Source: an uncultured Lachnospiraceae bacterium
GTDB lineage: Bacteria; Bacillota; Clostridia; Lachnospirales; Lachnospiraceae
Length of the DNA: 36,996 nucleotides
Direction: 5' to 3'
Assembly (NCBI GenBank): GCA_944381535.1
Contig: CALWLN010000098.1
Location: 1-36,996, forward strand
The notes under the pieces are model-generated. The model had not been told where the DNA came from. It made no database searches and worked only from the letters and a program-made list of their open reading frames with translations. Of the stretch, positions 1 to 36,996 are shown one piece after another. The stretch's first letter is position 1. Each line of letters starts with the position of its first letter. Position numbers and translations under genes: made by a program.

Positions 1-1288
1 TTAAGACCTTGTGGAGTAAATCTGCCAGGGGCTCCATGGCGTTCATGGCCTCCTCAAAGGTGTTGGTCTGAGCCCCCACCTCCACCAGCATGCTCTTGGG
101 TCTGTAATGGAGATTGTAGCGGTAGCCTTTTAAGTAGTTGGACCTGGTAAAACCCGGATAATATTCCTCTCCCGCCAGCTTTGTCTGCAGGGAAAAGGCA
201 AGATTATCCTGTATGTAGGGATTTTCAAGGTAGGCCAGGTCGCCGTTTGAGGTGGTGCGGCTTAACCCGTTGAAAAACATGATCTGCGCAGTCTGTTTTC
301 CGTTTACCTCCGTTACCAGATGACCGTCGCTTCCGATACCGTCCCGGTGCACGTCAATGACCACCTCGATGGAAGGATTTTCCGCTAGGATCTTCTCCAC
401 CGCCGGACCTGCATAGGAATATGCGTTGTCATGGTCTATCACATCATACGCTCCGGTATCGTGGATGACGTTAAAGCCGTACTGCTCTGTGAGAAGCTTT
501 GCAAGATATGACCCCACCGCCACAATGGACATGGAAGGGTCTCCGTTGGAATCGGCGTACTGCTCCTGGGAATGGGTGTGATGGATGAGAATCTGTGGCT
601 GGTCGGCCGGCGTGGTCAGGCGCATATCCCTGGCCAGCAATTCCTGGGCATTTAGCTGGCTTCCGTCGATGGTGGTGGTCCGGTCCACCGTATAAAAATT
701 CTGAACCAGATAGTCGAAATCATTGAGCTTTTCTCTGGAAATCTGTACCACCGGCTCCAGGGCTGCGCCAATGACTCCTGTTTCCGCTGTGCCCTGGTTT
801 ACGGCGGTGTCCGCAGCTGCCGGCGCTTCCTGGGCAGCGTCGTCGTTCACGGCAATTCCGTCCGCTCCTCCCACAGTGCCTTCCCCGTCCGCCACCAGTT
901 CGCCGTCCTTATACTGTTCGTCCATTCCCTCTCGGGCCATGAGCATTTCATAGCTCAAGGCGCTCTCCACCTGGGTGTCGTAGTCCGACTGGTCCCAGGC
1001 GTAGGACTGGATGGGCAGAAGTGTCGCCACCTTCTCTAAGAACAGTTCCAGCAGTGTACCCTGGCTGTCTTCTTCCTGCTCCTCTATGGTGACGGTCACT
1101 GCCGGAAGATGGGCTTCAAGCGCAGCCACATAGAGATTATTCTGGACCTGTCTCATAAGCTCCTTTAAAACCGGCGCGTCGCCTGCTTCCTTCAGATTCT
1201 GCCAGCAGACCACCACCAGCAGCACCCCCAGGCCCAGCAACGCGGCTTTTCTATAATTTTTATGATTGTTTGCTTTTCTTCGCTTCAA
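1..1288 (-). CDS. spoIIP: Stage II sporulation protein P (SpoIIP), C-terminus beyond window
   Basis: Peptidoglycan amidase/endopeptidase of the DMP complex, which degrades septal wall during engulfment in the mother cell. An open frame of 429 codons runs off the left edge. After a basic N-terminus there is one membrane segment (about residues 18-34), an Ala/Gly/Asp-rich linker (about 120-150), then the amidase domain with ILIHHTHSQ near 237, HDTGAYD, and VIDVHRDGIGSD near 308. The last visible residues include PKSMLVEVGAQTNT, typical of the SpoIIP C-terminal part. I chose the TTG at 1286-1288 because a GAGGGG ribosome binding site (1294-1299) sits 5 nt upstream; no ATG in this frame fits. It lies directly downstream of gpr, as in Bacillus, and a sigma-E-like promoter precedes it. 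Confidence 0.93.
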   Translation of the reverse strand, partial: MKRRKANNHKNYRKAALLGLGVLLVVVCWQNLKEAGDAPVLKELMRQVQNNLYVAALEAHLPAVTVTIEEQEEDSQGTLLELFLEKVATLLPIQSYAWDQSDYDTQVESALSYEMLMAREGMDEQYKDGELVADGEGTVGGADGIAVNDDAAQEAPAAADTAVNQGTAETGVIGAALEPVVQISREKLNDFDYLVQNFYTVDRTTTIDGSQLNAQELLARDMRLTTPADQPQILIHHTHSQEQYADSNGDPSMSIVAVGSYLAKLLTEQYGFNVIHDTGAYDVIDHDNAYSYAGPAVEKILAENPSIEVVIDVHRDGIGSDGHLVTEVNGKQTAQIMFFNGLSRTTSNGDLAYLENPYIQDNLAFSLQTKLAGEEYYPGFTRSNYLKGYRYNLHYRPKSMLVEVGAQTNTFEEAMNAMEPLADLLHKVL

Positions 1289-1333
1289 CTTTTCCCCTCG
1301 GTTCTGCCCATACTTTTTGCCCGTAAATACTAT

Positions 1334-1363
1334 AGTATATGCCTGTCCGGAGGAAATTATGAC
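1334..1363 (-). promoter_or_regulatory. Candidate sigma-E promoter of spoIIP
   Basis: On the minus strand GTCATAAT (1356-1363) and CATATACT (1334-1341) are 14 bp apart. This resembles the sigma-E pattern (ATA-containing -35, CATA-containing -10, 13-15 bp spacing). It lies about 46 bp upstream of the spoIIP start, in the gpr-spoIIP gap. SpoIIP belongs to the sigma-E regulon in Bacillus, which supports the reading. Confidence 0.6.
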
Positions 1364-1417
1364 CCGCCCGGTTCCATCCCCTGCTTTCTGAATCCGGGAT
1401 TTCGGGTCCGGTTGTTA

Positions 1418-2380
1418 TCAGACAGCCGCCGCGCCAAGGGCAATATTCAACCCTTCCGATACCGTAAAACTCAGCCGTTTGATGGACTCATCGATATCCT
1501 TTGGCGTCACAAACATGGTGTTCAGACTGGGCGACAGCAACTCCCGTATCAAATCCTGTTTTTCCGACTCATTGAGAGAATGCAGGGAACTCCCCAGATT
1601 TTTCAGAGGAACGGACTGGGACATGGCCTGTATCAGATTGCTCATGGTGTCGCTGACAATGGTGGCCGCGTCCACCACCGTGGGAATCCCGATGGCAATC
1701 ACCGGAATCCCAAGGCTCTCCGCATTCAGACCATGACGATGATTGCCCACGCCGGAGCCGGGATTAATTCCCGTGTCCGTAATCTGAATGGTCCTGCCCA
1801 GACGCTTGGTACTCCTTGCCGCCAGCGCGTCGATGGCAATGATACAGTCCGGGTTTGTCTCCTTTATTACGCCCTTTAAAATCTCCATACTCTCCATCCC
1901 GGTCTGGGCCATCACCCCTGGGACGATCCCGCTGATCTGATTTGTTTCCTCTTCCCCGAAGGCATATTTCCCAAATTCCCGGATGATATGGCGGGTTATC
2001 ATCATATTGTCCACCACCCTTGGTCCCAGGGCGTCCGGCGTCACCTCCCGGTTGCCAAGTCCCGCCACCAGCACTGCCACAGGAGCTTCCTTTTGGGGCA
2101 GGAGCCGCTCCAGTACCCTGGCCAGCTGCACGGAAATCTCCCGGTGATAGTCCTCGTCCTGCTCGCTCATATTGGGAGCCTCCAGCGTAATGTAGCTTCC
2201 CTTGGGCTTTCCCATGATTTTTGCGCCGTTTTCCGTCTCGATGAACACATTGGTAATCTTGATCTCGCTTTCGGGAATCCGCTCTTCTTCCACCCGGACG
2301 CCTTTAATCTCTACGTTATCCTCCTGGAATTTTTCCCTGGTTTCCAACGCCAAATCGGTTCTTACCTGAAATTGACCCAT
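1418..2380 (-). CDS. gpr: GPR endopeptidase, germination protease
   Basis: Aspartic-type protease made in the forespore that degrades small acid-soluble spore proteins at germination. The 320-residue protein carries the family signatures VRTDLALE (residues 6-13, the usual self-processing site region), VTPDALGP (113-120) and AIDALAARS (182-190), with D116 and D184 at the positions of the family's catalytic aspartates. GGAGGAGAAGGC directly precedes the ATG. The propeptide before the VRTDLA motif is only five residues, against about 15 in Bacillus megaterium. It is divergent from rpsT and followed by spoIIP, the conserved Firmicute order. I could not identify a clear sigma-G/F promoter upstream. 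Confidence 0.96.
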   Translation of the reverse strand: MGQFQVRTDLALETREKFQEDNVEIKGVRVEEERIPESEIKITNVFIETENGAKIMGKPKGSYITLEAPNMSEQDEDYHREISVQLARVLERLLPQKEAPVAVLVAGLGNREVTPDALGPRVVDNMMITRHIIREFGKYAFGEEETNQISGIVPGVMAQTGMESMEILKGVIKETNPDCIIAIDALAARSTKRLGRTIQITDTGINPGSGVGNHRHGLNAESLGIPVIAIGIPTVVDAATIVSDTMSNLIQAMSQSVPLKNLGSSLHSLNESEKQDLIRELLSPSLNTMFVTPKDIDESIKRLSFTVSEGLNIALGAAAV

Positions 2381-2475
2381 GCCTTCTCCTCCACTGTACG
2401 TTATCCATGTAACAGTTCAGACACCGAACGGTTACTTATCCTTGCTATTTTTAGCAAAAAAAAGTAAAATATGTA

Positions 2476-2504
2476 TTGACAGAAACATTTTTCTAGCCTA
2501 AAAT
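2476..2504 (+). promoter_or_regulatory. rpsT promoter
   Basis: TTGACA (2476-2481) and TAAAAT (2499-2504) are exactly 17 bp apart, a near-perfect housekeeping promoter. Transcription would start near 2511, leaving a leader of about 83 nt before the rpsT TTG codon. Confidence 0.85.
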
Positions 2505-2593
2505 AAATGAGTATGTTTACATTAGAACGTCCGTGTCCGGCTTTAATGAAACAATCGAATACGAAAAACCATTTTGGAATGGAGGTGTAGGGA

Positions 2594-2857
2594 TTGGCTA
2601 ACATTAAATCAGCTAAAAAAAGAATTCTGGTGGCAGAGACCAGAACTGCTCGCAACAAAGCAATCAAATCCAAAGTTAAGACAGCGATCAAGAAGGTAGA
2701 CGCAGCTGTTGCCGCTCAGGATAAGGAAGCTGCTAAGGCTGCACTGCTTGCCGCTACTTCTGAGCTTGACAAGGCTACTACCAAGGGTGTGTATCATAAG
2801 AATACCGCTTCCCGGAAGATTTCCCGTCTGTCTAAAGCTGTAAACGGAATTGCGTAA
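2594..2857 (+). CDS. rpsT: 30S ribosomal protein S20
   Basis: Primary 16S rRNA-binding protein of the small subunit. The 87-residue sequence has the expected lysine/alanine-rich helical pattern and begins MANIKSAKKRILVAE, which is characteristic. The start codon is TTG (2594-2596) behind GGAGGTG (2581-2587). E. coli rpsT also uses UUG, where the weak start takes part in autogenous control; whether that holds here is inference. It is a single-gene unit with its own promoter and terminator, and one of only two plus-strand genes in the window. Confidence 0.97.
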   Translation: MANIKSAKKRILVAETRTARNKAIKSKVKTAIKKVDAAVAAQDKEAAKAALLAATSELDKATTKGVYHKNTASRKISRLSKAVNGIA

Positions 2858-2871
2858 TAGATGAACAGGAC

Positions 2872-2910
2872 AAGAACCCCCGATACCGTCAGTCGAGGGT
2901 TCTTTTTGTT
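2872..2910 (+). terminator. rpsT intrinsic terminator
   Basis: AAGAACCC (2872-2879) pairs with GGGTTCTT (2897-2904), followed by a T-rich tract (TTTTTGTTTG). It lies 15 nt after the rpsT stop and just before the convergent ogt stop. The opposite strand has no good U tract, so it mainly serves rpsT. Confidence 0.88.
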
Positions 2911-2912
2911 TG

Positions 2913-3431
2913 TTAAAAAGTCCTCTCCAGGGAAAGGAGCGCCGCTTTTTTCTCGATTCCTCCCGCATAGCCGGTGAGGCTGCCCTTTGCACCCACCACC
3001 CGGTGACAGGGGACGATAATGGAGATGGGATTGTGGCCCACAGCACCGCCCACGGCCTGGGCGGACATATGGGAACGTCCCATTTTTGCTGCCATGCGGT
3101 CCGCAATCTCCCCGTAGGTCATGGTCTTTCCATAGGGAATGGACAAGAGAATCTCCCAGACATCCTTCTGAAAGGGTGTTCCCTCCAAAAGCAAAGGCGG
3201 CAGAAAGTCAGGTTCCTTTCCCTGAAAATAGATATCGAGCCATCTCTTTGTTGCACGGAAAACAGGCGGCTTCTTCTCCTCTTCCAACGCAGACACATCT
3301 TGCGCCTCACTTAACTTCTTCTGCCCGCCAAAATATTTCTGCCCGTCAAACCACAGCCCGGTAAGCGCCTCGGCTTTGCCCGCCATTGTAATGCCGCCCA
3401 GAGGGGAAGCGCATTTGTCAACGTATATCAT
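2913..3431 (-). CDS. ogt: Methylated-DNA--[protein]-cysteine S-methyltransferase
   Basis: Suicide DNA repair enzyme that transfers the alkyl group from O6-alkylguanine (or O4-alkylthymine) to its own cysteine. The 172-residue protein has an N-terminal domain and a C-terminal helix-turn-helix domain (about 88-135). The active-site motif IIVPCHRVVG has the acceptor at C142, followed by the family-typical GSLTGYAGG. An AGGAGG site (3442-3447) precedes the ATG. The symbol follows the Ogt type: there is no fused AdaA-like domain. It ends convergent to rpsT and is 17 bp downstream of the toxin gene, so it may be co-transcribed with the toxin-antitoxin pair. Confidence 0.94.
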   Translation of the reverse strand: MIYVDKCASPLGGITMAGKAEALTGLWFDGQKYFGGQKKLSEAQDVSALEEEKKPPVFRATKRWLDIYFQGKEPDFLPPLLLEGTPFQKDVWEILLSIPYGKTMTYGEIADRMAAKMGRSHMSAQAVGGAVGHNPISIIVPCHRVVGAKGSLTGYAGGIEKKAALLSLERTF

Positions 3432-3448
3432 GCTTTGATTCCTCCTGT

Positions 3449-3760
3449 CTATTCCCCGGCAAACAATTTCGTATACTCCGTCTGCGTATCTGCAATATGA
3501 TAAACAAATATGGTATCTTCTACCAAACGGTAGATAGCCACATGTTTTTTGCAGATTACCATTCGATACCCCTTACGATTCAACCAAGCGTCCGGTGTCT
3601 GTGAGCCGGAATCCGGAAAGCTTTCCAAGCGTTCAATGGAATCCAAAATACTGTCGCTCACCTTGATTGCCGTATCAACATCAAACCGGAGTATATAATA
3701 ATCCTCAATCCTTTTTAAATCTTCCCATGCAGACGGCAAAATCTCAACCTTACATTTCAT
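3449..3760 (-). CDS. RelE/ParE-family toxin
   Basis: A 103-residue basic protein with the RelE/ParE fold pattern: a start of the type VEILPSAWEDLKRIEDYY, two helices, then beta strands with GYRMVICKKHVAIYRL and a C-terminal VYHIADTQTEY. Family members inhibit translation (RelE, mRNA cleavage) or gyrase (ParE); the sequence alone does not say which. It overlaps the 3' end of the antitoxin gene by 11 bp, which implies translational coupling. Being paired with a Phd/YefM antitoxin, it is likely a functional type II module inserted between holA and ogt. Confidence 0.85.
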   Translation of the reverse strand: MKCKVEILPSAWEDLKRIEDYYILRFDVDTAIKVSDSILDSIERLESFPDSGSQTPDAWLNRKGYRMVICKKHVAIYRLVEDTIFVYHIADTQTEYTKLFAGE

Positions 3761-4016
3761 GGGCTCTTTCCCTCAACCTTTTTCTTGCTTCTGAAATACT
3801 GACTGTTTCCGCGCCATCAAGCCTCTCCTGTTCTGCCTGGAGCACTCTTGCGCGAAGCTCCAACATCTGTTCTCTTTTCTCAAAAGCCTCTATGCTCATG
3901 AGAACCAAATCCCCCTCTCCGTTTTTCGTAATGTAAATAGGCTCCCTGGACTCCTTTGCTAAATTGGAAATTCCGGAATAGTCGTTTCTAAGCGCTGCAG
4001 ACGCTTTAATAATCAT
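3750..4016 (-). CDS. Phd/YefM-family antitoxin
   Basis: An 88-residue protein with the Phd/YefM layout: an N-terminal DNA-binding part including GISNLAKESREPIYITKNGE, then LVLMSIEAFEKRE, and a charged helical C-terminal tail expected to wrap the toxin. It is the first gene of the pair and overlaps the toxin gene. Phd/YefM proteins repress their own promoter, usually more strongly in complex with toxin. An AT-rich perfect palindrome over the predicted -10 box upstream is a fitting operator. Confidence 0.87.
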   Translation of the reverse strand: MIIKASAALRNDYSGISNLAKESREPIYITKNGEGDLVLMSIEAFEKREQMLELRARVLQAEQERLDGAETVSISEARKRLRERAHEM

Positions 4017-4047
4017 ACTGGCAACATCCTTTCATATCAATTTTATA

Positions 4048-4081
4048 ATATAATTATATCATTATTTTCATATATAGTAAA
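4048..4081 (-). promoter_or_regulatory. Toxin-antitoxin promoter with overlapping palindromic operator
   Basis: On the minus strand TTTACT (4076-4081) and TATAAT (4053-4058) are 17 bp apart. The -10 box lies inside a perfect 12-bp palindrome, ATATAATTATAT (4048-4059). That is the layout expected for autorepression by a Phd/YefM complex. The operator role is inferred from position and symmetry. Confidence 0.6.
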
Positions 4082-4160
4082 GAAGTACTCTTCCTGTTTT
4101 GTCAACCGTCCTCTGGCTTTCATCTTTGTCGTTACGCAGCTTTCCCACTCTCTTCTTCCT

Positions 4161-5138
4161 CTATCCGCTGTATTTTACGATTAAAAGCTCCACCGCCATC
4201 CGGTCATTCATATTTCCGGTTTTGACGGCCTCCTCGGTCTGAACGCAGTCGGTGACGGCCCCGATAAGCTGTTCCCTGCTGAAGCTTCTGGCCTGGCCCT
4301 GGTTGCGCCTTAAGGCAAACTCCGGGACACCGGCCTTCTGGGCAATGAATTTATTATCATGGCCCCTGCCGCTTAATTCCTTTATCTGCAAAAGTATTTG
4401 AAACTGCCGGGCAATAAGGAACAGGATTCGCATGGGAGGCTCTTTTAAAGCCAGCAGATCGTAATACAGATCCAGCGCCTTTTTTTGATTCTTCTCGGCA
4501 ATGGCGTTAACCATGTCAAAAATTTTATTGGTGGTCTGCTGGACGCAGACAGCTTCCACATCGGAAGCTTCGATCACTTCCTTCTCCATGCAATAGCACA
4601 GAAGCTTTTCCAGTTCCTTGTCGATGTACTCCATGTCGGTGCCCACGGTCTGCAAAAGCTTCTGCATAGTGGTCTGGGTAATGTTCTTATGCTCCCGCTT
4701 CAGCCTGGCCAATATCCACTGAACCAATACCTGTTCGCTTTGCCGGGTGAACTCCACCACCCTCCCGGCTGCCTTGACATTTTTGAACATTTTACCCCGC
4801 TTGTCCACTTCCTCCTCCACGAACAGAAAGACTGCTGTGGGGGAGATGTTTTTTATATATTCAGCCAGTTCCTCGCTGGCGGACTTAAAGACACCGCTGT
4901 TTTCAATGAGGATGAGACGGCGTTCGGCAAAAAAGGGCATAGTCTCAGCCAGATCGATGATTTCGCCCGGACGGATATCCTTGCCCTCAAAGCTGGCCAG
5001 ATTCATGGTGTCCCCGGCAGGCACCAGCGCCTGCTTCAGTTTATCCCGGTATTGTCTTTTCAGGTAGGCCTCCTCGCCGTATAAAAGATATACCGGAGCG
5101 AAGGTGCCTGCCTTGATGTCTGCGTCTATGGTTTTCAT
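4161..5138 (-). CDS. holA: DNA polymerase III subunit delta
   Basis: Clamp-loader subunit that opens the beta sliding clamp. The 325-residue length is typical. The N-terminus (GTFAPVYLLYGEEAYLKRQY) matches the family's first domain, with degenerate AAA+ features, and the C-terminal helical domain contains EPPMRILFLIARQFQ and QKAGVPEFALRRNQGQA. In Firmicutes holA usually lies between comEC and rpsT. Here comEC (6308-8806) is also upstream, but with a hypothetical gene between, and a toxin-antitoxin pair and ogt between holA and rpsT. Confidence 0.93.
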   Translation of the reverse strand: MKTIDADIKAGTFAPVYLLYGEEAYLKRQYRDKLKQALVPAGDTMNLASFEGKDIRPGEIIDLAETMPFFAERRLILIENSGVFKSASEELAEYIKNISPTAVFLFVEEEVDKRGKMFKNVKAAGRVVEFTRQSEQVLVQWILARLKREHKNITQTTMQKLLQTVGTDMEYIDKELEKLLCYCMEKEVIEASDVEAVCVQQTTNKIFDMVNAIAEKNQKKALDLYYDLLALKEPPMRILFLIARQFQILLQIKELSGRGHDNKFIAQKAGVPEFALRRNQGQARSFSREQLIGAVTDCVQTEEAVKTGNMNDRMAVELLIVKYSG

Positions 5139-5190
5139 GTGTTTTTCTCCACTTTATATTCTATCGTTTTACTCTGTCTGTGGCAAAATT

Positions 5191-6246
5191 TCAATGGGAA
5201 AAATAGTTTTCTGATTCCCCTGACAGCCTTAATATGAGCAGACTGCGAAAGGTCAGGTCGCAGGCTCTGGCGTTTTTCTTTCTCCAGCTGTTTTCCAGCG
5301 CCAGCCCCGTATAGGGCGTCCACTTGTTGAAATAATAATGAGACAGCTTTCGATTAAAAATCCCGTCATTTTCCCTCAATATACTCTCCAGCTGACGGAT
5401 TTGCCGTTCAAAGGCCTGCACCCCATTGGCAACACCCAGTCTGGCCAGCAGCTCCATGCGCTGAAACCACATCATCCACTCTTTTGCGTTTAATTCCTCC
5501 AAATCCACATCAAATTCATGCATACAAAAGCTTCCCGGCCCCACCATCTGGCCTTTATGGAGCAGGTTGATGGAAGGTATACTTCCAAACTCGCGCAGCC
5601 TGGTCAGCGCGTCAGTCAATAACCCGCGATTTTCCTCATTTCTCCAGCTATTCGTAAACGCCAGCAATCTCAGATGATAAATGCCGGGCCACGGCACTCC
5701 TGCCCGAAACACCAATTTCCCTTTTCTTTCCTCATAGATTTCTTCCAGCCGGTATACAGTGGTCACAAACCGGAAGGCCTCCAGGGCTTTCTCAATCTGT
5801 TCTCTCAGAAACTCCGTATCGTCTATACCTGCATATGCGTAAACACAGGCTTTTATCATGCGAGAGCCTCCCAGATTCGCCTCATCCAACAGCTTACCCA
5901 CATGCCAAAGACATCCCTGGTCAAAGGTATCCCCCTGCGCTTCTATAGCCGCCAGGGCCCGGCGAATGACAGGATTATCCGGGTCAACCCCCTTTTCCCG
6001 CAGCATACGGATTCCGCTCTCCGGTTCATCCTCACCGTGAAACGCTCCGCCAATCCAGCCGTCCTCTTGCTGCAGGGATAAGATATGACGGACATCGTCA
6101 TCCTGTAGAATCTGATTCTGATAATATTCCTGTTCCTGACTGCTGATTTTTTCTCGCAGTATTTCCTTTTTCGTCCGGTATACAATAGAAGGACAGCCGT
6201 TTTCCAGCAAAAATGAAACGGCATTTGCAAAATCTGTATGCTGCAT
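5191..6246 (-). CDS. Hypothetical protein, possibly alpha/alpha-toroid (prenyltransferase-like) fold
   Basis: A soluble, mostly helical protein of 351 residues that I do not recognise by name. It contains repeats of the form LQQEDGWIGGAFHG and GDTFDQGCLWHVGKLLDE, which resemble helical repeats in squalene cyclase/prenyltransferase-like toroids. That is only a fold guess. No signal peptide or membrane segment is seen. A GTG at 6258 also opens the frame, but its predicted SD would overlap it. GAGGTG sits 9 nt before the ATG at 6246, so I prefer that start. It lies between comEC and holA on the same strand, 52 bp from holA, and could be co-transcribed with it. Confidence 0.7.
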   Translation of the reverse strand: MQHTDFANAVSFLLENGCPSIVYRTKKEILREKISSQEQEYYQNQILQDDDVRHILSLQQEDGWIGGAFHGEDEPESGIRMLREKGVDPDNPVIRRALAAIEAQGDTFDQGCLWHVGKLLDEANLGGSRMIKACVYAYAGIDDTEFLREQIEKALEAFRFVTTVYRLEEIYEERKGKLVFRAGVPWPGIYHLRLLAFTNSWRNEENRGLLTDALTRLREFGSIPSINLLHKGQMVGPGSFCMHEFDVDLEELNAKEWMMWFQRMELLARLGVANGVQAFERQIRQLESILRENDGIFNRKLSHYYFNKWTPYTGLALENSWRKKNARACDLTFRSLLILRLSGESENYFSH

Positions 6247-6307
6247 GTTTCGGTACACCTCTCTCTTTTTTTATTATAGCATACCATCAATTTCTGTGCC
6301 ACAGATA

Positions 6308-8806
6308 TTACTTTTTTCCCACAAATTCCTCCACCCAAACTCCTTTTTCGTTGGCTCCCACCGTAATCTGTCCGCCCACCATGGTATAGAAAATCCGGCT
6401 GCCCTGGGCCTCTATCCGCTCCATAGCATACTCTCCCGGATGACCGTAGCTGTTCTCAGCTGCGCAGGATACCACGCTCACAGCAGGCCGCAATAAGGAG
6501 AGAAGCGTCTCACTGTTGGAGCCGTCGGAGCCGTGATGAAGCGCCTTGTACAGATCCACCGCTCCATATTCATATCGCTCCGCCAGCTTTTTTTCCGCCC
6601 CTGTGGACAAATCCCCTCCGAAAAAGGCTGTAAGAAAAGGAGAACTCATATGCAGTGCCAAAGAGGCGTCGTTTTTATCCGCCACTTCCTCCCAGGGGTA
6701 GAGACAGGTAAAAGAAAGCTCTCCGCTCCCCACCACATCCCCCGCACTCAGATACACAACCTCAGTCCCATATTGTCCGGCCAGCCGACACAACTCCTGC
6801 CAGGCCTCATCCCTGGGAATCCACCGGCTGAGAAACAGATTTTCGATTGGGTAGCCGCTCTCCCACACCTCCTTTAAGCCGGAAATATGGTCCTCGTCCG
6901 CATGGGACACGAACCAGCCGTCCACCTTGCGCGCGCCCCGGCATTTCAGAAAGCTCAGGATTCGATACTCTCCCACCTGTTTCTCACTGGTGCTGCCTCC
7001 GTCTATGAAAAAGCTGTCCCCATTCTCTGCCTGTACGTAAATGCCGTCCCCCTGGCCCACGTCCAGAAAGCAGACTGTAAGGCCAGGATTCGGGCGGTAA
7101 CATACCAGGATTACCAGGGCGATCATCACAGCCGCAAGGGGCAAAATTCCAGACGCCCTGACAATCCTCCTTTCCATCTCTTCCACTCGGCCCCTTCGGC
7201 GATTCATCCACCACAAAGCCAGCACCAACACTGTAAAATACACAACCATCATCCCCATACCGGGCTGGCCGGTAATCTGCATGGCCCCCGGCAGCCTGCC
7301 GAACAGATTGCAGATCTGCTTATTCCATTCCAGCAGAAAATACGCCGGACGCAGCAGAAGAAAGGACAGCGCCTCCAATACCATCCCGGCCGGACCGCCG
7401 GATGTCCCGGCAAATACACCCATCAGACCGCCCAGAATGCCGGCCATCAGAATCGTTCCCATAAAGGGCAGCAGCAGCCCGTTGATAAGTACCGTATACA
7501 GCGGAAACTCAAAATAGTAATAAACCGTCAGCGGCAGTACCACAAGTTGGATACAGGTACTGACAAAAAAAGTACTCTTCAGTTCCCGTTTCCACCTAAT
7601 CAGCCTTCCCTTCCAGCTGTTTTCATGGGACAGACGGTATTCCTGCTGTTTTTTCCTTTTACGCTCAGGAATATCACTCATTGCAAGGCCTTCCGCAAAC
7701 GCATTTTCCAGAATCCGCACCGCCACCACCACGCCCAGAACCGCGCCGTAAGAAAGGATAAATCCCGCGTACCAGAGACAGAGGGGATTGTCCCAGAGCT
7801 GTAGCAGCGCGGAAAAGGACAACGCCGTTACGGAGTCATAGGACAGACCTAAGACATTTCCCAGAAGCATTACCATATACATGGTCACCGCCCGCGCCGC
7901 GGACAGTTCCATGCCGGACAGCTGCCCAAAGCAGAACACCAGCGCTCCCGCAAGAAACCCGGACCACAGATAGGAAAGGCCCCGTTTTCGCAGGAACTGA
8001 TACACACCGGCTCCCAGGATGGACACATGCAGCCCCGAAATGGACAGGGCATGGGAAATTCCCGACTGCTGGTACAGATTTTTTACCTCCTCGTCCAGCA
8101 GGCCCTTCTCTCCTAAAGTCATCACCCCCAGCACCCCGGCGGTCTCCTGTGACATCTTCCTGGCAAAAACCTGCTGCATTTCCCTTCGCAGCTGATATAA
8201 TTTTTCCCGCCACAAAAAAGCCGGTCGTTTCACCAGCGTAATCTCCTCCGCCCAAACGCGGAACAAAACGTTTTTGCTGTGATAATAGCTTCTTGCGTCA
8301 AAGTTGCCCTGATTGCGGGCTCCCTCAAAGCACTCTCCCTTACCTGTGACTGTAATGGTTTCTCCGATAGAAAAATCATCGGTTTCCGGATAAATCAGAA
8401 CCTGGTCGCTTGACAAAGCGCCGGTTTCATAAATGATGTAAGAATTTTTTAAATAATAACTGACCTTCTGGTTCTTTTCTTCTTTTTTGTGGAGGGTCCC
8501 CACTACCGTAACATCGCTCTGCTCCGAGAGATATTGCTCCACCCTCTCTATAGTCTGCTGCTGGCCCGTATAACGGACGCTTCCCAGTATACACATGGTC
8601 AGACAGAGCCCCACACGGAGCAATACCGGCAAGAACTGCTCCATCTGCCCGGAAGCAGCCTTCGGCCTGCAGCACCGGACGGCCATCCACCCCACAGCCA
8701 GAAGCCAGGCCGCGCACAGACCGTACCCCCACAGCCGCCCGTACCGGGCGGCCACAATTCCCAAAAGAAAAGAAACCGCGGCCTGGGCTAATACACGTAC
8801 CGCCAT
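6308..8806 (-). CDS. comEC: ComEC/Rec2-family DNA internalization protein
   Basis: Polytopic membrane protein that forms the channel for single-stranded DNA in natural transformation. The 832-residue protein has N-terminal membrane segments and a DUF4131-like soluble part (about 70-190). The Competence domain has ISGLHVSILG near 255-265. A C-terminal metallo-beta-lactamase domain starts at LDVGQGDG (about 582), followed by FIDGGST and SHADEDHISG near 635, the metal-binding motif proposed to serve as nuclease. The length fits full ComEC. AAGGAGAGGAAT precedes the ATG. It is downstream of the GerMN lipoprotein gene by 47 bp and probably in the same operon as the ComEA-like gene. Confidence 0.94.
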   Translation of the reverse strand: MAVRVLAQAAVSFLLGIVAARYGRLWGYGLCAAWLLAVGWMAVRCCRPKAASGQMEQFLPVLLRVGLCLTMCILGSVRYTGQQQTIERVEQYLSEQSDVTVVGTLHKKEEKNQKVSYYLKNSYIIYETGALSSDQVLIYPETDDFSIGETITVTGKGECFEGARNQGNFDARSYYHSKNVLFRVWAEEITLVKRPAFLWREKLYQLRREMQQVFARKMSQETAGVLGVMTLGEKGLLDEEVKNLYQQSGISHALSISGLHVSILGAGVYQFLRKRGLSYLWSGFLAGALVFCFGQLSGMELSAARAVTMYMVMLLGNVLGLSYDSVTALSFSALLQLWDNPLCLWYAGFILSYGAVLGVVVAVRILENAFAEGLAMSDIPERKRKKQQEYRLSHENSWKGRLIRWKRELKSTFFVSTCIQLVVLPLTVYYYFEFPLYTVLINGLLLPFMGTILMAGILGGLMGVFAGTSGGPAGMVLEALSFLLLRPAYFLLEWNKQICNLFGRLPGAMQITGQPGMGMMVVYFTVLVLALWWMNRRRGRVEEMERRIVRASGILPLAAVMIALVILVCYRPNPGLTVCFLDVGQGDGIYVQAENGDSFFIDGGSTSEKQVGEYRILSFLKCRGARKVDGWFVSHADEDHISGLKEVWESGYPIENLFLSRWIPRDEAWQELCRLAGQYGTEVVYLSAGDVVGSGELSFTCLYPWEEVADKNDASLALHMSSPFLTAFFGGDLSTGAEKKLAERYEYGAVDLYKALHHGSDGSNSETLLSLLRPAVSVVSCAAENSYGHPGEYAMERIEAQGSRIFYTMVGGQITVGANEKGVWVEEFVGKK

Positions 8807-8853
8807 ATTCCTCTCCTTATTTATTGTTCCGGCAAAATCTCTTCCGCCGTATT

Positions 8854-9840
8854 TTACTGTTCAGGCTGAATCTCCTCCGTCGTCCCGTTTTCTCCCGTTT
8901 CCGTTGGCGGTTCCTCCTCCACCGGCGCCAGATAATCCAGATTCCGCTCGTATACCGCAGCCAGAGAAAATTTTTCCCGGTAGGTGATACTGGTATCCCC
9001 GTTTACGGAAATCTGCACCCGGTTCACATTGGAAAGCTCCGCCAGAGAATTTACAATGGAATAGATGACAACCCCCTCGTCAATCTCGTAATTCTGATTT
9101 AAAAAGCCCTCGTCCAGATTCACAAAGCACACACCGTCCAGAACCGACACGTTGATCAGCTTGGTACCCGCCGGAATGGCAGATTGCCCATTCCCGCTGA
9201 TGGGTCCCTTGATCAGCTGCTCCATCACCAGCTTTTCCAGAGAAATATTGCTGTTGTAGTGCTGCTCCTGCACCTCCTGCACCAGCCCCGTTCCCTCCGC
9301 GTTTGCGAAATACAGGGTAATGGTGGCCGTCTGGATGGAATTAATCTGCTCTCCGGGATTCTCGATAAAGCTCTCCGCCGTCATCACGCCAACTGGCGTA
9401 CCGTTCCCATCCATCAGAGGTGCGTCCCCCACATAAAAGGAAATGCTGTCCACACTGCTGACCTGGATCAGCGTGCGGACCACCGCCGCCCGGCTGAGCA
9501 CCTCGGTGACGCTGTCCATCTGATAATATTCACTGCCGAAATACAGCTGCAGCTGACGATTTTCCAGGGTCCAGTTTATAATCTGGGTATTTCCGCGAAA
9601 AGGCCGCTGATAATCCACACTGTCCGGATTTTCGGAAAGCCTTATGATCATGTCCCTTACGATTTCCTCATCGCTGTCAGACTGGGGCTCATAGGCCACC
9701 GGAACATTCTGCGTGCACTCCTTATTGAGATAATAAATATAATAACCCGACTGTGCCTCCTGCTCCTGTCCGCAACCGGCAAAACACGATACCAGGAGAG
9801 TAAGCACGCTCAAAATGACAAGCATTCTTTTTGTTCTCAT
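8854..9840 (-). CDS. GerMN-domain lipoprotein
   Basis: Predicted cell-surface lipoprotein of 328 residues. It has a basic N-terminus, a hydrophobic stretch, and a lipobox CFAGC with C23 as the lipidated cysteine. Two tandem GerMN (sporulation and spore germination) domains follow, about 55-180 and 195-310. The second contains LEKLVMEQLIKGP and the strand LINVSVLDGVCFVNLDEGF, typical of the family. The tail is Glu/Thr/Pro-rich. GerM in Bacillus acts in sporulation and germination; here the gene sits directly behind a sensor kinase (9 bp gap), so a role in envelope sensing or sporulation is possible but unproven. Confidence 0.85.
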   Translation of the reverse strand: MRTKRMLVILSVLTLLVSCFAGCGQEQEAQSGYYIYYLNKECTQNVPVAYEPQSDSDEEIVRDMIIRLSENPDSVDYQRPFRGNTQIINWTLENRQLQLYFGSEYYQMDSVTEVLSRAAVVRTLIQVSSVDSISFYVGDAPLMDGNGTPVGVMTAESFIENPGEQINSIQTATITLYFANAEGTGLVQEVQEQHYNSNISLEKLVMEQLIKGPISGNGQSAIPAGTKLINVSVLDGVCFVNLDEGFLNQNYEIDEGVVIYSIVNSLAELSNVNRVQISVNGDTSITYREKFSLAAVYERNLDYLAPVEEEPPTETGENGTTEEIQPEQ

Positions 9841-9849
9841 GACTTCCTC

Positions 9850-11268
9850 CTACGCAATATAATTTAGCGGAATCCTGACGGTAAAAATCGTCCCCTCCCC
9901 TTCCTTGCTGTGAGCCTTGATGGCGCCACGGTGCATTAGAACAGCGTTCCGGGTGATGGCCAGACCCAGTCCCGTACCGCCGATTTCTCTGGAATGGGAC
10001 TTGTCCACCCGGTAAAAGCGCTCGTAAATATGCTCTAGGGACTCCTCGGGAATCCCGATACCGGAATCCTCGATACGAACGAAAAAGTATTTGTGGTCCG
10101 CATTCAGGGACACATGGACCCATCCGTCCGGCCGGTTATATTTAATGGCGTTTTCAATGAGATTGGTAAAGGCCAGTGTCAGCTTCACCTCGTCCACATC
10201 CGCTGTCACCGGGCGGAAGCTCTCCAGCACCATCTCCACGTTCGCCTTTTCCGCAATGGGTTTTAAGCGCTTTAAAATCTGTTCCAGGAGTTCGTTGATA
10301 TTCACCTGGGTGATATTCAGTTCCCCGACGGCCTTATCCAGCTTTACCAACGAGAGTAAATCGTTGATGATCTTATTTTCCCGCTCGATCTCCTCGGCAA
10401 TATCCGTCATAAACTCCTTGTACAGCTCCGCAGGCACATTTTCCTGGCTCAGCAGCGAATCCGCCAACACCTTCATGGAGGTCAGGGGCGTTTTCAGTTC
10501 GTGGGACACGTTGGATACAAATTCCTGCCGGGACTGGTCAATCACCTGCATGCGCTTGATCATCTGATTGAAAGCGTTGGAGATGGCCTCTGTCTCCGTA
10601 TAGTCGGAAACGGCCAGTTCCTCCTGCTCCTCTCCGGTCTGAATAGCGTTGATGGATTTTGTAATCTTCCCGAAGGGCCGTACCAAGCGGATGGCAAGAA
10701 AAGCGGCCAGGGCCACTGCGACAATCCCCAGCGCAGTCTCGATCACCAGCGCGTTTCCCTCTAAATAATCGTAGTTAAGCTGAATGCTGTCCGTGGAGAC
10801 GCTGACCAGCATAACTCCCAGAATTTCCCGGGTCTCATTGTTCGTCAAGGGAATGGTCATCTCGATATAACAGTCATCCGAATCGTACTTGGTAATCTCC
10901 TCGCCCTTGAAGCTCCTTATCACCTCTTCCGAAATGATGGTCTTGCCACCGTCCAGGTTGTAGGTATCCTTTATGATCTGAAAACGATTATTGATCACCA
11001 GCACACGTCCGTCATAGACATTGGAGAGCAGATCCAGCTGACTGCTGATAATGTCCGAAGAGGGATTATTCAAGTAATCATTGGTCACGATCTGCGTCCC
11101 CAAAACCTTTGCCTGACTTAAAATATCCATGCTCCGAATTTCCACCGCCCGGCTCTCATAGGTCCGAAGCAGCCCTATCCGGAACACTATTCCCGGCAGA
11201 ATTCCGATGAGGGCCAGCAACAGGAAGATTCGGAATTTCAGACTTTTAAAAAATTTAAATCGCTTCAT
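9850..11268 (-). CDS. Membrane sensor histidine kinase (WalK/PhoR-like)
   Basis: The kinase of a two-component pair, 472 residues. A first membrane segment (about 12-32) and a second (about 175-197) enclose an extracellular sensor domain. A HAMP domain follows (about 195-250), then the dimerisation/phosphoacceptor box FVSNVSHELKTPLTSMK with the histidine near 256. The ATPase domain has NLIENAIKYNRPDGW (N box), DSGIGIPEESL (G1) and GGTGLGLAI (G2). All catalytic motifs are intact. It lies 15 bp downstream of the response regulator gene and is the expected partner. The domain order matches WalK, but the family is broad, so I leave the symbol empty. Confidence 0.93.
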   Translation of the reverse strand: MKRFKFFKSLKFRIFLLLALIGILPGIVFRIGLLRTYESRAVEIRSMDILSQAKVLGTQIVTNDYLNNPSSDIISSQLDLLSNVYDGRVLVINNRFQIIKDTYNLDGGKTIISEEVIRSFKGEEITKYDSDDCYIEMTIPLTNNETREILGVMLVSVSTDSIQLNYDYLEGNALVIETALGIVAVALAAFLAIRLVRPFGKITKSINAIQTGEEQEELAVSDYTETEAISNAFNQMIKRMQVIDQSRQEFVSNVSHELKTPLTSMKVLADSLLSQENVPAELYKEFMTDIAEEIERENKIINDLLSLVKLDKAVGELNITQVNINELLEQILKRLKPIAEKANVEMVLESFRPVTADVDEVKLTLAFTNLIENAIKYNRPDGWVHVSLNADHKYFFVRIEDSGIGIPEESLEHIYERFYRVDKSHSREIGGTGLGLAITRNAVLMHRGAIKAHSKEGEGTIFTVRIPLNYIA

Positions 11269-11283
11269 TCTAAGCCACCTGTC

Positions 11284-11973
11284 TTAACCCTGGTAATAGT
11301 ATCCCACGCCCCATTTGGTGTGGACATACTTAGGCTCGCTGGGATTTGCTTCAATCTTCTCCCGCAGACGGCGCACATGCACATCCACCGTCCGCACATC
11401 ACCGGGGTACTTATATCCCCAGACCAGGTCCAGAAGATTTTCCCGGCTGTACACCTTGCCCGGATTTGTCACCAGAAGCTCCAGCAGATCGAATTCCTTG
11501 GCAGTAAGGTTGACTTCCTTATCCAAAATATACAGCCGGCGGCTCTCGCAGTCCAGCTTCAGATCTCCGTTTTGAATGATCTTGCTTTCTTCGGGCTTAG
11601 GCTGTCCCTGTCCGGCTCTCCGCATAATGGCCTTGATCCTGGCCTTTACCTCCAGAATATTGAAGGGCTTTGTTATGTAATCGTCGGCACCGTATTCCAG
11701 TCCCAGAATCTTATCCATGTCGTCGCCCTTGGCCGTCAGCATAACGATAGGTACCATGGAAAAATCCCGGATATGTTGGCACACCTCAAAGCCGTCCATC
11801 TTTGGCAGCATAATGTCCAGAAGAATCATATCATAAGTATTCTCCGTGGCCAATTTCAAAGCCTCCTCGCCGTCATAGGCGCAATCCACTTCCATTCCGT
11901 CCTGTTCCAGGCTAAAACGGATCCCTTTCACAATTAACTTTTCATCATCGACTACAAGAACCTTCTTTGCCAT
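11284..11973 (-). CDS. OmpR/PhoB-family response regulator
   Basis: A 229-residue DNA-binding regulator. The receiver domain has the acidic pocket VVDDEK (7-12), the phosphoacceptor D53 in LLDIMLPKMDG, T80 and K102. The C-terminal winged helix carries LTAKEFDLLELLVTNPGKVYSRE-type features, with DVRTVDVHVRRLREKIE as recognition region and YVHTKWGVGYYY at the end. It is encoded between the ComEA-like lipoprotein gene (9 bp away) and its kinase. It resembles WalR/YycF in sequence pattern, but the usual walHI neighbours are absent, so identity with WalR is uncertain. Confidence 0.94.
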   Translation of the reverse strand: MAKKVLVVDDEKLIVKGIRFSLEQDGMEVDCAYDGEEALKLATENTYDMILLDIMLPKMDGFEVCQHIRDFSMVPIVMLTAKGDDMDKILGLEYGADDYITKPFNILEVKARIKAIMRRAGQGQPKPEESKIIQNGDLKLDCESRRLYILDKEVNLTAKEFDLLELLVTNPGKVYSRENLLDLVWGYKYPGDVRTVDVHVRRLREKIEANPSEPKYVHTKWGVGYYYQG

Positions 11974-11982
11974 CTCTTCACC

Positions 11983-12717
11983 TCAATTAACTTTAATGCG
12001 GTCCTCAATCCTGGAAAATATTCCTTCCTTGATTCCCTGAATCTGCATAATATCCTCCACGCTATCAAAACCGCCGTTTTCCTCCCTCCAGGAAATAATA
12101 TCCTCCGCCTTGGACTGACCGATCCCCGGCAGGGTCATCAGCTCCTCCAAAGAGGCGGTATTCAGATTCACCTTTCCATCCCCGGCTTCCTGATCCTGTC
12201 CGGTCTGTCCCGTTCCCTCCGGTTCCAGTCCGCTTCTTGGCTCCTCGCCGACGGCATAGACGTAAATCATCTGTCCGTCACTTAATATCTGTGCCTGATT
12301 GACGGAAGCTAAGTCCGCCTCCTGGGTGGTTCCTCCCGCCAGCTCCACCGCCTCAAAGATCCGGCTTCCCTCCGGAAGCTTGTAGACCCCCGGCTGATTC
12401 ACCGCGCCGGAAACCTGGACGTAAATGTCGGCAGGCTCTCCGGACGCTTCCTCCTGCCCCTTTTCCGGGTCCTGGCCCCCTTCGCCGGCAGTTCCGTCAT
12501 TTGCGTCTGTTCCGGCAGCCACCTCCGCAGACTGCTCCGGAAGCTTCCCGGCAGTTTTGTCCGTCACTTCATCGCTCTGGCTGGAAATCTCCTCCGCTGT
12601 GTCAGCAGTTTCCCCTTGCTGTGTCACATACAATTCCTCACGATTCTCACACCCGGCCAGCAGTAGCGTCAAAAAGCAGCCGGCCATCACCAATATGTCT
12701 CTTAGTTTTCTTTTCAT
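11983..12717 (-). CDS. comEA: ComEA-like helix-hairpin-helix lipoprotein
   Basis: Surface DNA-binding protein expected to hand DNA to ComEC. The 244 residues hold an N-terminal signal with lipobox LLAGC (C23), an acidic low-complexity linker (about 30-95), an SLBB domain (about 98-155, DIYVQVSGAVNQPGVYKLP), a second linker, and a C-terminal double helix-hairpin-helix (182-243) with NLNTASLEELMTLPGIG and FDSVEDIMQIQGIKEG. The SLBB plus HhH layout is that of ComEA. The lipobox would make it a lipoprotein rather than a protein anchored by a membrane helix as in Bacillus. It is the first gene of the predicted five-gene operon ending in comEC. Confidence 0.88.
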   Translation of the reverse strand: MKRKLRDILVMAGCFLTLLLAGCENREELYVTQQGETADTAEEISSQSDEVTDKTAGKLPEQSAEVAAGTDANDGTAGEGGQDPEKGQEEASGEPADIYVQVSGAVNQPGVYKLPEGSRIFEAVELAGGTTQEADLASVNQAQILSDGQMIYVYAVGEEPRSGLEPEGTGQTGQDQEAGDGKVNLNTASLEELMTLPGIGQSKAEDIISWREENGGFDSVEDIMQIQGIKEGIFSRIEDRIKVN

Positions 12718-12761
12718 ACTCCATTCCTTTCCGGAACGGAATTTCTACTGAATCAAGTATT

Positions 12762-12790
12762 ATTGTATCGAAAATTCTTAATGAATACAA
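12762..12790 (-). promoter_or_regulatory. Promoter of the comEA-regulator-kinase-gerM-comEC operon
   Basis: On the minus strand TTGTAT (12785-12790) and TACAAT (12762-12767) are 17 bp apart, 45 bp upstream of the ComEA-like start. The downstream genes are spaced 9, 15, 9 and 47 bp apart, consistent with one transcript. Box matches are 4/6 and 5/6. Confidence 0.55.
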
Positions 12791-12814
12791 GAGCATTTAG
12801 AAAAAATTAATATC

Positions 12815-13246
12815 TTATTCCCATTTAAACAAAATGATTCCGCCGATACAGATTCCCATGCCCAGAAGCCGCCGCCATTCAAAGGCCACCTTCTCCACGC
12901 CGAACAGCCCGAAAAGCTCGATGAGATAGGCCACGATCAGCTGAGCCGCCAGAATCAACATGACCGCCTGGGCCGGCCCCAGGCTCTCCATACTCTTGAT
13001 GACCGTATAGGTGATGAAAGCGCCCATCACACCGCCCAGGAGAATGTACTTTGGTTCCAGGGTAAGGATCCCCCCGAAGCTGGTCCTGTCGCAGAAAAAC
13101 CAGGCCACCAGGCAGATGACCAGGGCCGAAAACTGCACCCAGGTGGCGGACACCCAGATGCTGGTGCTCTTGGTGACCTGGGTGTTGAACACCCCCTGCA
13201 GGCTCATCAGCGCCCCGGAAAGCAGGGCAATCAAAAATCCAATCAT
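12815..13246 (-). CDS. YdcZ/DUF606-family small membrane protein
   Basis: A 143-residue integral membrane protein with about five hydrophobic segments, starting MIGFLIALLSGALMSLQGVFN and containing LGGVMGAFITYTVIKSM and LILAAQLIVAYLIELFG. This matches the DUF606/YdcZ group of the drug/metabolite transporter superfamily. Members are half-size and usually presumed to act as dimers or pairs; only one is present here. The substrate is unknown. GGAGAATTGCGCC precedes the ATG. It lies between argD and the competence operon, same strand, 64 bp after argD. Confidence 0.8.
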   Translation of the reverse strand: MIGFLIALLSGALMSLQGVFNTQVTKSTSIWVSATWVQFSALVICLVAWFFCDRTSFGGILTLEPKYILLGGVMGAFITYTVIKSMESLGPAQAVMLILAAQLIVAYLIELFGLFGVEKVAFEWRRLLGMGICIGGIILFKWE

Positions 13247-13310
13247 GGCGCAATTCTCCTTACGTCTCTTTTTTCATAGGATTGCCCATAATTGGATTTT
13301 TATTCTTCCT

Positions 13311-14531
13311 TCACGAATTCAACGCAGCCTTAAGCTTTGTCATCATCTCGTCCACATGCTCCTTCTCAATGATGAGGGGCGGCACAAGCCGAAGCACATT
13401 ATTTCCGGCGGTGATCACAATAAGCCCCTGCTGCTGGGCCTTCCTTACCACCTCACCCACGGGGACGGTAAGCTCCAGCCCCTGCATAAGGCCCAGCCCT
13501 CTGCGTGCCGTCACAGCTTCGCAGTCCGCCGCCAGCTCCTCCAGCCTTTCGGTAAAGTAAGCTCCCACTTCCCGTACATGTGCCGGGATATTTTCCCGCT
13601 CAAAAATTTCAAAGACCTTGTCCACCGCCGCGCCCACCAGGGGATTTCCGCCGTAGGTGGTACCGTGGTCTCCTGGAACCAGAGACTTCTCAGCCACACG
13701 CTCACTTAAGAAGAACGCGCCCACGGGAACCCCGCAGCCAATGGCTTTGGCGCTGGTCATAATATCCGGCTTTACGCCGTAGATCTGCCAGGCGAACATC
13801 TCTCCGCACCGGCCCATGCCGCACTGAATCTCATCCAGGATCAGCAGGATATCCCGCTCCTCACAGAGCGCTTTCACACCCTTTAAAAATTCCGGATCCG
13901 CCGGGTAAATGCCGCCCTCCCCCTGGACGGTCTCCATGAGGATAGCGCATGTCTTCTCATTCACCAGACGTTTCACCGACTCCAGATCATTGAAAACAGC
14001 AAAGCGGATTCCCGGGAGCAACGGCTCAAAGGGCACCCGGTAATGGGCATTTCCGGTAACGGATAAGGCCCCCAAACTTCTCCCGTGAAAGGAATTCTCC
14101 ATGGCGATGATCTCGTGGTCGGTATGCCCGTCCCGGATGTAGGCGTATTTCCGGGCCGCCTTGATGGCTCCCTCAATGGCCTCGGTGCCGCTGTTGGTGA
14201 AAAATACCCGGGCAAGCCCCGAGGCTTTCACCGCCCGCTTTGCGGCCCTGGCGATGGGCTCGTTGTAAAAAAGGTTTGAGGTGTGCATAAGCGTATCCAC
14301 CTGGGCCTTGATGGCCTCGTTCAGCTCCCGGTTTCCGTAGCCTAAGGACTGGACGGCGATTCCCGCCGCAAAATCCAGATATTTGTTTCCCTCGGAGTCG
14401 TAGAGATAGACCCCCTGGCCTTTTTCCAGGACAATGGGATAACGGTTGTAGGTGTGGAGTACATTCTGCTCCACCGCCTCGATATAATCCCCGGTTTTCA
14501 TGGTTTTTTCCTTATGATCTTGTGTCTCCAT
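13311..14531 (-). CDS. argD: Acetylornithine aminotransferase
   Basis: PLP enzyme that converts N-acetylglutamate semialdehyde to N-acetylornithine. The 406-residue sequence has class-III aminotransferase features: YLDFAAGIAVQSLGY near the start, FFTNSGTEAIEGAIKAAR, the LDEIQCGMGR cofactor-binding strand, and TSAKAIGCGVPVGAF with the Schiff-base lysine near 262. A second ATG ten codons in (14501) also has a plausible SD, so the start is slightly uncertain. The chosen ATG has GAGGAAG 5 nt upstream. Last arg gene in the argC-GNAT-argJ-argB-argD series. The argB-argD junction contains degenerate tandem repeats (14518-14627). Confidence 0.95.
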   Translation of the reverse strand: METQDHKEKTMKTGDYIEAVEQNVLHTYNRYPIVLEKGQGVYLYDSEGNKYLDFAAGIAVQSLGYGNRELNEAIKAQVDTLMHTSNLFYNEPIARAAKRAVKASGLARVFFTNSGTEAIEGAIKAARKYAYIRDGHTDHEIIAMENSFHGRSLGALSVTGNAHYRVPFEPLLPGIRFAVFNDLESVKRLVNEKTCAILMETVQGEGGIYPADPEFLKGVKALCEERDILLILDEIQCGMGRCGEMFAWQIYGVKPDIMTSAKAIGCGVPVGAFFLSERVAEKSLVPGDHGTTYGGNPLVGAAVDKVFEIFERENIPAHVREVGAYFTERLEELAADCEAVTARRGLGLMQGLELTVPVGEVVRKAQQQGLIVITAGNNVLRLVPPLIIEKEHVDEMMTKLKAALNS

Positions 14532-14627
14532 AACAGCTTCCTCTATTTTTCCTTACAGTTTTTGTCTCCGTAATAAATTCCTCACAGCTTCGTGTCTCCG
14601 TAACGGGTTCTTCTATTTTTCTTTGCA
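14518..14627 (-). repeat. Three degenerate tandem repeats across the argB-argD junction
   Basis: Three adjacent units read on the minus strand: 14587-14627 (41 bp), 14558-14586 (29 bp, internally shortened) and 14518-14557 (40 bp). Shared blocks are AGAAAAATAGA or AGGAAAAATAGA and TTAYGGAGACA. The unit nearest argD contains the argD SD and ATG; the other two have ACG where the ATG lies. The unit nearest argB contains the argB stop codon. Confidence 0.75.
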
Positions 14628-15515
14628 GAACTTCTCTTCCTCATCCCCGAGAATGGCGGTCCCGATTCCTCTGTTGGTAAAGATTTCAAGCAGCAGGCAG
14701 TGGGCGATTCGTCCGTCCAGGATATGCACCCTTGATACGCCGTTCTCAATGGCGTCAATACAACTGTTGAGCTTGGGCAGCATGCCTCCGCCGATATTGC
14801 CCTCCCCGATAAGCTCCCTTGCCCGGGATACGGGCAATTCGGAAATCAGCGTAGACGGGTCTTCCGGATTCTGATACACGCCTTCAATATCCGACAGAAA
14901 TGCCAGCTTTTCCGCGGACACGGCCCGGGCGATAGCGCAGGCCGCGTCGTCCGCATTGATATTATAAGTTTCAAAGTTATCGTCCATACCTACGGGACAC
15001 ACAATGGGCAGAAAATCCTTTTCCAGCAAGTCGTAGAGAATCTTGGGATTGACCTCCTTGATCTCTCCCACATAGCCGATGTCCTGGCCGTTCGAATATT
15101 TTTTGTCCACCTTTAAGAGTCCGCCGTCCTTGCCGCTGATTCCTATGGCCAGCACGCCCAGTTCCTGTACCATCTGTACCAGGGACTTGTTCACCCGGTT
15201 TAAGACCATCTCCGCGATCTCCATGGTTTCCTCATCGGTTTTGCGAAGGCCGTTCACAAATTCCGGCTCCTTGCCGCTCTTTTCCACCCACTTGCTGATT
15301 TCCTTGCCGCCGCCGTGCACAATGATGGGCTTAAAGCCCACCAGCTTCAACAGGGTTACGTCCTGTATCACATGTTTCTTCAATTCCTCGTCCACCATGG
15401 CGCTGCCGCCGTATTTCACCACGATGATTTTGCGGTTAAACCGCTGGATGTAGGGCAGGGCTTCGATGAGGACCTCCGCTTTTTTTAATACCTCTTCCAT
15501 ATTTTTTGTTTCCAT
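14613..15515 (-). CDS. argB: Acetylglutamate kinase
   Basis: Phosphorylates N-acetylglutamate, the second step of arginine synthesis. The 300-residue protein has the amino-acid-kinase signatures VVKYGGSAM (about 32-40), [11 protein letters not shown], and [13 protein letters not shown]. The [21 protein letters not shown]-terminal helix is seen in arginine-sensitive hexameric enzymes, so feedback inhibition by arginine is plausible but inferred. AGGAGG stands before the ATG. It follows argJ by 11 bp in the arg operon. Confidence 0.96.
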
Positions 15516-15526
15516 AACAAATCCTC

Positions 15527-16750
15527 CTAAGAACGGTAGTCCGCATTGATCTTCACATAGTCATAAGTCAGGTCGCAGCCCCAGGCCGCGGCCGCCTCTT
15601 GCCCCATCTTCATATCCACCAGCACCGTGACCTCCGGGTCCGACAAAATTCTGGTGGCTTCCTCCTCGCTGTAGTCCGTCCCCAGTCCGTCCCTGTAGAT
15701 CAGAATCTTCCCGGACTTACTCTGGAAATAAAGCTCGATGGCCTCCGGGTCGAAATCTACGCCGGAATAGCCCAGGGCGCAGAGAATCCGGCCCCAGTTG
15801 GCGTCGTGTCCGAAGATGGCCGCCTTTGTCAGGGAGGAGCAGATCACCGATTTTGCCAGTATCCGGGCATGTTCTTTCGTATCCGCATGAATCACTTTTG
15901 TCTCAAACAGCGCCGTGGCGCCCTCCCCGTCTCCGGCCATCTTCTTCGCCAGCGTCTCATTCACATAGTGAAGGGCTTCGCGGAAAGACGCGTAATCCTC
16001 ATTTTTCTCAGTGATCACCGGGTTTTCGGCCATCCCGTTGGCTAAAAGCAGCACGGTATCGTTGGTGGAGGTATCCCCGTCCACAGAGATCATGTTGAAG
16101 GTATCCTTGATATCCTCTTTGAGGGCTTCCGCCAGCATTTCCTTGGAGATTGCCACGTCCGTGGTGAGAAAGGCCAGCATGGTGCACATGTTGGGATGGA
16201 TCATCCCGGAGCCCTTGCTCATGCCTCCCAGAGTGGCCACTTTGCCGCCAACCTGAAAGGTCACCGCCACCTCTTTTTCTTTGGTGTCAGTGGTCATGAT
16301 TGCCAGTGCCGCCTCATGGCCGCTTTCCATACTGTCGGAAAGATTTGGTATCATGGCGTCAATCCCCGCCTTAAGCCGCTCTATGGGAAGCTGCTTTCCG
16401 ATGACCCCGGTGGAGGCCACCAGCACCTGATTTTTCGGGATCTGAAGCTGCCGCTCCACCTCCCCCGCCGTCTCCCGGCAGTATCCCAGGCCCTCGGCTC
16501 CGGTACAGGCGTTAGCAATCCCCGCATTGATGACCACCGCCCGGGCGCAGGTCTCCTCGCTGACCACTTTCCGGTCCCACTGGACCGGGGCCGCCTTCAC
16601 CACGTTGGATGTAAAAGTCCCTGCCGACACCGCCGGAACCTCGCTTACGATCATAGCCATATCCTTCCGATCCTGATATTTGATTCCCGCCGCCGCAGCC
16701 GCGGCTCTAAAACCCTTCGCGGCCGTTACGCCGCCTTTGATGATCTCCAT
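15527..16750 (-). CDS. argJ: Bifunctional ornithine acetyltransferase/N-acetylglutamate synthase
   Basis: Transfers acetyl from N-acetylornithine to glutamate, which recycles the acetyl group; many family members also make N-acetylglutamate from acetyl-CoA. The precursor (407 residues from the chosen start) self-cleaves before T190 in [16 protein letters not shown], the family's autoproteolysis site, and ends [14 protein letters not shown]. The frame is open further upstream, but [14 protein letters not shown] is the family N-terminus and AGGAGGAAAAGT precedes that ATG (16748-16750). It is 10 bp downstream of the GNAT gene. Whether it is mono- or bifunctional cannot be read from sequence alone. 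Confidence 0.95.
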
Positions 16751-16760
16751 ACTTTTCCTC

Positions 16761-17204
16761 CTACTGAAACGTCGTAATATTCTCCTCATTCAGATTAAAT
16801 TCATAATAATTTACATCGCTGCGGAAGCTCCATCCCAGGCTCTGCCAGAACCGGTTTCCCACCTCATTGGTCTGAAAGGCGATGAGATTTACCTTACAGA
16901 CCTGTTCCTCCTTCAGAGCTTCAAGGGCCGCCTCCACCATCTGCTTGCCCACGCCGTGCTTCCGGTACTCCTCCTTCACGCAGACGTGGTAAAAGCACCC
17001 CCGCCGCCCGTCATGGCCGCAGAGAATGGCTCCGATGATCTCTCCCTCTTCCTCCGCCACAATGCTGGTGGTGGGATTCCTTCTCACAAAGCGCTCCACG
17101 CCCTCCCTGGAATCATCCACGCTACGAATGCCAAAGCCCTTGATGGTCTTCCACAGAGCGTACACCTTATCGTAATCCTCCACGGTCATGTTCCGAATCT
17201 TCAT
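16761..17204 (-). CDS. GNAT-family N-acetyltransferase in the arg operon
   Basis: A 147-residue acetyl-CoA-dependent acetyltransferase. Motif A (acetyl-CoA pyrophosphate loop) is VCVKEEYRKHGVGKQMV at 74-90. The strand before it, IIGAILCGHDGRRGCFYHV, is like the E. coli YpeA type. It lies between argC (9 bp) and argJ (10 bp), so it is surely co-transcribed with arginine genes. A short GNAT here could supply N-acetylglutamate to prime the cycle, but it might instead acetylate another amine. The substrate is not established. Confidence 0.88.
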   Translation of the reverse strand: MKIRNMTVEDYDKVYALWKTIKGFGIRSVDDSREGVERFVRRNPTTSIVAEEEGEIIGAILCGHDGRRGCFYHVCVKEEYRKHGVGKQMVEAALEALKEEQVCKVNLIAFQTNEVGNRFWQSLGWSFRSDVNYYEFNLNEENITTFQ

Positions 17205-17213
17205 GGCAGCCTC

Positions 17214-18254
17214 CTAAGGAAACATGGGAACCAGCGAAAGGCCCATATCCTCCGGAAGTCCGAACATCAGGTTCATATTCTGGACCGCCTGTCCGGCCGC
17301 CCCCTTCACCAGGTTATCCATGGCGCCCATCATGATGGCGCGTCCGGTCCGCTGGTCGAAAACCACATTTACGTCCACATAATTGCTGCCCTCCACCCAT
17401 TTGGTCTGGGGGCAGACCCCCGGCTCCAGGAACCGGACAAATTTTTCGTGGCTATAGGCCTCCTCATAGGCGCTGCGGATCATCTCCCCGGTAACACCCT
17501 CCTTGACGGAAGCGTAAGCCGTAATCAGAATCCCCCGGTTCATAGGCACCAGATGGGGCGTAAAATTCAAGGTCACAGGCTCCCCGGCCGCATAGGAAAG
17601 CTGCTCCTCAATCTCCGGCGTATGGCGGTGTCCTGCCACCCCGTAGGCCTTGATATTCTCGTTGACCTCACAGTAGAGGTTGTCCACCTTGGCCCCCCGC
17701 CCGGCCCCTGAGGTGCCGCTTTTGGCGTCAATGATCAGGGTTTTCATATCAATATAGCCTGCCTTCGCCAGCGGCGCAATGCTTAAGAAGGAGCAGGTAG
17801 GGTAACAGCCCGGATTGGCCACCAGTCTGGCTTTCTTAACAGCCTCCCGGTTTATTTCACAGAGGCCGTACACCGCCTCCTCAAGGAACTGAGGGCTCTT
17901 GTGCTCTATCTTATACCAGGCCTCGTAGACTGCCACGTCTTTGATACGGTAATCGGCGCTTAAATCAATGACCTTGACCTTCTTCAGAATCTCCTCCGTC
18001 AGCAGCCCGGCCAGATACCCCTGGGGCGTTGCGGTAAAAATCACATCCACCTCATCCGCCAGCGCTTCTATATTATCATCCAGACAGGTGTCCTCCACAA
18101 GCTGAAACATATTCTGATACACGTCCGCATACTTCTTATCAATATAACTTCTGGAACCGTACCATTTGATTTCCACTTCCTTATGACCCAGCAAAATGCG
18201 GACCAGTTCTCCGCCGGCATATCCGGTGGCTCCGATAATTCCTGCTTTTATCAT
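17214..18254 (-). CDS. argC: N-acetyl-gamma-glutamyl-phosphate reductase
   Basis: NADPH-dependent reductase, third step of arginine synthesis. The 346-residue sequence has the nucleotide-binding GIIGATGYAGGEL at 5-17 and the active-site cysteine C150 in VANPGCYPTCSF, with HRHTPEIEEQL further on. The frame also opens at a GTG one codon upstream, but ATG 18252-18254 gives the usual MIKAGIIGATGYAG start; the SD is weak. It is the first gene of the minus-strand arg operon. The promoter region shared with argG carries ARG-box-like palindromes, so ArgR/AhrC repression by arginine is likely. Confidence 0.95.
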   Translation of the reverse strand: MIKAGIIGATGYAGGELVRILLGHKEVEIKWYGSRSYIDKKYADVYQNMFQLVEDTCLDDNIEALADEVDVIFTATPQGYLAGLLTEEILKKVKVIDLSADYRIKDVAVYEAWYKIEHKSPQFLEEAVYGLCEINREAVKKARLVANPGCYPTCSFLSIAPLAKAGYIDMKTLIIDAKSGTSGAGRGAKVDNLYCEVNENIKAYGVAGHRHTPEIEEQLSYAAGEPVTLNFTPHLVPMNRGILITAYASVKEGVTGEMIRSAYEEAYSHEKFVRFLEPGVCPQTKWVEGSNYVDVNVVFDQRTGRAIMMGAMDNLVKGAAGQAVQNMNLMFGLPEDMGLSLVPMFP

Positions 18255-18290
18255 CACTTCACGCTCTTTTCTTATATAAGATTTTTATAC

Positions 18291-18325
18291 TGCATAATTA
18301 TACATTCATTTTTGCATTTATGCAA
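18291..18325 (-). promoter_or_regulatory. argC promoter overlapped by two ARG-box-like palindromes
   Basis: On the minus strand TTGCAT (18320-18325) and TATAAT (18297-18302) are 17 bp apart. The -10 box lies in TGCATAATTATACA (18291-18304), which fits the ArgR half-site plan TGNAT-N4-ATNCA. The -35 box lies in a second palindrome, TTGCATTTATGCAA (18312-18325). The centres are 21 bp apart, two helical turns, as in known ArgR operators. The second box has a shorter centre than the consensus. ArgR binding is inferred; no argR gene is in the window. Confidence 0.72.
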
Positions 18326-18582
18326 CCCTTTTTTTGCAACTCCTTCAAAATACTCCCAAAGTGGACCGGACTGTGGCGCTCTTAGTCTCTTTTCTCTTCC
18401 GCAGGCCCTATGCGCAGCCCGGTAAAATCCACTGCTTTCCGGTATATTTTTCCGTTTCTGTTGGGACCGCGCGTAAAAACGTATTTCTTCCTTATTTCAT
18501 ATATATGCACTTTTTCGTCTGGATACTGTTGTTTTGCACAGAAAGGAGAATTTATATTATGGAAAAATGTATACTTTTTCTC

Positions 18583-18626
18583 TTGCATTTTTATGCGTGA
18601 TGTTGTATATTAATACCAATATACAA
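18583..18626 (+). promoter_or_regulatory. argG promoter overlapped by ARG-box-like sites
   Basis: TTGCAT (18583-18588) and TATATT (18606-18611) are 17 bp apart, 40 bp before the argG ATG. The -35 lies in TTGCATTTTTATGCG (18583-18597) and the -10 in TTGTATATTAATACC (18603-18617). Both follow TGNAT-N4-ATNC, with centres 20 bp apart. A perfect 9-bp inverted repeat (TTGTATATT 18603-18611, AATATACAA 18618-18626) covers the predicted start point. The layout copies that of argC. The rest of the 18326-18582 stretch shows nothing I can name. Confidence 0.65.
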
Positions 18627-18650
18627 ATCAAACAAACGGAGGACAAATTC

Positions 18651-19877
18651 ATGAAGGAAAAAGTCGTATTGGCATATTCCGGTGGTCTGGACACCACCGC
18701 TATCATTCCCTGGTTAAAGGAAAATTTTGATTACGAGGTGATCTGCTGCTGTATCGACTGCGGACAGGGCGAGGAACTGGACGGTCTGGAGGAGCGGGCA
18801 AAGCTGTCCGGCGCCAGCAAGCTGTATATCGAGGACGTGGTAGATGATTTCTGCGATAACTATATCATGCCCTGCGTACAGGCCGGAGCGGTCTACGAAA
18901 ATAAATATCTGCTTGGTACCTCCATGGCCCGTCCCGTTATTGCGGCCAAGCTGGTAGAGATTGCCCGCAAGGAGGGCGCTTCCGCCATCTGTCATGGCGC
19001 TACCGGCAAGGGGAACGACCAGATTCGATTTGAGCTCAGTATCAAGGCCTTGGCCCCCGATATTAAAATCATTGCCCCCTGGCGGATGACCGACGTGTGG
19101 ACCATGCAGTCCCGGGAGGATGAGATTGCCTACTGCAAGCAGCACGGCATTGATCTGCCCTTCTCCGCTGATTCCAGCTACAGCCGCGACCGGAACCTGT
19201 GGCACATCAGCCACGAAGGCCTGGAGCTGGAGGATCCGGCATCAGAGCCCAACTACGAGCATTTGCTGGTGCTGGGCGTGACCCCGGAGAAAGCCCCCGA
19301 TGAGGATGAGTATGTGACCATGACCTTCGAGGCCGGCGTGCCCAAGTCCGTCAACGGCAAGGAAATGAAGGTTTCCGATATCATCAGGACTTTAAACGCC
19401 CTGGGCGGAAAGCACGGAATCGGCATTGTGGACATCGTGGAGAACCGGGTGGTGGGCATGAAATCCCGCGGCGTTTACGAGACACCGGGCGGAACCATTT
19501 TGATGGAAGCTCACCAGCAGCTGGAGGAACTGGTGCTCGACCGGGCCACCATGAAGGTCAAGAAGGATATGGGCAACAAGATGGCCCAGATCGTCTATGA
19601 GGGGAAATGGTTTACGCCCCTGCGTGAGGCAGTGCAGGCCTTCGTGGAATCCACCCAGAAGTATGTGACCGGAGAAGTGAAATTCAAACTGTACAAGGGA
19701 AATATCATCAAGGCCGGAACCACCTCTCCCTACTCTCTCTACAGTGAGTCCCTGGCCAGCTTTACCACCGGCGAGCTTTACGACCACCACGACGCCAGCG
19801 GATTTATCACCCTGTTCGGACTGCCCCTGAAGGTGCGGGCTATGAAGCTGGCGGAAGCGGAGAAAAATCAGAAATAA
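18651..19877 (+). CDS. argG: Argininosuccinate synthase
   Basis: Joins citrulline and aspartate with ATP to form argininosuccinate. The 408-residue protein begins with the PP-loop ATPase motif VVLAYSGGLDTTA (5-17), followed by CCCIDCGQGEE, HGATGKGNDQIRFE and SRDRNLWHISHEG, all family hallmarks. The frame is open upstream to 18534, but ATG 18651 has ACGGAGGAC 6 nt away and gives the normal N-terminus. It is divergent from argC, with overlapping-operator promoters on both sides of the gap. argH does not follow; a terminator does, so the last step is encoded elsewhere. Confidence 0.97.
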   Translation: MKEKVVLAYSGGLDTTAIIPWLKENFDYEVICCCIDCGQGEELDGLEERAKLSGASKLYIEDVVDDFCDNYIMPCVQAGAVYENKYLLGTSMARPVIAAKLVEIARKEGASAICHGATGKGNDQIRFELSIKALAPDIKIIAPWRMTDVWTMQSREDEIAYCKQHGIDLPFSADSSYSRDRNLWHISHEGLELEDPASEPNYEHLLVLGVTPEKAPDEDEYVTMTFEAGVPKSVNGKEMKVSDIIRTLNALGGKHGIGIVDIVENRVVGMKSRGVYETPGGTILMEAHQQLEELVLDRATMKVKKDMGNKMAQIVYEGKWFTPLREAVQAFVESTQKYVTGEVKFKLYKGNIIKAGTTSPYSLYSESLASFTTGELYDHHDASGFITLFGLPLKVRAMKLAEAEKNQK

Positions 19878-19903
19878 GGCACCATTTCCAACAAAACGAC
19901 CAA

Positions 19904-19942
19904 CGGCGGCAAGGAAAAGTTCCTGCCGCCGATTTTCTGTTC
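19904..19942 (+). terminator. argG intrinsic terminator
   Basis: A GC-rich stem: CGGCGGC(A)AGGAA from 19904 pairs with TTCCTGCCGCCG ending at 19931, loop AAG, one bulged A, followed by ATTTTCTGTTCTCTT. It starts 27 nt after the argG stop and lies before the convergent UroD-like gene. The reverse strand has only a weak T tract. Confidence 0.9.
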
Positions 19943-19973
19943 TCTTATTTCTTAATTTTCTGGCATTGTAACA

Positions 19974-21032
19974 CTAGTATTTCCCGCTTTGCTTCACTTC
20001 CGTAACAATACGCCGGAAATTTTCCAGCGAAACATTGTTGGGAATGGAATGATCTGAGGAGAAAATATACCCTCCGTTTTCCTTTAACACCGGCAGCAGT
20101 CTGCGTATTTCGGCGATAATGGCCTCCTCCTGATCCCAGAGCACTGCGTTGATTCCGCCGTGGAGCACCAGCTTATCCCCATACTCCCATTTCAGTTTCA
20201 CGGAATCCATCCCCGCTTTTACCTCCAGGGGATTTAAGGCGTCGATTCCGGTCTCCACAATGTCCGGTATCAGGGGCATGATATCTCCGCAGCTGTGCAG
20301 ATGCGCAGGGATTCCCTTGGCGTGGGCCCACTGAACCGCCCTGGTATGTACGGGCTTTAACAGCTCCCGGTACATTTCATTGGAAAAAAAGGGCGTACCC
20401 TTATAGCCCATATCATCCGGCCAGTAGATTTCGTCAAACCGGTAACCTGCGTCCCATATCATATCAAACAGAGCGATACATCTGTCCAGATAGGTGTTGA
20501 ACATGTCTTTCACCCATTCGGGCTCCTCCAACATAGCGATCAGCACGGTCTCCGTCCCCGCCATCCAGGAATGTGTCACGTCAAAGCCAAACCAGAAATT
20601 GGCCTGTATCCAGCTGCCCTCCGCCTTCCATCTGTCATAATTTTTCTTCAGATAGTCCCAGTTGACACGGCTTTTGTCCGGCTTCATCCGGGCTTTGGCT
20701 TCCTCCCAGCGCTCCGGCGTAACCACATGAAAATCAAGAAACTCCGGGGTGGAATCCTCTTCCTTTAAATGCCTCATGGTGACTCCCCATTCGGAGGTGG
20801 CGATCACATAGCGGTCCGTCTCCTCCAATACCTTGCGCTGGTATCGGGGAGAAATATCCACGCCAATCCCTTCCACCTTATCCACATCAAAAAAGTCCCG
20901 CCAATCCGCATTCGAAGGCATTCCCTCCCGCCTCCAGCGATTAAGGGTTCCCTCCCAGGGCGAATCGATGATCGGCACCCGGTCTGCCTCCCGGTGCTCG
21001 TACATTCTCTGAAATCGTTCTCTCGTTGTCAT
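19974..21032 (-). CDS. UroD/MtaA-superfamily protein
   Basis: A 352-residue protein of the uroporphyrinogen decarboxylase-like superfamily, which includes true heme-pathway UroD and zinc-dependent corrinoid:thiol methyltransferases (MtaA, CmuA). It has HLHSCGD (244-250), like the H-x-C zinc pair of the methyltransferase branch. Near the C-terminus it has GGYIFSSDHSIP where MtaA proteins usually have the third ligand, a cysteine. It lacks the N-terminal arginine-rich loop of heme UroD. It is the last gene of the dehydratase operon, 85 bp after the cobalamin adenosyltransferase gene, which points to corrinoid or methyl chemistry. The actual reaction is unknown. Confidence 0.8.
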   Translation of the reverse strand: MTTRERFQRMYEHREADRVPIIDSPWEGTLNRWRREGMPSNADWRDFFDVDKVEGIGVDISPRYQRKVLEETDRYVIATSEWGVTMRHLKEEDSTPEFLDFHVVTPERWEEAKARMKPDKSRVNWDYLKKNYDRWKAEGSWIQANFWFGFDVTHSWMAGTETVLIAMLEEPEWVKDMFNTYLDRCIALFDMIWDAGYRFDEIYWPDDMGYKGTPFFSNEMYRELLKPVHTRAVQWAHAKGIPAHLHSCGDIMPLIPDIVETGIDALNPLEVKAGMDSVKLKWEYGDKLVLHGGINAVLWDQEEAIIAEIRRLLPVLKENGGYIFSSDHSIPNNVSLENFRRIVTEVKQSGKY

Positions 21033-21117
21033 TACCAGTTCCCCCTTTCTTCCACTTCTTCACCCCTGAATCCCGGCACGCTTTATCCTTCCGCGCATTC
21101 ACTGCCCTCCTGCGCCT

Positions 21118-21663
21118 CTATCTGCCCAGCTCCTTCACCACCTGTGAGGCAACCTCCCGACAGATTTTGTCCTGCTCATCCGCATACCGGGCCTCCACAT
21201 ACAGATAATCTGACAGGCGGTTTAAATATTTCGCCGCCTTCTTGTCCACCGCATGGCCCTTAGCCACTTTCCAGAAGCGCCGCTCCGCCCTGCGGGCCAC
21301 GGCCCTTGCCACATCCAGACGGGCGGATTTCTCACAACCGCCATACAAAACGAAGGCCTTTTCCCTGGAAAAGGAGTTCTCTATGGCATCAATCGCAGTC
21401 TCCAGCCGGGATACATCCTCCTCCGCAAACCGGTATTTTCCATTCCCCGGATCCGCAATCCCAGCCATCATCCGCATCAGGTCCTCCTGAATCCGTGAAA
21501 GCCTCTCTGAGACGATGGCGGAGGCAACCACCTTGGCCATTCCAATCTGACTGCTCAGCTCGTCAATGGTTCCCAAAAGCTCCATGCGGTCGTCACACTT
21601 GGATACGCCGATATTGTTCATCAATGAGGTTCTCCCCTCATCGCCATTTTTCGTATAAATCAT
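21118..21663 (-). CDS. pduO: PduO-type ATP:cob(I)alamin adenosyltransferase
   Basis: Makes adenosylcobalamin, the cofactor of the dehydratase encoded upstream. The 181-residue protein has the PduO N-domain features: YTKNGDEGRTSL near the start (ATP binding), DELSSQIGMAKV, FVLYGGCEKSARLDVARAVARR-type helix, and LNRLSDYLYVEARY at the end. It lacks the C-terminal heme-binding (GlcG-like) domain of longer PduO proteins. AGGAGG precedes the ATG, 19 bp after the reactivase small subunit gene. Confidence 0.92.
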   Translation of the reverse strand: MIYTKNGDEGRTSLMNNIGVSKCDDRMELLGTIDELSSQIGMAKVVASAIVSERLSRIQEDLMRMMAGIADPGNGKYRFAEEDVSRLETAIDAIENSFSREKAFVLYGGCEKSARLDVARAVARRAERRFWKVAKGHAVDKKAAKYLNRLSDYLYVEARYADEQDKICREVASQVVKELGR

Positions 21664-21682
21664 GTCGGAATCCTCCTATCTT

Positions 21683-22012
21683 TCACCGAAGGGGCTGCCG
21701 TTTGATGGCCCTTGCGCTGTTGCCGCCCAGCCTCCGGCACTGCTCCCGGCCCGGGTTGAAATAAATTTCCACGCAGCGTTTTTCCTTCAGACCCCGCATG
21801 GAAAAGGCCGCGTCCATACCGCAGACTCCCACGCCGGAGCCCAGCATGGAGTCCTGGGCCGCCTGCCATGCAAGATGGTTGAGCTCCCCCGGACTCTGTT
21901 CAAAAATCTCGAAGAAAATCCCTTCCTCCTCGATTCCCGCGCAGATTTCCTTCAAAACCGCCCGGTCCGGCTGATTCGTATAGATAAATATGGTAGGTCT
22001 GTTCATTACCAT
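21683..22012 (-). CDS. pduH: Diol/glycerol dehydratase reactivase small subunit
   Basis: Beta subunit of the chaperone-like factor that swaps damaged cobalamin out of the dehydratase (PduH/DdrB/DhaG type). The 109-residue protein has RPTIFIYTNQPDRAVLKEIC, GIEEEGIFFEIFE and GSGVGVCGMDAAFSMRGL, all expected. GGAG stands 7 nt before the ATG at 22012, which overlaps the end of the large-subunit frame by 7 bp; a second ATG at 22006 overlaps its TAA. The symbol is assigned by analogy to the pdu operon. Confidence 0.88.
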   Translation of the reverse strand: MVMNRPTIFIYTNQPDRAVLKEICAGIEEEGIFFEIFEQSPGELNHLAWQAAQDSMLGSGVGVCGMDAAFSMRGLKEKRCVEIYFNPGREQCRRLGGNSARAIKRQPLR

Positions 22013-22980
22013 TGCCGTTCTCCTATATAAGACAGCACCAATCCCGTTGCCACTGCGTTCCGGGGCCCCTCACTGCCCCGGATATTGCCCCGTCCGCAGA
22101 CGATCCGGTAATTGGCGAATTCCTCCATCAGCATGTCTGGAATCTCAAAATCCTCCGCCGAACCGCCCACCAGGACCACGTTAGAAAGACGCTTCAGATC
22201 ATGGTCCGGCGCTACTTTTTTTAAGGCCCTTAAGGCATTGGTGACAAAGACCTTACGCTTGGCTTCCCTGCGCACCTGGACGATTTTTTCCATGGGGATG
22301 TCCTGCTCCAGCCGAATCATGCCTTCCCCGGTAAGCATAACTACACGCCCGTAAAAGCGCGGATCGATGGATTCCTCCACAAAGGCCATCTGACCGTTCT
22401 CCATCCGCATGTGAAAGAGGCTCTCCACCTTGGCCAGAGGATACCTTTTTATCTGCTCCGCAATTCCGTGGTCCCTAAGGCCCAGCTCAATCTCAATGAG
22501 CATGGTCACCAGCTCGCCGGCTCCCGCCTGGTGGGTCAGTTCCGCCCTGCCATCGGGGTACAGCACCGCCGCGTCCGTGGAGCCTCCGCCCATATCCAAA
22601 ATGGCCATGGGCATGGCAACTCCCGGCGTTGTCAGTGCGCCCAGAGACGCCATCACGGCCTCCACACCGGCCACCGCCACCCGCACGCCAAGCTCCTGGC
22701 GCAGACGAGCGGCAATCTCCTCCATGGGGAGCTTTTCGGTCCTGACCATGGCAGCGATTCCCACCGCCTTCTCCAGGCAGGTCTCACCTGCCAGGGCTCC
22801 GGAAATCACTACCGGTGCCAGAGTATCCACCGCCAGAATATCCGTAACGCAAATATTGCTCCCGGATTCCTTATCCACTTCCCCCATGCCGCGGCGGATT
22901 CTTCGGAACATATTTCCCACGTTGGTATACCACTCGCACGCAATATCACGAATCTCCCCCACCTCGGCTAAATCGGCCAT
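22006..22980 (-). CDS. pduG: Dehydratase reactivase large subunit, C-terminal piece
   Basis: 324 residues matching the second half of PduG/DdrA/DhaF, the ATP-hydrolysing alpha subunit of the reactivase. Family stretches include DILAVDTLAPVVISGALAGE, AILDMGGGSTDAAV (actin-like phosphate loop), HQAGAGELVTMLI, KRKVFVTNALRALKKV and GRGNIRGSEGPRNAVATG. It is in the same frame as the upstream piece (22987-23829); only a TAA and two codons separate them. The ATG at 22980 has no recognisable SD. Together the pieces give about 607 codons, the normal PduG length. It could be translated by reinitiation or readthrough, or the gene may be interrupted. Confidence 0.85.
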   Translation of the reverse strand: MADLAEVGEIRDIACEWYTNVGNMFRRIRRGMGEVDKESGSNICVTDILAVDTLAPVVISGALAGETCLEKAVGIAAMVRTEKLPMEEIAARLRQELGVRVAVAGVEAVMASLGALTTPGVAMPMAILDMGGGSTDAAVLYPDGRAELTHQAGAGELVTMLIEIELGLRDHGIAEQIKRYPLAKVESLFHMRMENGQMAFVEESIDPRFYGRVVMLTGEGMIRLEQDIPMEKIVQVRREAKRKVFVTNALRALKKVAPDHDLKRLSNVVLVGGSAEDFEIPDMLMEEFANYRIVCGRGNIRGSEGPRNAVATGLVLSYIGERQW

Positions 22981-22986
22981 GATTTT

Positions 22987-23829
22987 TTAGAACCATTCGT
23001 CCAGATTCATCGTAATATCCTTATCGCCCTTTAAGGTAATCTCTCCCGCCGGCAGCACCTGTTCCCGCACATTTCCGCCGGGGGTCTTTAACACCACCGC
23101 GCTGCGCTTTCCCACCAGGCTCTTGGCGATGGGGGTGATCACCCTGGTCTCCTCCGGGGAGAGCTTCAGGAGGGTGGCGATCCCATAGGGGTTAGAGAGC
23201 ATGCGAACGGTCTCCCCGGGCAGTGCCACCTCAATGGCTGCCAGAACTCCCGCCGGCAGCTTATCCATCCGGGCCACCTCATCGATAATGGGTATCTTTT
23301 TATCCAGACGATTTTCCACCAGCACGGCCTCGTCCGCCTGCAGGATCATCCCCTCAACGCGAATCCCCTCTGAAACTGCCCGGTTGGCAGCCTCCGCCAC
23401 CGCCTCGTATGGGTGGCTTCCGGAAGCCGCAAGGATGTAGGGAGTGTCTTTCTTCGCCTGATAAAGCTGCTCTACAAAAAGAACCTCTCCCACCGCCTGG
23501 CCTGCGCCGGCGGGTGTGGATGGATTGTGTCCGATCATGGAGGAATCGGTGATGATGGTCTCGGTCAACGTCTCCATGGCCGTGTCCCCAATCACCGGCG
23601 CAGCCTCATTAAGCCGTATCAGCGTGATACGGTCCGTGTCGAGGCCGATACTGCCCATGGCCTGCTTTAAGGCAGAGGTTATCCCATGCACATTGGCCAC
23701 CGTGCCCTTGATCCCCGTGGTGGGACAGGACCCGCTGGCCAGAAACTCCAGGGTGCCGTCAAAAGCCACCCTGGCAATACATACTTCCGTTGTAGAATTT
23801 CCAATATCAACTCCGGCAATATAACTCAA
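22987..23829 (-). CDS. pduG: Dehydratase reactivase large subunit, N-terminal piece
   Basis: 280 residues matching the first half of PduG/DdrA. It starts YIAGVDIGNSTTEVCIA (actin-like nucleotide-binding strand), then TGIKGTVANVHGI, IGDTAMETLTETIITDSSMIGHNP-type sequence, and AGEITLKGDKDI near the end. The start is TTG (23827-23829), overlapping the TGA of pduE in a TTGA, with AGAGGA 8 nt upstream. A TAA (22987-22989) stops it after LDEWF, in the middle of what is normally one open frame, while downstream sequence continues in frame. Full-length homologues show no gap here as far as I recall. Confidence 0.85.
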   Translation of the reverse strand: MSYIAGVDIGNSTTEVCIARVAFDGTLEFLASGSCPTTGIKGTVANVHGITSALKQAMGSIGLDTDRITLIRLNEAAPVIGDTAMETLTETIITDSSMIGHNPSTPAGAGQAVGEVLFVEQLYQAKKDTPYILAASGSHPYEAVAEAANRAVSEGIRVEGMILQADEAVLVENRLDKKIPIIDEVARMDKLPAGVLAAIEVALPGETVRMLSNPYGIATLLKLSPEETRVITPIAKSLVGKRSAVVLKTPGGNVREQVLPAGEITLKGDKDITMNLDEWF

Positions 23830-24218
23830 AGTAAGATTCCTCTCTTCTCATACACTTCCGCAGCTTCCATCACAAGCCTGGCACAGTTTCTGGCCTGATA
23901 TTTTTCCAGAAGCTCCTGGGCCAGCAGCACCAGTTCCAGCTTGGTGGAACGTCTGGGGCGCAGCTTGTCATACATGCGAAGGATCACCTCGTCCGGCACA
24001 TCCACCAGCTCCGCCGCCCGCTCAAAGTTCCTCTCCATAGGGGCGTTGCCGGCTTCCTTCGCCACCTGCCCCTGGGCCTTCAACACTTCCCTGGATATCT
24101 TGATGTCCTCCGAGGTTACATGATTCTTCATCACCTCATCCAGAGTAATGTCCGTTAATTTTTTTCCTGTCTTGGAAGTAATGTTCTCTTTTTCGTGTTC
24201 GCCTAACGGATACTGCAT
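23826..24218 (-). CDS. pduE: Diol/glycerol dehydratase small subunit
   Basis: Gamma subunit of the B12-dependent dehydratase, 130 residues. It has YPLGEHEKENITSKTGKKL, DITLDEVMKNHVTSEDI, NFERAAELVDVPDEVIL and LRPRRSTKLELVLLAQEL, closely following PduE. It starts directly at the YPL region, so it lacks the roughly 35-residue N-terminal extension present in Klebsiella and Salmonella PduE. I chose ATG 24216-24218 (GGGAGG upstream) over a GTG five codons earlier that overlaps pduD. Confidence 0.92.
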   Translation of the reverse strand: MQYPLGEHEKENITSKTGKKLTDITLDEVMKNHVTSEDIKISREVLKAQGQVAKEAGNAPMERNFERAAELVDVPDEVILRMYDKLRPRRSTKLELVLLAQELLEKYQARNCARLVMEAAEVYEKRGILL

Positions 24219-24220
24219 TT

Positions 24221-24898
24221 TTATCCCTCCCACTCTATCATGCCAAGCTCCGGCGAAAGCTGCTCCGTCTCCGCAATGTGCATGAGCGCCGCCTTCACCT
24301 GGTATTTCGGTCTGGACATGGGGTCATTGGCACAAGGAACGGGCACCACCTGCTCTCCCTTCACATATTTTGCCGCATTCTTTCCAATCTGCCGGTATAT
24401 TTCCAGATTCATAAGGGGCGCCTGGGGAAACAACTCCAGGTTGGACAGAGGGTACAGATCCTTCTGGTGGATCACAGTGGTTCCCTTGGACTGAATGCCG
24501 ATCCCGATACCGGAACCGGACAGTTTTGCCGCCTCCAGGGCCATAAAGCACACGTCCGAAGTATCCAGGACCTTTACCACTCTGGCAGTCATGCCCTCCT
24601 CCTCGATACCGGCCTTTATATTTTTCAGGACGTCCTCCAGTGGAATGCCGCCGATGGTCTTCTTAATCTCTCTCTGAAACGCAGCCCCAACTCCGATCAC
24701 CACCTCCTTGGGGTCTGTGCCCTGCTTCGCCCTTGGATAGGAGGAATAGTCGGTTTTCACCGGATTGATCCGCTCCCGGCCCGCCATGGACTCTATCTCT
24801 TTGGCAGAACTTTCCGTATCCGGGACTGCCTTCTGCTGACGCAGCTGGGCCATTACGGCCCTCGTAATCTGTCTGACCAGTTCTTCATTTACCTGCAT
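24221..24898 (-). CDS. pduD: Diol/glycerol dehydratase medium subunit
   Basis: Beta subunit that, with PduC, binds adenosylcobalamin. The 225-residue protein has [52 protein letters not shown] and [17 protein letters not shown], as expected. The N-terminal [19 protein letters not shown] is a short amphipathic helix followed by a loose linker, like the microcompartment-targeting peptide of PduD (MEINEKLLRQIIEDVLSEM, from memory). This suggests targeting to a shell, though no shell gene is visible here. It is 11 bp after pduC. Confidence 0.94.
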
Positions 24899-24909
24899 GG
24901 CTTGCCCTC

Positions 24910-26574
24910 CTACAAATCCAGCGGATCGATCCTATGAGGAATCCGCTTTATCTCTTCCCAGCGCTCTCCCTCAACACGGTAGCCGGTCCCCGGTCCCATA
25001 TAGTCGTTTGGCGTGTTGACACCGGACAGCACATGAAAATCCTTATCCAAAATGGCCGCGGTCTGCATATAGTCCCCCGCCACCCGCTGCTTCAACATGG
25101 AAAGCACGCTTGCGGCCACATCCTCAAAGCCTGTCTCCGCCAGGGCTTTCACCACGTCTACGCCGGTAATGCCCCGCTTTAACACTTCCTCTGCGGCCAT
25201 CAGGTCCGCCGTCACATCACGCCCCGGCGTATCCTTGCTTCCGTGGGCGTAGGTAACCGCCTCCACCTGCTCGTCCGTCACCGGCGATAATCCAAGCTGA
25301 CGGAATACCGCCTGCACCGCCCGGGCCGCCTTGTTCCGTACGCGGATGACCTCCTCCTCCGTCACCGGTTTCAGACCGCCGTCCACCTGCATATCCCGCT
25401 GCAGTACGTTATAATCATCGAAATCCTCCGCGTCAAAATTGGAGCCAGCGAACATATTGTCGTAGTTGGGCTCTGCCGCATAGCCGGAGAAAATAAAATC
25501 CGTTCCCGGCAAAAACTGAAGCATAGTTCTGGCGGTCCTTCTCATATCGGAATTGGAGAAGCTCTGGTCGTTGGAGGAAGCGCATTCCAGTCCCAGAAGG
25601 GCCGCCACCAGGTTCTCGCTCATCACCTCCCGGATACCGCCCGGCACTGCGCCGGGAACGCCGATACAGCTTACGGAAACGGTCTGGATGCCCTGGCTTC
25701 CCGCTCCCTTGGTGACATAGAGACAGCGGCATTCCAGATACAGCATAGACTTCTTTTCGCTGTGTCCCATCAGGACCTCGGAACCGGAACCGGAGGTAAA
25801 CCGCACCTTCAATCCTCTGGAGGCATAGGCCGAATTCAAAAATGCCTTGGAATAGGGGGTGTCGTCCCCGTCGATAAACACCTTCTCCGTTCCGTACACC
25901 GACAAGGTCTCCGCATAGGTGGTAAGTCCGCGGATTCCAAGCTCCAGCTCGGTGGCCTCCTCCGCGGAACACTGGGTCAGCACCCCGGGACGTCCGATCT
26001 GGGAGCCGATCAGAAGCGCCATGGCGCTCAATGGCGCATACCGGGCCACACCCATGGTGGTCTCCTCCTCGGCAAAGCCACGGAGCGCTCCCTCCGCCGC
26101 GTCCGCCGCAATCTGCACCGGATCGTCCTTTAAGTTTGTAATATGGGCCTGGTTTCCCGGCTTCCTGCGGGCCCGCATTTTCTGCATGCCCATCATCAGC
26201 TCCACCACGTTCAGATGGTTTAACACCTCGGTCATCCGGGCCGGCGTAATGCCGCTCACCAGCTCTAAAATTTCTTTTCTCGGCACATGAATGTCCACAA
26301 TCTTCCTGGCAATGTCCAGGGCAGGCACCGCCATGGATTCCTCCGCGCGCTCGATATCAATGGCATAGTCCGCAATAAACTGGTCGATAAAATCGAAGTC
26401 CTCCCTCCCCTTGCCATCCAATTCCACAATTTTTCCGTCCTGTACCTTCACGGAACCCCTGGGGTCATAGGGGCTTTTCATAGCTACAAAGCCCATCTCC
26501 GGCCACTCGTCAATGTAACCGTCCAGATTCACCGGCCGGCGGTCCAGTGTTTCAATACGCTTTGATCTCTTCAT
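24910..26574 (-). CDS. pduC: Adenosylcobalamin-dependent diol/glycerol dehydratase large subunit
   Basis: Catalytic alpha subunit that converts 1,2-propanediol to propionaldehyde or glycerol to 3-hydroxypropionaldehyde by radical chemistry. From ATG 26572-26574 it is 554 residues, the Klebsiella length, and starts [19 protein letters not shown]. Active-site stretches are present: [15 protein letters not shown] with H144 (His143 in Klebsiella), [58 protein letters not shown] and [20 protein letters not shown]. An ATG five codons upstream overlaps the likely SD (GGAG), so the shorter start is preferred. Propanediol and glycerol specificity cannot be separated by eye. First gene of the operon. 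Confidence 0.97.
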
Positions 26575-26663
26575 ACTTTTCTTCTCCATTTATCTATCGG
26601 ATACCCTTTGAGAAACTGCCGGGAAATTTCCGGCCTTCTGTGGTTTTTATTTGTTTGTATATA

Positions 26664-26692
26664 ATTATATGTTGTTTTTGTTTGTTTGTCAA
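26664..26692 (-). promoter_or_regulatory. Consensus promoter of the pdu operon
   Basis: On the minus strand TTGACA (26687-26692) and TATAAT (26664-26669) are exactly 17 bp apart: a perfect housekeeping promoter 90 bp upstream of pduC. The leader contains an imperfect GCCGG/CCGGC stem (about 26619-26635). I see no cobalamin riboswitch. Such a strong promoter for a catabolic operon suggests control by a repressor or by the leader, which I cannot identify. Confidence 0.85.
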
Positions 26693-26720
26693 TGGAAGAA
26701 ACAAAAACAATCCAAATTTT

Positions 26721-28853
26721 CTAATATTCCCGCCGTACAAACACTGCCACTGACCGGGGCCGCATGACAAAGCCGCCGTCAATGCGTATCTCCTCTCCCT
26801 CGCCGTAGCAGTACCGTCCCTGTCCATCCCCGTAGGTGTTGACGCTGAGATACCAGTTGCCGCCATGCTGTCTGGGCAGAGTGATCTCCACGTCCTCCCA
26901 GAAGCTGTTGATGACAAGATACACAATATCGTCCCGCATATGCTCCCTGTCATAGCCCGCAAAGCAGGTGGCGAAGGTTCCCGCATTCGGAGGAAGATTT
27001 TTCTGCTCCCCACGGGCGCCATAGGTACACAGAGGTTCCATACCGCATACGGCGTTCGGGAGCTTTTCCCGGATTACCGGGTGACTTTTGCGGAAAGCAA
27101 TCATAAATTTGAAAAATTCGAACAAATCCCGGTTCTTCTCAAGAAACGTCCAGTCCAGCCAGGAAATCTCGTTGTCCTGGCAGTAGCTGTTGTTGTTTCC
27201 GTACTGAGTGTTTCCAAATTCATCACCGGCCAGAAACATAGGCGTTCCCCGGCTGCAGAGAAGAACCGCGCAGGCGTTTCGAATCATCCGATAGCGCAGC
27301 GTCAAGACCTCCGTATCATCAGTCTCCCCCTCCGCGCCGCAGTTCCAGCTCCGGTTATCATCCGAGCCATCCGTATTGTTCCAGCCATTTTGCTCGTTAT
27401 GCTTCTGGTTGTAGGCGTACAGATCATAGAGGGTAAATCCGTCGTGGCAGGTCAGAAAGTTGACGCTGGAATTATAGCCGGCATAACCGATATAACTGCT
27501 ATCGTCGCTCTTTGGATCGGCGCCGTAAATATCCTCCGAACCCGCCACCCGAAGGGCTGCGTTCCCTGCCTCCCAGAGGTCTCCCTTTAAAAAGCTCCTG
27601 AGGGAATCCCGGTATTTTCCGTTCCACTCCGCCCAGCGTTTGTAGGCCGGAAAGCTTCCCACTTGGTACATGCCTCCCGCGTCCCAGGCCTCCGCAATCA
27701 GCTTTACATTGCTTAAAATGGGGTCATAGGCCACAGCGTCCAAAAGCGGCGGCATATTTAACGGCATTCCGTCCGCATTCCGTCCCAAAATACTGGCCAG
27801 GTCAAACCGGAAACCGTCCACCCGGTAATTGATGGTCCAATACCTTAAGCACTCCAACACCATTTGCCGGACAATGGGATGATTGCAGTTTAAGGTGTTG
27901 CCACAGCCGCTGAAATTGTAGTAATTTCCCTCGGGGGTAAGCATATAATACACCTTATTGTCAAAGCCCTTGAAGCAAAAGACCGGTCCCTGCTCATTTC
28001 CTTCCGCCGTGTGATTAAAGACCACGTCCAAAATGACCTCAATGCCGTTGTCATGAAGGGCTTTGATTAGTTCTTTTAATTCCGTCCCCTCCTGATTGTA
28101 CTCCATAGCCGCCGCATAGCTGGTATTGGGCGCAAAGAAACAGACGGAATTGTAGCCCCAGTAATCCAGAAGGATTTTGCCGTCCACCTTGCGGGCATTT
28201 CCCATTTCATTAAACTCAAACACCGGCATTAACTCCACTGCGTTAATCCCCAGTTCCTTCAGATACGGGATTTTTTCCTTAAGACCCGCAAAGGTTCCGG
28301 GATGAGCCACTCCGGAAGAATTATGACAGGTAAAGCCCCGGACGTGAAGCTCGTAGATAATCAGATCGCACATCTCATGCCTGGACTGGGGCATGTCTCC
28401 CCAATCAAACACATCCTTCACCACTCTTGCATGGTAAGCGCCCACTTTTCCCTCTCCCCAGATACGCTGTCCCGCCACTGCCCGTGCGTAGGGGTCCAGA
28501 AGGATCCGGTTTTTGTCAAAGAGCAGACCATTTTTCGGGTCGTAAGGGCCGTCCACCCGATAGGCATACTCGATTTCCTCAATGTCCAGGTCGAACACGA
28601 TCATGGAGTACACGTCCCCGATTCGGTATTCCTCCGGGAAGGGCAGGATTGCAAAAGGCTCCTCCTTGCCCCGGTGGAACAACAGCAGCTCACAGGAGGT
28701 TCCCTGCCGGGTGTGGACGGTGAAGCTGACGCCGTTTCGTAAGGGCACAGCGCCGTTTGTCTCGAAATTTCCCGGGCGTACCGGGAAACCAGCGATATTG
28801 TTCATGGGGACTACCAGCTCCGGGTAGTCCAGGCTGTAGGTTTGATTTTTCAT
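26721..28853 (-). CDS. glgX: Glycogen debranching enzyme / type I pullulanase (GlgX-like)
   Basis: Cleaves alpha-1,6 branches of glycogen or related glucans. The 710-residue protein has an N-terminal CBM48-like beta domain (about 15-130), then a GH13 barrel: DVVFNHTAEG, YRVDGFRFDLAS (nucleophile Asp), LIAEAWDAGG (acid/base Glu) and FLTCHDGFTLYDL (transition-state Asp), with FLAGDEFGNTQYGNNN and a C-terminal beta domain. I prefer ATG 28851-28853 (MKNQTYSL), with AAAGG 9 nt upstream, over the ATG ten codons earlier. It stands alone, without other glg genes nearby, behind a structured leader with several hairpins. A pullulanase specificity is also possible. Confidence 0.92.
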   Translation of the reverse strand: MKNQTYSLDYPELVVPMNNIAGFPVRPGNFETNGAVPLRNGVSFTVHTRQGTSCELLLFHRGKEEPFAILPFPEEYRIGDVYSMIVFDLDIEEIEYAYRVDGPYDPKNGLLFDKNRILLDPYARAVAGQRIWGEGKVGAYHARVVKDVFDWGDMPQSRHEMCDLIIYELHVRGFTCHNSSGVAHPGTFAGLKEKIPYLKELGINAVELMPVFEFNEMGNARKVDGKILLDYWGYNSVCFFAPNTSYAAAMEYNQEGTELKELIKALHDNGIEVILDVVFNHTAEGNEQGPVFCFKGFDNKVYYMLTPEGNYYNFSGCGNTLNCNHPIVRQMVLECLRYWTINYRVDGFRFDLASILGRNADGMPLNMPPLLDAVAYDPILSNVKLIAEAWDAGGMYQVGSFPAYKRWAEWNGKYRDSLRSFLKGDLWEAGNAALRVAGSEDIYGADPKSDDSSYIGYAGYNSSVNFLTCHDGFTLYDLYAYNQKHNEQNGWNNTDGSDDNRSWNCGAEGETDDTEVLTLRYRMIRNACAVLLCSRGTPMFLAGDEFGNTQYGNNNSYCQDNEISWLDWTFLEKNRDLFEFFKFMIAFRKSHPVIREKLPNAVCGMEPLCTYGARGEQKNLPPNAGTFATCFAGYDREHMRDDIVYLVINSFWEDVEITLPRQHGGNWYLSVNTYGDGQGRYCYGEGEEIRIDGGFVMRPRSVAVFVRREY

Positions 28854-28918
28854 GGTTGGTGGCCTTTCTATTTTCTGTAGCATTCGCGCGCGCGTTTTTT
28901 CTCATTCAACAGATAAAT

Positions 28919-28957
28919 ATAGGAAACGTCATAAATGTTTTCTTTATGACGTTTCCT
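28919..28957. repeat. 37-bp perfect palindrome, copy A of a repeated motif
   Basis: AGGAAACGTCATAAA (28921-28935) and TTTATGACGTTTCCT (28943-28957) are perfect 15-bp arms with a 7-nt loop. The first 27 nt (28919-28945) recur exactly at 31312-31338. It is 68-102 bp upstream of the glgX start. It is not followed by a T tract in either direction, so it is not a terminator; an operator or mobile-repeat role is possible. Confidence 0.85.
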
Positions 28958-29110
28958 GCGCCGATTTTTGCTGCGTGTAAACGCAGAATTTTCCTTACAA
29001 AAATCGTGCGCTCTACACTCCGTTTCGGTTGTTGCTAAACAAGCGCCACTGGCGCTTAGCAACCCCCGGAGGGGTTATAGTAAACGGCAAATTTATTTGT
29101 CGTTTACTAT
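28958..29110 (-). repeat. Cluster of four adjacent hairpins in the glgX leader
   Basis: Four inverted repeats follow one another. (a) GCGCCGATTTTTG (28958-28970) with CAAAAATCGTGCGC (28998-29011), enclosing CTGCGT/ACGCAG (28971-28986). (b) GTTGCT..AAGCGCCA with TGGCGCTTAGCAAC (29031-29063). (c) AACCCC/GGGGTT (29061-29076), whose minus-strand loop is UCCG. (d) ATAGTAAACGGCAAA/TTTGTCGTTTACTAT (29077-29110), 15-bp arms with one G-T pair. With the 28921-28957 palindrome this makes a row of stems between a predicted promoter and glgX. It may be a structured 5' leader, a set of operators, or a repeat element. Confidence 0.75.
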
Positions 29111-29137
29111 AGTACCACAATGCGCGCGTTCTTGCAA
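29109..29137 (-). promoter_or_regulatory. Candidate promoter upstream of the hairpin cluster and glgX
   Basis: On the minus strand TTGCAA (29132-29137) and TACTAT (29109-29114) are 17 bp apart, with TGG before the -10 (extended -10). Initiation would fall near 29102, inside palindrome 29077-29110, and give a leader of about 250 nt to glgX. Confidence 0.5.
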
Positions 29138-29166
29138 TCTTCCGGACGCATACGCACGTTTTTTAT

Positions 29167-29542
29167 CCCAAACTGAAATTACTTTTCACAGGGTGGGGAA
29201 ATCAAATAGTTTGTTCACAAAATCAGAAGGATTTTAGGTTTTGTCTGGAGGTCGCCCTGGATGGCACATTTGTTACCGCAGAAACGCTCACGCTTATACA
29301 ATAGAAAGTACGCTTTGCGAACTTTCTATTGTCATGAATCAAGACGCAACGGTACTAGGCTCGCCGCCCTTAAAACGGTCGGTTCGCCAAGTGCCGGCGT
29401 CTTTCCATGGTCTGCTTATAACGAATGTGCCATCCAGGGCTACGTTCCAGTCAAAAACTAAAAAAGCTCAAATCTCCTGTGAAAACAGCTTTATCAGTTG
29501 TATATTTCCCCACCTCGTGAAAAGCAACCCAAACCGAAATTA
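29167..29542. repeat. 343-bp long imperfect palindrome flanked by 15-bp direct repeats
   Basis: Outer arms 29182-29202 and 29504-29524 pair over 21 bp with one mismatch and one G-T pair. Inner arms near 29235-29275 and 29420-29460 include a perfect 17-bp block, GCCCTGGATGGCACATT with its complement; pairing continues weakly inward to about 29287/29397. A central hairpin has perfect 12-bp arms ACAATAGAAAGT (29298-29309) and ACTTTCTATTGT (29321-29332). CCCAAACTGAAATTA (29167-29181) and CCCAAACCGAAATTA (29528-29542) flank the palindrome in direct orientation. No transposase is encoded. It could be a MITE-like element or a large structured RNA. Confidence 0.75.
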
Positions 29543-29573
29543 GGCGGGAACCCATTTTAAGGATTTCCCGCCT
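29542..29573 (-). terminator. Stem-loop downstream of the methyltransferase/small ORF, possible terminator
   Basis: AGGCGGGAA (29542-29550) and TTCCCGCCT (29565-29573) form a perfect 9-bp stem with a 14-nt loop. Read on the minus strand it is followed by AATTTCGGTTTGGGTT, only a poor T tract, so termination of the punA-methyltransferase transcript here is possible but not firm. Confidence 0.4.
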
Positions 29574-29598
29574 GACTTGCTCGGCTAACTTTACAATC

Positions 29599-29655
29599 TT
29601 ACCTATAGACGAAACGAAAAACCTCACCAATCATTTTCGTTACCATTGCGACCAT
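29599..29655 (-). CDS. Possible 18-residue peptide
   Basis: An ATG (29653-29655) opens an 18-codon frame to TAA (29599-29601), encoding MVAMVTKMIGEVFRFVYR. A strong SD, GGAGGTG, lies 6 nt upstream. It begins 19 bp after the methyltransferase stop on the same strand, so it could be the last gene of that transcript. The peptide is hydrophobic with basic residues spread along it (net positive), compatible with an amphipathic membrane-active helix. A short inverted repeat AACGAAAA/TTTTCGTT (29613-29641) lies inside it. I do not recognise it; the case rests on the SD quality and position. Confidence 0.45.
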   Translation of the reverse strand: MVAMVTKMIGEVFRFVYR

Positions 29656-29674
29656 GATAAACACCTCCAAAAAT

Positions 29675-30424
29675 CTACCCTTTCACAGCCCGCACCGCAA
29701 CAAAAGAGGGCACATTATGAGCATGCAGATTTCCCTCCCCGTTTGTGTCCTCATATAAATGTGTCAACCGGAAGCCCGCCCGCAGCTGGCTGCCGATTTG
29801 CTCCTCCAGGGTATGCGAAAATTGAATTCCCCAGTTATTTTTCACGGAATCCTCATACAGCTTTTTATCCTTCAACGGATTGAAGGGCAGTGAATATGTC
29901 ACCCGTTCTTCCGTCTCATCAAAAATATAGTTAATCCCAATATCATATCCTCCCAGCAATACGCCGCCCTTTTTCAACACGCGGTAACACTCCCGAAAAA
30001 TCGGTTCCACCTTTTCCACATAACAATTTGACACCGGATGAAAAATGATATCGAAGGTCCCATCTTCAAAGGGAAGCCGTTTTGTCATATCCGCCTGTAT
30101 AACCTCAACCTCGTACCCCTCTCTTTCGGCTATGAGCCTTTCGCTTTCGCACTGCTTTGCGGAATAATCCAATACCGTACACCTCGCGCCCAGCGCGGTA
30201 AAAACCGGTATCTGCTGTCCGCCGCCACTGGCCAGCCCCAGCAGTTTCTTCCCGTCCAAATCGCCAAACCATTCATGGGGCACCATTTTCGTTGGGGTCA
30301 GATAGACTCCCCACTGGCCTTTTAAGGCTTTTTCATAAATTTCATGGGAGATTGGCTGCCCCCATTGCCATCCGTCAAGACACCATGTGTCTATAACCTC
30401 TGCATTTATCTTTTGATAATCCAT
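29675..30424 (-). CDS. Class I SAM-dependent methyltransferase
   Basis: A 249-residue soluble protein with the Rossmann methyltransferase core: motif I KKLLGLASGGGQQIPVF (about 60-75), the acidic end of strand 2 in CTVLDYSAKQ, motif II-like VIQADMTKRLPFEDGTFDII, and motif post-II RVLKKGGVLLGGYD. The N-terminal WCLDGWQWGQPISHEIYEKA is typical of a clostridial subgroup of UbiE/small-molecule-type methyltransferases. It starts 2 bp after the punA stop, so translation is coupled to nucleoside phosphorylase synthesis. The substrate is unknown. Confidence 0.88.
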   Translation of the reverse strand: MDYQKINAEVIDTWCLDGWQWGQPISHEIYEKALKGQWGVYLTPTKMVPHEWFGDLDGKKLLGLASGGGQQIPVFTALGARCTVLDYSAKQCESERLIAEREGYEVEVIQADMTKRLPFEDGTFDIIFHPVSNCYVEKVEPIFRECYRVLKKGGVLLGGYDIGINYIFDETEERVTYSLPFNPLKDKKLYEDSVKNNWGIQFSHTLEEQIGSQLRAGFRLTHLYEDTNGEGNLHAHNVPSFVAVRAVKG

Positions 30425-30426
30425 AA

Positions 30427-31248
30427 TCAGATCCTTTCAACCACCGCCGTAATCAGTTCCTTGAACTGGCCGGCCACCCGGTCTGCCGTCTCCTGTACTT
30501 CCGCATGACTTAACTTCTGCAAGGTCATCCCGGACGCCATGTTGGTGATACAGGAAATCCCGCACACCTCCAGGCCCATATGCCGGGCCGCCATGGCCTC
30601 GCATGCGGTACTCATGCCCACTGCGTCTGCCCCCAGGCTTCTGACCATACGAATCTCCGCCGGAGTCTCATAGGCGGGCCCGGTAAGCTGCACATAGACG
30701 CCCTCCTTTAAGGAAATTCCAAGATTTTGGGCTTCCCTCCGGACAATCTCACGCATACGTCCGCTGTATACCTCACTCATATCCGGGAACCGGACACCCA
30801 GCTCGTCAATATTGGCTCCCACCAGGGGGCTGGGAACAAAGGAGGTGATATGGTCCGCAATCAGCATGAAATCACCGGGCCGGTAGTAATAGTTGACGCC
30901 GCCTGCCGCGTTGGTGAGAATGAGCTTTTTGGCGCCCAGCATACCCATCAGCCGGGTGGGAAGCACCACATCCGACATGGCATACCCCTCATAGTAGTGC
31001 ACTCTTCCCTGCATGATCACCACCGGAACTTCGCCCACATGGCCGAAGACAAATCTCCCCTTGTGCCCCGGCACCGTGGAGGTGGGAAAACCCTCAATCT
31101 CCCCGTAGTCTATGGCTGCTTCCATCTGAATCCCCTCGGCGTAATCGCCCAGGCCGGAACCCAGGATCAGAGCCACCTCCGGTTTGAAGTCTGTCTTTTC
31201 CCGCACGCTGTTTAAGCAGGTCTGAAGTTTTCTGTACATTTCATTCAT
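30427..31248 (-). CDS. punA: Purine nucleoside phosphorylase (trimeric type)
   Basis: Phosphorolyses (deoxy)inosine and (deoxy)guanosine to base plus (deoxy)ribose-1-phosphate. The 273-residue protein carries the family-2 phosphorylase motifs ALILGSGLGDYAEG (27-40), PGHKGRFVFGH, MQGRVHYYEGY, LTNAAGGVNYYY, GPAYETPAEIRMVR and GADAVGMSTACEA. This is the trimeric PNP, distinct from the hexameric-type enzyme encoded at 34461-35246. It is downstream of the Crp/Fnr gene; the 109-bp gap contains copy B of the repeated motif. Confidence 0.95.
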   Translation of the reverse strand: MNEMYRKLQTCLNSVREKTDFKPEVALILGSGLGDYAEGIQMEAAIDYGEIEGFPTSTVPGHKGRFVFGHVGEVPVVIMQGRVHYYEGYAMSDVVLPTRLMGMLGAKKLILTNAAGGVNYYYRPGDFMLIADHITSFVPSPLVGANIDELGVRFPDMSEVYSGRMREIVRREAQNLGISLKEGVYVQLTGPAYETPAEIRMVRSLGADAVGMSTACEAMAARHMGLEVCGISCITNMASGMTLQKLSHAEVQETADRVAGQFKELITAVVERI

Positions 31249-31311
31249 AGCTGTATTCCTTCTTTCTATTAGTAAATGATGACTACTGTTCGCTTCATGG
31301 AAGGCAAAATG

Positions 31312-31338
31312 ATAGGAAACGTCATAAATGTTTTCTTT
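31312..31338. repeat. Copy B of the repeated motif (half palindrome)
   Basis: 27 nt identical to 28919-28945. Here the second arm has diverged (CTGTCATTTGCT in place of ATGACGTTTCCT), so the strong hairpin is lost, although GCAAAATGA and TCATTTGC flank it as a weak inverted repeat. It lies between the Crp/Fnr gene and punA, 64-90 bp before the punA start. Confidence 0.85.
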
Positions 31339-31357
31339 CTGTCATTTGCTATATCTT

Positions 31358-32089
31358 TCAAATTCCTCTGTCAATCTTCAGAGAAACCACCTTTTTTAAT
31401 TCCTCGTACTGCTCCCGGTCAATGATGATCCGGTTGCCCTCCTTGGTCAGCAGCCCGTCGTCGCCAAATTTCTTCACCGCCCGGGTGATACTTTTCACGC
31501 ATAGCCCCGTCTCGTCCGCCAGGCCCTGGCGGCCCTCCGTCACCCGCAGTACGCCGTTCTTGCTGTGCCGCTCATGCCGCTCCACAAGCAGCAGCGCCAG
31601 TCGGTCCGACCCCTGCATGAAAAGGAACAGCCGGTTATTTCTGCTTTCCTCCAGCAGATATTCTCCCACCAACTTGGACTCATGCTTTAAAGCCTTGATA
31701 TCCGAATACATCCATTTTTCAAATTTGGCCCGGGGAATCTTGACCACCGTGCATTTGGTCACCGTCCGCAGGGTCGTCCGATACACGTCCAGATCCATGA
31801 TGAACTCCATGCCACCGAAGGCGTGAACCCTGTTAAAGGTCATAAAATCATAGGACACCCCAAAAATACGGTAGTCCGTGGCCTTTATCAGCCCCTTTGC
31901 CACAAAAAATATGGTGTCCGCCGGATCGTTCTCCCGCACAAAGGTGACTCCTTTCTCCAGTTCCTCCACCTGAAACGCGTCCAGTATCCACAGAGGGGCC
32001 GTTCGAAAATATTCCTCAAACTGATCTCTCCTGGAACTGTCAATGGCCCTAGCAAAGGGCAGTACACTGTTTACAGATTTGCTATCCAC
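31358..32089 (-). CDS. Crp/Fnr-family transcriptional regulator
   Basis: A 243-residue regulator with an N-terminal cyclic-nucleotide-binding-like beta barrel (about 30-130; [20 protein letters not shown]) and a dimerisation helix. The C-terminal winged helix (about 185-222) reads [20 protein letters not shown], then [13 protein letters not shown]. There is no cysteine cluster of the Fnr [4Fe-4S] type at the N-terminus. Its start overlaps the deoB stop by 8 bp, so it is embedded in the nucleoside-catabolism operon and probably controls it or responds to it. The ligand is unknown. Confidence 0.9.
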
Positions 32090-33287
32090 GCAATTCCTCC
32101 TGTAATTTGCTCAAAATGGAAGTACCAATAGTTCCCTCCGGCATGGCCACGCCGAAATTTTCCGCAACCGTAGCGCCGATTGTGGCGAAGGTATCCTCCG
32201 GCTCTATAGGCCCGCCTTTCCCCATGCTCCTGGCATAGGCGATAAAGGGCACGTACTCTCTGGTATGGTCGGTACCGCTGTAGGTGGGATCATTTCCGTG
32301 GTCCGCTGTCAGAATCAACAGGTCGTCCTCTCTAAGCTTCTCCATCAATATTCCCAGGTTCTTATCAAATTTCTCAATTTCCCGTCCGTACCCCTGCGGG
32401 TCTCTCCGGTGTCCCCACAGGGCATCGAAATCCACCAGATTCACAAAACATAAGCCTTGAAAATCCTGTTCGCAGATTTCAATGGTCTGCTCCATGCCGT
32501 GGACGGAGCTTTCGGAGTGATACGTCTCCGCAATGCCCTCTCCGCAGAAGATGTCGTAAATCTTGCCCACGCCGATGACGTCCAGTCCCGCTTCCCGCAA
32601 GGCGTTCAGCGCGGTGGGGCCGGTGGGCTTTAAAGCGTAATCCCGGCGGTTGCTGGTGCGCTTGAATTCCCCCTTCTTCCTGCCCACATAAGGTCTTGCG
32701 ATAACACGTCCTACACGCCATTCGTCCTTCATGGTAATTTCCCTTGCGATCTCGCAGCAGCGGTACAGGTTCTGAAGGTCAAAGGTCTCCTCGTTTCCGC
32801 ATATCTGCAGCACCGAGTCCGCCGACGTATAGACGATCATGGCCCCCGTCCGAATCTCTTCCTCACCCAGCTCCTCGATAATCTCCGTGCCGCTGGCGCT
32901 CTTGTTGCCAATGACCCGCTTCCCGCACCGCTTTTCCAACTCCGCAATCAGTTCCGGAGGAAAGCCTGTGTCCGTAAAGGTTTGAAATGGCTTCTCCGTC
33001 CGGATTCCCATCATCTCCCAGTGGCCGGTCATGGTATCCTTGCCGTTGCTCTTCTCGCCCAGACGGGTATAACGTCCCAGAGGATTCTCTACGCCCTCCA
33101 TGGTTCCCGCCGGATGGAGGTTCAACATACCTAGTTCCTTTAAATTGGGAATATCCAGAGTACCCACGGTATCCAAAATGTGTCCGAAGGTATCCACGCC
33201 AATATCCCCGAACCGGGCGGAATCTGGCATAGCCCTAATGCCCAGGGAATCCAGGACAATTACAAAAATTCTCTTATATTTTTTCAT
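32082..33287 (-). CDS. deoB: Phosphopentomutase
   Basis: Interconverts (deoxy)ribose-1-phosphate and (deoxy)ribose-5-phosphate, linking nucleoside phosphorylases to DeoC and the pentose phosphate pathway. The 401-residue, alkaline-phosphatase-superfamily enzyme has the metal-binding [15 protein letters not shown] at the start, [13 protein letters not shown] with the phosphorylated Thr, [15 protein letters not shown], and [20 protein letters not shown] near the C-terminus. All metal-ligand motifs are present. It lies 59 bp after cdd and overlaps the Crp/Fnr gene. Confidence 0.97.
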
Positions 33288-33346
33288 TTCGCTCTCCTAA
33301 TGCCGGTTTCACGGCAATTTGCTCCACGGTATTGTGATTTCTACGC

Positions 33347-33766
33347 CTATTTAAGGTTCGCCGGCCCGAAGCCTAAGGGCAACAGTTCCTTCAAGGTATA
33401 GATATCGTAATGTTCCCTGTCGGTGGCCAGAATGATCCGAAAGGTCTCCGGGTCGCAGAACTCCATCATCACCTGGCGGCACACCCCGCAGGGCGCGGCG
33501 TACTCCGTCAAAATACCGTTCTTGCCGCCCACCACGCAGATAGCCTCAAATTCCCTGACGCCCTCGCTGACCGCCTTGAAAAAGGCGGTGCGCTCCGCGC
33601 AGTTGGTGGGCGTGTAGGCCGCATTCTCAATGTTGCAGCCAGTGTAAACAGCCCCGTTTCCGGCAAGAAGGGCCGCTCCCACCTTAAAGCCGGAGTAAGG
33701 GGTGTAGGAAAATTCCAACTGCCGGATGGCTGTCTCGATCAGTTGCTCTACCAATAATCTATCCAT
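33347..33766 (-). CDS. cdd: Cytidine deaminase
   Basis: Deaminates cytidine and deoxycytidine to uridine and deoxyuridine, which the adjacent uridine phosphorylase can then split. The 139-residue length is that of the tetrameric class. Zinc site: NCAERTAFF (C56, catalytic E58) and PCGVCRQVM (C93, C96). Substrate-binding SGFKVGAALL and CNIENAAYTPTN are intact. The gene is 15 bp after deoC. Confidence 0.96.
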   Translation of the reverse strand: MDRLLVEQLIETAIRQLEFSYTPYSGFKVGAALLAGNGAVYTGCNIENAAYTPTNCAERTAFFKAVSEGVREFEAICVVGGKNGILTEYAAPCGVCRQVMMEFCDPETFRIILATDREHYDIYTLKELLPLGFGPANLK

Positions 33767-33781
33767 ACATTTTTCTTCCGA

Positions 33782-34447
33782 TCAATACCCGGAAGCCTCC
33801 TCATTTTTCACCAGCTTGATAATCCGGCTGGTTCCCAGCCGGTCCGCCCCCAGAGCCAGAAACTTCTCCGCGTCCTCAAGGGAGGCGATCCCGCCGGCAG
33901 CCTTGATCTTCACCCCGGGGCCAATATACCTGGCAAACAATGCCACGTCCTCGAAGGTTGCCCCGGCTGTGGAAAATCCTGTGGAAGTCTTGATATAGTC
34001 CGCCCCGGCGTCGGTGACGATTTCGCACATTCTGATTTTTTCTTCCTCGGTGAGCAGACAGGTCTCGATAATGACCTTTAAAATCTTCTCCTCACAGACC
34101 GCCTTCAGAGTGCGAATCTCTTCCTCAATCATATCATATTTTTTCTCTTTCAGCCAGCCCAGATTAATGACCATATCAATCTCGGCGGCGCCGTTTAAAA
34201 TGGCGTCCCCGGTCTCAAACTCCTTGGTTTTCGTGGTGGCGTATCCGTTGGGAAAGCCGATGACCGTGCAGACCGGCATTTTCCCCTGCACATAGTCGGC
34301 CGCCTCCTTCACAAAGCTGGGCGGAATGCACACGGAAGCCGTCCGGTATTTCATCGCGTCATCGCATATCTGCTTTATCTCCGGCCAGGTAGACGTCGTA
34401 AGCAGCAGCGTGTGATCCACATGCTTTAAAATTTCACTTGCGTTCAT
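33782..34447 (-). CDS. deoC: Deoxyribose-phosphate aldolase
   Basis: Cleaves 2-deoxyribose-5-phosphate to acetaldehyde and glyceraldehyde-3-phosphate. The 221-residue TIM-barrel protein has [14 protein letters not shown] near the start, [28 protein letters not shown], the Schiff-base lysine K153 in [17 protein letters not shown], and KAAGGI. I chose ATG 34445-34447 (GGGAGGAC upstream), which gives the family N-terminus, over an upstream in-frame ATG overlapping the phosphorylase gene. Its acetaldehyde product could feed the same aldehyde-handling enzymes as the dehydratase pathway (inference). Confidence 0.97.
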
Positions 34448-34460
34448 AGTTGTCCTCCCG

Positions 34461-35246
34461 TTATCTTCCATTTTCCCGGTCCTCGCGAATCAGCCTGCGG
34501 ATGGCCTCCACAGCCACCTGTATGGCCATGCTCGTATCGTGGGCTACCGGATTTTCCAGTCCCAGCTTCTCCCTCTCCTGGTTTGCCACCACCAGAAAGC
34601 AAGAGCCGGCCCGCACCCGCAGATAGCTTGCCACGATAAACAGCGCCGCGGACTCCATCTCGGAAGCCAGACAGCCCAGCCGCTTCCAGGCCTCCCACTT
34701 ATTCATCAGTTCATAACTCACCGGCTTGGTCTCCGGCTCATGCTGCCCGTAGAAGGCGTCCTTGCACTGAACCACTCCCGTGTGTAAGGGATACCCTTTT
34801 TCCCGGGCCGCCGCCACCAGGGCATTGGTCACGGTCAGGTCCGCCACCGCCGGAAATTCTATGGGCGCATACTCCCGACTGGTCCCCTCCATGCGGATGG
34901 CTCCCGTCGCCACCACCACATCCCCGCTCTTTACCTGAGTCTGCATACCGCCGCAGGTTCCAATACGGATAAAGGTGTCCGCGCCGCAGCGGTACAGCTC
35001 CTCCATAGCGATGGAGGCGGAGGGGCCGCCGATTCCAGTGGAGGTGACGCTGACCTTCACGCCGTCCAGAGTTCCGGTATAGGTCACATATTCCCGGTTG
35101 TCGGCAATCAACACCGGGTTCTCAAAATACTGGGCAATCTTCACACACCGTTTGGGGTCTCCGGGCAGAATCACATAGCGGCCCACTTCGCCCTCCGCCA
35201 CCTGAATATGATACTGTCTGCTGGCGTCCTCTGAATAATTTTTCAT
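34461..35246 (-). CDS. udp: Uridine phosphorylase-type nucleoside phosphorylase
   Basis: Splits uridine (and perhaps other nucleosides) with phosphate. The 261-residue protein belongs to the NP-I (hexameric) family: [44 protein letters not shown] (phosphate and ribose site), [12 protein letters not shown] and [15 protein letters not shown]. The [12 protein letters not shown] segment and overall pattern favour Udp over DeoD. ATG 35244-35246 with GGAGGAGAG upstream is preferred to the longer open frame. It follows the permease gene by 151 bp and precedes deoC. Confidence 0.9.
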
Positions 35247-35323
35247 CGTATCTCTCCTCCTTTTTCTCATTCAAATCATATGTACACTGGCTATTCTCCT
35301 CCGAGACCATATCCTGCCTGTCC

Positions 35324-35398
35324 AGAGAGGACTTTCTTTACACCGCCATCCGACGCTGCCCCTGTTCCGGAAGTGAGATGTCTGGCACCGTCCTCTCT
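35324..35398. repeat. Long-spaced 9-bp inverted repeat between permease and udp
   Basis: AGAGAGGAC (35324-35332) and GTCCTCTCT (35390-35398) are perfect complements 57 nt apart, the second touching the stop of the permease gene. Read on the minus strand they could close a stem around a leader-like segment before udp. No T tract follows. Meaning uncertain. Confidence 0.45.
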
Positions 35399-36339
35399 CA
35401 TCGCTGCCCCTTGTCGTAGGGAATCCCTTCCGCCTTTGGCGCCCTGGATTTCTTGGAAACAAATACCAGCACCAGCAGAGAGATCATGTACGGAAGCATG
35501 TTGTAAAGAGTGCTTGGAAGCTTCAGCGCCACCAAAGTGTCAAATCCCGTGTAGACATTGGAAAGCGCCCGGAACAGACCGAACAAAAGGGCTGCCAGCC
35601 CAATGTTAACGGGCTTCCACTGTCCGAAGATCATAACGGCCAGAGCCAGAAACCCGAAGCCTGCCACACCGTTTTCAAACTTCCACTCGCTGACGCCCGC
35701 AGTGATGTACACCAGTCCGCCAAGTCCGCCCAGAGCTCCGGAAATGAGCACGCCGGCATAGCGCATCCGGTATACGTTGATTCCCACCGAGTCCGCCGCC
35801 TGGGGATGCTCGCCGCAGGCACAGAGCCGCAGGCCGAATTTTGTCTTGTACATCACAATATAGGAAGCAATCAACACCAGAAAGGCGATCAGCATGAACC
35901 AGTTGAATTCAAATTTTCCAATGTTCATGATAAAGGCTTTCTTCGCTTCCCCGTAAACCACCGTGGTGGAGACGTTGTCAACATTTTCCGACATGTTGAT
36001 GGCTCTCACCAGAACCACTGCCGCCGCCGGGCCCATAAGATTTAACGCCGTTCCCACCAGCGTCTGGTCCGCCTTGAATTTTATGGCCGCAACGCCTAAA
36101 GCTAAGGAGAATACCATTCCTATCATAACACTTGCCAGGGTTACAAGCAAGATAATTAAAGGCGCCGCCATGCCGGAGGGAACATATTTCATCATGAGGG
36201 CGCCTCCCAAAGCTCCCATCACCATGATTCCCTCAAGACCGATATTGATCACGCCGCCGTGTTCGGAAAAACACCCGCCCAGCGCCACAAGCACCAGAAC
36301 CGACGCAAAAATCAAGGTATATTGAATCAATAACAACAT
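35398..36339 (-). CDS. nupQ: Nucleoside ABC transporter permease (NupQ-like)
   Basis: Membrane permease of the BPD_transp_2 (branched-chain/sugar/nucleoside) class, 313 residues with about eight to nine hydrophobic segments. Typical stretches: HGGVINIGLEGIMVMGALGGA, FGLRLCACGEHPQAADSVGINVYRMRYAGVLISGALGGLGG-type loop, and GFGFLALAVMIFGQWKP. It pairs with the permease upstream: the TAA of that gene and this ATG share one base (36339). Its place in front of nucleoside catabolic genes supports nucleoside import. ATPase and binding lipoprotein genes would be further right, outside the window. Confidence 0.9.
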   Translation of the reverse strand: MLLLIQYTLIFASVLVLVALGGCFSEHGGVINIGLEGIMVMGALGGALMMKYVPSGMAAPLIILLVTLASVMIGMVFSLALGVAAIKFKADQTLVGTALNLMGPAAAVVLVRAINMSENVDNVSTTVVYGEAKKAFIMNIGKFEFNWFMLIAFLVLIASYIVMYKTKFGLRLCACGEHPQAADSVGINVYRMRYAGVLISGALGGLGGLVYITAGVSEWKFENGVAGFGFLALAVMIFGQWKPVNIGLAALLFGLFRALSNVYTGFDTLVALKLPSTLYNMLPYMISLLVLVFVSKKSRAPKAEGIPYDKGQR

Positions 36340-36996
36340 TAAGCGTTCCCTCCTTCCTGCTTTTCGGACAGCCGTTTATCTCTTCTTTCCAGAAGCCGGT
36401 TCAGCCAAAGCTTAAAGAAAAGAACAAAACCGCACAGGTAAATGATAAACGCGGAAATCAGATCGGAAATCTGCGCACAGTACATGCTGGTATCCACATA
36501 GGTTCCACCGCTTGTGATGTGCTGGATAAAGTAGGAGGAAAATATGGTTCCGATGGGGTTTAATCCCCCCAGAAACGCCGCTGCGATGCCGTTAAAGCCC
36601 ATGGCCGGGACGCTGGTCTGCTGCACCATCCACTGCTCGATACCGCACAGATAGAAAATACCCGCCCCCAGCCCCGCCAATCCGCCGGAGATCATCATGG
36701 TTACGATGAGGTTCCGCTTTTCCTTCATCCCGCAGTATCTGGCCGCATACTTATTCAGACCGGTTGCCTTCAGTTCATAGCCGAATTTTGTCTTTTCCAG
36801 GGGAATCCATACCAGCACCGCCACCAATACCGCCAGCGGAAGTCCCAGAGTCACAAACTCGTTTTTCGAAAAAAAACGTTCCAATCCCAGACTGGGAAGC
36901 AGCGCCGCCTTGTTGACGCTGGAAAGGGGTCTGGTGTAGGGAGTGGACTGCTCCTTCACCGTCGCGAGCAGCATGTTCACACAGTAGAGGGCAATC
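36339..36996 (-). CDS. nupP: Nucleoside ABC transporter permease (NupP-like), N-terminus beyond window
   Basis: The C-terminal 218 residues of a BPD_transp_2 permease; the frame stays open to the right edge, so no start is seen here. Hydrophobic segments alternate with GYELKATGLNKYAARYCGMKEK (the cytoplasmic coupling loop), MMISGGLAGLGAGIFYLCG and VPAMGFNGIAAAFLGGLNPIG, which are characteristic. It overlaps the next permease by one base and should form the heterodimeric membrane channel with it. Confidence 0.88.
   Translation of the reverse strand, partial: IALYCVNMLLATVKEQSTPYTRPLSSVNKAALLPSLGLERFFSKNEFVTLGLPLAVLVAVLVWIPLEKTKFGYELKATGLNKYAARYCGMKEKRNLIVTMMISGGLAGLGAGIFYLCGIEQWMVQQTSVPAMGFNGIAAAFLGGLNPIGTIFSSYFIQHITSGGTYVDTSMYCAQISDLISAFIIYLCGFVLFFKLWLNRLLERRDKRLSEKQEGGNA

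Follow-up and report, generated by a model that had tools for sequence, protein, structure and literature searches.

A probable miniature IS66-type transposon from Lachnospiraceae with an interior copy of a widespread hairpin fold

Introduction

One published account (PMC3733652) describes REP/BIME repeats as palindromes tagged by GTAG or CGTC, with stem-loops of 20-40 bp, which are dispersed and extragenic, prefer the 3' ends of genes and occur as inverted dimers. Inside a nested palindrome at 29167-29542 of the window (the whole stretch of DNA analyzed, 36,996 nucleotides from an uncultured Lachnospiraceae bacterium) lies a fold, here called X, that is likewise dispersed and extragenic, favors gene 3' ends and forms inverted dimers. 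However, X measures ~105-165 nt and has a three-way junction instead of a 20-40-bp stem-loop, and, unlike REP/BIME of the GTAG type, it shows no association with a Y1 (RAYT) transposase over 397 genomes. A CGTC tag could be seen by eye after the stem in some genomes and is absent at the window copy. In integron attC sites, the fold of the DNA is conserved more than its sequence and landmark bases are left unpaired; X seems alike in both respects, but is dispersed, with no arrays at the loci read. The BOX and RUP repeats of streptococci are structured dispersed repeats too, RUP being moved by an IS transposase, and X resembles them in this general sense.

The palindrome as a whole calls for another comparison. 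MITEs of the IS66 family (IS66 TnpC-type transposase, PF03050) are similar to the window's element and its copies in their terminal inverted repeats, 8-bp target duplication, lack of coding and large number of copies, whereas the related transposase is divergent, falling below the IS66 cut-off of NCBIfam, and the interior of the window's element is a conserved fold. The MITE is another member of a known element type, and X is similar to REP/BIME in position and pairing only. X was not found in the literature searched, which covered few subscription journals. We suggest that the locus is probably a miniature IS66-type transposon with an interior copy of X, a widespread hairpin whose fold is kept mainly as DNA.

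Results

The palindrome is a dispersed non-autonomous element

We confirm that the nested palindrome is real and far beyond chance. The plus-strand fold of 29150-29560 reaches -166 kcal/mol, compared with -97.5 (sd 5.35) for 100 dinucleotide shuffles (z = -12.8), and the minus-strand fold reaches -172.3 kcal/mol (z = -11.4). The outer and inner arms, central stem and 15-bp repeats listed in the original prediction are all present in the sequence (Table 1).

Table 1. Features of the palindrome and of the element that it represents, in window positions
Feature	Position	Strand	Remarks
Whole non-autonomous element (MITE)	29178..29528	.	351 bp in the window copy
Left terminal inverted repeat	29178..29202	+	consensus GTTACTGTTCACGGGGTGGGGAAAT; first base A in the window copy
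Right terminal inverted repeat	29504..29528	-	
Candidate left 8-bp target duplication	29168..29175	+	CCAAACTG; two bases before the element
Candidate right 8-bp target duplication	29529..29536	+	CCAAACCG
Left 15-mer	29167-29181		CCCAAACTGAAATTA
Right 15-mer	29528-29542		CCCAAACCGAAATTA
Outer arms	29179-29202 / 29504-29527		24 nt, 88% complementary
Inner arms (closing stem of X)	29251-29275 (5' half) / 29419-29443 (3' half), halves as on the plus strand	.	25 nt, 92% complementary; compensatory changes between copies
Central hairpin	29298-29313 / 29317-29332		
Nested ~40-bp hairpin repeat	29297..29338	.	core AATAGAAAGTACGCTTTGCGAACTTTCTATT; edges approximate
Fold X, covarying three-way junction in the MITE	29244..29450	-	model R1, 147.9 bits, E 7.6e-35
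Core of X	29314..29420	-	model R2, 57.8 bits, E 2.9e-12

A search for copies elsewhere, by which the prediction was to be judged, found the element at about 40 places in the window's genome (91 HSPs), a lower bound given that 40 of 70 candidates were scored. Many copies lie at contig ends, as is usual for repeats in a short-read assembly. Apart from the window copy, complete copies in the window's genome measure 234-319 bp, and the ends GTTACTGTTCACGGGGTGGGGAAAT are common to complete copies, in inverted orientation. The pattern of these terminal inverted repeats matched 36 times in the window's genome and 79 times in G005, a genome of the same genus, while a reversed-pattern control matched 0 times; the ends were found in 11 of 397 genomes of the family. 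Open reading frames that overlap the element encode only 66, 89 and 100 aa, leaving it with no coding capacity.

Nineteen complete copies from two genomes and species were aligned, nine from the window's genome and ten from G005, with L090 (104 bp between two ends, no duplication) excluded. An exact abutting 8-bp duplication flanks five of the 19 (L003, L007, L025, L030 and L060), and three further copies keep 7 of 8 duplication bases (L036, L049 and L053). L046 has an exact 9-bp duplication, L084 an 8-base duplication with one extra base, and L002 a 7-bp repeat that is seven bases away. No duplication could be recognized in seven of the 19 (L004, L005, L052, L054, L066, L088 and L092, L054 having 5 bp repeated only), which amounts to two of nine copies in the window's genome (L004 and L005) and five of ten in G005.

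In the window copy, the two candidate duplications are alike at 7 of 8 bases (one mismatch) and are offset by two bases. The 15-bp repeats, which were predicted to stand just outside the element, are indeed near-identical, but the element ends at 29178 and 29528, both inside them: the left 15-mer closes with three bases, TTA, that already belong to the element, and the right one opens with the element's last C. They are best read as an 8-bp duplication, CCAAACYG (one mismatch, and on the left two extra bases), together with AAATTA, of which one half comes from the end of the element itself. Their interpretation as a target duplication may hold in part, as 8-bp duplications occur at other copies, but the window's own 15-mers are partly element and any duplication there would be of 8 bp rather than 15. 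A comparison with unoccupied sites, also foreseen at the outset, gave no clean empty site among seven relatives, the neighboring gene being present only in G005 and there beside other genes.

The interpretation of the palindrome as a MITE is supported: the element has terminal inverted repeats, a target duplication of constant length (8 bp) seen at several copies, and multiple dispersed non-coding copies, and IS66-type elements have the same ends. Two such ends bracket IS66-type transposase frames of 592, 581 and 550 aa in G005, G352 and G326. Among these three complete IS66-type elements, the one in G352 is flanked by an exact 8-bp duplication, CAAAGCCC, and no duplication was found at the other two. 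The transposases score 59-83 bits for the Pfam family DDE_Tnp_IS66 (PF03050; cut-off 23.1), while four proteins, one of them from a truncated gene, score 114.6-161.8 bits for transpos_IS66 of NCBIfam and do not reach its cut-off of 180 bits. The sole IS66-like gene with related ends that was seen in the window's genome is truncated (L111). Because the ends are shared with IS66-type transposases and the duplications are of 8 bp, we regard the element, with its ends GTTACTGTTCACGGGG..., as an IS66-type MITE that was most likely mobilized by a transposase acting in trans. When set against five IS66-type loci, the interior proved to have no meaningful similarity to any of them. A different MITE of ~150 bp with nearly the same IS66-type ends (GTTACAGTTCACGGGGCGGGG) occurs at L069 and L082 (G370) and L072 (G309), and L069 is flanked by the exact 8-bp duplication GAATTTTA.

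The central stem of the original prediction is present, but the parental element lacks it. As a repeat in its own right, it is found in 10 of the 35 distinct interiors aligned and absent from the other 25, and its family occupies 14 places in the window's genome (at most 3 mismatches). It interrupts the core of X near the GNRA-like hairpin. The nested hairpin takes the same position in three MITE copies of the window's genome (C98, C25 and C82) and seven of G005, and this shared position in ten copies implies either a single entry followed by spread of the composite, or copying of the hairpin between elements.

Other repeats lie close to the element. The neighboring stem (TATAGTAAACGGCAAATTTATTTGTCGTTTACTATA) at 29060-29115, which probably begins at ~29031, is another dispersed repeat with at least 40 places in the window's genome (40 of 60 candidates scored), and 20 of these 40 places also carry a preceding GCAACCCCCGGAGGGG. 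A perfect 15-bp hairpin at 28921-28957 (AGGAAACGTCATAAA..TTTATGACGTTTCCT) stands upstream of a gene that we take to be glycogen-debranching-like. A terminator-like inverted repeat at 29537-29578 (GGCGGGAA..TTCCCGCC) lies just 3' of a methyltransferase-like gene, beside the right end of the MITE.

X is a covarying fold carried as a passenger

In 25 aligned interiors, the arms of X change together from copy to copy (GGATGGCACA/TGTGCCATCC, GGGTGGCGC/GCGCCACCC and GGACAGCGAT/ATCGCTGTCC). These interiors were built into the covariance model R1, which also matches the plus strand of the window copy with 41 bits. Since R1 gives much weight to structure, any long hairpin might in principle match it, and for this reason the letters of its matches were checked; they share much of CGGYACTTA-RY-GA ... 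GA-RY-TTAGTACCG-CT ... AGCG-NR-AGCG. Among 114 model matches, which were selected without the loop letters and from which one opposite-strand match (L196) was dropped, AGCG..AGCG is present in 109, CTT...GA in 96, GA...TAG in 97, and all together in 75. Loop conservation was judged from these matches because the patterns by which cores were chosen fix the loop letters.

The stems were compared in 63 diverse pattern-chosen cores under a sequence-only alignment, in which 92.4% of 1637 cells are paired compared with 78.1% after shuffling. Changes on both sides occur in 21 of the 26 pairs, covariation is 0.452 versus 0.185 when shuffled, and slid structures are only 26-41% paired. The 63 derive from 172 cores matched by pattern, of which 79 remained after filtering for similarity; 70 of these were considered, and seven were left out for long tips or a shifted 5' side. 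Because the core filter required five of seven pairs in one helix and two of three in the inner triplet (G-T allowed), it raised the paired share of ten of the 26 pairs and favored G-T over A-C. Helix 1 is free of this filter, and there both-sided changes occur in six of six pairs, with 88.4% paired; RNAalifold recovers the same fold unaided. Unfiltered inner triplets of 130 cores are AAT/ATT in 31, GGC/GCC in 25, AGC/GCT in 21, AGT/ACT in 20, AAC/GTT in nine and GGT/ACC in five. The strong covariation answers the check that had been proposed for the stems. X may be pictured as freely changing, complementary stems separated by well-conserved letters in its loops and bulges (CTT..GA / GA..TAG, two bulged bases and AGCG-N-R-AGCG).

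X is a passenger, not part of the transposon proper. The 234-bp copy L036, with its 7 of 8 duplication bases, is without the X core, and X is absent by eye from elements of ~150 bp in G370 and G309 that share these ends. Conversely, two genomes seem, by eye, to have X within palindromic elements whose inverted ends are unrelated, CACGGTAAACGCATGATTTT-like in G230 (L152-L156) and GCGAAACTC-like in G397 (L127 and L162-L166), no duplication being established; in each of these genomes, a short stretch of the arms differs from copy to copy but is mostly complementary. Between copies of one genome, the outer arms of X vary and, by eye, mostly stay matched (G021, G230 and G397).

Wobble pairs in the stems of X

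In RNA, changes from C-G to U-A pass through G-U, so that G-U is common and A-C rare. In the Watson-Crick-majority columns of X, the window's minus strand has 36 G-T and 26 A-C cells and the plus strand 26 and 36; with one G-T-majority column included, the count is 58 and 36. The same procedure applied to SRP RNA from 30 genomes of the same family (30 loci among 119 listed matches) gave 195 G-T and 0 A-C cells, or 43 and 0 in Watson-Crick-majority columns, and X differs from this control with Fisher p of 8e-8 and 2e-11, the control being less diverged than X (86% vs 63% mean column identity). Eight tRNAs, a small control filtered by the tRNA finder, gave 17 and 0.

Other alignments of X differ in detail. 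Those fitted to a model each lean to their own strand, with G-T and A-C at 223 and 87 for the minus-strand model, and for the plus-strand model at 136 and 128 in Watson-Crick-majority columns and 188 and 128 in all. Together, they suggest a modest G-T excess on the minus strand, roughly 1.5 to 1, which is far short of the SRP pattern. Pattern-chosen cores without one column hold 37 and 24. At pair 28-74, 32 of 63 rows have C-A, which would read as G-U if the opposite strand were RNA, and this column points toward the plus strand. An opposite-strand model matches the same copies about equally well (114 vs 115). For the outer arms of X, a Watson-Crick-only alignment that retained 145 of 150 copies yielded 146 G-T and 186 A-C, a count that was set aside because the same method gave only 9:6 on SRP RNA.

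The original prediction had seen in its G-U pairs a weak hint of a plus-strand RNA. A 25-copy within-genus alignment does hold 79 G-T and 11 A-C under the plus-strand structure (41 and 14 under the minus-strand one), but a few fixed columns supply most of the plus-strand G-T cells and over half of those on the minus strand, and across genera the balance is close to even or tips slightly toward the minus strand. The hint thus did not survive the wider comparison, and structured RNA as the main reading is weakened.

We find it doubtful that X is a noncoding RNA, small or mobile regulatory, carried by MITEs, in which G-U would be scarce since both strands are transcribed or perfect helices are needed. 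Stems that covary around conserved loops are what functional RNA typically shows, the AGCG-N-R-AGCG of those 109 of 114 model matches agrees with a minus-strand GNRA tetraloop, and the modest minus-strand G-T excess in the model-fitted alignments points the same way. The loop has a purine in 150 of 150 pattern-matched cores, the AGCG flanks being fixed by the pattern; GNRA-like loops also stabilize DNA hairpins. Against an RNA stand the counts of 36:26 and 26:36 on the two strands, from an alignment not fitted to structure, beside 43:0 in SRP RNA. Moreover, there is no positioned promoter upstream of X, a sigma-70-like site occurring in 40 of 104 stretches compared with 36-40 of 104 in three controls. 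Rfam 15, searched with the window and with 20 and 15 other loci, gave no match to the X region at gathering score and only chance-level ones below it (E 0.4-9.1), in keeping with the earlier remark that the sequence belongs to no named family. The AbiF antitoxin RNA, a lead taken from one publication (PMC12373285), was dropped, as its Rfam family RF03085 did not match. 

With G-T only a little more frequent than A-C in its stems, X fits a structure maintained chiefly as DNA better than an ordinary RNA, and we read it as probably kept mainly at the DNA level, perhaps as the folded minus strand.

Distribution and genomic position of X

R1 matched 136 of the 397 family genomes searched, spanning 120 of 334 genera (E <= 0.001; at most seven candidates per genome scored). 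R2, a model of the core, matches 62 of 392 genomes of the order, all 62 of which belong to the window's own family (E <= 1e-5). In a collection of 84,980 species, X occurs in at least 115 stretches; among the 80 matches listed, titles name Lachnospiraceae or other Clostridia and some unclassified MAGs, and the matches listed include Eisenbergiella tayi DSM 26961, Butyrivibrio sp. WCD3002 and a Robinsoniella MAG. Phages and plasmids gave no match to one X copy, and viral contigs none to one X pattern.

With genes taken as open reading frames of at least 120 aa and loci under 1.3 kb skipped, the 3' end of X faces gene ends 55 times (35 of them within 40 nt) and gene starts 36 times (7), while its 5' end faces gene ends 33 times (12 within 40 nt) and gene starts 37 times (6). 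Two copies occur in 14 of 100 loci, several from the same genome, and are divergent in all 14 (the opposite-strand match of L196 not counted as a pair); in a pattern count over loci, pairs within 800 bp are divergent in seven of seven. Tandem exceptions are two pairs in G673 and one pair 1.1 kb apart among the collection matches listed. X often sits just after stop codons and, when copies are close, usually in divergent pairs, and in its position it behaves like an oversized REP/BIME.

No gene family is convincingly recurrent beside X. Of the two largest clusters (six loci each), one consisted of copies of one genome and the other of a presumably ABC-transporter-like protein, and neither was accepted as a partner gene. 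Among known leaders, an S10-Clostridia leader (L127, 1279-1359) and a T-box leader (L132, 1786-2034) each lie within a few hundred bases of X.

Divergent dimers, a preference for positions after genes and dispersed copies, as in REP according to the same account (PMC3733652), would be expected if X were a mobile unit of single-stranded DNA, akin to REP/IS200-IS605, that a Y1 (HUH) transposase moves in trans and the IS66-type MITE merely captured. We consider this unlikely. Y1_Tnp occurs in 68 of the 136 genomes with X and in 151 of the 261 without (Fisher p = 0.14), with no enrichment; no recurrent gene beside X is convincing, and X is several times longer than REPs. Y1/RAYT was accordingly rejected as the mover of X, there being no association over the 397 genomes.

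Discussion

We propose that X is kept as a cruciform or a folded single strand that is met by a putative structure-reading protein, or is renewed by hairpin-templated repair. One possible form of this idea, which we put forward tentatively, is that X is a folded-DNA element, a three-way junction read by a structure-specific protein, and a MITE passenger that aids spread or tolerance. Such a protein would be common in this bacterial family, it would meet X in single-stranded or cruciform DNA, and several unrelated MITEs could exploit it. The expected signature would be strong covariation with little tolerance of G-U.

It seems improbable that X is functionless, with stems complementary only through correction of imperfect palindromes by template switching and loops alike since the copies spread recently: Watson-Crick pairing with G-T close to A-C is expected from strand-symmetric correction, and arms that vary between copies in one genome yet mostly match by eye agree with it, but bulge and mismatched positions have not been corrected away, and most loop letters persist in model matches from a family with matches in 120 of 334 genera, while stems changed.

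For an X that is kept as folded DNA, the count of wobble pairs offers covariation screens a simple check that parts folded-DNA elements from RNAs; folded-DNA elements would otherwise be filed there as candidate noncoding RNAs. X is carried, frequently in more than one copy, by about one in three genomes searched in a single bacterial family, probably Lachnospiraceae to judge by the names of its matches, and identifying a protein that reads X could expose a new structure-specific DNA-binding or mobility system.
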